A DNA stretch of 64,000 bases from Natrialba sp. SSL1 (GTDB taxonomy: Archaea; Halobacteriota; Halobacteria; Halobacteriales; Natrialbaceae). Under the pieces are notes generated by a model, which was not told where the DNA came from, searched no databases, and saw nothing but the letters and a program-made list of their open reading frames with translations. The stretch spans positions 62,001 through 126,000 of the forward strand of contig NZ_MASN01000030.1 in the NCBI RefSeq assembly GCF_001861355.1. The letters run 5' to 3'. Positions 1 through 64,000 of the stretch are shown here, one piece after another. Within the stretch, counting starts at the first letter, position 1. Each line of letters begins with the position of its first letter. The position numbers and the translations under genes are program-made.

Positions 1-386
1 ATGGTGATCGTGAGGCCCGGGTTCTCGGCGGCCAACTCGGTCGCGTAGTCCAGATCGTGATCCGGCGGGTTGACGGCGGTGTACTGGAGCGCGTTCGGGT
101 CCGCGCCGGCGTCGATCGAGCGCTGTAGTTCGCCCCAGGCCGCACACTCGATTTCCCCGCCGGCCTCGAGGACGGCCTCGAGAACCGCCTTCCCCGTGTG
201 CGCCTTCGCGGCGTACATGACCTCGGCGTCGGGGAACGCCGACGCGAAGCGGGTGTAGTTCTCCTTGACCCGGTCGAGGTCGGTCACGTACAGCGGCGTG
301 TCGTACTCCTCGGCGAGGGATGCGAGTCGGTCGTGATCCCAGTCTGCGAGCCGGCGAACGGCCGGCGAATCCGCGAGATCGGTCAT
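1..386 (-). CDS. lysA: Diaminopimelate decarboxylase, N-terminal part (runs off left edge)
   Basis: Last step of lysine synthesis: PLP-dependent decarboxylation of meso-diaminopimelate to L-lysine in the cytoplasm. Only about 128 N-terminal codons are inside the window; the frame opens at the ATG complementary to 384-386 and is still open at base 1. The PLP lysine is visible as K61 in the motif YAAKAHT, followed by an ECAAWGEL stretch typical of fold III decarboxylases. It is the last visible gene of the dapA-dapB-dapD-AKR-lysA run, 61 bases after the aldo/keto reductase, which fits one lysine operon. Ornithine/arginine decarboxylases share the fold, but the dap neighbours make lysA the best call. 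Confidence 0.93.
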   Translation of the reverse strand, partial: MTDLADSPAVRRLADWDHDRLASLAEEYDTPLYVTDLDRVKENYTRFASAFPDAEVMYAAKAHTGKAVLEAVLEAGGEIECAAWGELQRSIDAGADPNALQYTAVNPPDHDLDYATELAAENPGLTIT

Positions 387-447
387 TGGTCACTACAAGT
401 GACCGGGAGCAGTCAAGGGTTTGGATTCGGGCAGCCGTGGCTCCCGC

Positions 448-1227
448 TCACTCCGGAAACAGCTCTTCAGTTCGTTCGATTGCGTCGATTCGGTCGCACT
501 CGGCAGGCGAGAGCTCGAGCGCCTGTGCCTCGAGATTCGCCCGCAGGTGGTCGGGACTGCTCGATTTCGGAATCGTCACGACCCCGTCTTTCGCCAGCAG
601 CCATGCGAGACAGACCGCTTCGGCCGTCGTGTCGTGGTCCTCAGCGATGTCAACCACCGCGTCGATCTCCTGCGCCCGACCGTTCGCCAGCGGCGAGTAC
701 GCCACGAGCGGATAGCCGTGCTCGCGGGCGTGGGCGAGCAACTCGTCAGGCTGGAACAGCGGGTGGAACTCGACCTGATGTGCCGCGATGGGTGCGTCGA
801 GAACGGACTGGGCCGTCTCGAGTTCCTCGCGCGAAAAGTTGCTCAGTCCCACGCCACCGATCGTCCGCTCTTCGTACAGCTCGTCGAACGCCGGCAGCGT
901 CGCCTCGGGATCGTACGCCTCGATCGGACGGTGCACGTACAACAGGTCGAGCGCGTCGAGTCCCAGTCTGTCGAGACTTTCCGCAGTCGTGCGGTGCACG
1001 TCGTCCGGTGCGAGATTGTCAGCCCAGACCTTCGTCGCGACGGTCACGTCCGCACGCGGGACCGAACTCTGGGACAGTCCGTCGCCAACGACGGCCTCGT
1101 TGCCGTATATCTGCGCCGTATCGAGATGTCTGTAGCCGTACTCGAGTGCCGTCTCGATTACGCCGGAATCGTCGATCCCCATCGTACCGAGGCCCACGGG
1201 CGGCAGGGTAGGCTGTGGCCGTGTCAT
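448..1227 (-). CDS. Aldo/keto reductase
   Basis: NAD(P)H-dependent reductase with a TIM-barrel fold, 259 residues, slightly short for the family (usually 270-330). The catalytic tetrad is complete: D36 and Y41 in LDTAQIYGNE, K66 in ATKVW and H99 in LLYVHRP. A PKSS motif near residue 219 is the usual 2'-phosphate binding site for NADPH. The substrate cannot be read from sequence. It sits between dapD and lysA on the same strand, where other organisms often place dapF or dapE-type genes; both are needed after the succinyl route and neither is visible here. Co-transcription with the lysine genes is likely, but a role in lysine synthesis is only a guess. Confidence 0.9.
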   Translation of the reverse strand: MTRPQPTLPPVGLGTMGIDDSGVIETALEYGYRHLDTAQIYGNEAVVGDGLSQSSVPRADVTVATKVWADNLAPDDVHRTTAESLDRLGLDALDLLYVHRPIEAYDPEATLPAFDELYEERTIGGVGLSNFSREELETAQSVLDAPIAAHQVEFHPLFQPDELLAHAREHGYPLVAYSPLANGRAQEIDAVVDIAEDHDTTAEAVCLAWLLAKDGVVTIPKSSSPDHLRANLEAQALELSPAECDRIDAIERTEELFPE

Positions 1228-1301
1228 AGATACTGTTCACGGCGCGTGGGGAAGTGAACTCCGACGAGAGAATGTGTCGTTGAAACGGGTCGGCTCTCGG
1301 A

Positions 1302-2144
1302 TTATTCGCGCAGTGCGTCCTCGCGCTCGGTTGCCTCGAGGGTCCCCGTCTCGAGGTCTGTGGCGACGACGGCGGGCTTGTACGCGCCGCCCTCGAAGAG
1401 GTCGTGGTCGCTGACCGAGGATTCGACGAATCGGGTGAACGCGCGGCGGTTCGCGGGCAGTTCGCCGTACAGGACCTCCTCTTCAACGAGGTCGTAGACT
1501 GGGATCCGCGGCGTCAGGAGCGTGTTCTCGCCGACGACGCTGTTCTCGCCGACGACGAAGCCGCTGGTGACGCGACAGCCGGCACCGAGCGAGACGTTGT
1601 CCTCGACGATGACCGGCGCGCTCTCGACAGGCTCCAGTACGCCACCGATGAGTGTGTTCGCGCCGAGCTTGACGTCCTCGCCGATCTGGGCGCACGAGCC
1701 GACGGTGTCACAGGAGTCGACGAGCGTTCCGTCGCCGATGTGTGCGCCGATGTTGACGAAGCTCGGGCTCATCATGATGCAGTCCGAGCCGAGGTAGGCC
1801 CCGCGGCGGATCGTCGTCCCGTCCGGCGTGTTGCGGGTGCCGCGCGCGCCGAGGTCGTCGGTCTCGCGCAGCGGCAGGACGTCGTAGTGGTCGACACCGC
1901 CGTAGTCGTAGGCCTGATTTTCCCGGAGGCCGAAGTTGAGCAGGATTCCCTGTTTGACCCACTGGTTGGCCTCCCACTCACCATCGGTCTTTGCTGCGGC
2001 ACGGATCTCGCCGTCCTCCAGCGCCGAAAGGAATGCCTCGAGCGTATCGAAGGCGTCCTCGCCCGCCGAGTCGGCGTCGATCTCGCCGTTCTGTTTCCGT
2101 TCCCACAACTCGTCGATTTCAGTTTCGAGTGTACTCGTACTCAT
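1302..2144 (-). CDS. dapD: 2,3,4,5-tetrahydropyridine-2,6-dicarboxylate N-succinyltransferase
   Basis: Transfers succinyl from succinyl-CoA to tetrahydrodipicolinate in the succinylase branch of the diaminopimelate pathway. The protein is 280 residues, the normal size. The second half is a left-handed beta helix made of hexapeptide repeats, seen as successive hydrophobic-small turns from about residue 110 (GAYLGSDCIMM, VNIGAHIGDGT, CAQIGEDVKLGAN, GAGCRVTSG). Its start overlaps the dapB stop by four bases (ATGA), so the two are almost certainly translationally coupled. An acetyltransferase DapH is the main alternative, but length and N-terminal helical domain fit DapD. Confidence 0.94.
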   Translation of the reverse strand: MSTSTLETEIDELWERKQNGEIDADSAGEDAFDTLEAFLSALEDGEIRAAAKTDGEWEANQWVKQGILLNFGLRENQAYDYGGVDHYDVLPLRETDDLGARGTRNTPDGTTIRRGAYLGSDCIMMSPSFVNIGAHIGDGTLVDSCDTVGSCAQIGEDVKLGANTLIGGVLEPVESAPVIVEDNVSLGAGCRVTSGFVVGENSVVGENTLLTPRIPVYDLVEEEVLYGELPANRRAFTRFVESSVSDHDLFEGGAYKPAVVATDLETGTLEATEREDALRE

Positions 2145-2920
2145 GCGTCGATCACGTCCGCAAAGTCGTAGCTTCCTGCCTTTGCTCCTGCGATCCAGAC
2201 CGCCGCGTCGACCGCGCCCGCGGCGAAAACGCCCCGGTCCTCGGCGCGGTGGGTCAGGCGAACCTCCTCGTGGTTCCCTGCGAGGATGATCTCGTGCTCG
2301 CCGGTGATGTTGCCCGCGCGGATCGCGTGCACGCCGATCTCGTCGTCTTCGCGTGGGGCCTCGCCCTCGCGGCCATGGGTCCGATCGCTGAATTCCCCGT
2401 TCGCCTCAATCTCCTCGAGCAGCCGGTTCGCCGTCCCGCTCGGTGCGTCCCGCTTCGCGTTGTGATGGGTCTCGACGAGTTCGACGTCGTAACCCGGCAA
2501 ATTCTGGACCGCGTCGCCGACGACGTTCACCAGCGCCTGCACGCCGCGCGCGAAGTTGGGTGCGTGGAGAACCGGAATCGACTCGGCAGCGGACTCGAGT
2601 ACGGCGAGCTGGTCGTCGTCGAAGCCGGTGGTGCCGGTGACGAAGGCGACGTTCGCAGCCGCATCCGTGCACGCTCGCACGTACTCGGTGGCCGATTCGG
2701 GGCCGGTGAAGTCGATGACGGCGTCTGGCTCGCGCTCTGCGAGCAATGACGCGAACTCGGATGCGGGCTCGATCTCGACGCCGTCGACGGTCTCTCCGTC
2801 GGGCTCGCGGTTAACCGCGAACCCGACCGTACAGTCCTCGCGGTCCGCGATAGCGGTGATTACCTCGCGGCCCATGCGGCCGGTTGCACCGGTGACGCCG
2901 ATGCGGGTCGGCTCTGTCAT
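2141..2920 (-). CDS. dapB: 4-hydroxy-tetrahydrodipicolinate reductase
   Basis: Reduces 4-hydroxy-tetrahydrodipicolinate with NAD(P)H, the second committed step to lysine. 259 residues. The N-terminal Rossmann motif GVTGATGRMG is at residues 8-17; the catalytic stretch ETHHNAKRDAPSGTA, with the conserved His-His and Lys, is near residue 150. Start overlaps the dapA stop by four bases and stop overlaps the dapD start by four bases, so dapA, dapB and dapD form one tightly coupled operon. Confidence 0.96.
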   Translation of the reverse strand: MTEPTRIGVTGATGRMGREVITAIADREDCTVGFAVNREPDGETVDGVEIEPASEFASLLAEREPDAVIDFTGPESATEYVRACTDAAANVAFVTGTTGFDDDQLAVLESAAESIPVLHAPNFARGVQALVNVVGDAVQNLPGYDVELVETHHNAKRDAPSGTANRLLEEIEANGEFSDRTHGREGEAPREDDEIGVHAIRAGNITGEHEIILAGNHEEVRLTHRAEDRGVFAAGAVDAAVWIAGAKAGSYDFADVIDA

Positions 2921-3846
2921 CGATCGCTCTCTGGTTCGGCGTTTGCCACGTCGGTCGTCTCACGCTCGAGGTCGTCGAGGACGGCCTCGAGGTCGTCGTG
3001 GTACTCCTCGGCGAGTCGGGAGAGCGGCGGCCGCATCCGGGCCGGTCCGTAGCCGCGGATCTGCATGGCTTCCTTGACCGGGATCGGGTTCGTCTCGACG
3101 AACAGTTCGCGGAAGAGCGGCCCGAGTTCGTGGTGAAGGTTCTGTGCGCGTGCGTAGTCGCCGTCAAGCGCTGCGCCGACCATTGCACACGTCCGTTCGG
3201 GCTCGATGTTCGCGGCGACGCTGATCGTCCCGGTGCCGCCGACCGAGATGATCGGCAGCGTCATCGCGTCGTCGCCCGAGAGGACGGCGAACTCCTCGTC
3301 GATCGTGCGCTCTGCGATCTCACCGATCACGCCGAGGTCGCCGCTTGCAGCCTTGTAGCCCGCGATGTTCTCGTGGCTCGCGAGTTCGACGGCGGTGTCG
3401 GGTTCGATCGTCTGTCCCGTCCGCGAGGGGACGTTGTAGACGATCTGGGGGAGGTCGACTGCGTCAGCGATCGTCCGATAGTGGTCGACCAGCCCACGCT
3501 GTTCGGGCTTGTTGTAGTACGGCGAGATCAGCAGCAGGCCGTCCGCGCCCGCGTCGGCCGAGCGCTCCGAGAGTTCCAGGGCTTCGCGCGTGTTGTTGGA
3601 TCCGGAGCCAGCGATGACGGGGACGTCGTCGACGGCGTCGATGACGGCCTCGACGACGCGGACGTGTTCGTCGTGGGTCAGGGTCGCGGATTCACCGGTG
3701 GAGCCGACGGGAACGAGGCCGTCGACGCCAGCGGCCTCGAGGCGCTGTGCGTCCTGCTGGAGTGTTTCGAAGTCGATGCGTTCGTCTTCGTCGAACGGCG
3801 TACACATTGCGGGAAAGACGCCGGTAAGGTCGAGTTCTGGTGTCAT
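2917..3846 (-). CDS. dapA: 4-hydroxy-tetrahydrodipicolinate synthase
   Basis: Condenses pyruvate with aspartate semialdehyde to begin the lysine branch. A 309-residue TIM-barrel aldolase. The Schiff-base lysine is K165 in AGYKAASGD and the proton-relay tyrosine is Y137 in IVYNVPSRTG; the GSTGES loop at 48-53 binds the pyruvate carboxylate. First gene of the minus-strand lysine operon. No clear TATA box is visible in the 60 bases before the start, so the promoter may lie further up in the 450-base gap. N-acetylneuraminate lyase and KDG aldolase are relatives, but the dapB/dapD overlap settles the function. Confidence 0.96.
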   Translation of the reverse strand: MTPELDLTGVFPAMCTPFDEDERIDFETLQQDAQRLEAAGVDGLVPVGSTGESATLTHDEHVRVVEAVIDAVDDVPVIAGSGSNNTREALELSERSADAGADGLLLISPYYNKPEQRGLVDHYRTIADAVDLPQIVYNVPSRTGQTIEPDTAVELASHENIAGYKAASGDLGVIGEIAERTIDEEFAVLSGDDAMTLPIISVGGTGTISVAANIEPERTCAMVGAALDGDYARAQNLHHELGPLFRELFVETNPIPVKEAMQIRGYGPARMRPPLSRLAEEYHDDLEAVLDDLERETTDVANAEPESDR

Positions 3847-4300
3847 GGTGATCTGATCTGTGTCTGTGTGTTGTGTAGCGTGACTCGCATGATGGCCGTC
3901 GTTACCGGATCACTGGCCGTTGCGAGTCGGGACTGTCGGCAATTGGTCGGTAAGGTGGTATCGCGGTCGAAGCGTGCCCGAAACGAGTTCGCTACGCTCG
4001 CAACGAGCACTCTCAGACGCGTTTACGTTTCGGAAAGCGAGAAAAGACGCCACTCACGACGAGGTCGCCGATCCGATGAGTGACGCGACGCATACCCGAT
4101 ACGGTGATCCGGACGAACTTAGCCGTTGTGACTTCCCTCGATCGGTGGAGTTCGCTTCCCTGCCTGCGCAGGGTACGTGACTGGTAGCTCGGCGGTTCGT
4201 CGACTCACCAGCATGGTGCCATCTATTGGCATGGCCTCGGAACGCGGTTCGCTCGCCGAGTCCCGCTTCCTTTATACTTCGTGATTGCTAACCACCGGCT
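3847..4300. other. Gene-free spacer between dapA and htpX
   Basis: 454 bases between divergent genes. The right end holds the htpX promoter. A short open frame at 4077-4181 (34 codons, MSDATH start) has no matching TATA box at the right distance and no recognisable motif, so I do not call it. Nothing else convincing is seen. Confidence 0.6.
4271..4278 (+). promoter_or_regulatory. TATA box of htpX
   Basis: TTTATACT centred 27 bases before the htpX ATG, the standard haloarchaeal spacing for a leaderless transcript. Confidence 0.75.
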
Positions 4301-5113
4301 ATGCGAAACACACAGTTAAAACTCCGAATGGCGTTCGTCGGGTTCGTCCTGTTCGCCCTGTACTTCGCCGCTGCGCTGTTCTTTTCGGCGATGTTCCCCA
4401 GTATCGGTCTCCTGCCGATACTGGCGCTCAGCATCGTCGTGCTCCCCGCAGCCCAGTACAAGTTCGGTAAGTGGATGGCGCTTCGTGGCACCGAGGAAAT
4501 GCCCAACGAGGGCCAGTACCGCGAAATCCACCAGATGACCGAATCCCTCTCGCGGGATATGGGCCTCGACAAGCCGAAGCTCGTCGTCCAGGACATGGGC
4601 GTCCCGAACGCGTTCGCGACCGGCCGGAAGGGTGCCGGCGTCGTCTGCGTCTCGAACGAACTCATCCAGCTCCTCGAGCGCGACGAACTCGAGGGCGTCA
4701 TCGCACACGAACTCGCCCACCTGAACAACCGCGACACCATTACGATGATCCTCGGCCAGTCGGTCGGGATGATCGTCAGCTACGCGGTGTTCTTCTTCGT
4801 CCGTGACGACAACAACTTCCTCGTCGCCTACGCCGCGATGATGGTCGCCCAGCTGCTCACGACGATCCTCGTCATGGCTATCTCGCGCTACCGCGAGTAC
4901 GTCGCCGACGACGACGCGCGCCAGTACATCGGCACCGGCGACCCGCTCGCCCGCGCACTCGAGAAGATTTCTCGCGGCGCCGAGGGTCGCGAATCGCAGG
5001 TCGACGAGACGGTCAGCGCGCTGTGCATCCTGAACACCGACCGCAGCCTCATGCAGAAGCTGTTCGCGAGCCACCCGCCGACCGAGAAGCGTATCGAGAA
5101 GCTGCGTCACTGA
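4301..5113 (+). CDS. htpX: Membrane zinc metalloprotease HtpX (M48)
   Basis: Integral membrane endopeptidase of family M48B that degrades damaged membrane proteins. 270 residues. Two hydrophobic segments at about 10-30 and 34-52 anchor the N terminus; the zinc site is HELAH at 136-140 with the third ligand E199 in RYREYVADD; two more hydrophobic stretches lie at about 147-166 and 173-193. Start chosen at the ATG placed 27 bases after a good TATA box. Single-gene unit, followed 292 bases later by the NYN gene. A second M48 protease occurs at 15818. Confidence 0.95.
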   Translation: MRNTQLKLRMAFVGFVLFALYFAAALFFSAMFPSIGLLPILALSIVVLPAAQYKFGKWMALRGTEEMPNEGQYREIHQMTESLSRDMGLDKPKLVVQDMGVPNAFATGRKGAGVVCVSNELIQLLERDELEGVIAHELAHLNNRDTITMILGQSVGMIVSYAVFFFVRDDNNFLVAYAAMMVAQLLTTILVMAISRYREYVADDDARQYIGTGDPLARALEKISRGAEGRESQVDETVSALCILNTDRSLMQKLFASHPPTEKRIEKLRH

Positions 5114-5342
5114 TCGCGGTTGTCGGCTGGGATCGATTTGGATCGACTGCGATTGCGGCTGTACTGCGACTGTACCGCGACTCCGAAGACGAACAAACAC
5201 AGGCCGATCGCGTTTGTGTTGCTTCTCTGAGAGCGCGTTTGCGCGAGAATACCAGCAGACGGGAATGAATCTGGAACACCGGGATACCACCACCAAGTCG
5301 AAACTGGTGACGGCGATGCACCGATCCAGAGCCACACCGTCG

Positions 5343-5384
5343 GTTCACCCCGCAAGCCCTTCGTGAACGGGGTTCTTTTTATGC
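5343..5384 (+). promoter_or_regulatory. Promoter of the NYN gene with upstream inverted repeat
   Basis: TATA-like TTTTTATGC at 5376-5384 is centred 26 bases before the start at 5406. Directly upstream lies an inverted repeat with arms GTTCAC (5343-5348) and GTGAAC (5363-5368), a possible operator. Confidence 0.55.
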
Positions 5385-5405
5385 GTACCCAGCCCAAGCT
5401 AACAC

Positions 5406-5903
5406 ATGACGGAAATTCACCCCGGTCAGCGCGTCGCCGTTCTCGTCGACGCGCAGAACCTGTATCACTCGGCACAGAGTCTCCACAGCCGCAACATCGA
5501 TTATTCGGCCCTCCTCTCGAAGGCCGTCCAGGATCGCCAGCTCACGCGCGCAATCGCGTACGTTATTCGCGCGGACGCCCCCGAAGAGGAGAGTTTCTTC
5601 GACGCACTGGTCGATATCGGCTTCGAGACCAAGATCAAGGACATCAAGACGTTCTCCGACGGCACCAAAAAGGCAGACTGGGACGTCGGTATGAGCCTCG
5701 ACGCAGTGACGCTCGCGAACCACGTCGATACCGTCGTCCTCTGCACCGGCGACGGCGACTTCTCGCGACTCTGTTCACACCTCCGTCACGAGGGCGTGCG
5801 CGTCGAAGTAATGGCGTTCGAGTCCTCGACGGCCGACGAACTCATCGACGCGACGGATACGTTCCTCGACCTCGACGAACGCCCGGAGACGTTCCTGCTC
5901 TGA
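5406..5903 (+). CDS. NYN domain protein (LabA/DUF88 family), probable RNase
   Basis: PIN-like NYN domain of the LabA/DUF88 group, 165 residues, essentially the domain alone. Conserved acidic positions expected to bind Mg2+ are visible: D16 in VLVDAQNLY, the KADWDVGMSLDA stretch near 97-107 and CTGDGDFSRL near 117-126. Members of this family are predicted, and in some cases shown, to cut RNA. No fused RNA-binding or OST-HTH domain is present. It stands alone with its own promoter between htpX and a small membrane protein, so partners cannot be inferred. The domain call is secure; nuclease activity is inferred. Confidence 0.88.
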   Translation: MTEIHPGQRVAVLVDAQNLYHSAQSLHSRNIDYSALLSKAVQDRQLTRAIAYVIRADAPEEESFFDALVDIGFETKIKDIKTFSDGTKKADWDVGMSLDAVTLANHVDTVVLCTGDGDFSRLCSHLRHEGVRVEVMAFESSTADELIDATDTFLDLDERPETFLL

Positions 5904-6023
5904 GCGGCCACTCCGTACTTCTCACGTCTCGCGTCCGACTCTCGACGTGGTACGACAACTCGAGTAGACGTGCACTCGAGTTCGAGTCCCCACAGTGACT
6001 TCCGGGGCCGTCGCTACCGACGC

Positions 6024-6209
6024 TTACGACGGCGTCGATCGTGCGAGGTCGAGCACGACAGCGATCGCGCCGATGGCGAGCGCCGCCCCTGCGACGACAC
6101 CGGTGACGGGGTAGCCGCCTGCGGTCGTCTGAAGAATCGATGGGCCGGCGAGAACGAGCCCACTCACCGCAAGCAGCATCGTTCCGAGCGCAATCTGAAC
6201 GACGTCCAT
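6024..6209 (-). CDS. Small membrane protein, 61 residues
   Basis: Short protein with two predicted membrane helices (about residues 5-25 and 34-54) joined by a Gly/Pro-containing turn and ending RSTPS. I do not recognise the family. Support for a real gene comes from the promoter: a TATATACT-type box (6231-6238) centred 27 bases upstream of the ATG, with codon use like that of its neighbours. No cysteines or charged membrane residues suggest a catalytic role. Confidence 0.7.
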   Translation of the reverse strand: MDVVQIALGTMLLAVSGLVLAGPSILQTTAGGYPVTGVVAGAALAIGAIAVVLDLARSTPS

Positions 6210-6230
6210 TCAGGCGCTATTACCGAGTCG

Positions 6231-6238
6231 GAGTATAT
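6231..6238 (-). promoter_or_regulatory. TATA box of the small membrane protein gene
   Basis: TATATACTC on the minus strand, centred 27 bases before the ATG at 6209. Confidence 0.65.
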
Positions 6239-6363
6239 AACAGTCGTGATCGGCGGCCGCTGGCGGTCGTCTGCCTGCGTTCCTGGAGACGCACTCGCAG
6301 GCTACAATTCACACGCAACGGGGCATCGAAGGCCTTTCGACCCAGCGGACGAAACCACGCCCA

Positions 6364-6903
6364 ATGAGCGAGTCAGTCGACGGAAACGCGGGCCTCTCCA
6401 CGCTGCGGACGATTGCGGACTACCAGTTCGGTGCGGGTGCAGGCGCGGCGCTCTTTCCCGATACAACCGATTCTGCGGCCGCCACAGATATCGACACCGA
6501 CACCAACACCAACACCGACGAACTCACCATCAAACGAACCTCCTCCGGTCGCCCCCAGCAGGTCCACGCCGAAGCCGGCCGCATCGTCTCCTTCGGCATC
6601 GACGGCCGGTTCACCCTCGGACTCGAGGGCGGCCGCCGATTGGCGGAGGTACTCGAGTCACCCGCCTATCGCGTGATCGTCGACGACGAGAGCGAGCCGT
6701 TCGTGCGCGACGAAAAGAACGTCTTCACGAAGTTCGTACTCGATGCGGGCGAGGAGATTCGCCCGGGCGACGAGGTACTGGTGGTCCACGAGCGCGGCGA
6801 ATTGCTCGCGGTCGGTCGTGCGGAGTTGGACGCGGCGTCGATCGCGGATTTCGAGACGGGGATGGCAGTGAACGTACGCGAGGGTGCGCCCGCGCCAGAG
6901 TAG
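6364..6903 (+). CDS. PUA domain-containing protein
   Basis: 179 residues ending in a PUA RNA-binding fold (about residues 85-172: VIVDDESEPFVRDEKNVFTK, then IRPGDEVLVV and ELLAVGRAEL), as found at the C terminus of archaeosine transglycosylases and pseudouridine synthases. The N-terminal region resembles part of archaeal TGT-associated proteins, but no catalytic residues are evident. A six-base repeat (GACACC/AACACC) at about 6493-6522 lengthens an acidic Asp/Asn/Thr linker near residues 43-54. It heads a same-strand group with the mini-SPFH, NAC and TrmI genes, pointing to tRNA or translation work. Confidence 0.82.
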   Translation: MSESVDGNAGLSTLRTIADYQFGAGAGAALFPDTTDSAAATDIDTDTNTNTDELTIKRTSSGRPQQVHAEAGRIVSFGIDGRFTLGLEGGRRLAEVLESPAYRVIVDDESEPFVRDEKNVFTKFVLDAGEEIRPGDEVLVVHERGELLAVGRAELDAASIADFETGMAVNVREGAPAPE

Positions 6904-6959
6904 GTGTTACGCCAGCCGATATTCGTATTCTTTTTGACTAATCGCTCGAGTTTGTCCGT

Positions 6960-7268
6960 ATGGTTTCGACACTTCTTCTCACACTCATCTTGCTGCCCGT
7001 CGTACTCCTGGGCGTCGTCTGGTCGTCACTCCAGTACGTCCCGAACGGGGAAGGGCGGTTGCTCGTGGTCTCTGGTGAGGTTCGCGACGTACTCGGGCCG
7101 GGCGTCTACTTTGCACCACCGTTCGTCTCGGAGACGTATCCCATCGACTTCGAAACGATGGCGTACGAAACGCCGGAGCCACATCCGCTCCCGCCGGAAC
7201 TCAGAGCGGACGCCGAGCGGATTGCATCCACGGAGACAGGGACCACGGACGCAGGAACTGCGGACTGA
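6960..7268 (+). CDS. Small membrane protein with truncated SPFH-like segment
   Basis: 102 residues: one N-terminal membrane helix (about 4-22), then VPNGEGRLLVVSGEVRDVLG followed by PGVYFAPPFVSETYPID, which closely matches the first strands of SPFH/band 7 proteins, including the full-length one at 32999 (EPGINFVPPFVSNTYRFD). The remaining SPFH core and coiled coil are absent; the rest is a short acidic, Thr-rich tail. No frameshifted remainder follows, since the NAC gene starts 58 bases on. It may be a stand-alone mini-SPFH membrane protein rather than a decayed gene. Confidence 0.72.
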   Translation: MVSTLLLTLILLPVVLLGVVWSSLQYVPNGEGRLLVVSGEVRDVLGPGVYFAPPFVSETYPIDFETMAYETPEPHPLPPELRADAERIASTETGTTDAGTAD

Positions 7269-7326
7269 TCCAGCACGGAGCCGACGAACGACAAAGTAAA
7301 AGGTCGCGGGAGGCGACGTGTCGGGT

Positions 7327-7707
7327 ATGTTTGGAGGAGGCGGCGGACTCAATCCGCGCAAGATGGAACAGATGATGCAGCAGATGGGTATCGACGTCGA
7401 GGATGTCGACGCCGAGGAAGTCATTATCCGCACCGACGAGTACGACCTCGTCTTCAACGACGCCGAAGTCACGAAGATGGACGCTCGCGGCCAAGAAACC
7501 TACCAGATCATCGGCTCGCCCGAACAGGTCGAGTCCGGTTCCGCTGGTGGCAGCGCTGACGCCGGTGCAGGCGGCTCGGAACCCGAAATCCCTGCAGGCG
7601 ACATCGAAATGGTCGCGACGCGAACCGGCGCTAGCGAGGACGAAGCCCGCGCCGCACTCGAGGCCAACGACGGCGACCTGGCTGCAGCGGTCGAGGAACT
7701 CGAGTGA
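7327..7707 (+). CDS. nac: Nascent polypeptide-associated complex protein
   Basis: Archaeal homodimeric NAC, which binds ribosomes near the exit tunnel and contacts emerging chains. About 126 residues: N-terminal [20 protein letters not shown] (the ribosome-binding region), NAC beta-barrel through about residue 65 ([29 protein letters not shown]), a Gly/Ala/Ser linker, and a C-terminal UBA domain ([21 protein letters not shown] onward). Start placed at ATG 7327, matching the family N terminus; a GTG at 7318 with GGGAGG upstream is possible and would add three residues. Grouped with PUA and TrmI genes. Confidence 0.95.
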
Positions 7708-7786
7708 CTCGAGTCGTGCATCGATGCGGAGACGGGCGAAGACAGAGTCAGTGTCGAGACCAGCAACACGAACGGAGTGAGCGCCC

Positions 7787-8557
7787 GTGAGCGACGGCGA
7801 TAGCGACGAGTCGGTGGATCAGCCACCCGTCCTGCTCGTTCGCGACGACCGCGAGTTCCTCGTCCAGCCCGGCGAGGAGATGGGAACCGACCTCGGCATC
7901 CTCGAGGTCCCCGCAGATGTCGAACCGGGCGACACCGTCGAGACCCACCTGGACGAGGCGTTCCACGTCCGACGACTCCGCGGTCCAGATCTCTTTCACC
8001 ACTTCGAGCGCACGGGCGCACCGATGGTCCCCCGCGATATCGGACTCATCATCGGCGAGACCGGCATCGCTCGCGGCGACCGCGTCCTCGACACCGGCAC
8101 CGGCACCGGCGTCCTCTCGGCCACGATGGCCCGCGCCGGTGCGACAGTGGTAACGTACGAACGAGACCCCGACTTCGCCGATGTCGCCCGCGAGAACATG
8201 GAACTCGGTGGCATCGCAGACGCCGTCGATGTCCGGACCGGCGACCTGACCGAAGAACTGGAAGCGGGGGCACTCGAGTCCGCACTGTTCGACGTACTCA
8301 CCCTCGATACGGGTGACGCGGCCGAAATTGTCACGCACGCACCGGAACTGCTGGTCGAGGGTGGCTTCGTCGCGGTCTACAGCCCGTTCATCGAATCGAC
8401 GCGCGACGTCGTCGAGGCGGCCCGTGAGGCCGGGTTGGCGAATATCCGGACGCGAGAGACGATTCAGCGTGAGATGCAGTTCGACGACCGCGGCTCGCGG
8501 CCGTCGACGGCACCCGTGGGGCATACGGGGTATCTGACGATCGCTCGGAACGAGTAA
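7787..8557 (+). CDS. trmI: tRNA (adenine-N1)-methyltransferase TrmI
   Basis: SAM-dependent methyltransferase forming m1A in the T-loop of tRNA (positions 57/58 in archaea). 256 residues with GTG start. An N-terminal beta domain (VRDDREFLVQPGEEMGTDLG), then a Rossmann domain with SAM motif DTGTGTGVLS near 98-107, the acidic loop YERDPDFADVARENM and the TLDTGD motif IV-like stretch near 169-174. 79 bases after nac on the same strand. Its 3' end faces tfs across the hairpin array. Confidence 0.93.
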   Translation: MSDGDSDESVDQPPVLLVRDDREFLVQPGEEMGTDLGILEVPADVEPGDTVETHLDEAFHVRRLRGPDLFHHFERTGAPMVPRDIGLIIGETGIARGDRVLDTGTGTGVLSATMARAGATVVTYERDPDFADVARENMELGGIADAVDVRTGDLTEELEAGALESALFDVLTLDTGDAAEIVTHAPELLVEGGFVAVYSPFIESTRDVVEAAREAGLANIRTRETIQREMQFDDRGSRPSTAPVGHTGYLTIARNE

Positions 8558-8938
8558 TTCTCCGTCTCTCCCTCACGTCCCATTCCGAACTGCATTAGCC
8601 GGGGTGGACTCCGACCATCACGGCTGTTCACCGCGTGTGAACGGAGTGAGCGCGCGGGCCGACGACTGATGTGGAGACTCGCGAAGCGAGTCGGAACGGA
8701 AGGAGGAGTGCTTTTCATCGAAGCTAAGCGGGATCTTCGATCCCGCGAGGTCCGAGAGAGCTTCGCTCTCTCGAGATTTTTCCGAGTGTGGTCGCGAAGC
8801 GACCGTACATGGTTCGAGACACCGAAGGCGTCTCGTCATCGAGCGAAACCTCCGGTTTCGCGGACCTCGCGAATCTCCGATTCGCTCAGTCACGGAAGAC
8901 GCGAAGCGTCTTCCGAACGACAGAGAAAAAGTTCGGTT
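8558..8938. repeat. Array of short perfect hairpins between convergent trmI and tfs
   Basis: The 381-base gap contains at least nine inverted repeats: 8626-8642 (loop of five), then 8676-8692, 8728-8746, 8754-8772, 8790-8804, 8816-8834 (one A.C mismatch), 8844-8860, 8869-8885 and 8893-8915. Arms are 6-10 bases and, apart from the first, every loop is three bases: GAA or its complement TTC in six, TCC in two. Three hold the core GCGAAGC. A run of five T follows the fourth hairpin (8777-8781). No gene is evident here. Confidence 0.85.
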
Positions 8939-9247
8939 CTAGTTATCGTCTTCGCGCCACTTGTGCTCACACTCAGAACAGATGAAAAAGCGCGTCTCGG
9001 ACTCGTCGGCCGACCGAATCTGCTGCATGTACCAGTACGCGCGGTCGTGGCCACACTCGGGACAGTGGGCGTCGGTCTCGGGCAGCGAGGTCTCCTCGGA
9101 GGATTCGATAACCTCGGTCGCCTCCTGACTGTCCGTGACGACGTACTCCTCAGCGTCGCCCTTGGGTTTCGTATAGCCACAGCTGCCGCACTCCCACAGC
9201 CCATCGTCGGCTTTCATCATCGAACCGCATTCGTCGCAGAATTCCAT
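8939..9247 (-). CDS. tfs: Transcription elongation/cleavage factor TFS
   Basis: Archaeal homologue of the TFIIS C-terminal domain/RPB9 that rescues backtracked RNA polymerase by stimulating RNA cleavage. 102 residues, two zinc ribbons: C4-x2-C7 with C20-x2-C23, and HCPECGH near 62-68 with ICSECEH near 89-95. Between the second pair lies the QIRSADESETRFF stretch carrying the catalytic Asp-Glu that enters the polymerase pore. Its own TATA-like box is 30 bases upstream (9273-9281). Confidence 0.96.
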   Translation of the reverse strand: MEFCDECGSMMKADDGLWECGSCGYTKPKGDAEEYVVTDSQEATEVIESSEETSLPETDAHCPECGHDRAYWYMQQIRSADESETRFFICSECEHKWREDDN

Positions 9248-9272
9248 CGTTGTCCGGGCTACGTCGGTCGAG

Positions 9273-9281
9273 CGACTTAAG
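9273..9281 (-). promoter_or_regulatory. TATA-like box of tfs
   Basis: CGCTTAAGTCG on the minus strand, centred 30 bases before the tfs start; the nadM promoter has a nearly identical CGCTTAAG core. Confidence 0.55.
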
Positions 9282-9332
9282 CGACCCGTTTGGATTCGGC
9301 GACGCTCTCACCGTTCGTGCTGACGCAGCGGC

Positions 9333-9590
9333 TCACCCCTCTCCCTCCGACTGAAACGGCTCGCCCACAGCCTCCCGCGGCAACACGTTGTGCAACGCCG
9401 CCTCGAGTTCACCCGCCGACTCGTATCGCTCCTCCTGTGTCTCTCCGAGAAGCGACCCCAGATTCCGCTCGCCGTCTGCAAGCACCAGCGTCGTTGCCTC
9501 GAACGCGCCCGCTGCCTCGGCTTTCGTGACGGGGTACTCGAGTTCCTCGAAGGCGGACTCGAGTTCGTTCAGTTTCAGTGTGCGGTCCAT
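9333..9590 (-). CDS. DUF5789 family small protein
   Basis: 85 residues, acidic, beginning MDRTLKLNELESAFEELEYP. The pattern of a short helix, the (D/E)YPVT motif and a LADGERNLGSLL strand resembles the haloarchaeal DUF5789 group, predicted small alpha/beta proteins of unknown role. The frame continues upstream through about 110 codons of basic, unlikely sequence; I choose the ATG complementary to 9588-9590 because the conserved part begins there. It is divergent from the MFS transporter gene. Confidence 0.78.
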   Translation of the reverse strand: MDRTLKLNELESAFEELEYPVTKAEAAGAFEATTLVLADGERNLGSLLGETQEERYESAGELEAALHNVLPREAVGEPFQSEGEG

Positions 9591-9714
9591 ACAGGAGTAA
9601 ACGCGACGCGAGGGCTTGTAGGTGTATATCGTCGTATCGGGGTTCGAAACAGTCAATTTCGACAATACTTCGTTTCGAAATGTTAATCGGGCGCGACGCC
9701 GCAGACGTATATCG

Positions 9715-11007
9715 ATGCGGAATCTGGGACGACGTGTCGCTGCGCAGTTCGCCGTCGACCGGCGGGTACTGGCGCTCGCGTTCGCGCGGATGGCAGACGG
9801 GATCGGGAACTCGTTTCTGGTGATCGTGATCCCGCTGTACGTGGCCAGTGACGTCGTCGGCGGGCCGACGTTCGGGCTGGCGGAGTCGATGATCATCGGG
9901 ATCATCCTCTCGATTTTCGGCTTTCTCAACAGCAGCTTTCAGCCGCTGACGGGGCGGTTCTCGGATCGTGCCGGGAAGCGGAAGCTGTTCGTCCTGATCG
10001 GACTCGCCGGACTCGCGACGATGAACGTGGCGTACCTCTTCGCCGAGTCCTACCTGTCGCTGCTCGTCATCCGCGGCCTGCAGGGGATCAGCGTCGCGTT
10101 CATCATCCCCGCATCGGTTGCGCTGGTCAACGAACTCGCGACGACGGACGACCGCGGCGGGAACATGGGCGTCTACAACACGTTCCGACTGATCGGCTTT
10201 GGTGCCGGCCCGGTTGTCGCGGGCGCGGTGGTCAACGCAGGCCCCTATACGCTTCCGATCGGTGAGCTATCCATCTCCGGCTTCGATGCCGCGTTCTACA
10301 TCGCGGCGATCACGGCGATCATCAGCTTCCTGCTCGTAACCGTGCTGATCACCGATCCCGAGTCGACGCGGGCGAACGCGAGCGCGGATCTCGCCATTCC
10401 AGTGTGGGACCGAACGGGGCCGAACCTGCTCGATCCGATCTTCACGCTCGGTGTCGCGTCGCTGTTCATGGCGACCGCAATCGCGCTCTTCGCGACGATC
10501 CAGCCGCAGGTCAACGCCCACCTGGAGCAGGGTGCGACCTGGTTCGGCCTCCAGTTCGCAGCGTTCATCGTCGCTCAGATTCTCCTGCAGACGCCGATCG
10601 GGCGTGCCTGCGATCGCTACGGCCGGCGGCCGTTCATTGTCGTCGGAATGGTGCTGTTGATTCCGACGACGCTCGCACAGGGGTACGTCCCGACCTCCGA
10701 AACGATGTTCATCGCGCGGCTTCTGCAAGGGATCGCTGGCGCAATGGTGTTCGCGCCATCGCTCGCGCTCGCAGGAGACCTCGCGGGCGAGGGAGAGTCC
10801 GGATCGAAGCTCTCGGTTCTCACGATGGCCTTCGGCTTCGGGATCGCCATTGGACCGCTCTCCTCGGGTGCGTTGGTCGGCTACGGGTTCGAGGTGCCGT
10901 TCATCTTCGGCACCGCGCTCGCCGTGATCGGCACGATTCTCGTCTACACGCAGATCGAGGAAACCGTCGAGCAAACTCAGCCAATACCGTTCGTCGGGAG
11001 TGGGTGA
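9715..11007 (+). CDS. MFS transporter
   Basis: Major facilitator superfamily permease, 430 residues with 12 predicted membrane helices. Motif A is present twice, in the loop 2-3 position (GRFSDRAGKRKL) and the loop 8-9 position (GRACDRYGRRPF), as expected from the internal duplication of the fold. Most like the drug/multisolute H+ antiporter branch, but substrate cannot be told. The open frame extends 31 codons further upstream; that part is basic and overlaps the DUF5789 promoter, so the ATG at 9715, giving MRNLGRRVAAQF, is preferred. Confidence 0.92.
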   Translation: MRNLGRRVAAQFAVDRRVLALAFARMADGIGNSFLVIVIPLYVASDVVGGPTFGLAESMIIGIILSIFGFLNSSFQPLTGRFSDRAGKRKLFVLIGLAGLATMNVAYLFAESYLSLLVIRGLQGISVAFIIPASVALVNELATTDDRGGNMGVYNTFRLIGFGAGPVVAGAVVNAGPYTLPIGELSISGFDAAFYIAAITAIISFLLVTVLITDPESTRANASADLAIPVWDRTGPNLLDPIFTLGVASLFMATAIALFATIQPQVNAHLEQGATWFGLQFAAFIVAQILLQTPIGRACDRYGRRPFIVVGMVLLIPTTLAQGYVPTSETMFIARLLQGIAGAMVFAPSLALAGDLAGEGESGSKLSVLTMAFGFGIAIGPLSSGALVGYGFEVPFIFGTALAVIGTILVYTQIEETVEQTQPIPFVGSG

Positions 11008-11122
11008 GGGCAAGTGAGGGCAGGTAAAGGAAAGGACATCGCCGTGACGCTGCTGACACGTCGGAACGACGACCCTGGGGACCGGTAGGCATGAATCCGC
11101 CAGACGAGACGTGACGCAACGC

Positions 11123-11130
11123 AAAAGTAC
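11123..11130 (+). promoter_or_regulatory. TATA box of the DUF5797 gene
   Basis: AAAAGTAC centred 27 bases before ATG 11153; it decides the start in favour of 11153 over the upstream start at 11111, which lies before the box. Confidence 0.6.
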
Positions 11131-11152
11131 CACATGCCCGTACGATGCGACG

Positions 11153-11656
11153 ATGACGCTCTCGGAGGAGGCCACGGAACGGCTAGCCGACGTGGTGGAG
11201 CTACAGCCGACGAAAAATTCCGAGTTGCAAGACCGGTGGGAGATGGAAAGCGGCAGCGAGGTCCACCAGTACTTGGAGAACGAACTCGGCGACTACTACT
11301 TTCGCGACGACAACAGCCTGATTCGGGCGACCGCCGAGGCCGCGGATCTGGTCGACGTCGAGCCGGGGATCGAGAGCGACCCCGACGCGGAGGGTGCGCC
11401 CTCCCGCGTCCGCGTGCCAGAACTGCAGGTACAGATCGTCAGCGTGCTCGCCGGTCCCGACGAGGAATCGGAGAGCGTGGTCTCGGTGTTACACGCACTC
11501 CGAGACGAGTTCGACGTCGATCCAGACGCGGAGGACGTTCGCTCCGGTCTCCAGAGTCTGCGCCGGAAGGGTGTCGTCGAGGTGGAGTACCGGACGGTTC
11601 CGACGTTCCGACTGGCAGCACCACGAGACGAAATCGAGGTTGAGGCGGCGAACTAA
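11153..11656 (+). CDS. DUF5797 family protein
   Basis: 167 residues. The N-terminal part (MTLSEEATERLADVVELQPT, then KNSELQDRWEMESGSEVHQY) and the later region around 100-155 (VVSVLHALRDEF, VRSGLQSLRRKGVVEVEYR) look like two winged-helix units, the second ending in a typical wing. Found widely in haloarchaea as DUF5797; function unknown, probably DNA binding or transcription-linked. Single-gene unit with its own TATA box. Confidence 0.82.
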   Translation: MTLSEEATERLADVVELQPTKNSELQDRWEMESGSEVHQYLENELGDYYFRDDNSLIRATAEAADLVDVEPGIESDPDAEGAPSRVRVPELQVQIVSVLAGPDEESESVVSVLHALRDEFDVDPDAEDVRSGLQSLRRKGVVEVEYRTVPTFRLAAPRDEIEVEAAN

Positions 11657-11824
11657 GCCGAAGCGACGCACTGAGACAGAATCGACTCACTGAGTCCGGA
11701 GTGACTCGCTGAAAGCGTATCGCTTCCGTCGCATTCGTCGCCACAGTAGCGATTGTTTCTCACGAGGGATTCGTGACCTGCCGGGGCCACAGTTGGACTC
11801 CGTTTTGGTACACTCATCAACAGA

Positions 11825-11834
11825 ACACTATTAG
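11825..11834 (+). promoter_or_regulatory. TATA box of the duplicated membrane protein gene
   Basis: ACACTATTAG centred about 28 bases before ATG 11858. Confidence 0.6.
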
Positions 11835-11857
11835 AAACGTACTAACAGGTGTGTAGT

Positions 11858-12253
11858 ATGTCCGACACAGTCGTCCGCCTCGATGTCCCCATCGTCGACG
11901 CGATGGCCCTCCTCGGTGCGAGTTCCGTTGCCGTTGTCGGTGGCGCGCTCTTCGACACCATCCTCGGCGTCTCGCCCGTCTGGCTCGGTGTGAGTCTCTA
12001 CGTGGTGTTTCTGTGTCACCGGCTAGTGCTCGCGGTCGAGCGGCGCACAGGTGAAATGTACCGTGCGGACAACAGGTACTTCCAGGAAGCAGTGTCCATC
12101 CTTGTCTGGGGACCAGTCGTGTACGGGAGCATCGAGTCGTCCCGACAGATCCTTGGGACCTCCGTCGTGTGGCTCAGTATCGGACTGTACGCCAGCTACT
12201 TGCTTTACAGGTTGGTCGTCGCCGTCGAACGAGACACGTACAGCACTGGCTGA
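11858..12253 (+). CDS. Four-helix membrane protein with internal duplication
   Basis: 131 residues, four predicted membrane helices. The two halves are repeats of each other: the segment ILGVSPVWLGVSLY, followed by a hydrophobic stretch, HRLVLAVERRT, recurs 66 residues later as ILGTSVVWLSIGLY, a hydrophobic stretch, YRLVVAVERDT. I do not recognise a named family. The charged AVER motif after each helix pair suggests a cytoplasmic positive/negative anchor. It ends seven bases before the stop of the convergent DUF5787 gene. Confidence 0.78.
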   Translation: MSDTVVRLDVPIVDAMALLGASSVAVVGGALFDTILGVSPVWLGVSLYVVFLCHRLVLAVERRTGEMYRADNRYFQEAVSILVWGPVVYGSIESSRQILGTSVVWLSIGLYASYLLYRLVVAVERDTYSTG

Positions 12254-12260
12254 GTTCCCG

Positions 12261-13322
12261 TCAGTCACGGCCTCCCGCGTTCTGACCTGGCCGCCGTCGC
12301 CGCCGTCGTTTCGCGAGGAGACGCTGCAACCGTTTCCCCGGCCCGCCCTCGATCGGCCACCCCTTCGTCCGCCAGACCGGCGGTTCCGGTTCGAACGACG
12401 AACAGGAACCCGAACACTCGGCTGCCGTCGGCTGACACGACTTGGCGCTACAGTACGGCACGAGCTGTGGCCCCTCCCGTGTGCGCAGTTCGAAGTGACG
12501 GCAGTCCGGGCGCATCGTCTCGACGAACGACCGCCAGCCGCGCTCGTAGGCACGTTCCGCGAGTGCGAGTCGTTTCTCGGCTTTCGTCTCCGGCTCGACG
12601 TACTCGAATCGCGCCGCCGAACCGTCGCGCTCGCCGCCCTTGGGTCGCTCGAGTATCCGCGTCCCCGGCTCGTCGACTGCGAGTTGTCTGGGATGCCAGG
12701 CTACCTCGGCCGCGAGTACATCTGGATCGAGCGTGAGAATGCCCGCTGCTACCGGTAGCCCCTCGAACAGCGCCGGTGTGATCGTCTCGTCCGTCGCCTG
12801 GGTCGCCACCCAGACCTCGTCCGCCAGCGACAGCGCCACGTCGAACTCGAGTTGCGGCCCGAGCGCGCGGGCGGCGCTCGCGTCGAGGTCGGGCTTGTTC
12901 TCGATGGCGATAATGCGCTCGACCCAGTCGGGATAGGGCCACTTGCGGCGGATCTGGATGCGGTTGCCCTGCTTTCTCGTGTCCAGAATCCCGCGGTCGT
13001 CGGCCTGATGGATCGCTTCGCGTACGTAGCGCCACGGGTAGCCAGGGTGGGGCAGCGCGTCGCGGTAGTACGCCCACTCGGCGGGCGCGTTACGGACGAT
13101 ATGCAAGAGGTCGCTGTCCAGACGCTCCGCACCGAATCGTGCTCGGTTTCGGAGGCCAGTGGGGTCGCACTCGAGTACGATGGTGTCCCAGCGGCGGCGT
13201 TTGGTGCCGAGTTGGCGGGCGACGATGTGGTGGTTGTCGTCATGGCCTCGGTCTGGTTGCCACTCGCGTTCGGCCCAGCGACAGGATCGGAGTTCGAAGG
13301 CGAACTCGGAGTCAGGAGTCAT
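12261..13322 (-). CDS. DUF5787 protein, possible Cas4/AddB-like iron-sulfur nuclease
   Basis: 353 residues. DUF5787 is my family call from the haloarchaeal pattern. A PD-(D/E)xK-like core is visible: HHIVAR at 31-36, W45-D46 leading to LECDP at 50-54, a winged-helix-like insert (about 95-128), then IIAIENKPD with E141-x-K143 and QLEFDVALSLADEVWVA. One cysteine near the N terminus (C14 in LRSCRWAE) and a cluster at C291, C296, C303, C307 mimic the one-plus-three cysteine arrangement of Cas4 and AddB Fe-S nucleases. Nuclease function is inference. Rich in Arg near the C terminus. Divergent partner absent; DUF5797 lies upstream on the other strand. Confidence 0.75.
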   Translation of the reverse strand: MTPDSEFAFELRSCRWAEREWQPDRGHDDNHHIVARQLGTKRRRWDTIVLECDPTGLRNRARFGAERLDSDLLHIVRNAPAEWAYYRDALPHPGYPWRYVREAIHQADDRGILDTRKQGNRIQIRRKWPYPDWVERIIAIENKPDLDASAARALGPQLEFDVALSLADEVWVATQATDETITPALFEGLPVAAGILTLDPDVLAAEVAWHPRQLAVDEPGTRILERPKGGERDGSAARFEYVEPETKAEKRLALAERAYERGWRSFVETMRPDCRHFELRTREGPQLVPYCSAKSCQPTAAECSGSCSSFEPEPPVWRTKGWPIEGGPGKRLQRLLAKRRRRRRPGQNAGGRD

Positions 13323-13429
13323 GTGGCTGGGTCAGAGTAGAGTGTGTGAGTGGAGTAGATGCGTCTGGTGTGCCGGTGTCCCTACTGTTCGGGTGTGCCG
13401 GCGGTACGGTGGCTTGGGTTTGTCCCCAC

Positions 13430-13858
13430 TCAGACCGACTCGAGTTCGTCGAGGAACTCGTGGGCGTCCTCGAGGATCTCTCGGGGGCCGTCCTGCGTGA
13501 CGGTGTTGACCGCCTGTTCGTAGTCGCGCCACTGGAGGTCTCGATGCTCGTTCGAGAGTTCGGCGCTCGCCTCGAACGACTTCGCCACGAAGAGATGAAC
13601 GGTCTTGTGGATCGTCTTGCCGTTGGCCTCGAAGACGTAGTCGTAGTCCTCACGAAAGCCATCGAGTAGTCTGAACTGATCGATACCTGCCTCTTCCTTT
13701 ATTTCGCGGATCGCCGTCTGTTGTAGCTCTTCATCTCCTTCGACACCGCCCTTCGGAAACTCCCAGTCGCCCGGGCGGCTCTTGAGTAGAAGATACTCGC
13801 GCCGGCCCCGCGTGTCGCGGAAGAGGATCGCGCCTGCGCTCGTAGCTTCGACTGCCAT
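13430..13858 (-). CDS. Nudix hydrolase, Ap4A hydrolase-like
   Basis: 142 residues. A perfect Nudix box GX5EX7REUXEEXGU runs from G37 in GGVEGDEELQQTA through IREIKEEAGI. The small size, early MAVEATSAGAILFRD strand and WEFPKGGVE lead-in resemble diadenosine polyphosphate hydrolases. Likely clears Ap4A or other nucleoside diphosphate derivatives. Promoter region of about 110 bases is shared with the divergent S10-like gene. Confidence 0.92.
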   Translation of the reverse strand: MAVEATSAGAILFRDTRGRREYLLLKSRPGDWEFPKGGVEGDEELQQTAIREIKEEAGIDQFRLLDGFREDYDYVFEANGKTIHKTVHLFVAKSFEASAELSNEHRDLQWRDYEQAVNTVTQDGPREILEDAHEFLDELESV

Positions 13859-13929
13859 TAACAGGGCTAATAGATGAGACGTTAAGAGAATATCGGACTG
13901 TTCGTCGCGCGTAGACGTATCTCAGCAGG

Positions 13930-13937
13930 TTTTTACG
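13930..13937 (+). promoter_or_regulatory. TATA box of the S10-like gene
   Basis: TTTTTACG, centred 36 bases before ATG 13969 and only 21 before ATG 13954; this favours the second start with a short leader. Confidence 0.5.
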
Positions 13938-13968
13938 CGACGACCGTGGAAGAATGAACAACACCGCT

Positions 13969-14304
13969 ATGACCTTCGTCACCCGTCTCACGCTCCAGAG
14001 CGGCGATCGCGCCGCCCTCGACGGTATCGTTTCTGACATCAAAACCACTGCCGAGCGAAAGGGTGCTGCCCTCAAGGGCCCCCACTCCCATCCGCCGAAG
14101 AAAATCTCGGTTCCCCAGCCGTGTCGGCTACACACCGACGACGACCGCCACTTCGACTCCTGGGAGTACACCGTCTTCACCCGCGAACTCGAGATCCACG
14201 GCCACGACAATCTCGCGCGCAACATCGCCTCGCAGAACTTCCCCGACTCGGTGCACATCGAGGCCGAGGTCGAACAGATCCACGGCGCAGGTCGCGGGAA
14301 CTGA
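13969..14304 (+). CDS. uS10-like (uS10/mL48 family) ribosomal protein paralogue
   Basis: 111 residues from ATG 13969 (ATG 13954 would add five). Shares the uS10 fold signature: RLTLQSGDRAALDGIVSDIK, KGAALKGPHSHPPKK (equivalent of the GPxxLPT loop), then WEYTVFTRELEIHGHDN and HIEAEVEQI. Not the canonical S10, which sits with EF-1A in archaea; this is the second, divergent haloarchaeal copy, with an unusually His-rich loop. Role may be ribosomal or a NusE-like partner in transcription; unproven. Confidence 0.83.
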   Translation: MTFVTRLTLQSGDRAALDGIVSDIKTTAERKGAALKGPHSHPPKKISVPQPCRLHTDDDRHFDSWEYTVFTRELEIHGHDNLARNIASQNFPDSVHIEAEVEQIHGAGRGN

Positions 14305-14418
14305 CGGGCGGTCCTGTTCTTGCGGGCTCTTTTCTACCCGTTCTCGTCGAACAACACACAACAGTGTGACACTCTCTCAAGCCGGCACGTCTTTGACACC
14401 CCTCGACAATACATACCT

Positions 14419-15690
14419 ATGGTCACGAGCGACCTCGTCACACTCCGTCGAGACCTGCACCGCAAGCCCGAACCAGCCTGGCGCGAATTCTACACTACCG
14501 CGCGCATCGTCGAGGAAATCCAGTCCCGCGTCGAACTGGACGAACTCCACGTTGGCCCCGACGCCATCGTCGGCGAACACCGACTGGCCGTCCCCGACGA
14601 CGCGGAAATCACCGAGTGGTACGAGCAAGCAAGCGAGTACGACATCGACGAGTCGATTCTGTCCCAACTCGAGGGCGGCTACACGGGAGCCGTCGCGGTC
14701 CTCGAGCGCGGCGAGGGACCGACGGTCGGCCTGCGCGTCGACATCGACGGCCTGCCACAGCCCGAATCCGAGGATGACGAGCACGCACCCGTCACCGAGG
14801 GGTTCCGGTCGGAACACGACGACGCGATGCACGCCTGCGGACACGACGCCCACGCAACGATCGGCGTCGGCGTGCTCGAAGCAATCGCCGAAAGCGACTT
14901 TTCGGGGACGTTCAAGGTGTTCTTCCAGCCCGCAGAGGAGGTCATCGGCGGCGGGAAGTCGATGGCGACGAGCGAGCACATCCAGGATGTCGACGCGCTG
15001 CTCGCGGCCCACATCGGCCTCGATCATCCGACCGGCGAGATCGTCGCCGGCATCGACGGCTTCCTCGCCGTCTCCCACCTGGATGCGACGTTCACCGGTG
15101 CGCCCTCTCACGCGGGCGGTCACCCCGAGGAGGGACGCAACGCCGTGCAGGCGATGGCGACGGCCGTCCAGAACCTCTACAGCATCCCGCGACACAGCGA
15201 CGGTCCGACGCGGATCAACGCCGGCGTCGTCGAGGGCGGCACTGCGGCGAACGTCATCCCCGAGGAAGCCCACATCGAGGCCGAAGTCCGGGGCAAGACG
15301 ACCGAACTGATGGAGTACATGCGCTCGAACGCGCGCCGAGTGATCCGGAACGCCGCCGAGATGCACGACTGCGAGGTCGAGATCGAACTCGGTGCGGAGG
15401 CACCGAGTGCGACCAGCGACCAGGACCTCGTCTCGATCGTCAGCGAAGTCGCAGGCGAGACGGCAGGCGTCGAAAACGTCATGGAACGCGACAAACTCGG
15501 CGGCAGCGAGGACGCAACCTTCCTGATGCAGACAGTCCAGGACAACGGCGGCTCCGCCTGCTACATCGGCGTCGGCACGGACCACCCCGGCGGTCACCAC
15601 ACCGCGACGTTCGATGTGGACGAGGAGAGTCTCCAGCACGGCGTCGACGTGCTCACTGGCGCGGTCGAACAGATCAGCCGCGACTGGTAG
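14419..15690 (+). CDS. M20 family amidohydrolase (AbgA/AbgB-like)
   Basis: Zinc or manganese amidohydrolase of the M20D group that cleaves N-acyl or p-aminobenzoyl-amino acids. 423 residues from ATG 14419; 33 upstream codons in frame lack family character. Metal-site motifs: RVDIDGLP near 110, HACGHDAH near 135-142, FQPAEE near 167-172, GTDHPGGHHTATF near the C terminus. A lid/dimerisation domain occupies about 190-300 (VSHLDATFTGAPSHAGGHPE). The long insert before the metal domain resembles AbgB-type p-aminobenzoyl-glutamate hydrolases; with pab genes elsewhere in the window, folate salvage is a possible link. Confidence 0.9.
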   Translation: MVTSDLVTLRRDLHRKPEPAWREFYTTARIVEEIQSRVELDELHVGPDAIVGEHRLAVPDDAEITEWYEQASEYDIDESILSQLEGGYTGAVAVLERGEGPTVGLRVDIDGLPQPESEDDEHAPVTEGFRSEHDDAMHACGHDAHATIGVGVLEAIAESDFSGTFKVFFQPAEEVIGGGKSMATSEHIQDVDALLAAHIGLDHPTGEIVAGIDGFLAVSHLDATFTGAPSHAGGHPEEGRNAVQAMATAVQNLYSIPRHSDGPTRINAGVVEGGTAANVIPEEAHIEAEVRGKTTELMEYMRSNARRVIRNAAEMHDCEVEIELGAEAPSATSDQDLVSIVSEVAGETAGVENVMERDKLGGSEDATFLMQTVQDNGGSACYIGVGTDHPGGHHTATFDVDEESLQHGVDVLTGAVEQISRDW

Positions 15691-15817
15691 CTGTAGGCTA
15701 GACTACCCTGCTACCCAGGCTGGTCTCGTACCGCCGGCATCGAGACATGCAAACATTTTTCTATATCACATAGAAGTGTTGAAATAACTGATAGGGATAG
15801 CCCTGCGCAGTCTGACA

Positions 15818-17095
15818 ATGACGATGACGAGCGAAACACTGCAACGGACTCGAGTACGACTTGGTCTTTGGCTTCGAATAGTAGCCGCCGGTTCGATCGC
15901 CATACTCGGGTTCGTCCTTTTGTTTCTCATCGAGATCGCAGCCATCACGCTGATGTCGATGGTCATGCTCGTGCTGGCCCCGTTTGCAGTCGCCATGTTG
16001 TTGCTTTTTATCGGTCTCTGGGTGGTCATCGCGGAACTCTACCGCCGACTGATGCCGACCTCGCTGGTCGTTGGTCGCATTTCGAACAAGTGGTTGGACG
16101 AACTCGAGCAGGTCGCACGCCAGGTCACAAATCCCAGGGACGGCCTCGAGAGGCGGCCACTCGTGCTCATGCTTTGCGCGCTCGTCGTCTGGGTCGTCGG
16201 AGTCGTGCTCGACGAATCCACCACACTGATCTCGACGTTTGACGCACTCCTCGTGGTCAGCACGGTCATCGGTGTCGGCAGCGCAACATACTATACGGGC
16301 AAAACGATCGCCGAAGAGCGGGGCCGCGGCGGCGTCGTCGAAGCACAACTCGAAGACGATATCGACGTTCTCGAGACCACTGCGGCTGCTAACGATGAAC
16401 TAGCCGGCGAAGCCGAGTACAGCCTCGCGGAGCTTCAGGCGCGCGTCGATCGCCTCGCGGCGCAGGCGGGTGCCCCCGCACCAACCGTTCGGCTCGGCCG
16501 TGAACGAGTGCCGTTTGCGGCGACGGTTGGCTTCCGGCCAGGCACCTCGACGATCATCGTTTCCACTGGCCTCTGTAGCGCACTCTCGACCCGCGAACTC
16601 GAGGCCGTGCTCGCACACGAACTCGCCCACGCGGTCAATCGGGATGCAGCGGTTCTGACCGCGCTGGCCCTGCCCAACGCGAAGTTCGAGACGATGCTCG
16701 AGACAGCACTCGCGGACCCCCAAGACGACGCGACAACCCCGATACAGGCCCATCCGATGACCTTGCTGGCTGCGCTTCCGATCGTTGCGTTCACGCGAGC
16801 GTCGGTGATCCTCGTCACCAGATACCGTGAGTACGTCGCCGACCGCGGGGCTGTTGCACTCACGGGCGATCCGGCTGCCCTCGCGAGCGCCCTCGAAAAA
16901 CTGGATCAGGACCTCACTCGTCGGCCCTCGAGTGACCTCCGTACGCATCACTCGACGGCGGCCTTTTCCATCGTGCCGCCGCCGTGGGAGGAACACCGCT
17001 TTTTCGACCGCACGCGGCGGTTCGTTGCACGGACGCTGCTCGGGACACATCCATCGACCGAGAAACGGATCGAACGGCTTCGGGAGAACGTCTGA
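15818..17095 (+). CDS. M48 family membrane metalloprotease
   Basis: 425 residues, second M48 protease of the window. Four predicted membrane helices precede the catalytic domain (about 22-45, 47-72, 113-131, 143-160). Zinc site HELAH at 267-271, third ligand in TRYREYVADRGA near 330, and the C-terminal THPSTEKRIERL motif, also found in HtpX. The longer N-terminal half and the region 165-215 (probable coiled coil) separate it from HtpX proper. Start is 15818, or two codons later. Confidence 0.9.
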   Translation: MTMTSETLQRTRVRLGLWLRIVAAGSIAILGFVLLFLIEIAAITLMSMVMLVLAPFAVAMLLLFIGLWVVIAELYRRLMPTSLVVGRISNKWLDELEQVARQVTNPRDGLERRPLVLMLCALVVWVVGVVLDESTTLISTFDALLVVSTVIGVGSATYYTGKTIAEERGRGGVVEAQLEDDIDVLETTAAANDELAGEAEYSLAELQARVDRLAAQAGAPAPTVRLGRERVPFAATVGFRPGTSTIIVSTGLCSALSTRELEAVLAHELAHAVNRDAAVLTALALPNAKFETMLETALADPQDDATTPIQAHPMTLLAALPIVAFTRASVILVTRYREYVADRGAVALTGDPAALASALEKLDQDLTRRPSSDLRTHHSTAAFSIVPPPWEEHRFFDRTRRFVARTLLGTHPSTEKRIERLRENV

Positions 17096-17498
17096 CTGGC
17101 CGCCTACAGATTATAGATGGCCAGGCGAAAGGACGTAGAACCGTTTAACGGCAGACAGAGTCGACGAGATTCAGCGAGACAACCACTATCGACAGTGGGA
17201 ACTCGAGTACACCTCTCACATCCAGTGCTCGCTCGTTTCTTTAAGTGCTTCTGGTCACAAGGTGTAGATACGACGGGTCACCGACGTGCTGTTTTGCGTC
17301 GGTGTTCGCTTCTGCTCATGAGTGACGGGTACTCGAGTTATGTTCGATGAGTGCGGTGACTACTTGAGCCGAGTCCTGGCATCGAGTGGAGCGGGTGCTG
17401 GGTGGTGAACTGTGAATAGAGTGCCGTGAGAGTGCAGCGTGTTCGACAGGTAGCGTGCCGATAGCATACCTAACTGTACAGCACCGTCCGTAGCGCTT
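17096..17498. other. Gene-free spacer between convergent M48 and lipid reductase genes
   Basis: 403 bases with no supported protein gene; a 77-codon frame at 17117-17350 lacks promoter spacing and family character. A TATA-like TTCTTTAAG (17236-17244) is followed by a 7-base-pair hairpin (arms 17280-17286 and 17297-17303), so a small RNA is conceivable but unproven. Confidence 0.5.
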
Positions 17499-18914
17499 CT
17501 AGTACTTCGGATCTGCGCCGGTCGCCTCGTAGACTTCGTCCATCACGTCGTCGCGGCGCTGCTGCCAGTGTTCGAGTGCGGCGGGATGCTCCGGGTAGTG
17601 TTCGTAGAGGTCGAGCAGGTCGTCGGCACAGCGTTTCGCCTGGAAGAGTGTCCAGATGGTGCCCCAGTGACCGCGGCTGTTGAGTAGGCTCTCAAACGCG
17701 AGCTTCGGGCCGACGCTGGTGCTGCCCTCGTAGAGGGCCTCGGCGAGTTTCTCGCCGGGCATCGCGGCGAGCAGCCCCATCAGGTCGTCGACATCGATGG
17801 CCGTCGAGAGGATGTTGTAGACGTCGAGTGCGGCGTAGCGAGCGCCGAAGTGGTCCATCACGCGCTGGTTGTACTCCCAGAGTGCCTTCTCGCTGACGTC
17901 GCCCGTCTCGAGTCCCTCGATAGCCTGCTCGGCGGCGTACTTGCCCGCGTAGGCTGCACCCGCGATACCGCCGCCGGTGGTGGGGTTGACGTGACCCGCA
18001 GCGTCGCCGACGGCCATGTAGCCGGGGTGGACGGCCGAGTCGTACGGCCGGCGAGTCGGGAGTGCAGCGCCGAGTTTGTCGTCGACCTCGGCACCGTCGA
18101 ACTCGGCGCGGTTCTCGAGATCGTGTTTGAGGTCGTCGACGAGTTTCATCGGCTCCTCGGTCATCTGGAAGCCGAGGCCCGCGTTGATCTCGGTTTCCGT
18201 GCGCGGGAAGTACCAGAGATAGCCCGCGGCGCGCTCGGTCGGCTTGAAGACGAGCGCGTCCGACCACTCGACCGGTTCCTCGACGTGGACGACCTCGCGG
18301 TAGGCCGAACAGAAGTGCGAGTAGTTGACGTTGGTATCGAACGTCGAATTTGAGAAGTCGACGTTGTCCTGCAGCACCGAGAGCGCGCCCGCAGCGTCGA
18401 TAACGAGGTCGGCCTCGTAGGTGAGCGGCTGGCCCTTCCTGATCGCCTCGACGCCGGTGACCTGTCCGCCGTCGTCTTTCTGGGTGACATTCTGAACGAC
18501 AGTGTCGTAATGGAAGTCCGCGCCTGCTTCAGTTGCTCCCTCGATAATGCGTCGACCGTACTCCCAGCGGTCGATGACGGCGAGTTCGCCGGGAACCGGG
18601 ATTTCGAGGACGGTGTCTTCCTGTGGAATCTCGAAGCGGCCGTGATCGACGCCGGTGTTGGTGAACGCGGGTTCGAGTTTGGACTTCGGAATCGCGTCGG
18701 GGAACGCGTCGGCTCCCTTCAGGGCGTCACCGCAGGCGATGTGGCCCGCCTCCTCCTCGGTCTTGCGCTCGAGGACGACGGCCTCGTAGCCCGCGTTCGC
18801 GATCGTCGCTGCCGCGTAACAACCCGACGTTCCCGCGCCGACGACGACCACGTCGGGTGATCGGGTTTCGGCCTCGGGCGTCGACCCGGCAGCCGACTGT
18901 TCCTGTGTACTCAT
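17499..18914 (-). CDS. Digeranylgeranylglycerophospholipid reductase / geranylgeranyl reductase family
   Basis: FAD flavoprotein that saturates the isoprenoid chains of archaeal ether lipids. 471 residues. FAD-binding GxGxxG is VVVGAGTSGCYAA near 24-36 with the acidic end of strand two (VVLERKTEEEAG); the ACGDALKG motif follows at about 61-68; the second FAD motif is GYMAVGDAAGHVNPTTGGGI near 300-319. TATA-like element (CCATAAAACG) about 35 bases upstream. Related haloarchaeal paralogues may act on menaquinone or carotenoid chains, so the exact substrate is not fixed by sequence. Confidence 0.9.
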   Translation of the reverse strand: MSTQEQSAAGSTPEAETRSPDVVVVGAGTSGCYAAATIANAGYEAVVLERKTEEEAGHIACGDALKGADAFPDAIPKSKLEPAFTNTGVDHGRFEIPQEDTVLEIPVPGELAVIDRWEYGRRIIEGATEAGADFHYDTVVQNVTQKDDGGQVTGVEAIRKGQPLTYEADLVIDAAGALSVLQDNVDFSNSTFDTNVNYSHFCSAYREVVHVEEPVEWSDALVFKPTERAAGYLWYFPRTETEINAGLGFQMTEEPMKLVDDLKHDLENRAEFDGAEVDDKLGAALPTRRPYDSAVHPGYMAVGDAAGHVNPTTGGGIAGAAYAGKYAAEQAIEGLETGDVSEKALWEYNQRVMDHFGARYAALDVYNILSTAIDVDDLMGLLAAMPGEKLAEALYEGSTSVGPKLAFESLLNSRGHWGTIWTLFQAKRCADDLLDLYEHYPEHPAALEHWQQRRDDVMDEVYEATGADPKY

Positions 18915-19098
18915 ACCAACAGTGTGGACACCGTGGTAAGAAAACGTTTTATGGTCACTTCGTCCTCATCGGGAGGACAGAACGGACGCGGGCAACGCTC
19001 TATCCCCGCGAACTGCCGCAGATCGGAGTGGTTTGCTCCGGGACACGTTCTCAGGCGTGAGTTTCGTCCTATCCTCGAGGACAGATCTGTAATAAAGA

Positions 19099-19107
19099 GT
19101 TTTAGTG
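19099..19107 (+). promoter_or_regulatory. TATA box of the ferredoxin gene
   Basis: GTTTTAGTG centred 26 bases before ATG 19129; this picks 19129 over the upstream in-frame start at 19105. Confidence 0.6.
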
Positions 19108-19128
19108 TCGTTCTTCGTAGCACCCTGT

Positions 19129-19476
19129 ATGACCGAATACACGATCGAATTCGTCGGCACGGGCGAGACGATCACCTGCTCGGACAAGGAGACCATTCTG
19201 AGCCGCTGTCTCGAGGAGGGAATCGCCCAGGAGTACTCCTGCCGCGTCGGTATGTGTCTGGCCTGTTCCGCCGAGATCATCGAGGGCGAGGTCACCCAGC
19301 CAGCGGCCCGCGGGTTCACCGAGGAGGAAGCCGAGGCGTACGCCCTGACCTGCATGGCGCGCCCGCAGTCCGACCTCAAACTCGAGCGCGGCAAGTATCC
19401 GCCGAGCATCGAATCGGATCTCGAGGCGGGCGAGGCCGGGAACGCAGGCGGCGACACTGCGGCAGCCGACGACTGA
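19129..19476 (+). CDS. 2Fe-2S ferredoxin
   Basis: Plant-type [2Fe-2S] electron carrier, 115 residues. Cluster ligands follow the pattern C-x4-C-x2-C and a distal C: YSCRVGMCLACSAE near 39-52 and LTCMARPQS near 76-84. Lacks the long N-terminal acidic domain of the main halophilic ferredoxin, so this is a second, shorter type. Acidic C-terminal tail. It lies next to, but divergent from, the geranylgeranyl reductase gene; it could supply electrons to that flavoprotein, which is inference from position only. Confidence 0.93.
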   Translation: MTEYTIEFVGTGETITCSDKETILSRCLEEGIAQEYSCRVGMCLACSAEIIEGEVTQPAARGFTEEEAEAYALTCMARPQSDLKLERGKYPPSIESDLEAGEAGNAGGDTAAADD

Positions 19477-19766
19477 GTCTGGTAGTTTGATTTTGACGCG
19501 GCGCTGCACATGGACCAGCGACAGCACTGCAACCATGGAACAGCAACAACAGCAGCACTGCAGCTATTGTCGCGCGCGACCAGCAACGCAGCACATGATT
19601 CGAGTTGTGATGCCAGGGCGCTACAGTACGAAGCGAGATGACGAACAGCGTCTCCAGTAGATCGGTGTACAGCGAGAAACAACAGATACCGAGCAAACAG
19701 GGAGTTTGCGACTATGTCGTAACTGCAGACTATTGCCCGCAAACCACACGATGAGCGCCGATCCGA

Positions 19767-20912
19767 TCAGTCAACAAAGTCGATGTCGTCGGCGTCCATC
19801 TCGGGCTGGACCGTCTCACCCTCCGGTCGCCCGTAGATCTGCGGCGACTGGACGCCCGTGACGACGATCATCGTCCGCATGCTGCCCTCGAGTGTCTCGT
19901 CGATCGAGGTCCCCCAGATGATGCGCGCGTCGGGGTCGATCCGGTCGTAGATCTCTTCGACGACGCCCTCGGCTTCCTCGATGGACATGTCGTTGCCGCC
20001 GGTGACGTTGACCAGCGCGGAGCTGGCACCGGAGATGTCGACGTCGAGCAGCGGCGAGCGCAGGGCGGTCTTGACCGAGTCCTCGGCCTTCGCTTCCGAA
20101 TCGGACTCGCCGAGACCGATCATCGCGACGCCGCCGCGTTCCATGACGGTGCGAACGTCGGCGAAGTCCAGATTGACGAGGCCCGGCTTCGTGATGAGTT
20201 CCGTAATGCCCTTCACCGAGCGCATCAGCACCTCGTCGCTGACCTTGAACGCCTGGCGGACGGGGAGCTTGCCGACGGAGTCGAGCAGCCGGTCGTTCGG
20301 AACGACGATGACGGTGTCAGAAACGTCGCGCAGGCGCTCGAGTCCCGCCTCGGCGTTGGTTCGGCGAACCTCTCCCTCCGCGGTGAACGGCGTCGTCACG
20401 ATCGAAATCGTCAGCGCGCCCGACTCGCGGGCTGCCTTCGCGACGACAGGTGCCGAGCCAGTCCCGGTGCCGCCGCCGAGTCCGGCGGTGACGAAGACCA
20501 TGTCTGAGCCGTCGATGGCGTCGTAGATATCCTGCTGGCTCTCGAGTGCGGCCTCCTCGCCGACCTGGGGGAGCGAGCCCGCGCCGCGCCCGCCGGTCTT
20601 CTCCTCGCCCATGAGGATCTTGGTGTCGGCTTCGATTTCCACGAGGTGCTGGACGTCAGTGTTCGCGGCGACGAGCTTCGCGCCGTGGATACCCTCCTCG
20701 TGCATCCGGTTGATGGTGTTCCCGCCGGCACCGCCGCAGCCGACGACGGTGATGTCAGTCTGGAGGTCCTGCAGTACATCCTCCAGCTCGTCGTCTGTCA
20801 TCGTCCCGGTTTGTCTACTCTCTGACCCGTCTGCCGACTGACCGTCCGCGGGGGCGTCGGCCGGCTCCCCCTCCTCGGCCTCGTCGATGGCGTCGTCGAT
20901 GAGTGAGTCCAT
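19767..20912 (-). CDS. ftsZ1: Cell division protein FtsZ1
   Basis: Tubulin-family GTPase that forms the division ring in archaea. 381 residues. N-terminal acidic extension, then [17 protein letters not shown] (GTP-binding loop T1), tubulin signature [11 protein letters not shown] near 148-158, and the T7 loop region [11 protein letters not shown]. The acidic N terminus with [18 protein letters not shown] matches the haloarchaeal FtsZ1 rather than FtsZ2 class, as I remember the Haloferax sequences. C-terminal conserved tail ends ADDIDFVD. Its promoter holds a perfect palindrome just upstream of the TATA element. Confidence 0.95.
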
Positions 20913-20937
20913 TCTTGGCCCCTTCTAAACGATGGAG

Positions 20938-20977
20938 CATAATTACCTTTCCCCTACACGTCAGCCACCTGGCTGAC
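20938..20977 (-). promoter_or_regulatory. ftsZ1 promoter with upstream palindrome
   Basis: TATA-like TAATTAT at 20938-20946 is about 30 bases before the ftsZ1 start. Immediately upstream, 20960-20977, is a perfect inverted repeat with 8-base arms GTCAGCCA and TGGCTGAC around a 2-base spacer, well placed to be an activator or repressor site. Confidence 0.65.
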
Positions 20978-21070
20978 ATGTTACTGGAATATTACCTGTC
21001 GGCCCTCGATTGCGTGACAACCAACCGCCACGAACGGGTAATTACTACTTACGCTCAGCTCACAAACCAC

Positions 21071-22519
21071 TCAGATTTCGAACCGATCGATCTGGCGGCG
21101 CTCCACGCGGTCGGGCGCGATCTCCTCGCCGTCGACCGTCACCGGTTCGCCGTTCGCGAGTGCGCCGAACTTCGGCCCCTCCGGGACGCCCGCTTCCTGG
21201 GCGAGCGCGGGGTCGAACGCTGTTTTTTCGGCGACGACTGCGTTCACGGCTGTGTCCACGTTCGCGTTCGCGTCTGCGTCTGTGTCCATGTCCGTTTCCG
21301 CGCCTGTGTCTGCGCCCGCGTCCGCCTCTCCCGCGATCATCTCCGATGTCTCGACCGTCACCGTCTCGTACGCGGACTCGAGTACCCTCGCCAGTTCCTC
21401 GACGAGTTCGAGTCGCGTCGCTCCCTCCGGCAGCGCGAACTGGGTACCGACGCGGCTGCCGCCGTTTTCCGTCGTGAACGCGACGGTGTGGGCCTCGATG
21501 ATGGCTCGGACGCGCTCGGGGTCGATTCCCTCCGCGGTGTCGATCAGGTCTCCCGGCAGGTCGACGACGGCGAACGACGGCTCGTGGTGCTCGCCGAAGC
21601 GGATGCCCTCATCGACCGTCCCGAGATCCGATTCGACCGCATCGATGAGGTCGAACGGCCGGTCGCCGACCTCTCGGAGCCACGTCTCGCTGACCACGCG
21701 GTGGCCCGCCTCGTCCAGGGTGGACTCGAGTACCGGCCACTCGCCGTCGAGCAGCGCGACGTCCGCCTGGCTGGCGTCGAAGGCGGCGTCGATGACCTCC
21801 CGGTGGGCCGTCGGATGGCCCATGGACTCGAGCGCCCAGTCGGCCGCGATGTGGCCCACGGCCCAGGGTGTTTCGCGGACGACGCGCTCGAAGCGCGGCG
21901 CGTAGTGGTTGCCGCCGAAGCCGACGAGTTGCCGGTCTCGGTGGGGCGCAACGCCGTCGCGTGCGATTTCGAGAATTCCGCGGGCGACGGCGCGTGCGCC
22001 TTCGGGATCGTCCCACTGTTCGTCGTCGCTGCCGAGTTCGGCGAACAGCGACGGACAGCCAACGTTGGTCGGGCCGTGGTGGGTACACTCCATCCCGACG
22101 TCGTACCCCTCGGGCGCGAACTCGTCGAACGCCGCGAGCAGTTCCGCGAGCGCGTTCGGACAGGCCTCGGCGACTGCGTCCTCGTCACCGCCGTACTCGG
22201 CCGGGCCGAAGTTGCCCGTGAAGTGGCCGGTCAGCAGCGCGCCCGTGTCGCCAGAGTGGCGGGAGGCGAAGACGAGCAGGTCCGGGTCGCAGTCGAACGC
22301 GTCGGCGGGGGACTCGAGTTCGATGTGCAGCGTCTCGAAGGATCGGAGTTCGACGCCGTCGAAGCCAGCGAGGGTGTAGAAGGTACCGCCACCGTCGGCG
22401 TCGGGACGGGTTTCGTCCCGGCGTTCGGTCCAGTCTGCAAGTTCGCGAAGCTGGTCGCAGATGTGCACCGACGCCCGATCGGCGCGGCTCTCGACGATCG
22501 CAACGTCCGTCTCGGTCAT
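21071..22519 (-). CDS. dtdA: D-aminoacyl-tRNA deacylase
   Basis: Hydrolyses D-amino acids from mischarged tRNA; archaeal/plant GEK1-type enzyme. 482 residues, above the usual 430-450. Core motifs include HFTGNFG, MECTHHGPTNVGCPS near 143-157 and VGFGGNHYAPRF near 199-210, with the His residues that bind zinc. The extra length is a low-complexity acidic Asp/Ala/Thr/Asn insert near residues 400-428 made by a six-base repeat (about 21249-21330). Its TATA-like element is about 30 bases upstream. Confidence 0.93.
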   Translation of the reverse strand: MTETDVAIVESRADRASVHICDQLRELADWTERRDETRPDADGGGTFYTLAGFDGVELRSFETLHIELESPADAFDCDPDLLVFASRHSGDTGALLTGHFTGNFGPAEYGGDEDAVAEACPNALAELLAAFDEFAPEGYDVGMECTHHGPTNVGCPSLFAELGSDDEQWDDPEGARAVARGILEIARDGVAPHRDRQLVGFGGNHYAPRFERVVRETPWAVGHIAADWALESMGHPTAHREVIDAAFDASQADVALLDGEWPVLESTLDEAGHRVVSETWLREVGDRPFDLIDAVESDLGTVDEGIRFGEHHEPSFAVVDLPGDLIDTAEGIDPERVRAIIEAHTVAFTTENGGSRVGTQFALPEGATRLELVEELARVLESAYETVTVETSEMIAGEADAGADTGAETDMDTDADANANVDTAVNAVVAEKTAFDPALAQEAGVPEGPKFGALANGEPVTVDGEEIAPDRVERRQIDRFEI

Positions 22520-22644
22520 ATCCGTGCTGGCGTGCTGGGCGTCGTTAATGCTGTCGAACAGCGGTCAACGAGATGTCGATCGAAAAGTACGATCGACCGT
22601 CGAGTAGTGCTGTTCGACAGGAGAACTCGTTCGTTTTCGGCCAG

Positions 22645-23604
22645 CTACAACAGGAGGTAGATGAACCCTGCATAGCCGGCGAGCAAGATCGCGCCGTCGA
22701 GCCGGCTCAGCCGCCGGCCGTGGGCCATCAGGCCGACCAGCAGCAGCGTGAATCCGAGCAAGTAGGGGAACTCGAGTCGGAGCGTCTCCGGCGCGACCTG
22801 AATCGGCGTGATGATGGCGACGACGCCGAGGACGGCGAGGATGTTGTAGATGTTCGAGCCGACGACGTTGCCGACGGCGAAACCGGTTTCGTTGCGGATC
22901 GCGCCGACGGCGGAGGCTGCGAGTTCGGGCAGCGAGGTACCGAGTGCGAGCACTGTGAGTCCGATAATGAGATCAGAGACGCCGAGTGCGGAGAGAAGGT
23001 CGGTGCCGCCGGAAATGAGCCAACGTGAGCCGATGACGAGCGCGAGGAGACCGGCGAGAACGAGACCGATGTCTCGGGGAGAAACGCCGTCACGGCTGTT
23101 CTCATCAGTTTCTGGAGTGTCATCCAACGGTAGCGAGTCCGCACTGGCCGCATACAGCAGGTAGCCGGTAAAGGCGGTGAGTACGAGGAGGAAGACGACG
23201 CCCTCGAGTCGCCCGAGCGTGCCGTCGGCGCCGAGGACGACGAGCAAGACCGCGGCGAGCACCATCGTCGGAACGTGGCGGCGCATGACGAGCCCACCGA
23301 CCGGCAGCGGGCGGATGAGCGCGGCGATACCGAGCACGAGGCCGATGTTCGCGATATTCGAGCCGAGGACCGCGCCGAGTCCGATATCCGTCGAGACGTC
23401 GAGCGCGCCGATGGTCGCGACGAACAGCTCTGGCGCGGTCGTCGCGAACGCGATCACCGTGACGCCGACGGTTGCCGCCCGGAGCCCGATGCCGAGTGCG
23501 AGCCGACCGGCGCCGGCTACGAGGAGTTCAGCACCGGCGTAGAGGGCGACGACGCCGGCAACGAGGAGGAGGACGGCAAATCCGAGTCCGAAGTCGGCGG
23601 CCAT
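22645..23604 (-). CDS. Calcium/sodium antiporter (CaCA family)
   Basis: Na+/Ca2+ exchanger family membrane protein, 319 residues, about ten predicted helices. Both alpha repeats are clear: FATTAPELFVATIGA with GSNIANIGLVLG in the first half, and LALGTSLPELAASAVGA with GNVVGSNIYNILAVLG in the second, carrying the ion-binding Glu residues. A hydrophilic loop of about 30 residues separates the halves. TATA-like CTTATAC 25 bases upstream. Likely exports Ca2+ against Na+; K+ dependence cannot be told. Confidence 0.93.
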   Translation of the reverse strand: MAADFGLGFAVLLLVAGVVALYAGAELLVAGAGRLALGIGLRAATVGVTVIAFATTAPELFVATIGALDVSTDIGLGAVLGSNIANIGLVLGIAALIRPLPVGGLVMRRHVPTMVLAAVLLVVLGADGTLGRLEGVVFLLVLTAFTGYLLYAASADSLPLDDTPETDENSRDGVSPRDIGLVLAGLLALVIGSRWLISGGTDLLSALGVSDLIIGLTVLALGTSLPELAASAVGAIRNETGFAVGNVVGSNIYNILAVLGVVAIITPIQVAPETLRLEFPYLLGFTLLLVGLMAHGRRLSRLDGAILLAGYAGFIYLLL

Positions 23605-23753
23605 ACACGTCGATACTCGGAATCGTCGTATAAGCGACGCGGAACGAGCACGCGAGGACGAGGAACAGAGCGGACGCTAGTGGACCAGCACCGACCGGAA
23701 ACCCTGCCGGAGTCACACCCGTTATGTCGCCCCCGCGTCGACTACGAGCCACC

Positions 23754-24596
23754 ATGGCTATGGACGTCTTCGGACTGCTCGGCAACCCCGTCGGACACTC
23801 CCGCTCGCCGCCGATGCACGAGGCCGCCTACGGCGAACTCGCATACGACGCGCGCTACGTCACCTTCGAACCCGACCCGTCCGATCTCGAGGCCGCAGTC
23901 GCCGGCGCTGACGCCCTCGGCATCGCGGGGCTGAACGTGACGATCCCGTTCAAACAGGACGTGCTCGACCTGGACCTCGTCGAGCCCGACGAGCTGGCCA
24001 CCCGGATCGGCGCGGTGAACACCATCGATTTCGAACCGGACTCGAGTCCCCCGAATTCCTCAGGACAGGTCACCGGTCACAACACCGACGCCGCCGGCGC
24101 GCTGCGCGCGCTGCGCGAGCACGACGTGACCATTTCGGATGCTGAGGCCGTCGTCGTCGGTGCCGGCGGTGCCGGCCGTGCTATCTCGTTCGCGCTCGCC
24201 GACGCGGGCGCAACCGTCGCCATTGCGAACCGGACGGAATCGACCGCACACGAACTCGCGGCGGACGTCCCGGTCGCGACGGGGCACGGACTGGACGAGG
24301 GGGTACTCGAGTCCCTGCTGGCCGAAGCGGACGTGCTGGTCAACGCGACGAGCGTCGGGATGGAGGAGGACGCGACGCCGGTGCCGGCGGACGCGCTCCA
24401 CGCCGACCTGGCGGTGATGGATGCCGTCTATCAGCCGCTGGAGACGCGATTGTTACGTGATGCGGCCGACGCTGGGGCGACGACGGTCGACGGCGCGTGG
24501 ATGTTGCTGTATCAGGGTGTCGAGGCGTTCGAGCTGTGGACCGGCCGCGATGCGCCGGTCGACGTGATGAACGAGGCGTTGCGGGCGCAGTTGTAA
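23754..24596 (+). CDS. aroE: Shikimate dehydrogenase
   Basis: NADPH-dependent reduction of 3-dehydroshikimate. 280 residues from ATG 23754 (ATG 23760 also possible). Shikimate-binding [11 protein letters not shown] near 17-27, catalytic Lys in [11 protein letters not shown] near 70, the partner Asp in GHNTDAAG near 110, and the dinucleotide motif [11 protein letters not shown] near 135-145. With the aroD and dehydroquinate synthase II genes further right, it completes three consecutive steps of the pathway in this window, though they are not in one operon. Confidence 0.95.
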
Positions 24597-24738
24597 CGGT
24601 TCTGCCAGAACTGGAGTGCCTTGCCAGGGGTCAGATCGGTGGTGACAAACGAGACAGGTGAGCGACGACGGCGTATCTACTGGCTATCTCCATCGAGAGT
24701 GCGGACGAAAACTCGGTTTCAGGGCCATCGTATCAGGC

Positions 24739-24748
24739 GAATTTAAGT
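24739..24748 (+). promoter_or_regulatory. TATA box of the HhH protein gene
   Basis: GAATTTAAGT centred 29 bases before ATG 24773. Confidence 0.6.
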
Positions 24749-24772
24749 GACAGAGACGACTATGTCGGAGCA

Positions 24773-25597
24773 ATGGCAATCCTCGACAAGCTGAAGTCGT
24801 TGTTGGGACTCGACGACTCGAGTTCGGAGCGCCGGGGGTCTCGGGACGTTGGTGTGACAGTCGAACGCGAACGGTCGGACGGCGACCAGGGTGAGGCGGC
24901 TACCGACGAGCAGTCGTCGGCACAGGACACGCCGGCACCTGCGTCGGCGACCTCGTCGCAGGAACAAGACCACGACCACGACCACGACCAAGATCAAGAT
25001 CAGGGAGCGGACCAGAAACAGGAGCAAGAGCAAGACCAAGACCGAGACGCGACGGATACAACCGACTCAGACGACGAAACGACGATCGAAGAGGCGGAAC
25101 CCGAGGCTGACGCTGCCGCAGCGGGTACCAGCGCAGCCGGGTCGACCGGATCGATGACCGAGACGAGCGACGGCCCAGAAGATGCAGCAGAGCCTGCCGA
25201 AGCAACCGGGCCGTCGGAAGCTGACGCCGCACCGACCGAAGAGAAGACGCCGGATATCGACGAGCAAGCGCACGTCGAGCCAGCGACCGAGCCGGACGAT
25301 GAGGCGGACGAGACCGACGCTGGCGAGGGTGACGAAGCCGCCAGCGATGAAGCAGCGGAGGATGGCGACGAGGCGGCAGTCGAGTCCGACTCCGAGACTG
25401 AGACCGAGGTAGAGTCCGACTCCGAACCAGTCTCCGAAATCAAGGGAATCGGACCGGCCTACGCCGACCGCCTCGCGGGCGCTGGCGTCGAAACCGTCGC
25501 CGAACTCGCCGACGCCGATGCGGCCGAGCTCGCCGAGGGAACGGATATCTCCGAAACCCGCATTCAGGGCTGGATCGACCGCGCAGAAGTACGATAA
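24773..25597 (+). CDS. Acidic helix-hairpin-helix protein
   Basis: 274 residues: a short N-terminal helix (MAILDKLKSLLGLDD), a very long disordered acidic region of about 190 residues, including a His-Asp/Gln-Asp/Glu-Gln repeat near 65-92, and a C-terminal helix-hairpin-helix domain (ISEIKGIGPAYADRLAGAGV then VAELADADAAELAEG) of the type that binds DNA without sequence specificity. Same-strand neighbour of the pab operon but with its own promoter and followed by a T run. Role unknown; possibly tethered DNA binding. Confidence 0.82.
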   Translation: MAILDKLKSLLGLDDSSSERRGSRDVGVTVERERSDGDQGEAATDEQSSAQDTPAPASATSSQEQDHDHDHDQDQDQGADQKQEQEQDQDRDATDTTDSDDETTIEEAEPEADAAAAGTSAAGSTGSMTETSDGPEDAAEPAEATGPSEADAAPTEEKTPDIDEQAHVEPATEPDDEADETDAGEGDEAASDEAAEDGDEAAVESDSETETEVESDSEPVSEIKGIGPAYADRLAGAGVETVAELADADAAELAEGTDISETRIQGWIDRAEVR

Positions 25598-25599
25598 TC

Positions 25600-25614
25600 C
25601 ACGCTGTTTTTTTT
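25600..25614 (+). terminator. T-tract terminator after the HhH gene
   Basis: Eight T in a row at 25607-25614, ten bases after the stop codon; archaeal RNA polymerase terminates at such tracts without needing a stem. Confidence 0.6.
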
Positions 25615-25647
25615 AACGAGGGCGATGAGCACAGCCCCAAAACCATA

Positions 25648-25657
25648 ACATGATTAG
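25648..25657 (+). promoter_or_regulatory. TATA-like box of pabB
   Basis: AT-rich ATAACATGAT centred about 28 bases before the pabB ATG at 25681. Confidence 0.45.
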
Positions 25658-25680
25658 GGAACTGGCTCCTCTCGACGGCT

Positions 25681-27534
25681 ATGAGCGAGCCGCGCGTCGT
25701 CACATCGTTCGAATCGTTCCGAGCCGCCCTCGAGTCAGCCGACACTGAATCTGGGCGCTCGGACGGGACGGCGCGCGGACCGGTTCGCGTCCCGGTCGAG
25801 GTCACCACAACAGTTACCGATCCGTTTCTGGCGTACCGCCGCGTTCGAGTAGGGCGGTCGCCAGGCCCGATCACGGGCGAGCATACGGACGGGCCCGACA
25901 CGAACGGCGCATTTCTCGAGACGACCGGCGGCCAGCCCGGCTGGGGGTACTTCGGCGTCGAGCCGGTCGACCGCCTGCGAGTCACCCCCGACGCAGTTAC
26001 GCGCCAGCGTTCGAACGATCCAGACGGCACCGACGGCTCCAGCGCACCGACACTCGCCGCGCTCGAAGGGCTCCTCGAAACAGACGCTCTCGCCCGTGGC
26101 GACTGTACGGTCCCGTACCCGTGTGGCGTGATCGGGTGGCTCTCCTACGACGTGGCACGGGAACTCGAGGAGCTCCCCGAGTCGGCGGTCGACGACCGGG
26201 GGCTCCCACAGCTCGAGGTCGCGACGTACGACCGGCTGGTGTCGTGGGAGGAACCGATCGAGGACGACGAGGTGACGCTGCGAATTACGGCGTGTCCGCG
26301 GGTTGGTGATGCACCGTCGTCCAAATCGCCTACCTCACCCGCAGCACTCGCCGCCGACCCCGTCTACAGTCGGGACGAGCTCGAAGCCGCCTACGAACAC
26401 GGCCGCGACCGCGCACTCGAGTTAGCCCGGCGCGTTCACGAGGGCGACACCGCCATCGGTGAGCCACCGGTCGACACCACGGAAGCCACGTTCGAGAGCG
26501 ACTGTGGCCGTGAGGCGTTCGCCGAGCGCGTTCAGCGAGTCAAAGAGTACATCCGCGACGGCGACACCTTCCAGGCGAACATCTCTCAGCGACTGGTCGC
26601 GCCCGCGGCGGTCCACCCCGTCGCGGCCTACGACGCGCTCCGGCGGGTGAATCCCGCGCCGTACTCGTGCCTACTCGAGTTCGGGGCGGCGGATCTGGTG
26701 AGCGCGAGTCCGGAGTTGCTACTCGAGCGCGAGGTGGCACACACTTCGACAGCCGATCGCGGCCACGGGTCGCGAGAGCGTCCCACCGATTACGTCAGAA
26801 CCGAACCCATCGCGGGCACCCGGCCACGCGGTGAGACGCCAGAACAGGACGCCGAACTCGAGGCCGACCTGCTGGCAGACGAGAAGGAACGCGCCGAGCA
26901 CGCGATGCTGGTCGATCTCGAGCGCAACGACCTCGGCAAGGTCTGTGAATACGGCTCCGTCGAAGTCTCGGAATATCGCCGAGTCGACCGCTACGCCGAG
27001 GTGATGCACCTCGTCTCGGACGTGACCGGCCGGCTTCGAGCCGACGAGACGCTCGCCGACGCCATCGCGGCCGTGTTCCCCGGCGGGACGATCACCGGCG
27101 CGCCCAAGCCGCGGACGATGGAGATCATCGACGAACTCGAGTCCACCCGGCGCGGGCCGTATACGGGCAGCGTCGGGATCTTCGGCTTCGACGGGCGGGC
27201 AACGCTCAACATCGTGATCCGAACCTTGGTCCGTCAGGACGCGGAGTACCACCTCCGGGTCGGTGCCGGGATCGTCCACGATTCGGAGCCGGCACTCGAG
27301 TACGACGAGACGCTGGCCAAGGCGCGTGCGTTGGTGAACGCGGTCGACGATGCGCTGGGTGAGCGGGCTGAGATGGGTGTCGACGGAGACGGGGAACGTG
27401 ATGGCGTGAGTGGGGACGGAGACCGTGATGGCATGACTGAGGACGGAGAACGTGATGGGACGAGCGGGAACAGAGAACGTGACGGAGCGAGCGGGGAGGG
27501 CAACGAGATGAACGGAGGTGGTCCCGATGAGTAA
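25681..27534 (+). CDS. pabB: Aminodeoxychorismate synthase component I (TrpE/PabB family)
   Basis: Chorismate-binding enzyme, 617 residues. The C-terminal catalytic domain shows [50 protein letters not shown] and [13 protein letters not shown]. Members make anthranilate or 4-amino-4-deoxychorismate; the downstream amidotransferase and class IV aminotransferase (lyase) favour the p-aminobenzoate role, and trpCBA lies elsewhere. The last 55 residues are not enzyme but a 9-residue repeat (ERDG core) from a 27-base tandem repeat. Its stop overlaps the pabA start by eight bases. Confidence 0.88.
27385..27492 (+). repeat. 27-base tandem repeat at the 3' end of pabB
   Basis: GA(A/C)CGTGA(T/C)GG recurs at 27394, 27421, 27448 and 27475, exactly 27 bases apart, giving four imperfect copies that encode a Gly/Glu/Arg/Asp tail. 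Confidence 0.85.
27514..27520 (+). promoter_or_regulatory. Ribosome binding site deciding the pabA start
   Basis: GGAGGTG six bases before ATG 27527. The in-frame GTG at 27518 is part of this site, so the true start is 27527. Confidence 0.8.
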
Positions 27535-28354
27535 CCAGGAGCCGACGCGGTTGCTCGTCGTGGATAACTACGACTCGTTCGTCTACAACCTGGTTCAGTA
27601 CGTCGGCGAGGTTGCAGACGAGGTGATCGTCCGCCGGAACGACGAACTCGACCTGAGCGCAGTTCGGGAGCTCGATCCGACCGGTATCGTCGTCTCGCCG
27701 GGACCGGGAACACCCGAAGAGGCCGGCGTTTCGATTCCGTTGTTCGCCGAGACCGAGTATCCGATCCTCGGCGTCTGTCTCGGCCACCAGGCACTCTGTG
27801 CCGCAAACGGTTCGCCGGTCGGCCACGCGCCAGATGTCGTCCACGGAAAACCGTCGACGATCAGCCACGACGGCGAGGGCGTGTTCGCCGGCCTCCCTGA
27901 CCACTTCCAGGTCGGGCGGTACCACTCGCTCGCGGTCGAACGCGACGATCTACCGGACTCGATCGTCGAAACGGCGCGGACGACGGACGACCGAGAGATT
28001 TCGATGGCGGTTCGCCATCGCGAGAACCCACACATCGGCGTCCAGTTTCATCCGGAAAGTATTCTGACGCGGGCACTCGATTCGGAGCAGGAACTGAGAG
28101 GGCACGATGAAACAGGGGCTACAGCGACGGACGAGACGGACGGCACGGACGACACAGACGGCATCGAACTTACACTGGGCAAACAGATGATCGAAAACTT
28201 CTGCGAGTTCGCCGCGGACACCACGCAGACGGGCGCTACCGAGGCGGGCACGACCGAAACGGATACGACCCGAACGAATACGACCCGAACGAATACGACC
28301 GAAACGGATACAACCGGAACGGACACGACTCGGTCGGATGGTGAGCGGCGATGA
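27527..28354 (+). CDS. pabA: Aminodeoxychorismate/anthranilate synthase amidotransferase
   Basis: Class I glutamine amidotransferase that supplies ammonia to PabB. 275 residues, longer than the usual 190-200. Triad: nucleophilic Cys in GVCLGHQAL near 84-92, His and Glu in [10 protein letters not shown] near 176-185; [11 protein letters not shown] near 54-64 binds glutamine. After the triad an acidic stretch, an amphipathic [11 protein letters not shown] segment and then six 15-base repeats (TTxTD/N) extend the tail. Overlaps both neighbours, indicating translational coupling. Confidence 0.9.
28250..28339 (+). repeat. 15-base tandem repeat at the 3' end of pabA
   Basis: Six adjacent units of 15 bases, of ACGACCGAAACGGAT type, at 28250, 28265, 28280, 28295, 28310 and 28325; each encodes Thr-Thr-x-(Thr/Ser)-(Asp/Asn). 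Units 2 and 3 are identical. Confidence 0.9.
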
Positions 28355-29283
28355 CGAACGGCATCGACAGAGCGGACGAACCTATCGGGTCGACCGACAG
28401 CGAACTGCGCTACCACGTCAACGGTAACCTCGTCCCCGCGAGCGAGGCCACCGTCAGCGTCGACGACCGCGGCTTTCGCTACGGCGATGGCGCGTTCGAA
28501 ACGCTTCGCGCCTACGGCGGCACCATCTTCGGCTGGAACCGCCACATGCACCGGCTCGAAGAAACCTGCGAGGCGCTCTCGATCGACCACGGACTCTCGC
28601 CGGACGACCTCCACCAGCGAGTCGACGAGACGCTCGCGGCGAACGACATCGAGGACGCCTACGTTCGTCTCTCGATCACGCGCGGGGTTCAGTCCGGCAA
28701 ACTCACACCCCAGCCCGCAGACGACCCGACTGTCGTCATCTACGTCAAGCCGCTCCCCCGCGGCGGCTTCCAGGGCGAGACCGTCTGGGACCGCCCTGCC
28801 GTCCTCCAGAGCGTCGAAACGCGGCGAATCCCCGACGAAGCGTTGCCCGCGGGCGCGAAGACGCACAACTACCTCAACGGTATTCTGGCCCGTACCGAAC
28901 TCGGCCAGGCCGCCGACGAGGCGCTCATGTGCGACACCGACGGTATCGTCGCCGAAGGGACGACGAGCAACCTGTTTTTCGTCCGCGACGAGACGCTCTA
29001 CACCCCCGCAGCCGACGGCTCCCTGCTTCCGGGCATTACGCGCGAGTTCGTACTCGAGTTGGCTGCCGAAACGGACGTGCCAGTCCGCGAGGGATCGTAC
29101 GAACTCGAGTTCGTCGCGGGGGCGGACGAGGCGTTTCTGACGAACAGGACGTGGGAGTTGCGGCCGGTGGCGAGTCTGGACGGGACGCCGATCGGCGGGG
29201 GGCCGATCACGGCGCAGTTGTCGGGGCTGTACGACGAGTTGGTCGAGCGGACGTGTTATTCGCGGACGGGTGACTGGTTGTGA
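28351..29283 (+). CDS. pabC: Aminodeoxychorismate lyase / class IV aminotransferase
   Basis: Fold IV PLP enzyme, 310 residues, that releases pyruvate from aminodeoxychorismate to leave p-aminobenzoate. Motifs: VDDRGFRYGDGAFETLR near 39-55, PLP lysine in GAKTHNYLNGILAR near 170, and EGTTSNLFFV near 203-212. Branched-chain aminotransferases are close relatives, but the operon with pabB and pabA makes the lyase role most likely. Start overlaps the pabA stop by four bases. Confidence 0.88.
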   Translation: MTNGIDRADEPIGSTDSELRYHVNGNLVPASEATVSVDDRGFRYGDGAFETLRAYGGTIFGWNRHMHRLEETCEALSIDHGLSPDDLHQRVDETLAANDIEDAYVRLSITRGVQSGKLTPQPADDPTVVIYVKPLPRGGFQGETVWDRPAVLQSVETRRIPDEALPAGAKTHNYLNGILARTELGQAADEALMCDTDGIVAEGTTSNLFFVRDETLYTPAADGSLLPGITREFVLELAAETDVPVREGSYELEFVAGADEAFLTNRTWELRPVASLDGTPIGGGPITAQLSGLYDELVERTCYSRTGDWL

Positions 29284-29334
29284 GCGGCAGTTTGTGAGCG
29301 GCGTTTGTGAGCTGCGATTTGTGAGCAGCGGTTA
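29280..29334 (+). repeat. 13-14-base tandem repeat beginning at the pabC stop codon
   Basis: Four units of the form GTGAGCGGCAGTTT at 29280, 29294, 29307 and 29321. The first unit contains the pabC TGA stop. Confidence 0.85.
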
Positions 29335-29440
29335 GCGGCCGGATCGGTTGTAGTTGTACATCGCTTGGATGGCGGGTCGTCGTCACACACCGACAGCGCA
29401 GTCGAAACGTTGACCAGTCGCGACTCAAAACTGCGTGGCG

Positions 29441-29953
29441 ATGGGGATAGACGCCGCTCGACGGATTGCACCGCTTTCTGCCGTGCCGACTGACTCGACG
29501 CTCCTGTTTCGAGTTGCAGAACGGGAGCAACTTGATGAACGTGACAGTGACGACAGTGAGGAAAGGACGACGACCTGTAGCGACGGCGGTGTCGACTGCG
29601 CAGACGAACGCGAGGCGATCCTCGTCGCCACCGAAACCGACGACACAGACACCCCGACCGCCGTCTCCTCCTGGCTCAACTTCTGCCAGCACTTCACGCA
29701 CATCAAACTCGACAAAGGATCGGGAGCAGCCATGCGAAACGACGAACTCATCTGCGAGAACCACGGCGCGTACTTCGAAGCCGACTCCGGCCTGTGTACG
29801 TACGGCCCCTGTGAGGGCGCAACGCTCGCCGCACTCGAGACGACCGTCGTCGACGGCGACGTCTATCTGACAGACGATAAGTACGTGTTCGTCGGTCGTG
29901 GACCGATTGAGACGGACGACGATCTGACGTCGACGTCGAACGTCGAGTTCTGA
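29441..29953 (+). CDS. Rieske [2Fe-2S] protein
   Basis: 170 residues. Cluster-binding pair C-x-H (NFCQHFTH near 88) and C-x2-H (ICENHGAYFEAD near 111) separated by about 20 residues, as in ferredoxin-type Rieske proteins; two more Cys follow in LCTYGPCEG. No membrane helix or signal peptide, so a soluble electron carrier or small dioxygenase-ferredoxin is likelier than a bc1 subunit. Start taken at ATG 29441. An acidic Asp/Ser/Glu insert near 31-50 looks disordered. About 160 bases after pabC; link to it unknown. Confidence 0.87.
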   Translation: MGIDAARRIAPLSAVPTDSTLLFRVAEREQLDERDSDDSEERTTTCSDGGVDCADEREAILVATETDDTDTPTAVSSWLNFCQHFTHIKLDKGSGAAMRNDELICENHGAYFEADSGLCTYGPCEGATLAALETTVVDGDVYLTDDKYVFVGRGPIETDDDLTSTSNVEF

Positions 29954-29990
29954 GGTGGGAGTGGCACAGAAACCGCAGCCGAGTGAATCA

Positions 29991-30365
29991 TTAGTGCTCG
30001 CGAACCGCCGTCGGCTGAACAAGGTCGCGCTCCTGATCGTACGCAACGAGCCCCGCATCGACGAGTCGCGGGAGATGATCGTGATACAACGAAATGTAGA
30101 CGTCCGCGACGCACTCGGCCGAGAGGTCGGTGACGGGTTCGCCCGTCTCGCGGACGGCGACCTCCTCGGCAACGTCAGGGAGGGTCAGCGCCTCCTCGTG
30201 GGTCGTCATGACAGCGAGGAACTGCCGACGGCGCTCGCTCGCGAGGAGGTCGAACGCCGCATCGACTCCCTCCGGATCGGGGCGCTGTTCGCGCTGGTCA
30301 AGCCACTCGAGTGCCGCGAGAACGAACGCGGCGTGGTCGGTCGTCGTGTGTGAGGTCGCAGTCAT
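29991..30365 (-). CDS. DUF7344-type winged-helix regulator
   Basis: 124 residues. The core DAAFDLLASERRRQFLAVMTTHEEAL followed by a helix pair (ECVADVYISLYHDHLPRLVD) and AGLVAYDQERDLV wing matches the haloarchaeal winged-helix family now called DUF7344. No membrane segment. The nearest AT-rich TATA candidate (30522-30533) is about 160 bases before the start, which would imply a long leader. Confidence 0.78.
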   Translation of the reverse strand: MTATSHTTTDHAAFVLAALEWLDQREQRPDPEGVDAAFDLLASERRRQFLAVMTTHEEALTLPDVAEEVAVRETGEPVTDLSAECVADVYISLYHDHLPRLVDAGLVAYDQERDLVQPTAVREH

Positions 30366-30617
30366 CGTGGTGGGGGTGAGAGTGGTGGGGTGAACGTGGC
30401 GTGGCGGAAGGGTGTCCGAATCTGGGTGGACGCAGTGTCCGGACCGGAGCCATCACCCTGGCCTGAAGTCCTGTTTGCGGCCGTCGCCACCTGCGGGTAC
30501 GTACCGGTTTCTCGGGGGCACGATAAATATTAGTGTCGAAACCATCTCAGTTTTGTCACGCTTTCTTACCTGTTCGTGACGTCCTGTGTGGGGCGGAGAT
30601 GACAGCAGTTGAGTGCC

Positions 30618-30911
30618 TTACTCGATCGTAAACGTCGGTTCCGCGACGGACTCGCTCTTGCAGGATGGACATCGTGAGGGGCGATTCACGAGGTCGTCAA
30701 ACGCTTCGAAGCCGCAGTCGCGACACTGCGGTGGGGCGACAAGGAGCTGCTCATCGTCCGCCGCGTCCACCGATCGGGAGACGTGTTCGACGTGGCGCAA
30801 CACCGCTTGCGGGGTGAGATCGAGTTCGACTGCGAGTTCACTCGGCGTCGCCGGGTCGGCGCGCAGCGCATCGGCGAGACGCTGGCGCGTCGTTTCGTCG
30901 GCTTCTCGCAT
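30618..30911 (-). CDS. HTH plus zinc-ribbon transcriptional regulator (COG3357-like)
   Basis: 97 residues from the ATG complementary to 30909-30911; a GTG five codons upstream is less likely. N-terminal winged helix (RQRLADALRADPATPSELAV, then LDLTPQAVLRHVEHV) and a C-terminal zinc ribbon with C-x2-C twice (PQCRDCGFE and SRCPSCKSE). Matches a small predicted archaeal regulator family. TATA-like AATAACG lies about 26 bases upstream. It faces the sugar nucleotidyltransferase gene across a short divergent region and may regulate it. Confidence 0.85.
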   Translation of the reverse strand: MREADETTRQRLADALRADPATPSELAVELDLTPQAVLRHVEHVSRSVDAADDEQLLVAPPQCRDCGFEAFDDLVNRPSRCPSCKSESVAEPTFTIE

Positions 30912-30932
30912 GTCCGGGTGTATCACCGCGAC

Positions 30933-30941
30933 CGTTATTGG
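30933..30941 (-). promoter_or_regulatory. TATA-like box of the HTH-zinc ribbon gene
   Basis: CAATAACGG on the minus strand about 26 bases before the start at 30911. Confidence 0.45.
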
Positions 30942-30987
30942 TCTGGCGCTCTGCTCGCCGCAAGAAAGACCTGTGAAAGGGCAAGTG

Positions 30988-30995
30988 ACTTACAT
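30988..30995 (+). promoter_or_regulatory. TATA-like box of the sugar nucleotidyltransferase gene
   Basis: ACTTACAT centred about 26 bases before ATG 31017. Confidence 0.5.
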
Positions 30996-31016
30996 CCTGC
31001 TGGTGAATCACGGGCC

Positions 31017-31997
31017 ATGAAGGCCGTCGTCCTTGCAGGTGGCTATGCGACCCGGATGTGGCCGATCACGAAGCATCGGCCCAAGATGTTCCTCCCGATC
31101 GGTGAGTCGACCGTCATCGATCGTATCTTCGCCGAACTCGAGGCGGACGAGCGAATCGACGAGGTCTACGTGAGCACGAACGAGCGCTTTGCGGCCGACT
31201 TCGAGGCCCACCTCGCCGAAAGCGAGTTCGAAAAACCACAGCTCTCCGTCGAAGACACGACCGAGGAAGACGACAAGTTCGGGGTCGTCGGCGCGCTTGC
31301 CCAGCTCATCGACCGCGAGAACGTCGACGACGACCTGCTGATCATCGCCGGCGACAACCTGATCAGCTTCGACGTCTCGGAGTTCGTCGATTACTTCGAA
31401 CAACAGGACGCACCAACGCTCGCCGCCTACGACGTTGGCTCCCGCGAGAAGGCGAAATCCTACGGGCTGGTCGAACTCGAGGACGACCGCGTGGTCGACT
31501 TCCAGGAGAAGCCGGACGAGCCGAACTCGACGCTGGTCTCGATCGCCTGCTATGCGTTCCCGCAGGATTCGCTGTCGCTCCTGCCGACGTACCTCGAGGA
31601 GGGAAACAACCCCGACGAACCCGGCTGGTTCGTCCAGTGGCTCCAGAACCGCGAGCCGACGTACGCCTACACATTCGAGGGCGCGTGGTTCGACATCGGA
31701 ACGCCCGAGAGCTACCTCGACGCCGTCTCCTGGCATCTCGACGGGGAGTCACTGATCGCCGACTCGGCGACACTCGAGAACACCTCCATCGGCGACAACG
31801 TCCACGTGATGGAGGGTGCGACACTCGAAGGAACGAACCTCGACCATGCGGTGATCTTCCCGGATGCGACGGTCCAGAACGGCGATATTCGCCGGTCGAT
31901 TATCGACGAGGGGACCCACATCGAGAACCTGGATCTCGCGGGCGCGCTCATTGGAGCGCATACGACGATCACGAACGGATCGCCGTCGGACGATTGA
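31017..31997 (+). CDS. Sugar-phosphate nucleotidyltransferase
   Basis: Makes an NDP-sugar from NTP and a sugar-1-phosphate, probably for surface glycans. 326 residues. N-terminal AVVLAGGYATRMWPITKHRPK is the nucleotide-binding signature with the catalytic Arg and Lys; GDNLI near 106-110 supplies the metal Asp; FQEKPDEPNS near 162-171 contacts the sugar. The C-terminal 80 residues are a left-handed beta helix of hexapeptide repeats. The frame is open far upstream, but ATG 31017 follows a TATA-like box and begins the conserved domain. Resembles glucose-1-phosphate thymidylyl/uridylyl enzymes; specificity unknown. Confidence 0.9.
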   Translation: MKAVVLAGGYATRMWPITKHRPKMFLPIGESTVIDRIFAELEADERIDEVYVSTNERFAADFEAHLAESEFEKPQLSVEDTTEEDDKFGVVGALAQLIDRENVDDDLLIIAGDNLISFDVSEFVDYFEQQDAPTLAAYDVGSREKAKSYGLVELEDDRVVDFQEKPDEPNSTLVSIACYAFPQDSLSLLPTYLEEGNNPDEPGWFVQWLQNREPTYAYTFEGAWFDIGTPESYLDAVSWHLDGESLIADSATLENTSIGDNVHVMEGATLEGTNLDHAVIFPDATVQNGDIRRSIIDEGTHIENLDLAGALIGAHTTITNGSPSDD

Positions 31998-32171
31998 GAG
32001 GGATCGGTGTAGCGTTCTCCGGTGTCGTTCTGACCGGGCGGAACGATCGCCGGCACCGAACTACAACAGACCGTCTGATCGAGACGTGGCCGGCACAGAC
32101 GCTAACTCGGGCGCGAACAGCCTGTCTGGAGAGAAATTGCGACAACCAGCGGAGAAAAGTGGGGCAGTAAA

Positions 32172-32180
32172 CATTTAATC
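32172..32180 (+). promoter_or_regulatory. TATA box of the NfeD gene
   Basis: CATTTAATC centred 28 bases before ATG 32204. Confidence 0.6.
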
Positions 32181-32203
32181 GGGCTGAGCCCTTACCGTCA
32201 GGT

Positions 32204-32872
32204 ATGCTCGACGCCCTCTTTGGGAACGTGGCGCTCTTGCTCCTCTCGGCGGGTCTCGTACTGATGGCGCTCGAGGCCCTCTCGCCCGGAGCCCATCTCA
32301 TCGTGATCGGGATTGCACTGGTCGGTGCGGGATTGATCGGTGTCCTGTTTCCGGTCGGTAGCCCGTTCATTCTGGCGGGGCTAACGCTGCTCATCGGCGT
32401 TGTCGCGGCCTACATCTACAACGAGTTCGACTTCTACGGCGGGAAGGGGACCGCCCAGACCTCGGATTCGGACACACTCGCCGGCTCGACGGGGTACGTA
32501 ACCGAGACGGTCACGACCCGCGGCGGCGAGGTCAAACTCGACGACGGCGGCTTCGCACCGTTCTACAGCGCTCGCACGACCAGCGGTTCAATCGAAGAGG
32601 GCGAGGAAGTCATCGTCCTCGACCCCGGTGGCGGGAACATTCTGACCGTCGAATCGCTCGGTGCGATCGGCGAAGACGAAATTGACCGCGCGCTCGCGTC
32701 GAACGCGAGCGAGACGGAGGCGGAGACAGGTACCGATGAAGAAACCGAGCCAGCGGACTCGGAACCGGACTCGAGTACGACCTCGCAAGCGGCGGATACG
32801 GAACCACAGACGGGAACCGATCCCACCAACAGTATCGACGAGTCGGTGACGGAAACGGAGAAGTCCGGCTAA
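32204..32872 (+). CDS. NfeD-like membrane protein
   Basis: 222 residues. Hydrophobic N-terminal half with three or four membrane helices (to about residue 75), then a C-terminal OB-fold NfeD domain (GSTGYVTETVTTRGGEVKLD, then FAPFYSARTTSGSIEEGEEV) and an acidic Thr/Glu/Ser tail. NfeD proteins partner with SPFH/stomatin proteins, and an SPFH gene follows 126 bases later, which supports the call and suggests a membrane microdomain or protease-linked complex. Confidence 0.9.
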   Translation: MLDALFGNVALLLLSAGLVLMALEALSPGAHLIVIGIALVGAGLIGVLFPVGSPFILAGLTLLIGVVAAYIYNEFDFYGGKGTAQTSDSDTLAGSTGYVTETVTTRGGEVKLDDGGFAPFYSARTTSGSIEEGEEVIVLDPGGGNILTVESLGAIGEDEIDRALASNASETEAETGTDEETEPADSEPDSSTTSQAADTEPQTGTDPTNSIDESVTETEKSG

Positions 32873-32998
32873 CTGTCGGTTGGCCTCTCTCGAGGCGGGT
32901 AAGTAACTCGAGCGTGTCACCTTTTCGCCACTCACACCTGTAGCAAAAATTGGTTAAACAAGGGAACATTTTTCCCGTCACCGCCGCAAGAGGGGAAT

Positions 32999-34177
32999 AT
33001 GGTCGCAGAACTGATCCCCCTACAAACCACTGGTGGCGCCGTGTTATTCCTCGGTGCCCTCGTGCTCGTCGTGGTCGTCGCTGCACTGCTCAGCGCGATC
33101 GAAATCGTCGACGCGTACGAGAAACGTGCCCTCACCGTCTTCGGCGAGTACCGCAAGCTCCTGGAGCCGGGTATCAACTTCGTCCCGCCGTTCGTCTCGA
33201 ACACCTACCGGTTCGACATGCGAACGCAGACACTGGACGTTCCCCGTCAGGAAGCAATCACCCGTGACAACTCGCCCGTCACCGCCGACGCCGTCGTCTA
33301 CATCAAGGTGATGGACGCCAAGAAGGCCTTCCTCGAGGTCGATAACTACAAAAAGGCAGTCTCTAACCTCGCTCAGACTACCCTCCGTGCCGTGCTGGGT
33401 GACATGGAACTGGACGACACGCTCAACAAGCGCCAGGAGATCAACGCTCGCATCCGCCAGGAACTCGACGAACCCACCGACGAGTGGGGTATCCGTGTCG
33501 AGTCCGTCGAGGTCCGCGAGGTCAACCCATCGAAAGATGTCCAGCGCGCGATGGAGCAACAGACCTCCGCAGAGCGCAAACGCCGTGCCATGATTCTCGA
33601 GGCACAGGGTGAACGCCGCAGTGCCGTCGAGAAGGCAGAGGGTGAAAAGCAGAGTGAGATCATCCGTGCACAGGGTGAAAAGCAGAGCCAGATCCTCGAA
33701 GCACAGGGTGACTCCATCTCGACCGTCCTCCGTGCCCGTTCGGCCGAATCGATGGGCGAACGCGCCGTCATCGACAAAGGCATGGAGACGCTCGCCGAGA
33801 TCGGCCAGGGCGAGTCCACGACCTTCGTCCTCCCACAGGAGCTCTCGTCACTCGTCGGCCGCTACGGCAAGCACCTCTCCGGCAGCGACGTCCAGGAAGA
33901 CGGCACCGAACTCGAGAGTCTCGGGTTCGACGAAGAGACGCGCGAACTGATCGGCCTCGACGACATCAGCGAGATCATCGGCGAGATCGACCAGGAAGCC
34001 GACATGGACGTCGAAGCGATGGAACAGGAGGCCCAGGCGATCAAGGAAGGAGAAGACCCTGCAGAAATATCCGATCCTGACGAAGTCATCGAGGAGATGG
34101 ATCAGGAGTTCCAGGGACAGGGCCAAACTGACGGTGGCTCACCTGTCGACGACGCCAACACCGACAGCTCGAACTAG
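32999..34177 (+). CDS. SPFH/band 7 (stomatin-like) protein
   Basis: 392 residues. N-terminal membrane helix (about 12-34), SPFH domain (about 37-220: EKRALTVFGEYRKLLEPGIN, QTLDVPRQEAITRDNSPVTA, TTLRAVLGDMELDDTL), then a long Ala/Glu-rich coiled coil (AERKRRAMILEAQGERRSA onward) and a PQELSSLVGRYGKHL oligomerisation segment, with an acidic tail. Scaffolds membrane domains and modulates proteases. Follows nfeD as the usual pair; GAGGGG just upstream of ATG 32999 may serve as ribosome site. Three copies of AQGEK/R-type motifs recur in the coiled coil. Confidence 0.94.
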   Translation: MVAELIPLQTTGGAVLFLGALVLVVVVAALLSAIEIVDAYEKRALTVFGEYRKLLEPGINFVPPFVSNTYRFDMRTQTLDVPRQEAITRDNSPVTADAVVYIKVMDAKKAFLEVDNYKKAVSNLAQTTLRAVLGDMELDDTLNKRQEINARIRQELDEPTDEWGIRVESVEVREVNPSKDVQRAMEQQTSAERKRRAMILEAQGERRSAVEKAEGEKQSEIIRAQGEKQSQILEAQGDSISTVLRARSAESMGERAVIDKGMETLAEIGQGESTTFVLPQELSSLVGRYGKHLSGSDVQEDGTELESLGFDEETRELIGLDDISEIIGEIDQEADMDVEAMEQEAQAIKEGEDPAEISDPDEVIEEMDQEFQGQGQTDGGSPVDDANTDSSN

Positions 34178-34211
34178 GTCGCACAGTCGACCGCAGTTTC
34201 GCGCTTCGTCT

Positions 34212-34221
34212 CACCTTTTTT
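34212..34221 (+). terminator. T-tract after the SPFH gene
   Basis: Six T at 34216-34221, about 40 bases past the stop; plausible archaeal terminator for the nfeD-SPFH unit. Confidence 0.45.
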
Positions 34222-34335
34222 GCGGGCGTAACGACATACTAACCAGTCGTTAGCATCCCTGACGGTCACGTCCTGCTGAACGAAACGGAGCGAAACCGGT
34301 TTTACGGTCGGCGTTCTTTCGGATGGTAGACAGAC

Positions 34336-34980
34336 ATGACATCGTCCGATGGGGTCGACGACGAGAAACGAGCGACCCTGCGCCGATTCGCCGCCGTCGG
34401 CGCGTCTACCCCGCTTGCTGGCCTCTCCACGACAGCGTCGGCTGAGTCCGGCGATAGCGACGCTCGCGACGCGATCACGGGCTACCTCTCGACGACGCCG
34501 GGCGCACACTTCTCGAAGATCCGGGACGATCTTCAGCTCGGTACCGGCGAAACCCAACACCATCTCCGGCGACTCGAGGATGCGGACACGATCGAGCGAT
34601 ACAGCGACGGCGATTACAAACGGTTCGTACTCGCCGACCGCTTCGACGAGTTCGAAAAGCAAGCGCTCGGCTACCTCCGCCGGGACACGCCGCGAGGCAT
34701 GCTGGTCGAACTGCTCTCGACTCCCGACGCAACGGCGGGCGACCTCGCCGAGGCGCTCTCGGTGTCCGCGCCGACGGTGAGCAAGTACGCGGGTGAACTC
34801 GAGGAGGCGGGGCTGCTCTCCCGGGAGGGCGGCTATACGGTCGAACGGCCGACGACGGTGCTGTTGCTCGTCGTTCGCCACGCGGATTCGTTCGATGAGC
34901 GTGCCACGCAGGTCGCACGCAACGCGGACCAGTATCTGAGTTACGAGTCGGAGACCGACGCCGATCCGGACACGGTCTGA
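34336..34980 (+). CDS. Two-domain winged-helix transcriptional regulator with Tat-like N terminus
   Basis: 214 residues with two winged-helix domains (about 45-100: ITGYLSTTPGAHFSKIRDDL, HHLRRLEDADTIERY; and about 112-170: EALSVSAPTVSKYAGELEEAG, LLSREGGYTVERP). Unusually, residues 15-37 read LRRFAAVGASTPLAGLSTTA, a twin-arginine/hydrophobic stretch ending in ASA, resembling a Tat signal. Whether it is used is unclear; a DNA-binding protein should stay inside. TATA-like TTTTACGG with a GAAAC element upstream lies about 32 bases before the ATG. Confidence 0.82.
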   Translation: MTSSDGVDDEKRATLRRFAAVGASTPLAGLSTTASAESGDSDARDAITGYLSTTPGAHFSKIRDDLQLGTGETQHHLRRLEDADTIERYSDGDYKRFVLADRFDEFEKQALGYLRRDTPRGMLVELLSTPDATAGDLAEALSVSAPTVSKYAGELEEAGLLSREGGYTVERPTTVLLLVVRHADSFDERATQVARNADQYLSYESETDADPDTV

Positions 34981-35020
34981 GTCCGGCGCTGTGGGTGATC
35001 CGTTCTGGACACGGACAGAG

Positions 35021-35716
35021 TCACTCTGCAGCCGTTCGCTCGTCGAGCACATCGAGTAGTTCCGAGAGGGACTCGAGTTCGTACGTCGCGTCGGCGGGGC
35101 GTTCCAGTCCGCGGTTGTGCTCGCGGCGGACGAACGCGGTGTCGAGACCGGCGGCGGTGCCGGCGGTAACGTCTTTTTCGAAATCGCCGACGTAGAGGCC
35201 TCGTCGGCCGTCCGTGGTGTCGTCGTGATCCAGATCGAGCGAGGCGAGTGCGTCCTCGATGTAGTACGGATCCGGCTTGCGCCGGTGGTAGCCCGCGAAC
35301 GTCGGGTCGCGTCCCCGAACGACATCGAAGGCAAAGTCGTAGTGGTTGGCGACGAACTCGGCGGTTTGGTGGCGGTTGTTGGTGACGAGTCCGATCGTCG
35401 TGCGCTCGGCGAGGTCGGCGAGCACGTCGGTGTCGTCGTAGCGGCCGCGCTCGCCGGTTCGGAGGCGCTCGTGTGTGCCCTCGGAGGCGTACCGTTCCTT
35501 TCGCTTCCAGAAGCGCTCGGGATCGATCTCGAGTTCGGCACAGCGACGCTCGACTGCGTCGGTGCCGTGTCGTCGGAGGTCGCGACGTTGGTCGGGTGTT
35601 GGCGAGACGCCGAAATCGGAGAGTGCGGCGTCGGCCGCGTCGGCGTACACCTGCGGTTCGGTGCGGGGACCCTCGAGAATGATCCCGTCCATGTCGAAGA
35701 GGATCGGTATCGTCAT
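35021..35716 (-). CDS. HAD superfamily phosphatase
   Basis: 231 residues, phosphoglycolate-phosphatase-like HAD fold. Motif I ILFDMDGIILEG near 5-16 with the nucleophilic Asp, motif II GLVTNNRH near 108-115, motif III Lys in RRKPDPYYIEDAL near 145, motif IV LYVGDFEKDVTAG near 174-186. Alpha-helical cap between motifs I and II. Substrate unknown. Single-gene unit. Confidence 0.9.
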   Translation of the reverse strand: MTIPILFDMDGIILEGPRTEPQVYADAADAALSDFGVSPTPDQRRDLRRHGTDAVERRCAELEIDPERFWKRKERYASEGTHERLRTGERGRYDDTDVLADLAERTTIGLVTNNRHQTAEFVANHYDFAFDVVRGRDPTFAGYHRRKPDPYYIEDALASLDLDHDDTTDGRRGLYVGDFEKDVTAGTAAGLDTAFVRREHNRGLERPADATYELESLSELLDVLDERTAAE

Positions 35717-35892
35717 TCGTTGGTTCGTAGTTGCGCAGAGAGGTGGATAAAGGAGGGGGCAGCGACTGCGGCGTTTGCTCGCTGTCGGTCGAACGAACAG
35801 TGTGGCAGACAGCTCAAAACAGGGGTGGAATCGGGTCCAGATCCGTCCGGACGTTCCGTGGTCCGGAGCCAGGATGATGCCGGAACCGAGTC

Positions 35893-36126
35893 TCAGCAGC
35901 TAACCTTCCAGGTGGTACTCGAGGAGTAGCCCCACTTTTCGATTTCGACGTCGTAGTCGCCCTCCTGGAGTGCGCTGATGTTCGAGCCGACCTCTTTCGC
36001 CGTCATCCCGAGTTCCTGCCCGATGAGCCGGGACTTGAAGTACGTCTTCGTTGCAGCGTGCTCCCGAAAGTACTGCAGGATCTGACGTTGTTTGCTCGTG
36101 AGGTCGGTGGCCATTGCGGTGCTCAT
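35893..36126 (-). CDS. DUF7123-type small winged-helix protein
   Basis: 77 residues, nearly all one winged-helix domain: MATDLTSKQRQILQYFREH, KTYFKSRLIGQELGMTAKEV, GSNISALQEGDYDVEIEKWGY. Resembles the haloarchaeal DUF7123 family, predicted DNA binding. Two starts (M1 or M5) are possible. No classical TATA box; a 20-base direct repeat lies upstream (36161 and 36241). Confidence 0.78.
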   Translation of the reverse strand: MSTAMATDLTSKQRQILQYFREHAATKTYFKSRLIGQELGMTAKEVGSNISALQEGDYDVEIEKWGYSSSTTWKVSC

Positions 36127-36160
36127 ACTAGCTGAAACGACGGGGTCACCCTTAGGGGGT

Positions 36161-36260
36161 TTGGTACGTGCGGTTAATAGGACGCCGTCTTGCGATTTTC
36201 AGGGGTAGTAATCGATGAATAATCGGCTGGAAAGGGAAAGTTGGTACGGCCAGTTAATGG
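36161..36260. repeat. 20-base direct repeat, 80-base spacing
   Basis: TTGGTACG followed by five variable bases and TTAAT occurs at 36161-36180 and again at 36241-36260, 16 of 20 bases identical, in the upstream region of the DUF7123 gene. Confidence 0.7.
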
Positions 36261-36353
36261 GTTCACGGGGGAGACTCTCACGGCGGGATGACTGTTAGAC
36301 TGGCCGCAGCCGACTTCTCCAGGAGCGTCCGGCAGGTTGCGGCACGTATCTGG

Positions 36354-36950
36354 CTATGGAGTGTCGTAGTACGAGGTAAGAAACGGACCGAACGCGCAGG
36401 CGACAGCCTCACTGAGTGCTCGCGTTCGGTCAGTGAGACCGTCCGTAAGCACGCCAGCAGCGCCCTCCGCCTCCGCGATACCGGTCGTGTCGAGGACGTC
36501 GTCCATCACCGGTCCGAGTTCCTCGCCGTTCTCGAGTCGGGCCGCAATTTCGTCCGGCAGGCGGAGCGTCGGGCCGCTGCCGACTTCGACACGAGTGCCG
36601 TCAGTGACGGCGGCCCACATGACCAGTGAGAGGCCGTCGACGCCGTCGAACCGTGCGACGCCGCCCTCGAGTCCGACGGCGTAGTCGGCCATCGTTGTAT
36701 CGTACGCTCGTCGGGCGCGATTTCGTGCCCCCGTAATCGTCTCTTCGACCGACCAGGGCTGTTCGGGAACGCCGGAGTCGACTGCGACGGGGGTGGCTGG
36801 TGGATCTAGCGCCGGGCAGTCGCAACTGCAGTCGGTCTCAGAGCCGTGGTCGCAGTCAGAATCAGCGTTACACGCACAGTTGTGGGACTCGAGTACACGT
36901 TCGACGGCGTCGACCTTGACCGGGTTCGTGCTGCCAACCGCAATCTCCAT
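36354..36950 (-). CDS. Inosine/xanthosine triphosphatase (YjjX/DUF84 family)
   Basis: House-cleaning NTPase that removes non-canonical ITP/XTP. 198 residues, above the usual 170-180. Family signatures: MEIAVGSTNPVKVDAVERVL, VDSGVPEQPWSVEETITGA and YAVGLEGGVAR. Between them, residues 24-45 form an insert with six cysteines (25, 27, 33, 41, 43, 45), very unusual in a cytoplasmic haloarchaeal protein; it could bind a metal or simply be a repeat-grown loop. Divergent from tfb. Confidence 0.88.
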   Translation of the reverse strand: MEIAVGSTNPVKVDAVERVLESHNCACNADSDCDHGSETDCSCDCPALDPPATPVAVDSGVPEQPWSVEETITGARNRARRAYDTTMADYAVGLEGGVARFDGVDGLSLVMWAAVTDGTRVEVGSGPTLRLPDEIAARLENGEELGPVMDDVLDTTGIAEAEGAAGVLTDGLTDRTRALSEAVACAFGPFLTSYYDTP

Positions 36951-37162
36951 GTTCGACGGTGAGCGCGGTTCACACTTGGATTCGCCGGTTCGGGGTCGCG
37001 GATTTTATCGTCATTGTTCATACCAGTTCCCACGAATTACGCGTTTTCGCGGGGTGTCGAAGGCGGATTCCGAAATCCTTAACCCGTGTGTCTCGGAACG
37101 AAGTAGGTAACGAATCCGTCCGGGCTTTTGCAGTCGTCTGTCCGGGCAGTATTTGCCATCGT

Positions 37163-38143
37163 ATGACCAACGCACCATCAAACACGAGAGTACGACGTAG
37201 CGAACAACGAACGGACGAAGAGGAGACGGAAAGCGAACAGAACGACCTCGCCTGTCCCGAGTGTGCGGGTAACCTCGTCGTCGACGACGAACACGGCGAA
37301 ACGGTCTGTGAGGACTGTGGCCTCGTCGTCGAGGAGGACTCCGTCGACCGCGGCCCCGAGTGGCGCGCGTTCGACGCCGCCGAGAAGAACGAAAAGTCCC
37401 GCGTCGGCGCGCCGACGACGAACACGATGCACGACAAGGGGCTGTCGACGAACATCGACTGGCGAAACAAGGACGCCTACGGCAACTCGCTTGGTTCCCG
37501 CCAGCGCGAGAAGATGCAGCGCCTGCGCAAGTGGAACGAGCGCTTCCGTACCCGTGACTCGAAGGAGCGCAACCTGAAGCAAGCCCTCGGTGAGATCGAC
37601 CGCATGGCCTCCGCGCTCGGCCTGCCAACCAACGTTCGTGAGACCGCATCTGTCATCTACCGACGCGCACTCGACGAGGATCTGCTCCCCGGACGCTCGA
37701 TCGAAGGTGTTTCCACTGCCTGTGTCTACGCTGCTGCCCGCCAGGCCGGCGTTCCCCGCTCGCTCGATGAGATTGCAGACGTCTCCCGTGTCGAGAAGAA
37801 CGAAATTGCACGCACCTACCGCTACGTCGTCCGCGAACTCGGTCTCGAAGTCCAGCCCGCAGACCCAGAGAGCTACGTGCCACGCTTTGCCTCCGGTCTC
37901 GATCTTTCCGACGAAGCCGAACACCGCGCCCGTGCACTCCTCCAGAACGCGAAGGAGAAGGGCGTCCACAGCGGCAAGTCGCCGGTCGGCCTCGCAGCCG
38001 CAGCCGTCTACGCCGCAGCCCTGCTGACCAACGAGAAGACGACCCAGGCCGCCGTTTCGGACGTCGCCGACATCTCCGAAGTGACGATCCGAAACCGCTA
38101 CCACGAACTCCTCGAAGCCGAGGAGACGCTCGGACTGGCCTGA
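37163..38143 (+). CDS. tfb: Transcription initiation factor TFB
   Basis: Archaeal TFIIB homologue that bridges TBP-DNA and RNA polymerase. 326 residues from ATG 37163. Zinc ribbon CPECAGNLVVDD with CEDCGLVV near 31-53, B-reader/linker (GAPTTNTMHDKGLSTNIDWR), then two cyclin folds (about 125-215 and 225-320) with the BRE-recognition helix near the C terminus (DISEVTIRNRYHELLEAEE). The frame is open about 68 codons upstream, but that part is not conserved sequence. Haloarchaea carry several TFBs; which one this is cannot be told. Confidence 0.95.
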   Translation: MTNAPSNTRVRRSEQRTDEEETESEQNDLACPECAGNLVVDDEHGETVCEDCGLVVEEDSVDRGPEWRAFDAAEKNEKSRVGAPTTNTMHDKGLSTNIDWRNKDAYGNSLGSRQREKMQRLRKWNERFRTRDSKERNLKQALGEIDRMASALGLPTNVRETASVIYRRALDEDLLPGRSIEGVSTACVYAAARQAGVPRSLDEIADVSRVEKNEIARTYRYVVRELGLEVQPADPESYVPRFASGLDLSDEAEHRARALLQNAKEKGVHSGKSPVGLAAAAVYAAALLTNEKTTQAAVSDVADISEVTIRNRYHELLEAEETLGLA

Positions 38144-38237
38144 ATTCGGCTTCTTTCGTTCTCGGCTTTATCTCGGCAGCGACACACTCTGCACCAACCG
38201 ACACCGTTTTTCGATCACTTCCCCACCACGCACACGA

Positions 38238-38966
38238 ATGGGTCTCGAGTTCGAGTCGTTCACGCTCGCCGCGTCGACAGCCGATCTCAGCGAGGAATCA
38301 GCCGCACGCAGCCACGCCGACGTGGTCGAGTTTCGGATGGACCTGGCCAGCGAGCCAGTCGCCGCACTCGAGTCGTACGACGCTGCGTACGAAGAGACGG
38401 TCGACGCACTGCCGGTGCTGGCGACGAACCGCGCTGACTGGGAAGGCGGCGAGGCAGTGGACGATGAGGAGCGTCTGCAGGCGCTTGAGGAGGTAACGAA
38501 ACTGGATGCGGTGCAGGCGATCGACATCGAACTCGCGTCGCTGCGCGATGGGACAGCCACAACGCTTCGCGAGACGGCTGCAGCGCGCGACGTGACTGTC
38601 GTGGCCTCCGCACACGATTTCGAGGAGACACCGAACGTCGCAGCGATGAGCGAAACACTCACCGATGCCTGTCGGTACGGCGATGTGGGCAAACTCGCCG
38701 TGACGGCAACGGACCGAAGCGATGCGCTGGCGCTGTTGACCGTTACACACCAACTCGCACGAGAGGGGGAACAACGAGAAGGAGGACACACCATCGCCAC
38801 GATGGCGATGGGCGCTGCCGGGAGCCACACGCGGGCCGTCGCGCCGGTATACGGTTCGCGAATCGGTTACGCACCGGTCGATCCGGCGAAGGCGACAGCG
38901 CCGGGCCAGTACGACCTCGAGACGCTCTCACAGCTGGTAACACAGCTAGAGTCGGCAGCCGACTGA
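38238..38966 (+). CDS. aroD: 3-dehydroquinate dehydratase, type I
   Basis: Schiff-base dehydratase of the shikimate pathway, 242 residues. Type I features: VVEFRMDLASEP near 32-43, catalytic His in VVASAHDFEETP near 121-132, Schiff-base Lys in VGKLAVTAT near 153-161, and AMGAAGSHTRAVAPVYGSRI near 194-213. Close to dehydroquinate synthase II (39569, opposite strand), the preceding enzyme of the pathway, with only a membrane protein gene between them. Confidence 0.94.
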   Translation: MGLEFESFTLAASTADLSEESAARSHADVVEFRMDLASEPVAALESYDAAYEETVDALPVLATNRADWEGGEAVDDEERLQALEEVTKLDAVQAIDIELASLRDGTATTLRETAAARDVTVVASAHDFEETPNVAAMSETLTDACRYGDVGKLAVTATDRSDALALLTVTHQLAREGEQREGGHTIATMAMGAAGSHTRAVAPVYGSRIGYAPVDPAKATAPGQYDLETLSQLVTQLESAAD

Positions 38967-39070
38967 GGTCGCCCCGTCTCACAGCGACCGGGACGGATAG
39001 CCGAGGGACTCGAGTGAACAGCAAACAGAATCGGAATGTTAAGGAGTCGCCTCTCATATCATTACACACG

Positions 39071-39514
39071 ATGACATGGCTTCGTGCCCTCGTTGCCGGC
39101 GGCATCTCTCTGTTCCTCCCCGGCGCCGGCCACGCACTGATCCGTGACTGGATTCGTGCGCTCGTTTTTGGCGGACTGTTCATTGGGGCAGCGGTGGTCT
39201 TTCTCCCGACCGGAGAGATCGCCGCGGCTGATTCGGTCTCCGATAGCATGACGGCGGTCGCCAACGAGACGGATACGATTACGCAGTTCCTCTTTTCCTT
39301 TATCGCTCTGTTTGCCGCGATCGACGCGACCTTTCGCGGACTCGGCTTCCCGCCGGGGTCGAACGCCAACGCGGACGGTGAGGGTGGACCGTCCTGTCCG
39401 GAGTGTGGCAAGGAACTGGACGAGGACCTGACGTTCTGTCACTGGTGTACGACGCGACTCGAACCAGTTGGGGATGCAGAGGCAGAAGCAGAGGCGGACG
39501 TGAACGCGAAGTAG
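39071..39514 (+). CDS. Membrane protein with C-terminal zinc ribbon
   Basis: 147 residues from ATG 39071. Two or three predicted membrane segments: about 5-20, 28-48 and 73-92; the short GAGHALIRDW motif after the first resembles small membrane families with an amphipathic turn. C-terminal zinc ribbon C-x2-C x14 C-x2-C (SCPECGKELDE and FCHWCTTRLE) on the cytoplasmic side, then an acidic tail. Family of unknown function common in haloarchaea. Confidence 0.8.
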   Translation: MTWLRALVAGGISLFLPGAGHALIRDWIRALVFGGLFIGAAVVFLPTGEIAAADSVSDSMTAVANETDTITQFLFSFIALFAAIDATFRGLGFPPGSNANADGEGGPSCPECGKELDEDLTFCHWCTTRLEPVGDAEAEAEADVNAK

Positions 39515-39568
39515 ATCACACAGCCCAGCAGTGAGCTGCCCGGTCAGTACAGCAGTTCCCCGAATTCG

Positions 39569-40846
39569 TTACTTCTCAATAATACTCTCCTCGACCGCTT
39601 CTCCGAAGTGACGCGCCGTATCCTCGTAGTACAGTAGGAGTTCGTCGCCCGCCGCGAGATCAGTGACGGCTTTCCGGCCGTCACCGGTTGCGACCTTGAT
39701 CGTCTCGGCGTTCTGGAGAAGTGTCTCGATGTGGTCGCCGTCGTCGGTTTCAAGGGCGACACGGAACATCGGCCGCTTCTCGATTTTGACCCGGCCGACG
39801 ATCGCTTCGCGCGTGTTACCGTTCGTATCGACGACCTGCACCTCGTCGCCGCTCTGGAGTTCCGAGAGGTACTTCGTTCCGCCCTCTGGCGTCCGCACGT
39901 AGGCGTGAACCGCACCCGCGTTGACCCGGAACGGGCGCGAGGCCACATATGGTGACTCGGCCGTCTCGGCGTGGACGAAGACGAGGCCGCGACTCATCGA
40001 CCCGACGAGCATTCCCTCATCGTGCTCGAGGAGGCTCCCGGTGTCGACACAGACCCGATCCGCGCTGCCGATCTGCTCGACATCGGTCACCTCGGCGTAC
40101 TGGAGGTCGAGCGACTCGCGTTCTGCCTCGTCGCGGACCTCGACCGTCCGTCTGATCTCGTCGGGGTTATCGGAGTCGAGAAGAACCGCGTCGGAGCCGA
40201 GTTCGAGCGTTTCGAAGGCGGTCTTGGCCTCCTCGGCGCTGGTGACGCCCGCGATGAGATCGGTCTCCTCACCGATGCGAGCGATCAGGTTCTCGAGTGG
40301 GATGATCGTCCAGTCCTCGCCGATGACGATGGTGTACTCGCCCTCCTCGGCTGCGGCTTCGGCGAACGCCTCGTACTCGGTGTCGAGGATGCGGACGTAC
40401 GCACCGCGCTCGATGCCCTCATCGCCGTCGCGACGCAGTGTCGAGAGGTCGGCTGAGCCGGAGAAGTCGTTCGGCAGGTCGATCGTGGCATCGCCCTCGC
40501 CGTCCTTGCCGACGATGACGGCGTCCGGCGTCCCGTTGTCAGTTTGGGAGTTTGAGGCAGCGACATCGACGTCGAGGGACTCAGCGTCGTCGACGTTGTC
40601 GATCTCCTCGAGTTCGTCGACGTCTGACTCACTGCTGTCCGCTTCGGCGTCGTCGACCAGCGTCACGTCGCCGTCAGTACGGAAGGCGGCAACGTTGATA
40701 TCGCCGAGTTCGCGTACGCGTTCGACGTCCTTCTCGTCGACCAGTACCCAGTCCGCGCCGGCCTCGAGTGCGGCCGTGATGCGCGCACGGCGGTCGTCCC
40801 AGTCACCGACGGTGTCGTCGGCTTTGATCCAGACGGATCGTGTCAT
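39569..40846 (-). CDS. 3-dehydroquinate synthase II
   Basis: Archaeal enzyme (MJ1249 type, often called aroB') that oxidatively deaminates and cyclises 2-amino-3,7-dideoxy-D-threo-hept-6-ulosonate to 3-dehydroquinate. 425 residues from the ATG complementary to 40844-40846; the upstream in-frame extension is not conserved. Conserved N terminus SVWIKADDTVGDWDDR and the C-terminal half (GSMSRGLVFVHAETAESPYV, RPFRVNAGAVHAYV, YLSELQSGDEV). An acidic insert near 66-100 makes it longer than methanogen homologues. Works with the ADH synthase at 46155. Confidence 0.92.
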   Translation of the reverse strand: MTRSVWIKADDTVGDWDDRRARITAALEAGADWVLVDEKDVERVRELGDINVAAFRTDGDVTLVDDAEADSSESDVDELEEIDNVDDAESLDVDVAASNSQTDNGTPDAVIVGKDGEGDATIDLPNDFSGSADLSTLRRDGDEGIERGAYVRILDTEYEAFAEAAAEEGEYTIVIGEDWTIIPLENLIARIGEETDLIAGVTSAEEAKTAFETLELGSDAVLLDSDNPDEIRRTVEVRDEAERESLDLQYAEVTDVEQIGSADRVCVDTGSLLEHDEGMLVGSMSRGLVFVHAETAESPYVASRPFRVNAGAVHAYVRTPEGGTKYLSELQSGDEVQVVDTNGNTREAIVGRVKIEKRPMFRVALETDDGDHIETLLQNAETIKVATGDGRKAVTDLAAGDELLLYYEDTARHFGEAVEESIIEK

Positions 40847-40982
40847 GACTCGACGGTCGGAGGGAACCGGCTTGAACGTGGCGGATCTGGCAGGCGATGT
40901 CGGTGAGCGACGTCTCGATTCGAGGGGAGACGAGCCATCGGAAGGGGCACTGTCGGCCCCGTCATCCAAAGGCAACAATGTC

Positions 40983-41036
40983 ATGAATAGTATGAATAGT
41001 AAGGATAGTATCGATAGTATCGATACCATCGTAGAA
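40983..41036 (+). repeat. 9-base tandem repeat upstream of a TATA box
   Basis: Units ATGAATAGT, ATGAATAGT, AAGGATAGT, ATCGATAGT, ATCGATACC and a weak ATCGTAGAA start at 40983 and every nine bases after. They end just before the TATA element at 41041. Confidence 0.85.
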
Positions 41037-41040
41037 GTAA

Positions 41041-41048
41041 CTAATATT
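41041..41048 (+). promoter_or_regulatory. TATA box of the gene at 41070
   Basis: CTAATATT centred about 26 bases before ATG 41070; supports that start rather than in-frame ATGs inside the repeat. Confidence 0.6.
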
Positions 41049-41069
41049 CTATCGCGAGACAGTTCAACT

Positions 41070-41744
41070 ATGGGTCAGCGCCAGTTCGAACCCGACGACG
41101 CAGACGCGACGACCGATTCAGCCGAGACGGACACCACGGATGCTGCAGACCCATCTAACTCCGTCAGTACGGTCGGTGAGGCCATCGACCGGCTGGACGC
41201 CGATGCACTCGGCCCGGTCGCCCACGCAGCGTTCGCCCACGCGGGCGAACTGGCAACACTCGAGTACGGCCGCCCCGCTGCCGTCCTGGGGGCGATCCGT
41301 CTCGCGAGTCGGCGCAGTCGGCACGCGACACTCGAGTGCGAGCGACTCGCGGCTGTGTACGACGCGGACTCCGACGCGGTGTCGGGAGCCGACGCAGCCA
41401 TTGCGAGTACGCTGACCCCACCCGCTGACGCATCGACGATTCGAACCCTCCGCCGGCGACTCATCGTTGTCGAGGAGTTGCTGGCCGCAGCGCGTGCTGC
41501 CGGATCGTCGTCGCCCGCCCGCCACCATACCCAGCGGTTTCGCCCGGCGGTTGCCGACGCAGCGCCCTGGCTGCTCGGCCGTGTGGAAGCTGCTGCAACC
41601 CACTGTGAAGATGCCACCCCGTTCGGACTCGACGAAGATGGCTTGCAGGCTCACGCCGACCGACTGCGTGGGGATCTCGAGTTCGCCCGACTCGGGACGA
41701 CGCTCGCAACGGTGGTTGCACGCCGCCGGATGCAGTGTAAGTAG
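41070..41744 (+). CDS. Haloarchaeal protein of unknown function, helical
   Basis: 224 residues, Ala-rich and predicted all-helical: IDRLDADALGPVAHAAFAHA, LATLEYGRPAAVLGAIRLAS, IRTLRRRLIVVEELLAAARA, VARRRMQCK end. I do not recognise the family. The first 35 residues are an acidic Asp/Thr-rich tail. No metal-binding or nucleotide motif. It ends five bases before the stop of the convergent CARF gene. Upstream is a 9-base tandem repeat. Confidence 0.72.
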   Translation: MGQRQFEPDDADATTDSAETDTTDAADPSNSVSTVGEAIDRLDADALGPVAHAAFAHAGELATLEYGRPAAVLGAIRLASRRSRHATLECERLAAVYDADSDAVSGADAAIASTLTPPADASTIRTLRRRLIVVEELLAAARAAGSSSPARHHTQRFRPAVADAAPWLLGRVEAAATHCEDATPFGLDEDGLQAHADRLRGDLEFARLGTTLATVVARRRMQCK

Positions 41745-41749
41745 CTGTT

Positions 41750-42667
41750 CTATTCGAGGTCTGAGAGTTTGTGCGTGAATGCCCGATACGCGTTTGCACC
41801 CTGTTCAGTGAGCGAGACGACTCTGCGGCGGCCGACGGATTCGATCGTGACGTAGCCGTCGGCTTCGAGCGGGTCCAACACGTGCGTATCGAGGACGCGA
41901 AACGCCCCTTTGTCCTCACCGGCTCGCTCGTCGGGCGACTGGCGGTCAGCCATGAACGAGAGGCCGCGGTCGCGGGCGAACTCGATGAGATCCTTCTTTT
42001 TCGGCGGTGCGGTCCGGTCGTCGTGGTAGCCGTCCCACGAGGCCGGATCGCGGAGGAATCCCATGATTGCGACCTGATCTGCCGTCGGGGAATCGATCGG
42101 GTACGTCGGCAGTCCGTCGACTTCGTCAATCCCGGTCGAGGAGGGCTCGCTCGTCCCGTCGTGGGCGTAAGACTCCGGTTCGACGTAGAACGCCCGTGCG
42201 TCGGTCGAGACGTCCATACAGGCCATCGTTGCCCCGATCGCGGCGATGGTCCCGCCGCCGGAGACGTTGACCGAGACGTCGTCGTCGGCGTGCTTCGAGG
42301 CGATCGTCGTCACGGCACCGAGGACGGCGTAGACATCCGTGAGGTCGCAGGACCACCTCTGGACGTCCGGCACGATTGACTCGAGTTCCTCGCGCAACTC
42401 GTCGTGATACGCGGCTGGTGGGCCGTTGCCGTCGGCGGCGCTCGCGGTGTCGGACGAATCGCTGGCGCCGGGGTTGGCGTGGGTTCCGGACGGCGTCGAG
42501 TCCGGGCCCGGAACCGGTGATCCACTCGTCTTGGCGTCCGTTTCGGAGTCTCCACCGTCGTGTTCGAGGAGATAGACGAGGTCGGCGCGCTGGCGCCGAA
42601 TCGGTTCGATGATCCGGTCGTACTCGTAGCCCAGCGGCACGATGTGTACTCGTTTGACGACGTCCAT
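41750..42667 (-). CDS. CARF-type ligand-sensing domain with winged helix (DUF6293, Csa3-like)
   Basis: 305 residues. N-terminal Rossmann-like CARF domain: VHIVPLGYEYDRIIEPIRR, then VYAVLGAVTTIASKHADDD and VSVNVSGGGTIAAIGATMAC, the Gly-rich loop expected to contact cyclic oligoadenylate or a similar ligand. An acidic Ser/Pro/Asp insert occupies about 41-85. The C terminus is a winged helix (LDPLEADGYVTIESVGRRRV, VSLTEQGANAYRAF). The arrangement resembles Csa3 regulators of CRISPR loci, but no cas gene or CRISPR array is in the window. Confidence 0.82.
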   Translation of the reverse strand: MDVVKRVHIVPLGYEYDRIIEPIRRQRADLVYLLEHDGGDSETDAKTSGSPVPGPDSTPSGTHANPGASDSSDTASAADGNGPPAAYHDELREELESIVPDVQRWSCDLTDVYAVLGAVTTIASKHADDDVSVNVSGGGTIAAIGATMACMDVSTDARAFYVEPESYAHDGTSEPSSTGIDEVDGLPTYPIDSPTADQVAIMGFLRDPASWDGYHDDRTAPPKKKDLIEFARDRGLSFMADRQSPDERAGEDKGAFRVLDTHVLDPLEADGYVTIESVGRRRVVSLTEQGANAYRAFTHKLSDLE

Positions 42668-42789
42668 ACCCGGACAACGATCGCCCCCGAAATAACACCT
42701 GTCGAATCAGTGGACACTCACGAGTCTCGACGCCGTCCACCAACCGTGCGACGAAACGTTCAGAACCATCGCGTTCGTACGACGACCCA

Positions 42790-43491
42790 ATGGCTGCCTA
42801 CGACGCGATCTATTTCGATCTCGACAGCACTCTCTGCGAACCCATCCAGGATCCGGACACCCTCCTCGCCGGGACGTTCGACGACGCCGGTATCGAGCCG
42901 TTCTGCACGCCGTCCGACCTGCGAGCCACGATTCCCGACCTCCCGACGGTCGAGACCGCCCGCGAGTTCTACGAAGTACTCTTCTCGACCGTCGCTACAC
43001 AGGCCGACCCACACGTCCAGGACCAGCTCGGCTCCGACGGCGCAGCGGAACTCGCCGCGGCCTACCTCGAGCGCGAGGACCCGACCGCCGTCGAGTTTCG
43101 TCCCGGCGCGAAGGCTGCACTCGAGTCCGCCCGCGAGCAGGGACCGGTTGGTCTGATCACGAACGGCGGCCGCGAGACCCAGACACAGAAGCTCCGTGCG
43201 CTCGACATCGAGGACGCGTTCGACGTTCGCGTCTTCACGGATCCACAAGCGGGTATCTTCCCGAAACCCGACACCGCACCGTTCGAGTACGCACTGCAGG
43301 CACTCGAGGCGACGCCGGAGACGGCGGTCCACATCGGGGACTCGTTGCACGCGGACGTGGGCGGCGCGAACGCGATGGGACTCGACTCGGCCTGGATCGA
43401 ACTCGAGAATCAGGTCCAACACGGCGATCCGACGGTGCACCAGCCGACGTACGAGCTCGGGACGCTGGAGTCGTTCGAGACGATTCTCTAG
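42790..43491 (+). CDS. HAD superfamily hydrolase
   Basis: 233 residues. Motif I AIYFDLDSTLCEP near 6-18 (Asp nucleophile and acid-base), motif II GLITNGGRETQ near 119-129, motif III Lys in IFPKPDTAPFEYAL near 157, motif IV VHIGDSLHADVGGANAMG near 180-197. Cap domain with an Ala/Glu helix bundle. Similar to haloacid dehalogenase/phosphatase types from haloarchaea; substrate unknown. Divergent from the CARF gene with 122 bases between. Confidence 0.9.
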   Translation: MAAYDAIYFDLDSTLCEPIQDPDTLLAGTFDDAGIEPFCTPSDLRATIPDLPTVETAREFYEVLFSTVATQADPHVQDQLGSDGAAELAAAYLEREDPTAVEFRPGAKAALESAREQGPVGLITNGGRETQTQKLRALDIEDAFDVRVFTDPQAGIFPKPDTAPFEYALQALEATPETAVHIGDSLHADVGGANAMGLDSAWIELENQVQHGDPTVHQPTYELGTLESFETIL

Positions 43492-43530
43492 GCAGGGCGT
43501 TTCGGCGGGTCGCGTAGTCTGCGGACGGGC

Positions 43531-44136
43531 CTACTCGAGAAGATCCGTGTGGACGACTGCCCGGTACTGGCTGTCGGTTGCGTCCCGCAGGCGGGTCAGC
43601 AGGGCAGCTGCGTCGGGAAACGATGCGGGGAGCTCGAACGGGTCGTCTGGCTGCTCGTCGCGTTGCTTGCACAGTTTGGTGAACGCGAGTAGCTGCTCGT
43701 CGGTGCCGGGGCGGGCGTAGACGGTGGTGATGTCGGTACCACCCGTCTCACCACCGGTTTCGGAATCATCCGACTGATCTGACATGTCTGACTGATCGCT
43801 CTCGGTCGTGTCGTTGCCGACCTGCTCGCGCCAGTGGTCGATGACTGGCTCGACCGCGAGTCGCGTCTGGCGCTTCTGTTCGGCCAGGTCCGCGGCGTCG
43901 ATGCCGGCGTCGCCGAGCACGTCGTCGAAGACATCCTGCAGTTCCTCGGTTTCTTCCTCGACGTACGGCGCGTCCGCTTCGGCCTCGATCAGTTGTGCGA
44001 CGGCGTCTACCTCCTCGCGCCGGACGGCAACGGGATAGACGAAGTCGTGTGTCTCCTTCGGGAGCGTGTACGATTTCCCCTCGACGCCCTGCTCGCCTGG
44101 ACCGGACGAGCCGAGCATTAGATCGAATAGTCCCAT
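43531..44136 (-). CDS. Haloarchaeal protein of unknown function
   Basis: 201 residues from the ATG complementary to 44134-44136, beginning MGLFDLMLGSSGPGEQGVEG. Not recognised. Predicted mostly helical, with an acidic linker near 125-145 containing Asp-Gln-Ser repeats, and a C-terminal region (VYARPGTDEQLLAFTKLCKQ, FPDAAALLTRLRDA) of small alpha/beta type. A TATA-like ACTTATTCGG about 28 bases upstream supports the chosen start over the 30-codon extension. Confidence 0.72.
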   Translation of the reverse strand: MGLFDLMLGSSGPGEQGVEGKSYTLPKETHDFVYPVAVRREEVDAVAQLIEAEADAPYVEEETEELQDVFDDVLGDAGIDAADLAEQKRQTRLAVEPVIDHWREQVGNDTTESDQSDMSDQSDDSETGGETGGTDITTVYARPGTDEQLLAFTKLCKQRDEQPDDPFELPASFPDAAALLTRLRDATDSQYRAVVHTDLLE

Positions 44137-44158
44137 GTCTAGAACAGGTCCACAGCGC

Positions 44159-44168
44159 CGAATAAGTG
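44159..44168 (-). promoter_or_regulatory. TATA-like box of the gene ending at 43531
   Basis: ACTTATTCGG on the minus strand, about 28 bases before the start at 44136. Confidence 0.45.
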
Positions 44169-44253
44169 TTCCGCGCTCCGGTTTCGGCTTACGGGATGTA
44201 GGCGGCGGACAACGGATAGCGGACACCAGGCAACAACCAGTCAGACGAACACA

Positions 44254-44826
44254 CTACCACTCCTCACCCAGCGCCGCCTTCACCCCACCGTAGCCGCTCG
44301 CAGACGACCACGTCCGACCGCTCTCGACGTGCTCGACCTCGTACTCGCTGCCACAGACGCCACAGCGGTAGCCGTCCGGCGCACGAACCGGTTTCGACGC
44401 CTGATGCCGTTTGGCCGACCATTCGCAGTCACTTCCGAGACAGCGCAGCACGTACCGCGGCTCCGAAAACGACCGACAGTGTCGCGGCGCATCCAGGTCA
44501 GCCGCGCGCTCGCGAAATCGCGGCCCGTGTCCCGACTCACCGAACTGCTGGTACTCCCAGGCGTGGACGAGTTCGTGCCTGACGACCGCGGCGAACTCCG
44601 GCCACTCGTAGCGCTCGTACGCCCGCCGCGCCAACACGATCGTCGCCTCCTCGCGATTCGCCCGCCAGCGACACAGCCCCGCCCGACGCTTTGCCCGCGC
44701 AGAGACGTCCCACTCGAGTGCGGACAGGTCAATATTCAGTTCGGTGTCGGCAACGACTTCGCGGGCGTGGATCCGCGCGCGGGCGATGATCTCGTCGTCG
44801 ATCGTGAGCTGTTCGCCGTCGGTCAC
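44254..44826 (-). CDS. SprT-like zinc metalloprotease domain protein
   Basis: 190 residues with GTG start. Zinc protease motif VVRHELVHAWEYQQFG near 82-97 (HExxH) with a third His in ESGHGPRFRERA near 97-108, then a zinc ribbon with C-x4/5-C (LRCLGSDCEW) and C-x2-C (YRCGVCGSEY). This matches SprT/Spartan-like enzymes, which in eukaryotes cut DNA-protein crosslinks. Whether the archaeal protein does so is inference; it lacks extra PCNA or ubiquitin motifs that I can see. Confidence 0.88.
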   Translation of the reverse strand: MTDGEQLTIDDEIIARARIHAREVVADTELNIDLSALEWDVSARAKRRAGLCRWRANREEATIVLARRAYERYEWPEFAAVVRHELVHAWEYQQFGESGHGPRFRERAADLDAPRHCRSFSEPRYVLRCLGSDCEWSAKRHQASKPVRAPDGYRCGVCGSEYEVEHVESGRTWSSASGYGGVKAALGEEW

Positions 44827-44977
44827 GTCTAGGGGCTGGGAACGCAGACGGAGATTGAAATTCTTCCGGTTCAGAAGACGACGTTGCAGCGATTTTGGCG
44901 TCTCCGGCGAACGTGATCAGTTGCAGATTCTGGCCGCGGTCGGTGCGCCTTTGCCCGTTCGCTGCAACCGCCACAGC

Positions 44978-45994
44978 ATGAACGACCTCGCAGTTCCGGA
45001 ACCGCGGGAGCCGGATCCGGAGGAGTCAATCAGTCCCGCAGCACTGGTGCTCCCTGCCGTCGCGGAGCCGCCGCTGACCGAGCGCCGGCCCTGGCTCGAG
45101 CGCGCCGATATCGTCGACGCTTTCTCGATTAGCGGTGCGAAAACGCCGGTCTACCTGACGGCCGACGGCGTCGCGATCACGACGACCGGCATCGGCAAGA
45201 GCGACGCGGCGACAACGGTGACGGCGTTGATCGCCTCCCCCGGACTCGACCTCTCGTCAACCTACGTCGTCTCGGCGGGCATCGCAGGCGGACCGCCCGA
45301 ACGGATCGCGCTCGGCTCTGTCGCCATCGCTGACGCAGTGGTCGACTGGGATCGAAAGCACCGCTGGGATCGGACAACGGACGGGAGTCACGAGGTGCAG
45401 GCGGATCACGAGACACAAGCGGATCACGCGCCTCATCCCGAACCCACCGAGGGGAGCAACAACCCTGGCACCGGGCTCGACCTCCTCACCTACCGACCGC
45501 ACGACTACGTCCACCATCTCGAGGACGCGCTCGTCGATGCCGCCTGCGAGGCTGCCGACGACGCATCGCTCCGAACGGATGCCGACGCGGAGGCGTACCA
45601 GGACAGCTACCCGGACGCACCGGAGGAGGGGCCCGCCGTCGAACGCGGCCCGACCGTCTGCGGCGACGAGTTCTGGCACGGCCCGCGCTACGCCCGTGAG
45701 GTCGAGTGGCTCTGTGATGCCTACGGCGTCTCGCCGTATCTGACGACCCAGATGGAAGATGCCGCGACGGCGACGGCACTCGAGCGCTTCGACCTCGGCG
45801 ATCGGTATCTAAGCGTGCGCGCCGTTGCCAACTACGACCGCGCAGCGCCCGGCCAGTCCGTCGAGGAGAGTTTCGACGGGAACGAGGCCAGTCTGGCGCT
45901 GGCGCTCGACAACGCGGCCCGTGTGGGCGGTGCAATCGTCAATGACCTCGTCGAGAGCGATCCACTCGGGACTAGGCCAGAAAACGGTGGTTGA
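44978..45994 (+). CDS. Purine nucleoside permease family (NUP) phosphorylase-like protein
   Basis: 338 residues from ATG 44978. Matches the NUP family: LVLPAVAEPPLTERRPWLER, ITTTGIGKSDAATTVTALIA, TYVVSAGIAGGPPERIALGS, then WHGPRYAREVEWLCDAYGVS and TTQMEDAATATALERFDL. Despite the permease name, it has no membrane helix or signal peptide; the GIAGG and MED motifs suggest a soluble nucleoside-phosphorylase-type fold. Insert near 128-150 carries His/Gln/Asp repeats. A tandem repeat follows the stop codon. Confidence 0.85.
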   Translation: MNDLAVPEPREPDPEESISPAALVLPAVAEPPLTERRPWLERADIVDAFSISGAKTPVYLTADGVAITTTGIGKSDAATTVTALIASPGLDLSSTYVVSAGIAGGPPERIALGSVAIADAVVDWDRKHRWDRTTDGSHEVQADHETQADHAPHPEPTEGSNNPGTGLDLLTYRPHDYVHHLEDALVDAACEAADDASLRTDADAEAYQDSYPDAPEEGPAVERGPTVCGDEFWHGPRYAREVEWLCDAYGVSPYLTTQMEDAATATALERFDLGDRYLSVRAVANYDRAAPGQSVEESFDGNEASLALALDNAARVGGAIVNDLVESDPLGTRPENGG

Positions 45995-46003
45995 GTGGCG
46001 AGT

Positions 46004-46057
46004 GTGACGAGCACGACGGGCGTGACGAACACAACGGGCGTGACGAGAACGGTGAGG
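46004..46057 (+). repeat. 18-base tandem repeat just after the NUP gene stop
   Basis: GTGACGAGCACGACGGGC at 46004, GTGACGAACACAACGGGC at 46022 and a diverged third copy at 46040. The repeat stays open in the NUP reading frame past the TGA until a TAA near 46100. Confidence 0.8.
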
Positions 46058-46154
46058 ACGATAGGAGCGACGAGAGCGCCAAAAGTCAGAGAAGAACAGT
46101 AACCAACCGTAGCAAGCGGGCAAACGATCCGAGTCAGTGCTCAGTTCCCAGTGC

Positions 46155-46958
46155 TCAGTGTTCGACTTCGATCGCGAGACCGGCCGCTGCGAGCGCGTCC
46201 TCCGTCGACAGGTCGTCGTGAACGACGCCAGAGACGGCGCGCGTGATGGCTTCGGGGTTCTCGTGCTGGAAGATCGACCGGCCCATCGAGACGCCAGATC
46301 CGCCGGCGTCCATGACGCCACGGACCATCTCCACCGTCTCTCTGTCGGTGCCTTTCGAGCCGCCGGCGATGACGACCGGCAGGCGAGTCGACTCGACGAC
46401 GTGCTGGAAACTCTCTGCGTCGCCGCTGTAGCCCGTCTTGACGATATCAGCGCCGACCTCTTCGGCGAGGCGGACCGCATGGCCGAGCGCCTCTGGATCC
46501 TCAGAGTCGACACCCGGGCCGCGGGCGTAGGCCATCGCGAGTACCGGAATCCCGAACTGCTCGGCTTTTCGCGTCACGTCTGCAAGCTGGCTGGTCTGTT
46601 CCGGTTCGTACTCAGAGCCAACGTTGATATGGAAGGAGACGGCGTCCGCACCGGCACGAATCGCTTCTTCGACGGTCCCGGTCAGTCGTTTATCCTGTTC
46701 GTCCGGTCCGATCGTCGTCGAGCCGTTGAGGTGGACGATGTAGCCCTTCCCGTTCGTGTTATCGTGGACACGCGGGGCGATTCCCTTCTGCGTGAGGACG
46801 GCGTCCGCGCCGCCGCGAGTGACGCCGTCGATGGTCGATTCGATATCCTTCAGTCCCTGAACGGCACCCATCGTGAGCCCGTGGTCCATCGGGATAATTA
46901 CGTACGAGTCGTCTGTTCCGATCCGATTCAGTCGTGCTGTGAGTCCTGCTGTAGTCAT
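46155..46958 (-). CDS. 2-amino-3,7-dideoxy-D-threo-hept-6-ulosonate synthase
   Basis: First step of archaeal aromatic synthesis without DAHP synthase: condenses a 6-deoxy-5-ketofructose phosphate with aspartate semialdehyde. 267-residue class I aldolase fold. VIIPMDHGLTMGAVQGL near 20-36, Schiff-base Lys in ADIVKTGYSGD near 181, and VIAGGSKGTDRE near 208-219. Known in haloarchaea as fba2 and related to fructose-bisphosphate aldolase class I. Placed 24 bases after trpA, it belongs to the trpCBA unit; its product feeds dehydroquinate synthase II at 39569. Confidence 0.93.
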   Translation of the reverse strand: MTTAGLTARLNRIGTDDSYVIIPMDHGLTMGAVQGLKDIESTIDGVTRGGADAVLTQKGIAPRVHDNTNGKGYIVHLNGSTTIGPDEQDKRLTGTVEEAIRAGADAVSFHINVGSEYEPEQTSQLADVTRKAEQFGIPVLAMAYARGPGVDSEDPEALGHAVRLAEEVGADIVKTGYSGDAESFQHVVESTRLPVVIAGGSKGTDRETVEMVRGVMDAGGSGVSMGRSIFQHENPEAITRAVSGVVHDDLSTEDALAAAGLAIEVEH

Positions 46959-46982
46959 TGCGAGTGTATAGCAAACTTGCGG

Positions 46983-47863
46983 TTATGGCTGTTCTGGTTC
47001 CGGTGCTTCTTCCCGCCCCTGCTCGTGTCCGTTCCGCTGCTCGCCGCCGCGACGCGCGCCCCGTTTGAGTTCGCGCGCCTTGGACTCGAGTGCATCTGCC
47101 GCGGGCGCGTCGCCCGTGCCGTGCTCGGCGATCAGGTCGACGAGCGCGCTGCCGACGATGACGCCGTCCGCGCCGGCCTCGATGATTTCGGCGGCGTGAT
47201 CACCCTCGCTGACGCCGAAGCCGACAGCCTTGGGGACGTCGTACGCCGAGAGTCGCGTCAGGCTGTCGTGGGTCGCGTTCGAGACGTCCGCCCGCGCGCC
47301 GGTCGTTCCGAGTCGGGCCTGGACGTAGGCGAAGCCCGAGACCTGGGACATGATCCGGTCCAAGCGCTCGCCGGCCGTCGTCGGCGCGACGATGAAGACG
47401 AGGTCGAGGCCGTGCTCGTCGCAGGCGTCACGGAGCGGGTCCGCCTCCTCCGCGGGGAGGTCGGGGACGATGATTCCCGAGAGGCCCGCGTCGGCTGCTC
47501 GCTCCACGAACGGACGGACATCGGGTTCAGAGCCGTACTGGAGGATCATGTTGTAGTACGTCATCACCAGCAACGGCGCGTCCGTCTCGAGTTCGTCCAC
47601 GAGTTCGAAGAACCGCGCGGGCGTCGTCCCGGCGTCGAGCGCGCGGTTGATCGCGGCCTGGATGGTCGGCCCCTCGGCGATCGGTTCGGAGAATGGCAGT
47701 CCGAGTTCGATCAGGTCCGACCCGCCGCAGTCGAGCGCCTCGACGTATTCCTTGGTGTCCTCGAGCGACGGGTCTCCCGCCGTGATGTACGTAATGAGCG
47801 CGGGGTGGTCCTCGCGGATGGCGGCCTCGATGTCGCTCTCTATCGCCGCTGTCTGTTCACCGC

Positions 47864-47867
<4 letters not shown>
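46983..47867 (-). CDS. trpA: Tryptophan synthase alpha subunit
   Basis: Cleaves indole-3-glycerol phosphate to indole, channelled to TrpB. 294 residues. Catalytic Glu and Asp regions are visible: [20 protein letters not shown] near 51-70 and [14 protein letters not shown] near 98-111; the phosphate loop [13 protein letters not shown] near 212-224. A Lys/Arg/Glu-rich tail ([20 protein letters not shown]) extends the C terminus. Start overlaps the trpB stop by four bases. Confidence 0.95.
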
Positions 47868-49131
<1,264 letters not shown>

Positions 49132-49135
<4 letters not shown>

Positions 49136-50007
49136 GTCTGTGTGCGTGTCTCCGTCGTTGCTGTCGGTTCCATTGCCTCTACCAGTCGTCGCGTGTTGGC
49201 GGTCACGTCACCGTCACCGTCGCCACCGTGGTCCATGATGGCGCTACCAACCAGTAACGCGTCCGCGCCCGCGTCGCGCATCCGACGGACATCCGCCGGC
49301 TCAGAGATCCCGCTCTCGGCGATCAGCGTCACGTCGTCCGGGTCCTGTCTCGCGGTTCCACCGCTCGACTCGTCGAGGCGACAGAGTCGCCTCACGTGCG
49401 GTGCAACAGATTCGAACGTCCCGAGGTCAACCTCGAGCTTCCCGAGATCACGGTTGTTCACTCCGATGAGTGTCGCACCGGCGTCGAGTGCGGTCTCAAG
49501 TTCGTCGCGGTCGTGAACCTCGACGAGGGGCTGGAAGCCGCGCTCGCGAGCGGCCGCGACGAGATCAGCGAGATTGTCGACGAATCGGGCGATCAAGAGG
49601 ACCAGGTCGGATTCGACCACGTCCAGACTTGCCTCCTCGAGGATGAAGTCCTTCCGGAGGACGGGGACGTCGACGGCCTCGCGAACCTGCCGCAGGGCGT
49701 CCGGCGAGCCGCCGAAGTGGGTTGGTTCAGTCAATACTGAGATTGCCGTCGCACCGCCTGCAACCATCGCTTCGGCCAGTTCGGCGGGGTCGTCCTCGCG
49801 CGTGCCGTCCGTCGTCGGACTCGTCGGTTTCACCTCGGCGATAACCGGTACCCGGCCGTCTCGTTCAGTCTGCGCGACCGCGTCGGGAAACGACCGCGCA
49901 TCGACATCAAGCGGTGCCCGCTCCCGGTCCTGTTCCGCAGCAGTGCGCTCGGCGGCGGCTGCGAGAATGGATTGCACCGGTGGTGCGAGCTCCGTACCAG
50001 AAGTCAT
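49132..50007 (-). CDS. trpC: Indole-3-glycerol-phosphate synthase
   Basis: TIM-barrel enzyme making indole-3-glycerol phosphate from CdRP. 291 residues. Catalytic Lys in [14 protein letters not shown] near 55 and in [15 protein letters not shown] near 116, Glu in [10 protein letters not shown] near 165 and IGVNNRDLG near 184, phosphate-binding [13 protein letters not shown] near 235. First gene of the trpC-trpB-trpA-ADH synthase operon; its promoter carries two TGTACA boxes. Confidence 0.95.
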
Positions 50008-50009
50008 TG

Positions 50010-50037
50010 TTGTACATCAACGTACTCATCTGTACAA
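50010..50037 (-). promoter_or_regulatory. trpC promoter with paired TGTACA boxes
   Basis: TTGTACA (50010-50016) and TGTACAA (50031-50037) form an inverted repeat with a 14-base spacer. The upstream box is centred 26-27 bases before the trpC ATG, i.e. on the TATA position; the other covers the transcript start. TGTACA is the consensus of the TrpY-bound TRP box in Methanothermobacter, so repression by tryptophan is a reasonable inference. Confidence 0.7.
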
Positions 50038-50112
50038 AAGTGTTGCGCCATCCGCCGCCACTCACAGCGACGACCGGCGACTATTCAAGGCCGTGTTTCC
50101 TACAGACCGCGT

Positions 50113-50583
50113 ATGGAGGACGTTACGGACGCTGGAATCTACGCGCGGGAGTCGACGTATCTCGACCGGTACGTACAGCTCGGTGCGGCCAGCGGGCGCG
50201 TGTTGACCGTTTCCTTTCCGGACGTACCCGAGGGCGACGCCGAAGACGACCACCCCGTACTCGATCAGCTCTTCGAGTACCTGGATGGCCTCGAACCGGT
50301 AACCTTCGACGACGTACAGGTCGCGCTGACGATTCCGACCGACCAGCGCGCCGTACTCGAGCAAGTACAGTCGATCCCCTACGGCGATCAGGTCGACGTC
50401 GCCACGCTCACGCAGATGACACCCGACCTCGACCCCGACGATCAAGACGACGTCATCCTGGTTCGGACCGCGCTCGACGAGAACCCGGCCCCAATTCTGA
50501 TCCCCGACCACCGCGTCCGTGACGGCCCGAGTGCTGCGCCGCCGGCTGTCGAGCAGAAACTCCGCTCGCTCGAAGAGCTGTAG
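50113..50583 (+). CDS. MGMT-family/alkyltransferase-like protein lacking the active cysteine
   Basis: 156 residues from ATG 50113. The C-terminal part matches the DNA-binding domain of O6-methylguanine-DNA methyltransferase: VLEQVQSIPYGDQVDVATL near 81-99, then NPAPILIPDHRVRDG near 124-138. The universal PCHRV acceptor motif reads P131-D132-H133-R134-V135, so alkyl transfer through Cys is impossible. This places it with alkyltransferase-like (ATL) proteins, which bind damaged bases and recruit nucleotide excision repair. The usual Arg finger position looks kept (LVRTAL). Divergent from trpC. Confidence 0.85.
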   Translation: MEDVTDAGIYARESTYLDRYVQLGAASGRVLTVSFPDVPEGDAEDDHPVLDQLFEYLDGLEPVTFDDVQVALTIPTDQRAVLEQVQSIPYGDQVDVATLTQMTPDLDPDDQDDVILVRTALDENPAPILIPDHRVRDGPSAAPPAVEQKLRSLEEL

Positions 50584-50602
50584 TGGGAGCGTCAGTCGAC
50601 TC

Positions 50603-50950
50603 TTACTCTGCGGTCCACGTTACGTACAGATAGAGGCCGATCCCGACGAAGACCAGCAGCGACGACACCTGATCGAGTGTCGGCGACTGTGTGAACAGCG
50701 CTCCAAACTGTGCGATCCCGCCGACGATCAGAAAGACGGCACCGCCTAACGCTGCCGAGAGTTCCCCATCCGCCAGATCGAACAACACGACGCCGACACC
50801 GATCGCAATCGTTCCAAAGACGAACTCGGCGGCAAGCGACGCGATCACGTCTCCGGTCATCGCACTGTAGACGACCAGCGCGAAGTAGAGGATCACACCG
50901 AGAAAGATTGCACGATACGCTGCATCCGGGATATCGTTGCTCCGACTCAT
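50603..50950 (-). CDS. Four-helix membrane protein
   Basis: 115 residues with four predicted helices (about 13-31, 37-56, 66-84, 91-110) and a short N-terminal hydrophilic stretch. No charged residues inside the helices. Family not recognised; unknown function. TATA-like CGATAAAG about 28 bases upstream. Same strand as the CPBP gene further upstream in transcription, 44 bases away. Confidence 0.75.
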   Translation of the reverse strand: MSRSNDIPDAAYRAIFLGVILYFALVVYSAMTGDVIASLAAEFVFGTIAIGVGVVLFDLADGELSAALGGAVFLIVGGIAQFGALFTQSPTLDQVSSLLVFVGIGLYLYVTWTAE

Positions 50951-50994
50951 ATCCGAACTGACTCGTGTGGCCGCTTTATCGTTCGGATTCCACG

Positions 50995-52134
50995 CTACTC
51001 CTCTCGGTCCGGATCGGCTGCCGCAGACGCGGAGGGAGATGTAGACGCTGACTCTGCACCCACCAGCGACTCACTCCACTCGAGTCCGATCGCTTCGTGC
51101 ACGACGAACTCGAGTGCGTTGATCAGGTAGTGGGCGACGACGACGACGAGGAAGCTGCCGGTGACGATGAACAGGGCGGCGAGGACGAACCCGAGCGCGC
51201 CGGTGACGGCGACGCCGACGCTGCCTTGCATGCCGTGGCCGAGCGCGAACGCGATCGAGGAGAGGACGGCGAGGAGCCACGGCGAGATGTCGAAGCCGGC
51301 AGAGAGGACGCCGATGAGCGCGGCGCGAAAGAGCAGTTCCTCGAAGATGGCGATGATCGGGAGCACGACGAGCAGGAGGACGAGCCAGCCGCGTGCGGAG
51401 TCGGGGGCGAGCATCGACCGGAGTCGTTCGTCGTGGTCGAAGCCGAATCGTGTCGCGAGCGCGGCGCCAAACTCGTTCCCGATGTAGAGGAGGATACCGG
51501 CGACTGTGCCGATGAGCAGTCCGGTCGTGAGGTAGTCAGCGCTGAACTCGACGCCGAGTGCCCACGCTGGGATGCCGGTGTAGAGAATCGCGCCGAGGAT
51601 GAGCAAGAGGAACAGACCCTGTGAGACGGCGACGTTCGCGAGGAGCATTCCCGTCGAGAGGTCGGTCGGGTCGATTTCGTCGCGCTGGGCACGGGGGGGA
51701 GAACGTGCTGTGTCGTGTGGTCGGTCGCTGGTCTCGGTAGCGTTGGTATTGGCGCTGGCGTTGCTAAGGTCGGTGCCGATGTCGATATCGACGCTGGTGT
51801 TGGTGTCAGTATCGGTGTTGGTGCCAGTACCGGTGCCAGTGTCAATAGCCGTGTCAGTACCGGCGTCGGTAGCTGACTCTGGAACAGGATGGCTATCTTC
51901 CGTCACGGACTCCACGGACGCTGCAGACTCCCCAGCGCTCGCTGATGCGGAGTCAGACTCGGAAGAAGTTGCTGCGTCCGTGTCGGTAGGAGTCGTCGTA
52001 TCGGCGTCAGTGCCAGTACTGGTGTCAGCGTCACCCTCAGCGTCAGCAAATGACGACTGCGTCAGATGCGAAAGAACGAGCAACAACACGAGGACGACGC
52101 CCGTGATCGCCGCGAACGCCGTCCACTGTACCAT
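50995..52134 (-). CDS. CPBP family intramembrane metalloprotease
   Basis: 379 residues. A membrane helix at 5-22, a long acidic Thr/Asp/Ser/Asn region (about 27-145) built from six-base DNA repeats, then the CPBP (CAAX protease/bacteriocin-processing) domain with about seven helices. The active-site motifs are complete: EELLFRAALIG (EExxxR), FALGHGMQG (FxxxH) and HYLINALEF (HxxxN). Probably cleaves membrane proteins. Starts 18 bases after lonB on the same strand, hence likely co-transcribed with that protease. Confidence 0.88.
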   Translation of the reverse strand: MVQWTAFAAITGVVLVLLLVLSHLTQSSFADAEGDADTSTGTDADTTTPTDTDAATSSESDSASASAGESAASVESVTEDSHPVPESATDAGTDTAIDTGTGTGTNTDTDTNTSVDIDIGTDLSNASANTNATETSDRPHDTARSPPRAQRDEIDPTDLSTGMLLANVAVSQGLFLLLILGAILYTGIPAWALGVEFSADYLTTGLLIGTVAGILLYIGNEFGAALATRFGFDHDERLRSMLAPDSARGWLVLLLVVLPIIAIFEELLFRAALIGVLSAGFDISPWLLAVLSSIAFALGHGMQGSVGVAVTGALGFVLAALFIVTGSFLVVVVAHYLINALEFVVHEAIGLEWSESLVGAESASTSPSASAAADPDREE

Positions 52135-52152
52135 CGATCGACCCTCCTGTCG

Positions 52153-54525
52153 TTACTGTGGACTCGGGTTCGACCCGCTTGCGGAGCCGACCGTCTGCTG
52201 ATCGAACGCCGAGCCGGTGATCGACTTCAGGCGGTCGACGAGCGAGTCTTTCTTCGGTTCGCCCTCGAGTGCAACGTCGAGCACTTCGCTGATGTTCGAG
52301 CACGGGATGATCTCGACCATCTCCTCGTACTCGTCTTCGATCATCACGTCCTGCTCGTTGGCTTTCGGGATGATAACCTTGCTACAGCCGGCCTTGGCGG
52401 CGGCTTCGATCTTGTGGGTGACCCCACCGACCGGGAGCACGTCGCCACGGACCGACAGCGAGCCGGTCATCGCGACCGACTGGTCGACCGGGATGTCCTC
52501 CAGCGCGGAGATGACGGCGGTTGCCACCGTAATGGAGGCGGAGTCGCCGTCGACACCCTGCTGGCCGGCCTGGACGAACTGGATGTGGATGTCCTTCTCC
52601 GAGAGGTCCACGTCGGAGAACTTCTTGATGATCGCCGAGACGTTCTGGACGGACTCCTCGGCCATCTCCTTGAGCTTCCCGGTGGCAATGACCTGTCCGC
52701 CACCCTGTGCGGGTGCGATCTCTGCCATGACGGGCAGCATGATCCCGGAGTCTTCGCCCATGACTGCGAGGCCGTTGACGCGGCCTTCGACGCCATCGTC
52801 GGTGACCTGCAGTTCGTAGTCCTTGCGGCGCTCGATGTAGTCGTCGGCCAGCTGCTGTTCGATCGACCGGGAGCGCTGCTTGGCCTGGAGCACATCGTCA
52901 CGAGTCGTGCGGTCGCGGTCCTCGGCGCGGGCGATGTCGCCAGCGACGCGGACCAGTCCACCGAGGCTGCGGAAGTGCAGCGTCAGGTGGTTCTTCCGAC
53001 CCGAGCGACGCTTGGCCTCGAGGAGCAGTTCCTCGACGGCGTCGCGGGTGAAGTGTGGCAGGCGGCCGTCGCGTTCGACCTCCTGGGCGATGAACCGGGC
53101 GTACTTCCGGCGCATCTCCGGCGTGGACTCGATGGTGTCGTCCATGTAGACCTCGTACCCGTACCCCTTGACACGGTTGCGGAGTGCGGGGTGCATGTTC
53201 TCCATCGCGTCCAGGTTCCCTGCAGCGATCATGATGAAGTCACAGGGGACGGGTTCGGTCTGGACCATCGCGCCCGAGGAGCGCTCGGACTGGCCCGTGA
53301 TGGCGAACTCGCCCTCCTGGATCGCCGTCATCAGCTTCTGCTGGGTGCGCACGTCGAGCGTGTTGATCTCGTCGACGAACAGCACGCCCTTGTTGGACTT
53401 GTGGATCGAGCCCGGTTCGACGCGGTCGTGAGACGGCGTCTCCATCCCACCGGACTGGAACGGGTCGTGGCGAACGTCGCCCAGCAGCGCACCGGCGTGT
53501 GCACCGGTTGCGTCCTCGAACGGTGCCTGGCGCTGCTCGCCGTTGTTGACGATCATGTTCGGCACCATCGCGTCCGTGCCGCGGCTGGTGTAGCGGAAGA
53601 TGAGCCAGATGACACCGGCTGCGATGATCCCCATCAGGATGCTCGCCGGGCTGAGGATCGTGTAGCCGATAATGATCGCAATGATGATCCACATCAGGAT
53701 CGAGCGCATCTGGTTGCGCTTTCGCGCTTCCTCCTTGTGCGCGTCGATAATCTGTTCGCCCTTCCCAGCCGGGACGGTACGGACCTTTGGCTCGTTGCCG
53801 TCGTCCGGGTTGTGATAGACCAGAACGTCCTGCAGATCCTCCTGTGGCAGGAGCTGACTCATCGCCTTTGCCAGCATCGACTTCCCGGTCCCCGGGGAAC
53901 CGATCATCATCACGTGTCGGCGCTGCTTTGCTGCCTTGATGATGATGTCCCGCGCTTCGTCCTGTCCGATAACCTGATCGACGAGCCGGTCGGGAACCTC
54001 GATATCTTCGGTCGACTCGATCTGGAGGCCACCGAGAAGGTCGTCTTCGGCAATCTCCTCGTCTACTTCGACGCCCGGATCGACTTCGACCGTACTACCG
54101 AGGTCGTCGACGGTTTCGATTTCGTCGTCACCGCCATCGTCGTCCGTGACACTTCCAGTAACGCTATTCGTTACGGGATCGTCTCCGCTCTCGGCCTGCT
54201 CGTGGTCGGCATCGTCAGTTCCGAGACCGTCGCTACCGACGGTGATCCGACTCTCCTGTGCATCGTCGCTGGTGACATCAGTTCCGCCGTCGACGTCGTC
54301 TGGGTCACCGGTTTCGTCGGTCGGCGACCGGTCTCCCTGACGCTCCGTCTCCGAAGAGCGAGACGGTGACTGCGACTGAGACTGAGAGTCAGAAGCCTGA
54401 GACTGCGAACGCTCCTCCGTGCGCTCGGTCTCGTGCTCCCGCTCCGTCTCCTGCGCCTGTTCCTCGTCCGGCGCAGCTCCGGAGGCGTCCTCGGGAGGGT
54501 CGTCAACGTTCGTATCGTTGCTCAT
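52153..54525 (-). CDS. lonB: ATP-dependent membrane protease LonB
   Basis: Archaeal membrane-anchored Lon, the main ATP-dependent protease, controlling e.g. carotenoid enzymes and division proteins. 790 residues from the ATG complementary to 54523-54525. Acidic disordered N terminus (about 1-160), AAA domain with Walker A GSPGTGKSML at 209-218, two membrane helices inserted in the AAA domain (RSILMWIIIAIIIGYTIL and MGIIAAGVIWLIFRY), and a C-terminal protease domain with the Ser-Lys dyad S662 (DGDSAS) and K705 (THKIEAA), 43 residues apart as in bacterial Lon. Followed by CPBP protease. Confidence 0.96.
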   Translation of the reverse strand: MSNDTNVDDPPEDASGAAPDEEQAQETEREHETERTEERSQSQASDSQSQSQSPSRSSETERQGDRSPTDETGDPDDVDGGTDVTSDDAQESRITVGSDGLGTDDADHEQAESGDDPVTNSVTGSVTDDDGGDDEIETVDDLGSTVEVDPGVEVDEEIAEDDLLGGLQIESTEDIEVPDRLVDQVIGQDEARDIIIKAAKQRRHVMMIGSPGTGKSMLAKAMSQLLPQEDLQDVLVYHNPDDGNEPKVRTVPAGKGEQIIDAHKEEARKRNQMRSILMWIIIAIIIGYTILSPASILMGIIAAGVIWLIFRYTSRGTDAMVPNMIVNNGEQRQAPFEDATGAHAGALLGDVRHDPFQSGGMETPSHDRVEPGSIHKSNKGVLFVDEINTLDVRTQQKLMTAIQEGEFAITGQSERSSGAMVQTEPVPCDFIMIAAGNLDAMENMHPALRNRVKGYGYEVYMDDTIESTPEMRRKYARFIAQEVERDGRLPHFTRDAVEELLLEAKRRSGRKNHLTLHFRSLGGLVRVAGDIARAEDRDRTTRDDVLQAKQRSRSIEQQLADDYIERRKDYELQVTDDGVEGRVNGLAVMGEDSGIMLPVMAEIAPAQGGGQVIATGKLKEMAEESVQNVSAIIKKFSDVDLSEKDIHIQFVQAGQQGVDGDSASITVATAVISALEDIPVDQSVAMTGSLSVRGDVLPVGGVTHKIEAAAKAGCSKVIIPKANEQDVMIEDEYEEMVEIIPCSNISEVLDVALEGEPKKDSLVDRLKSITGSAFDQQTVGSASGSNPSPQ

Positions 54526-54903
54526 AGAACTCTGTTCGGTACCTGTTTCGAAGGGATTGCCACTGATATACTTTCTCCATGCGTCGAATCGTGTCGAGTG
54601 CCGAAAACGGCGGATAGGGCGGCTAACGGACACGTCCTATATCGGAACGGTACTGGCCTAGATCCGTGTGGACGTGACAGCGAATTACCCGTTACATACA
54701 CAGACACTCACGGGGAGAAACCGGTTTCTCTGCCGAGAACTCGAGACTGGTTCATATAGTACTGGACGTATCTGTCTGCAAAGAGAAGGGGGTGGTCGTG
54801 GTCAACCCCAATAGTGGGGAACGACGGGCGAAACCCGACGTGGGATCACGCTGCCCGCGACCAACTCGCCACGCTTAAGCGCGATGCCAAAACAATGTCC
54901 GGC
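54526..54903. other. Gene-free spacer between lonB and nadM
   Basis: 378 bases holding both divergent promoters. A lonB TATA-like AGTATATC is about 45 bases before its start. A second TATA-like CATATAGT (54752-54759) points right, with two short hairpins downstream (CCCC/GGGG arms at 54806-54819, CGGG/CCCG at about 54826-54838). The nadM box CGCTTAAG lies near 54870. Open frames here look unlike real genes. Confidence 0.5.
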
Positions 54904-55422
54904 ATGACCCGGGGGTTCTACATCGGCCGCTTTCAGCCCTTCCACAACGGCCATTACAACATGGTCGAACGCATCGCCGCCGACGTCGACGAACTCGTCC
55001 TCGGCATCGGCAGCGCCGACAATTCTCACACCGTTCGCAACCCGTTCACCGCCGGCGAGCGAATCATGATGATCACGAAGTCGCTCGTCGACACCGACCT
55101 CGTCACCTACGCGGTCCCCATCGAGGACTTAGAGCGCAACTCCGTCTGGGTGAGCCACGTCCAGAGCATGAGCCCCGACTTCGACGTCGCCTACTCGAAT
55201 AACCCGCTCGTCATCCAACTCTTTCGCGAGGCCGACATCGAAATCCGCCAGTCCCCGATGTTCAACCGGGACGTACTCGAGGGCTCCGAAGTTCGCGAAC
55301 GCATGATCAACGGCGGCGACTGGGAGTCGCTCGTCCCGGAACCGGTCGTCGAAGTTGTCGACGAAATCGGCGGTATCGAGCGCATTCAGATGGTCAGCGG
55401 CTCGGATTCGAACGGCGAGTAG
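54904..55422 (+). CDS. nadM: Nicotinamide-nucleotide adenylyltransferase
   Basis: Makes NAD+ from NMN and ATP. 172 residues, archaeal NadM type. FYIGRFQPFHNGHYNM near 4-19 contains the nucleotidyltransferase HxGH motif; GSADNSHTVRNPFTAGER near 37-54 and VWVSHVQSM near 80 follow. Start at ATG 54904 (ATG 54895, three codons earlier, also possible). Followed three bases after its stop by a membrane protein and then the SAM hydroxide adenosyltransferase family gene. Confidence 0.94.
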   Translation: MTRGFYIGRFQPFHNGHYNMVERIAADVDELVLGIGSADNSHTVRNPFTAGERIMMITKSLVDTDLVTYAVPIEDLERNSVWVSHVQSMSPDFDVAYSNNPLVIQLFREADIEIRQSPMFNRDVLEGSEVRERMINGGDWESLVPEPVVEVVDEIGGIERIQMVSGSDSNGE

Positions 55423-55425
55423 CGC

Positions 55426-55971
55426 GTGTACATCCCGGTTCCAGACCGCTCACAGGGACGAGATCTAACCCGATTTCCTTCGCCGTGGGTGGCGACAACG
55501 ATAGCAATACTCGGCGTCGCTGCACTCGGTGGGATGCTCGTAACGCTCGCCGTTGCCACCGGGATGACGACACCGACGAGCGGCTTTGGTGCACTCAGTA
55601 ATACGCTGCAGAGCCTTTCGATGTACGCAGTCGCGCTGACGTTGACCGCCGGTCTGCCACCGGGCTTTGTCGTGCTCCGACGAGTCATCGACGCAGCAGG
55701 ATCGGGAACAGAGCTTGCACTCGGACCCGGCACGTTCGTCCTACTCTGTCTCGAGTGCTGTGCGCTCGTCAGCGCCGTCGCGAGCTATCCGCTCGTCGTT
55801 ATCTTTGCGGAATTCTTGGGGCCTGGGTTCCAATCAGCGTCGATCGCACTGACGTTCGGACTCGAGTCCGTCGCCGGCGTAACCGGCCACGAGGCGGTCG
55901 CCCTGTTTCTGCTGGCGGTGGTCTGCTGGGCGGTTGCCTGGCTGGTTGCGGCAGTCCGTGGCGAGACCTGA
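55426..55971 (+). CDS. Membrane protein of unknown function
   Basis: 181 residues, GTG start three bases after the nadM stop. Four or five predicted helices (about 22-46, 63-84, 105-127, 133-152, 158-176). A Cys-Cys pair lies in LLCLECCALV. No family recognised. Upstream start choice is weak since no ribosome site is evident, but the frame is free of stops, is hydrophobic throughout and lies in the nadM direction, so co-transcription is probable. Confidence 0.65.
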   Translation: MYIPVPDRSQGRDLTRFPSPWVATTIAILGVAALGGMLVTLAVATGMTTPTSGFGALSNTLQSLSMYAVALTLTAGLPPGFVVLRRVIDAAGSGTELALGPGTFVLLCLECCALVSAVASYPLVVIFAEFLGPGFQSASIALTFGLESVAGVTGHEAVALFLLAVVCWAVAWLVAAVRGET

Positions 55972-56046
55972 GCGGACGGTGGCCCGCTCTCCGACCGCAA
56001 GTTTGGTTCCGAACGACCTTTCCTGAATCGGCGACTTCGATACGGT

Positions 56047-57036
56047 ATGATCACGATCGCGTCGGACTTCGGCTCGCCGTATCCGGCGGCGATGAAGGGC
56101 GTGCTCTGTCAGCGTGTCGGCAACAGTACGGAAATCGGCGCTGGGACCAACTCACCCGCCGAGACCAGACTGGTCGACATCGCCCACGACTTCCCGCGCC
56201 AGGACATCCGGGCGAGCGCCTTCTGGCTGCGCGAAATCCTGCCGTACTACCCACCGGCAGTCCACCTTGTGGTCGTCGACCCCGGCGTCGGCACCGACCG
56301 CGACGCACTCGTCGTCCGCGCGGGCGAACACATCCTCGTCGGACCGGACAACGGCGTCCTGCTGCCCGCCGCCCGCCGACTCGCGGGCGCAAGCGCAGAC
56401 ACAAGTAGAGGAACAGGCACAGGCACGGACGGCGACACGTCGACATCGTCGGCACAACCACTCGAGTACTACGTCATCGACGAAACCGAACTCGAGCCGC
56501 CGGCGGTTGCGGGCCGGGGCGAGTTCCAACGGAGCGCGGACGCGACTGCTGGTCCGGCAAGCAACACGTTCCACGGCCGCGACGTGTTTGCACCCGCTGC
56601 TGGCGACGTTCACGAGTTCGGCCTCGAACGGCGCGACGACCTGATCGAACTCCCCTTCCTCGAGCGGACCGACTCCGTCGTCGACTGCACACTGCCAAGT
56701 GCAACTGTCGACGACGACCGCGCTGAGGGAGAGGTGCTCGTCGTCGACGATTTCGGCAACGCTATTACGAACATTCCCGGGCATTTTCTGACGACAGATG
56801 GCGGTGACGACGATCACGACAACGGCCACGACCACAACTACAACCAGGTACTGGCGAACGGCGAACGCGTTCCCGCTGTGGACACCTTCGCTGCCGTTCC
56901 CGTCGGCGAGCGCCTCGCAACCGTCGGCAGCCACGGCTACGTCGAACTCGATGTCAACCAGGGACGGGGCGACGAGGCGTTCGGCCTCGGGGTTGGTGAT
57001 GCAGTTGTACTCGAGTTCCCCGCGGTCGAGTCGTAG
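56047..57036 (+). CDS. SAM hydroxide adenosyltransferase family (DUF62)
   Basis: 329 residues. The family cleaves S-adenosylmethionine to adenosine and methionine using a water-derived hydroxide; fluorinase and chlorinase are relatives. Motifs: ITIASDFGSPYPAAMKGVL near 2-20 with the catalytic Asp, VDIAHDFPRQDI near 45-56, VVVDPGVGTDRDALVV near 77-92, PDNGVLLPAARRL near 102-114 and FHGRDVFAPAAGDV near 177-190. A low-complexity insert near 117-138 and a His/Asp/Asn run near 256-268 come from six-base repeats. Downstream of nadM on the same strand. Confidence 0.9.
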   Translation: MITIASDFGSPYPAAMKGVLCQRVGNSTEIGAGTNSPAETRLVDIAHDFPRQDIRASAFWLREILPYYPPAVHLVVVDPGVGTDRDALVVRAGEHILVGPDNGVLLPAARRLAGASADTSRGTGTGTDGDTSTSSAQPLEYYVIDETELEPPAVAGRGEFQRSADATAGPASNTFHGRDVFAPAAGDVHEFGLERRDDLIELPFLERTDSVVDCTLPSATVDDDRAEGEVLVVDDFGNAITNIPGHFLTTDGGDDDHDNGHDHNYNQVLANGERVPAVDTFAAVPVGERLATVGSHGYVELDVNQGRGDEAFGLGVGDAVVLEFPAVES

Positions 57037-57142
57037 CGCTGGACGACAAGCGAGGCAACACTAACTGGTGACGGAACAGTTGTGAGCGCCAACGCTGGGG
57101 CTGAGTGGGACGGGTAGACAGGACAAAAACGGACACCAGCTG

Positions 57143-57514
57143 TTAGCTGCCGGTGCCTGACCGTTCGGGATCAATCACGATCTCGCCGTCGTCGTGAATC
57201 GTCACCCCGTGCTGGGCAAACAGAAACGAGATCGAACCGGTTCGCTCATCGATCCGGTGTGTCGAACGCCGTCGCCAGTCGGTGACCAAAGCGTCCAGGG
57301 CGTCCGGATCGATGCTGTTAGCGAGCGGTTCGAGTTCGGCCGGCTCGATGCCCGAAATCGACGAAATGGCGAGTGGAAGCGCCACCGTCACGGGCTCGTA
57401 CTCGCTGTCATCACACCAGAGGTGGTAGGTGCCGCGAGTATCGTCGTGGTAGACCGTCTGGCCAACCGCCTCGTGGACCGGTGTTAAGCGGTCTGATGGA
57501 GCCATGCCGGACAT
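57143..57514 (-). CDS. HalOD1 output-domain protein
   Basis: 123 residues from ATG complementary to 57512-57514 (a start three codons later is possible). Resembles HalOD1 (haloarchaeal output domain): VALPLAISSISGIEPAELEP, ANSIDPDALDALVTDW and ISFLFAQHGVTIHDDGEIVI. Here it stands alone without a receiver or PAS domain. Likely acts as a detached output of a signalling pathway; unproven. A short inverted repeat GTTAA-TGTTAAC type (57534-57546) lies upstream. Confidence 0.82.
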   Translation of the reverse strand: MSGMAPSDRLTPVHEAVGQTVYHDDTRGTYHLWCDDSEYEPVTVALPLAISSISGIEPAELEPLANSIDPDALDALVTDWRRRSTHRIDERTGSISFLFAQHGVTIHDDGEIVIDPERSGTGS

Positions 57515-57726
57515 AACAGCTAGTGGGAAGAGATGTTAACACTTAACACTATTGGCCATTCGGGCACTGTGACCAGTTCGAACACCAGAATGTGGTACCC
57601 GGATGGTCAGAATGTGGTTCGTCCTCGGTATCTGAACAGTTTCCACTCCCACGCTTGCAATACTGACGAGCAGAAAAATCGAAACGCGGTACAGCTATAC
57701 CGCGACGGAAGACAGCGACGAACGCG

Positions 57727-59304
57727 TTACTCGGCGGCGATGACGTCGTCGATGCGGACGATCATCGTCGCGGCTTCGGTCGCGCTCTCGACCGCTTCAC
57801 GCTTGACGTCGGCCGGGTCGACGACACCGGACTCGAGTGGGTCGCCGATCGTGACGTCTTCGCCGTCGGTGATCAGGCCGGCGCGGCCCTCGGATTCGTG
57901 GGCGGCGCGGAGGTCGACGAGTGCGTCGATCGGGTCCTGACCGGTGTTCGCGGCGAGCGTTCGTGGCACGACGTCGAGCGCGTCCGCGAAGGCGGTGACA
58001 GCGAGCTGTTTGCGACCCTCGATCCCGGCGGCTTCCTGGCGGATCTTGTCGGCGATGGCGATCTCGGTGGCACCTGCGCCGGGGACGACCTCGCCCGACT
58101 CGAGTGCGGTGGAGACGACGTCGAGTGCGTCACCGATGGCGCGCTCGAGTTCGTCGACGACGTGTTCGGTGCCGCCGCGGACGAAGACGGTGACGGTCTC
58201 GGCGGCTGCGCCGCCTTCGACGAACGCGAGGTCGTCGTCGCCGTAGTTTTCGGCGCTGATGCGGTCGGCGTGTCCGAAGTCGGCTTCCTCGAGGTCGTCG
58301 AGTGCGCCGACGCGGGTTGCGCCGGTTGCGGAGATGATGTCCTTGGTGTCGCTGCTGCCGACGTTCTCGAAGACGAGGATGCCCTCGTTCGCGAGGAACG
58401 TGCTCACGCGGTCGTCGACGTCATCCGTGGTGATGACGACGTCAGCACCGCTTTCAGCGACGGTTTCGGCGTAGCCCTGCACCTCGCTCTCTTCGGCGTC
58501 GATGGCCGCGTTGAGCTGGTCGATGGAGTCGATGGCGTACTCCGCGTCGACGTCGCCGGTGCGGACGCCGAGTTCGACGTCGAGGACGGCAATCGAGGCG
58601 TCCTCGACCTCCGAGGGCATACCCTCGTGAGCCGGCTCCTCGTCGATGACGATACCGGGGACGAGTTCAGTCGCGTTCGAGGACGCACCGACCTGGGTGT
58701 GAACAGTGACGTTGTCGCGGGCGACGCCTGCGTCGCTCTCGACGTGGCGGACGGCCTCGACGACCGTCTCGGCGAGCGATTCGGCGGTGAGACCGCCGGT
58801 GCCCTTGCCAGTCATGCTGGATTCGGCGACCTGCTTCAGGATCTCGTCGTCGACGGTGGCGTCACCGACCTGTTCGTCGATCGCGTCCTGTGCGATCGAG
58901 GCGGCCTCGTGATAGCCCTCGACGATGGTCGTGGCGTGGACGTCCTGGTCGATGAGGTCTTCTGCCTCACCGAGCAGGTTTCCAGCGATGACGCCCGCGG
59001 TCGTCGTGCCGTCGCCGACTTCCTCCTCCTGGGTCTCGGCGACTTCGACGATCATCTGGGCTGCAGGGTGCTCGATGTCCATCTCGTTCAGGATGGTCGC
59101 GCCGTCGTTGGTGATGACGACCTCACCACTCGAGTCGACGAGCATCTTGTCCATCCCGCGAGGTCCGAGCGTCGTCCGTACGGCCTCGGCAACTGCCTTG
59201 CCGGCCATGATGTTAGACGACTGTGCGTCGCGGCCCTGTGTTCGCTGGCTGTCCTCGCTCATAATGAACATGGGCTGCCCGCCCATGCGTCGCTGTTGTG
59301 CCAT
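57727..59304 (-). CDS. ths3: Thermosome subunit (group II chaperonin)
   Basis: Archaeal ring chaperonin subunit, 525 residues from the ATG complementary to 59302-59304. ATP-binding motifs: [18 protein letters not shown] near 43-60, [14 protein letters not shown] near 94-107 and [17 protein letters not shown] near 400-416. Unlike most haloarchaeal subunits it ends IDDVIAAE without the Gly/Met-rich tail; as I recall, the third Haloferax subunit (HVO_0778) also lacks that tail, so I call it subunit 3. Strong promoter: TATA plus BRE at 59340-59353, short leader with GAGGA. Confidence 0.9.
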
Positions 59305-59339
59305 GATTGAATCCTCATTAACTATGTCGTCAGCACTTC

Positions 59340-59353
59340 TATATAAAAGTTTC
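59340..59353 (-). promoter_or_regulatory. Strong thermosome promoter (BRE + TATA)
   Basis: GAAAC followed by TTTTATATA on the minus strand, about 39 bases before the start; the short leader contains GAGGA. This is the best BRE/TATA match in the window, fitting a highly expressed chaperonin. Confidence 0.75.
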
Positions 59354-59430
59354 CCTCTTGCACCTTCTCCGTCTTGCGATTCTGACACCGACAGCGGAGT
59401 GCTGCCGGGTGTTGTGAAAGTCGGTAGCAA

Positions 59431-59438
59431 AATATGGT
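59431..59438 (+). promoter_or_regulatory. TATA box of the amidohydrolase-like gene
   Basis: AAATATGG centred about 28 bases before ATG 59462; it supports 59462 over further upstream in-frame starts. Confidence 0.55.
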
Positions 59439-59461
59439 TCGACGCACAACGACCGCGTGGG

Positions 59462-60304
59462 ATGCTGGAGCTGGAACACGGGTTTCGCGTCGTCGACAGC
59501 TACGCCCGGCTGGCCCCCGGACGACGCGGCGAACCGCGCGGTCGGACGATCACCCCCGACCGCCTCGAACGGGAGATGCACCAAGCGGGAATCACCAGAT
59601 CGGTCGTCTTTCCACCGGCCGAATCGGAGACGAGCTACGTCGCGGCCAACAACGGCGTCGCCAGACGCAGCGTCGACCGACCGTTCGTCGCGTTCGCCCG
59701 GATCAACGGCTCGCGTCGGCCCGGCGCAACCGCCACGAGCCGCCTCCACAACGTCGTCAACTGCCGCGGCCGAGAGGAGTACCACACGACGCCCGGCGAC
59801 GTCGAAAAGTACGCCTACGACGACCGTTTTCACGGCTTCGTCCTCGATCCACTCACCGACGGCCTGCCGGACGAAGAGGTACTTGAGACGCTCGACGACG
59901 TGGGCCTCCCGTTGATCGTCCGCGGTGGGGCGGACGCGCCACCGGCCGCGCTCGCCGAACCCGTCTTCGGCCGTTCGTTCCCCGTCGTCGTCGCCCACTT
60001 CGGCGGCCACCCGCTCGACCGGGACCACATGCACGAGATGGTAGATTTACTGGACGAGTTCGACGACTGCTACGTGGAGACGAGCTTCGTCCGCTATCGG
60101 GACGTACTCGAGCGCGCGCTACTCGAGCATCCCGACCGCGTCCTCTTCGGCAGCGGTGCGCCGGCCTGTCATCCGAACGTCGCGGTGATGGAGATTCTCA
60201 CGCTCGACGTCTCCGAAGATAAGCTCTGGCGGGCGTTTTCGAAGAATGCGTGTCGCGTGATCGAGGCGCTGTCGCCGGATGCACAGTTCCGGATTCGTCA
60301 CTAA
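59462..60304 (+). CDS. Amidohydrolase-superfamily-like protein
   Basis: 280 residues, TIM-barrel of the amidohydrolase_2 type: [18 protein letters not shown] near 8-25, [60 protein letters not shown] and [20 protein letters not shown]. The usual N-terminal metal motif HxH is replaced by D-S-Y-A-R, so metal binding may differ or be lost, while the later GHP and GSGAP positions remain. Function unknown. Divergent from the thermosome gene. Confidence 0.75.
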
Positions 60305-60397
60305 GGGCTGCGAGTTGAACGGCGAACGCGACGACCGTCTCCCGTCGAATTCCCAGACCTGACAACGATACTCCACTGCTGCGACGAGTGCAGTGAT

Positions 60398-60404
60398 TTA
60401 TAGT
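60398..60404 (+). promoter_or_regulatory. TATA box upstream of the DUF368 gene
   Basis: TTTATAG centred 26 bases before an ATG at 60427, which opens a 48-codon frame ending inside the DUF368 start region; DUF368 itself starts 160 bases after the box. Confidence 0.55.
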
Positions 60405-60562
60405 CGTGCCCCAATACCCGGCACGTATGGACGCGGGATGGATTCGGCTGCGATCACTGGTTGCCCGACACTCGACGAACACCCGGTGTACCCGATGCAC
60501 CCAGCGTATCCAGCACATCCCGAACACTCTGAGCACCCCGAACACCCACCGACCACCAACCA

Positions 60563-61525
60563 ATGGGATATAACGTCGACCAGGGAATCGGCGACCGCCT
60601 CGCCCTCCTCCGGACCTACTGCTACGGCCTCTGTATGGGCATCGCCGATGCTCTCCCCGGCATCTCCGGCGGCACCGTCGCCCTCCTCCTTGGCTTCTAC
60701 AGCCGCCTCATCACCGCCGTCACCGCTCTCACACCCGGCCGCGCACTCGAGGTCCTCCGCGGCTACGACCCCGACCGTCGCGACCGTGCGCGCGAGGCAC
60801 TACTCGAGATGGACTTGCAGTTCCTGCTCCCGCTCGGTATCGGGATGGTAACCGCGGTCGCGCTCATCGGCAGTGCGGTCTCCGCACTCTCCGAATCCCA
60901 GCCGATCGCGCTCTTTGGCTTCTTTATCGGGCTCATCGCCGCCTCGGCGGTGGTCCTCTTTCGGAGTCTACCGTTCAGCACGACGAGACACCTACTCGCT
61001 GCGGGGGCCGGGACCGCGCTGGCGTTGCTCGTCGCGAGTAACGTGCTCCAGCTACCGGGGACCGGACTGGTGCTCATCTTCCTCTCGGGTGCGCTTGCGA
61101 TCAGCGCGATGATCCTCCCCGGCGTCTCGGGCTCGCTTATTCTGATCCTGCTCGGTCAATACGTCGTGATGATGACCGAGTTGAGTGACTTCATTACCGC
61201 GATTGGGCAGTTCGTCTCTGGCGCTGGCTCGGTTGAGGCCGTCTTTGATCCGGGGACGTCCGTCGTCGTCTTCGTTATCGGTGGCCTGGTCGGATTGGTC
61301 ACGATCGCCCGCGTGGTTCGGGCCGCCCTCGACTGGCAGCGCGACCTGACGCTGCTCTTTCTGGTCGGCCTGATCGCCGGCTCGGTGCCTGCGCCGCTGC
61401 ACAACATCGGCGAGGCACACGCCTGGACGAGTGAAGTCATCGGGTTCACGCTCGCGTGGGCGGTACTCGGGGCACTCGTGTTGTTCGCGCTCGATGCGCT
61501 GGCTGGCGGCTTCGACCCAGAATAA
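60563..61525 (+). CDS. DUF368 membrane protein
   Basis: 320 residues, about nine predicted helices. The DUF368 signature GIADALPGISGGTVALLLG lies near 27-45 and is echoed by LPGVSGSLILILLGQY near 188-203, showing two internal repeats like many transporters. DUF368 and related DedA-type proteins have recently been linked to polyprenyl phosphate translocation; in haloarchaea that would mean dolichol-phosphate glycan carriers, but this is inference. A small frame overlaps its start. Confidence 0.85.
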   Translation: MGYNVDQGIGDRLALLRTYCYGLCMGIADALPGISGGTVALLLGFYSRLITAVTALTPGRALEVLRGYDPDRRDRAREALLEMDLQFLLPLGIGMVTAVALIGSAVSALSESQPIALFGFFIGLIAASAVVLFRSLPFSTTRHLLAAGAGTALALLVASNVLQLPGTGLVLIFLSGALAISAMILPGVSGSLILILLGQYVVMMTELSDFITAIGQFVSGAGSVEAVFDPGTSVVVFVIGGLVGLVTIARVVRAALDWQRDLTLLFLVGLIAGSVPAPLHNIGEAHAWTSEVIGFTLAWAVLGALVLFALDALAGGFDPE

Positions 61526-61720
61526 GACCTCTTGTGAGCAGCCCCAGCTAGTCGCTCCCAACTATCTGCTGTGTTGAATAGATGCTGAGTCGTCGGTAGA
61601 AGCGGCCACAGTATCTCAGTTTTAACTCCTAGACGTTTGCGTGAAGGTGCCGAAATTAAGCCCCAGGTGCCGTTTCTACGGTGCATAGTAATTTGTACTA
61701 CAGTACGTTAGATGTTAGCA

Positions 61721-63208
61721 ATGTCCACTCAAGACAGCAAACAACTCCGCGAGCAGATCGAGTCGGATCTGGACGACCACATCGATCGGATTCAACGGGC
61801 GATCCGCCAGCCGAGTGTTAGCGTCGACAGAAACGGACTCCGGGGAATCGCCGAACTAGCTCGTGACTACCTCGAAGAGATCGGGTGTGACGAGGCGGAA
61901 CTGGTCGAGACCGACGGCGCGCCGGGCGTCTGGGGGTACTATGACGCTGGCGCAGAGAAGACGATCGTCAACTACGGGATGCTAGACACCCGCCCCGTCG
62001 GCGACGAAGACGAGTGGACTCACGATCCCTTCGGCGGTGAACTCGTCGAGACCGAAGCGTACGGCCGAGTCATCTACGGTCGCGGGGCGATCAAAGTCAA
62101 AGGCGCATTCGTGGCTTGGCTCAACGCACTCGAGGCGACCAAACACGCGCTCGGTGAGCTACCGGTGAACGTCATGTTCCTGCTGGAGGCTGAGGAGATC
62201 AACGGCAGTCCGCACTACTACGAGATGCTCGATCGGTATGCCGACCGCATCCGGGACGCCGACGCCTGTCTCTGCCCGCTCGCTGGCCAGAGCGAAGACG
62301 GAAACGTGACGGGATCGCTCGGCTACAAGTCCGCGCTGTATTTTACCCTGCAGGTTTCGGGCGACCGGTGGGGACGGGGGCCTGTCGGCGGCGATATCCA
62401 CGCGATGAGTAACGCGACCGTCGACAGCCCTGCCTGGCGACTCGTGGACGCCCTCTCGTCGTTAACCGCTGAAAACGGAACCCAGATCGAGATCGACGGC
62501 TTCTACGACCAGTACGAACCGCCGACTGAGGACGAACGCGCGGAGGTTCGCGCGTTCGTCGACCGCTTCGACACCCAGACGGAGACACCCAGGGACGAGT
62601 TGTGGCAACACCTTCCAGGCCTCTCTCTAGGTGGCGGCGAAGTGACGCGGCTGAAAGCGGACCTCCAGGATAATGTTGTGGAGGCGTTCGTCCAGCACTT
62701 CTACGGGCCCGAGTCGTGCAACATCCAGGGAATCAACACGGGATTTCTCGGCTCCGGAACCGGCACCAAGCCGTTCATCCTCCCGGGGGAGGGACACGCG
62801 ACACTCGACCTTCGGATGCCTCGCGGGTTCGATCCGGACATCGCCCATCGCCAACTCCGTGACCACCTCGACAATCAGGGGTTTGAGGACGTTGACATCG
62901 ACGTGTTCGGTAAACACACCTGGTGTAAGACCGATCCGGACTCCGACCTCGTCGTGGCCGCCAGGGAGGTGTTCGAGGATCACGGTACCAACCTGACGCT
63001 GTGGCCGTTCTCTGCAGCTGGTATTCCCTGGGCGGTGTTCGGAACGCGATTTGACATTCCCGTCCTCTATGGGATCGGACTCGGGTACGGCACCAACTCC
63101 GATGGGGCCGACGAGTTCATCGTCGTCGACGGCACTGACACCGTCGGCGGACTCGTTGACTGTGAACTGTCTCATGCTGAGATTCTGCTAGCATACGCCG
63201 ACCGTTGA
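61721..63208 (+). CDS. M20 family peptidase-like protein with altered metal site
   Basis: 495 residues (ATG 61721; ATG 61712 also possible). Overall M20 carboxypeptidase architecture: catalytic domain, inserted dimerisation domain (about 195-340), GHATLDLRMPRGFDPDIAHR. Usual metal ligands are changed: HxD reads M-L-D in VNYGMLDTRPVGDEDEW, the bridging Asp region SDDKG reads GRGAIKVKG, while the EE pair is kept in LLEAEEINGS and the last His position is GADEF. I think some bacterial M20 subfamilies share these changes. It may bind a different metal set or not be a peptidase. Confidence 0.85.
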   Translation: MSTQDSKQLREQIESDLDDHIDRIQRAIRQPSVSVDRNGLRGIAELARDYLEEIGCDEAELVETDGAPGVWGYYDAGAEKTIVNYGMLDTRPVGDEDEWTHDPFGGELVETEAYGRVIYGRGAIKVKGAFVAWLNALEATKHALGELPVNVMFLLEAEEINGSPHYYEMLDRYADRIRDADACLCPLAGQSEDGNVTGSLGYKSALYFTLQVSGDRWGRGPVGGDIHAMSNATVDSPAWRLVDALSSLTAENGTQIEIDGFYDQYEPPTEDERAEVRAFVDRFDTQTETPRDELWQHLPGLSLGGGEVTRLKADLQDNVVEAFVQHFYGPESCNIQGINTGFLGSGTGTKPFILPGEGHATLDLRMPRGFDPDIAHRQLRDHLDNQGFEDVDIDVFGKHTWCKTDPDSDLVVAAREVFEDHGTNLTLWPFSAAGIPWAVFGTRFDIPVLYGIGLGYGTNSDGADEFIVVDGTDTVGGLVDCELSHAEILLAYADR

Positions 63209-63318
63209 GTCGGCCATGACTGCGGCTGACGGACGGATTCGATGACCTGGTAACTTGGTGAATTCGATGACTCGGTTAGCGACGGAGGGCAGGCCGTGAC
63301 ACGAATGGGTAGAAACGA

Positions 63319-63334
63319 AGGGGTTGACTCCCCT
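63319..63334 (+). terminator. Possible hairpin terminator after the M20 gene
   Basis: AGGGG/CCCCT arms around a 6-base loop, 110 bases after the stop; no T run follows, so weak. Confidence 0.3.
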
Positions 63335-63440
63335 GTTCTGACTCTCGATATCGATCGATACGGTCGCTATGTGACAGGTCTCAACTATGGGCTCTCGGTT
63401 ATCGGCGCCTGACTAGTAGAGTTCGACTAACTGGACCCGA

Positions 63441-64000
63441 CTACCGGCGGTCGTACACTCGAACCGCCCGATCGTGGCGCACCGAAATCCCGTTCGGATT
63501 CCGCTGAGCCGACCGATCACCAACTCGAGCACGAACACCGTCGACGAATCCGCGTGCGGTGTTAGTAACCACGTCGGTGCCGTCCGACACCCAACCCGTC
63601 GGCGTCGCCTCACCGGAAACGATCCGGCGGACGCCGGAAGCGCCGTCGCGAAGCGCGCTGCCGATCGTTCGGACGACGACCGTCGGTCGTGGGCCGTAGT
63701 TCTTCGCGAGCCGGTAGGAAAGCGCTCGGTACGTCGCCCCCCAGTCGTGTTCGGTCTGGCCGCCGTCGGCTCCGACCTCGGCGCGAACGGCCATCGCTTC
63801 CTGCCAGTGGACGTCGAAGCCGAGACCGGCCACCCGATGAGCACAGTCGCGCGCTCCGGCACCCTGCAGATACTCGTCGAACCCGTCGAGCGCGTCGAGC
63901 ACCGTTCGGTCGAAGGCGACGTTACTCCCGTCGAACAGCGTCAGTGACCGACGGGCGACGGTCGCCGTCCGTTCTTCGTCGACCGTCTCGAGTGCCCCCG
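63441..64000 (-). CDS. Glycosyltransferase family 2, C-terminal part (runs off right edge)
   Basis: The minus-strand frame is open to the right edge. Reading back from a GTG at 63902, the upstream codons give TLFDGSNVAFDRTVLDALDG, then FDEYLQGAGARDCAHRVAGL and VHWQEAMAVRAEVGADGGQT, with HDWGATYRALSYRLAKNYG further on. GSNVAFDR and GxGARDxAxR are typical acceptor-site motifs of GT2 enzymes (the D-x-D and nucleotide site lie outside). Probably makes a surface or extracellular polysaccharide; acceptor unknown. Confidence 0.85.
   Translation of the reverse strand, partial: GALETVDEERTATVARRSLTLFDGSNVAFDRTVLDALDGFDEYLQGAGARDCAHRVAGLGFDVHWQEAMAVRAEVGADGGQTEHDWGATYRALSYRLAKNYGPRPTVVVRTIGSALRDGASGVRRIVSGEATPTGWVSDGTDVVTNTARGFVDGVRARVGDRSAQRNPNGISVRHDRAVRVYDRR

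Follow-up and report, generated by a model that had tools for sequence, protein, structure and literature searches.

The gap between the convergent genes trmI and tfs holds eight triloop hairpins in succession (8676-8915), which raises the question of what such an array is and what it could do where two genes meet. Both neighbours named in a preliminary description of the window (the whole 64-kb stretch of DNA that was analysed) were recognised again by Pfam, as a GCD14-type methyltransferase and a TFIIS zinc ribbon respectively, and the account of the array between them as non-coding and conserved in structure was likewise upheld. Its extent needed amendment: the span had been given as 8626-8915, of which the end is retained, but the triloop hairpins begin only at 8676, and within bases 8626-8660 there is one more stem (about 8631-8657), with a longer loop, which is part of the same element.

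The cluster itself is real. Seven perfect hairpins (arms of at least 6 bases, loop of 3) fall inside 300 bases, against two at most per 300 in the rest of the window and a maximum of three in shuffled controls (the window shuffled 60 times by a Markov model, the region itself 5000 times), which rules out chance palindromes as the source of the array. The closing pair is C-G in all eight hairpins, and each loop is GAA or GGA when read on one of the two strands. A protein-coding gene was rejected in view of the lack of a conserved frame, length steps of 2 nt, compensatory changes in the arms and an insert of 53 nt. The word GCGAAGC is not enriched per se, its 575 + 559 occurrences in the genome being fewer than the 956 + 974 of a reversed-letter control. 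A unique local invention is excluded by further copies in the same and in related genomes, a search of the own genome with this region having returned four more places.

The DNA is haloarchaeal, and the named relatives of its family in a public scan are Natrialbaceae. Comparison with relatives divides the gap into a core and two inserts. The sister genome (L010) is near-identical to the window save for two clean insertions of 53 nt and 111 nt; its gap holds the core alone, with two triloop hairpins, and inserts A and B carry the other six of the eight. Both inserts are also missing in four further loci (L011, L012, L018 and L019), and these comparisons suggest that they were added later to the core in this species. 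The features of the locus, in order along the window, are as follows.

7787-8557, plus strand: trmI, tRNA m1A methyltransferase of the GCD14 family (Pfam GCD14), the convergent neighbour
8631-8657, plus strand: hp1, the 5' hairpin, CCGCG...CGCGG around GAACGGAGTGAGC
8656-8723, plus strand: 5' half of the core, GGGCCGACGAC-YGA-hp2(8676-8692)-GGA-R-GGAGGAGTGCTTTTCATCGAAG, with a covarying Y-R pair and a tandem G.A motif
8676-8692: triloop hairpin GACTCGC(GAA)GCGAGTC, perfect, identical with hp2 of the core
8712-8716, plus strand (trmI sense): T4C tract, candidate termination site
8724-8776, minus strand: insert A, 53 nt, hairpins 8728-8746 and 8753-8773 joined by GAGGTC, missing in the sister species
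8728-8746: triloop hairpin GCGGGATC(TTC)GATCCCGC, perfect, within insert A
8753-8773: triloop hairpin CGAGAGAGC(TTC)GCTCTCTCG, perfect, within insert A
8777-8809, plus strand: 5' strand of the closing stem, TTTTTCCGAG, with T5C inside, followed by apical hp3 (8786-8808)
8790-8804: triloop hairpin GGTCGC(GAA)GCGACC, perfect, the tip of hp3 of the core
8810-8920 (1-nt ambiguity, 8809/8810-8919/8920), plus strand: insert B, 111 nt, four hairpins
8815-8835: triloop hairpin CGAGACACC(GAA)GGCGTCTCG, one mismatch, within insert B
8843-8861: triloop hairpin GCGAAACC(TCC)GGTTTCGC, perfect, within insert B
8869-8885: triloop hairpin GCGAATC(TCC)GATTCGC, perfect, within insert B
8893-8915: triloop hairpin CGGAAGACGC(GAA)GCGTCTTCCG, perfect, within insert B
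8921-8935, plus strand: 3' side of the closing stem, CAGAGAAAAAGTTCG, which on the tfs strand is CGAAC-TTTTT-C from 3 nt after the stop codon
8939-9247, minus strand: tfs, TFIIS-like transcription factor S, 102 aa (Pfam Zn_ribbon_TFIIS), whose stop codon anchors the element

The element consists of a core of about 110 nt with a 5' hairpin, and it extends to 3 nt past the stop codon of tfs, a gene of the opposite strand. The consensus derived from the trmI-tfs gaps of relatives reads 5' hairpin, GGGCCGACGAC-YGA-hp2-GGA-R-GGAGGAGTGCTTTTNATC-GAANTTTTKC-CGAG-hp3-NNAGNGM-AAAANTTCG, and the motif of hp1 stands upstream of the core in most relatives (most of loci L052-L072). A second GAACGGAGTGAGC word, the sequence of hp1, occurs at the NAC-trmI junction (window 7770-7800) without the rest of the core.

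A pattern for the middle of the core was found in 14 of 61 genomes and never in the reversed control. The covariance model R1, built from 15 copies, scores 69.9 bits at window 8656-8765 and matched 110 of the 117 genomes of the family, the highest number of copies per genome there being at least 31 among the best 32 candidates scored in each, and 174 of the 293 of the order; genome-wide numbers of hairpin clusters are given here as matches to models and patterns. Among the copies 98.8% of cells are paired (33-60% in slid controls) and 5 of 16 pairs have changed on both sides, and the pair beside the tandem G.A motif alternates between C-G (7) and U-A (7). The arms had been described as all different, a conserved shape and not a copied sequence; this is correct inside the array, but elsewhere the same arms recur with compensatory changes, which indicates a family of copies and not a shared shape alone. 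The condition proposed for refuting the first reading drew a split answer: relatives in which trmI and tfs adjoin are missing six of the eight hairpins, but many such clusters are present in the own and related genomes. There is hardly any doubt that we are dealing with a dispersed structured haloarchaeal element, of which the array is a copy enlarged by nested inserts. A cmscan of five loci against Rfam, including the window locus (core and inserts), yielded a chance-level match to mir-598 only (E=0.74), and a description of the core was not found in the literature searched, which covered a minority of the subscription journals. The multi-copy nature of the element, its anchoring to stop codons, the nested inserts, the transposon sites and the strand-symmetric loops were all unforeseen in the first reading of this locus.

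The position of the core relative to genes is strict. An opposite-strand open reading frame of at least 60 aa ends nearby in 80 of 96 distinct copies, and in 78 of the 96, representing 27 gene groups, only 0-5 nt separate the TTCG end of the core from the stop codon of that frame, a spacing met by 116 of 3840 (3%) random positions in the same loci. Besides tfs, the anchored housekeeping genes include what we take to be those of an Lrp-type regulator, EngB, L10e, PAN, gyrase B (GyrB), thermosome and TrkH. About two thirds of copies have a convergent gene as upstream neighbour and about one third (11-13 of 42) a tandem one, and 16 of the 96 copies are not beside a stop codon. The same trmI-tfs pair occurs without the core in L021, L027, L030-L033 and L038, so the core is not essential there. 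Copies away from stop codons in L058 and L069 (both G003) and in L042 (own genome) share the flanks TACAGG..GTGCACTCACC / GGTATGCACCTGTA, which could pair; they are near-identical at unrelated sites and look like a mobile subfamily.

Variation within the core was also observed at three non-adjacent positions. In the stretch CTTTT-N0-ATCGAA-N1-TTTT...AAAA-N2-TTCG, the bases N0, N1 and N2 change together in a non-Watson-Crick manner (copies in L009-L288), with the combinations CGG 45, ATC 23, GAT 19 and AAT 5; the co-change might reflect a base triple or else a code by which subfamilies are recognised. Orthologous positions (for example tfs, EngB and TRAM-like loci) carry differing hp3 types and differing N0-N1-N2 subfamilies, which looks as though one gene had repeatedly had its element swapped for another copy. 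Another structured domain, GGCCGGGAG...GGGGAGGGCAGGC, lies upstream of the core in L034, L074 and L083, and in some species it has hairpin inserts of its own, GGAAGAGC..GCTCTTCC and GCGAAACC..GGTTTCGC.

As to function, we lean towards a bidirectional transcription terminator or insulator, judging from the arrangement of T-tracts. The TTTTKC/GmAAAA of the closing stem places a T-tract on each strand: the tfs strand has T5C at 8930-8925, 8 nt past the stop codon, and the trmI strand has T4C at 8712-8716 and T5C at 8777-8782, inside the structured region. Intergenic termination in Haloferax volcanii has the T-stretch with a final C as its motif, and a hairpin terminates too (PMC7237163), so that T-tracts on both strands favour a terminator or insulator, and the element probably marks the end of transcription. 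Converging or overlapping transcripts would be halted before they invade one another. Insert A lies in the stem junction and insert B at the base of hp3; since both spare the T-tracts and the closing stem, they would be tolerated. The Haloferax volcanii terminators (PMC7237163) resemble the element in the T-stretch followed by C after a stop codon with a hairpin nearby; they differ in forming no dispersed family with a covarying multi-helix fold. Against this reading, the T4 tracts of the family consensus are short in comparison with strong T5C terminators, and with about one third of upstream neighbours in tandem a purely convergent-pair role does not fit all copies. The relatives whose trmI-tfs gap lacks the core and the 16 copies away from stop codons count on this side too.

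The chief competing explanation is a structured RNA transcribed in the direction of the anchoring gene. The core would then be an independent structured non-coding RNA, or the structured 3' UTR of the plus-strand gene, with a binding partner of its own, and its place by the stop codon would reflect antisense control of the anchoring gene. RNA folding energy is lower on the plus strand in all 83 copies compared, and still in 76 of them once composition is corrected for; this set includes orthologs, and its copies are not independent; the plus strand of the window (trmI sense, tfs antisense) is accordingly the better structured. Single mismatches in hp3 point the same way, being G.T or T.G five times and A.C zero times, though three of the five come from one lineage. 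The conserved unpaired motifs GGGCCGACGAC and GGAGGAGTGCTTTTNATC, the tandem G.A motif, the interchangeable hp3 types, the recurring internal loops and the non-Watson-Crick co-change of N0, N1 and N2 all speak for an RNA, but Rfam offers no match and about one third of copies have no plus-strand gene directly upstream. That the strand which folds better runs antisense to the anchoring gene is compatible with a terminator and, equally well, with an RNA toward that gene. We consider this RNA reading less likely than the terminator or insulator; a bidirectional terminator and a structured RNA had both been proposed from the start, and both stay live.

The inserts lead to a second population of repeats. 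Insert B has the layout TGGTTCG-hp_a-TCATCGA-hp_b-GGACCTC-hp_c-TCAGTCACG-hp_d-CGAACGA, its ends TGGTTCG/CGAACGA forming a short imperfect inverted repeat of 7 nt in which six of seven positions pair, and it left no target duplication relative to the empty site of L010 beyond the 1-nt ambiguity. The corresponding model R2 of what we call module B scores 109.4 bits at the window copy. Insert A is an inverted partial relative, the linker GGACCTC being present on its reverse strand, to which R2 gives a weak match (E=1.3e-4), and it recurs in L041, L082, L083, L091, L107 and L110.

Module B is recognised by the conserved linkers TCATCRA, GGACNTC and TCAGTCACG, a pattern with 24 copies in 15 of 80 genomes and none in the reversed control. 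Its model matched 108 of the 117 genomes of the family and, at E<=1e-5, 149 of 292 of the class, where weak matches may share the hairpin layout only. Paired cells amount to 97.6% (slid controls within 31-60%), and in 11 of 35 pairs both partners have changed. Its hairpins b and c gave no strand preference, with four G.T/T.G against three A.C/C.A mismatches, so the claim of a structured strand is limited to the core. The 31 copies measured are 104-113 nt long, mostly 105-113 and nearly all odd, as would follow from arms growing or shrinking by whole pairs.

Module B is present in three kinds of site. At many core loci it enters the base of hp3 at the identical point each time. Elsewhere it occupies the loop of a palindrome, GCCTCGGGGTCAAG^CCCCGAGGC, whose empty form stands at the 3' end of tnpB in L046 (own genome). 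The palindrome GGGGTCAAG^CCCCGAGG is empty in L002, L046 and L101 and filled in L080, L104, L109, L111, L156 and L164; the module stands within an exact CCTCGGGGTCAAG palindrome at six distinct loci and within variant palindromes at others. Homologs of tnpB adjoin three sites (L092/L145, one site; L093/L142, one site; and L164), and in L076, the third kind of site, module B is in frame within an apparent tnpB gene. Related inserts with two hairpins (51 nt) were also seen in frame at the same tnpA codon in L043 (own genome, G000:C60) and L076, between ..PK and YR.., where they encode unrelated stretches of 17 residues; the IS200-type tnpA protein of L043 matches Y1_Tnp.

From its sites, module B looks mobile and resembles the SMR-A repeats of Haloquadratum. 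The short mobile repeats SMR-A of Haloquadratum walsbyi (HqIRS42/43/55; PMC3119063) have prominent terminal inverted repeats and target the terminal palindromes of IS605-type elements and of PATEs (palindrome-associated transposable elements). Judged by the published description, both are about 110 bp, show no target duplication, reach many copies per genome and lie inside IS605-type terminal palindromes and IS605-type genes (PMC3119063). Module B differs in its fixed point within a stop-codon element, its four covarying hairpins and its inverted ends, which are there but short (7 nt) and imperfect. Rickettsia palindromic elements (PMC10969869) are likewise in-frame palindromic inserts in protein genes, as the modules are in tnpA and tnpB; unlike them, the modules have transposases as hosts, and other copies sit in a structured element and at transposon ends.

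The core itself invites a similar comparison. PATEs, whose near-terminal palindromes are related to those of IS605-type transposons, are also short, non-coding, palindromic, multi-copy and haloarchaeal, and host SMR-type inserts (PMC3119063); the core, in contrast, keeps a single orientation at its stop-codon anchor and covaries in its internal structure, and the copies examined have no IS605 transposase nearby. The bacterial REP/BIME, ERIC and REPIN families share the dispersed, palindromic, intergenic character and the location by gene ends, whereas the core is archaeal, has a multi-helix fold and a fixed spacing of 0-5 nt from the stop codon, and bears no known sequence relation to them.

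Hairpins on one strand are the type of substrate used by Y1 enzymes. Together with the modules A and B in IS605-type palindromes and in tnpA/tnpB, with near-identical copies at unrelated sites of one genome (L058 and L069) and with four identical scores in G089, this would fit a selfish REP- or PATE-like repeat mobilised in trans by a Y1 transposase of the IS200/IS605 type, the site after the stop codon being a tolerated insertion. We consider it unlikely: the single orientation with 0-5 nt spacing in 78 of 96 copies is too tight for tolerated insertion, the same genes carry the core across genera, and neither tnpA nor tnpB lies within some 1.5 kb of the core at loci L052-L072 and L112-L141. 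The idea that the core is the end of an IS605 element was rejected, since no transposase lies by those same loci. Quite improbable is a structure acting after the stop codon in the mRNA of the anchoring gene, on ribosome release or mRNA stability, for which the 0-5 nt spacing speaks and to which the better folding of the opposite strand is opposed; ribosome termination structures after stop codons have been described in bacteria (PMC7518266).

Whatever the element does, its loops point to a process at the DNA level. The 102 triloops comprise GAA 29 and TTC 27 as well as GGA 7 and TCC 18, and the counts of a loop and of its reverse complement agree overall (Spearman 0.80, p=3e-6). Inversion of the loop is seen even where related species have identical arms at one and the same gene, pointing to loop flipping at the DNA level; such inversion has been described as a footprint that template switching leaves during replication (PMC8794818). 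Given the strand symmetry of the loops, the perfect arms are probably maintained in part by a copying process at the DNA level, whatever the RNA does, and hairpin-templated template switching on single-stranded DNA could keep the shape while the letters change. The same perfect Watson-Crick arms and strand-symmetric loops would suit a protein-bound chromosomal element of DNA architecture with no role at the transcript level, a reading made very improbable by the strand asymmetry of the core, its U.G bias and its stop-codon anchoring.

Overall, the core, the inserts and the loop symmetry may be drawn together, with some reserve, into an uncatalogued class of structured element that is widespread in haloarchaea and marks the 3' boundaries of housekeeping genes, its hairpins perfected, flipped and multiplied by hairpin copying at the DNA level and mobile modules nesting inside. 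To our knowledge, it is mainly in bacteria that dispersed repeats have been linked to stop codons. A family carried by most of the haloarchaeal genomes examined, constant in orientation and in its spacing after genes such as those for tfs, L10e, PAN and thermosome, would provide a concrete, testable signal for archaeal gene ends. Kept arms with flipped loops make up a natural data set on whether compensatory changes arise by selection or by template switching, and the in-frame modules of tnpA and tnpB present the same hairpin units entering proteins. The element thus illustrates how hairpin DNA may spread while retaining its shape.
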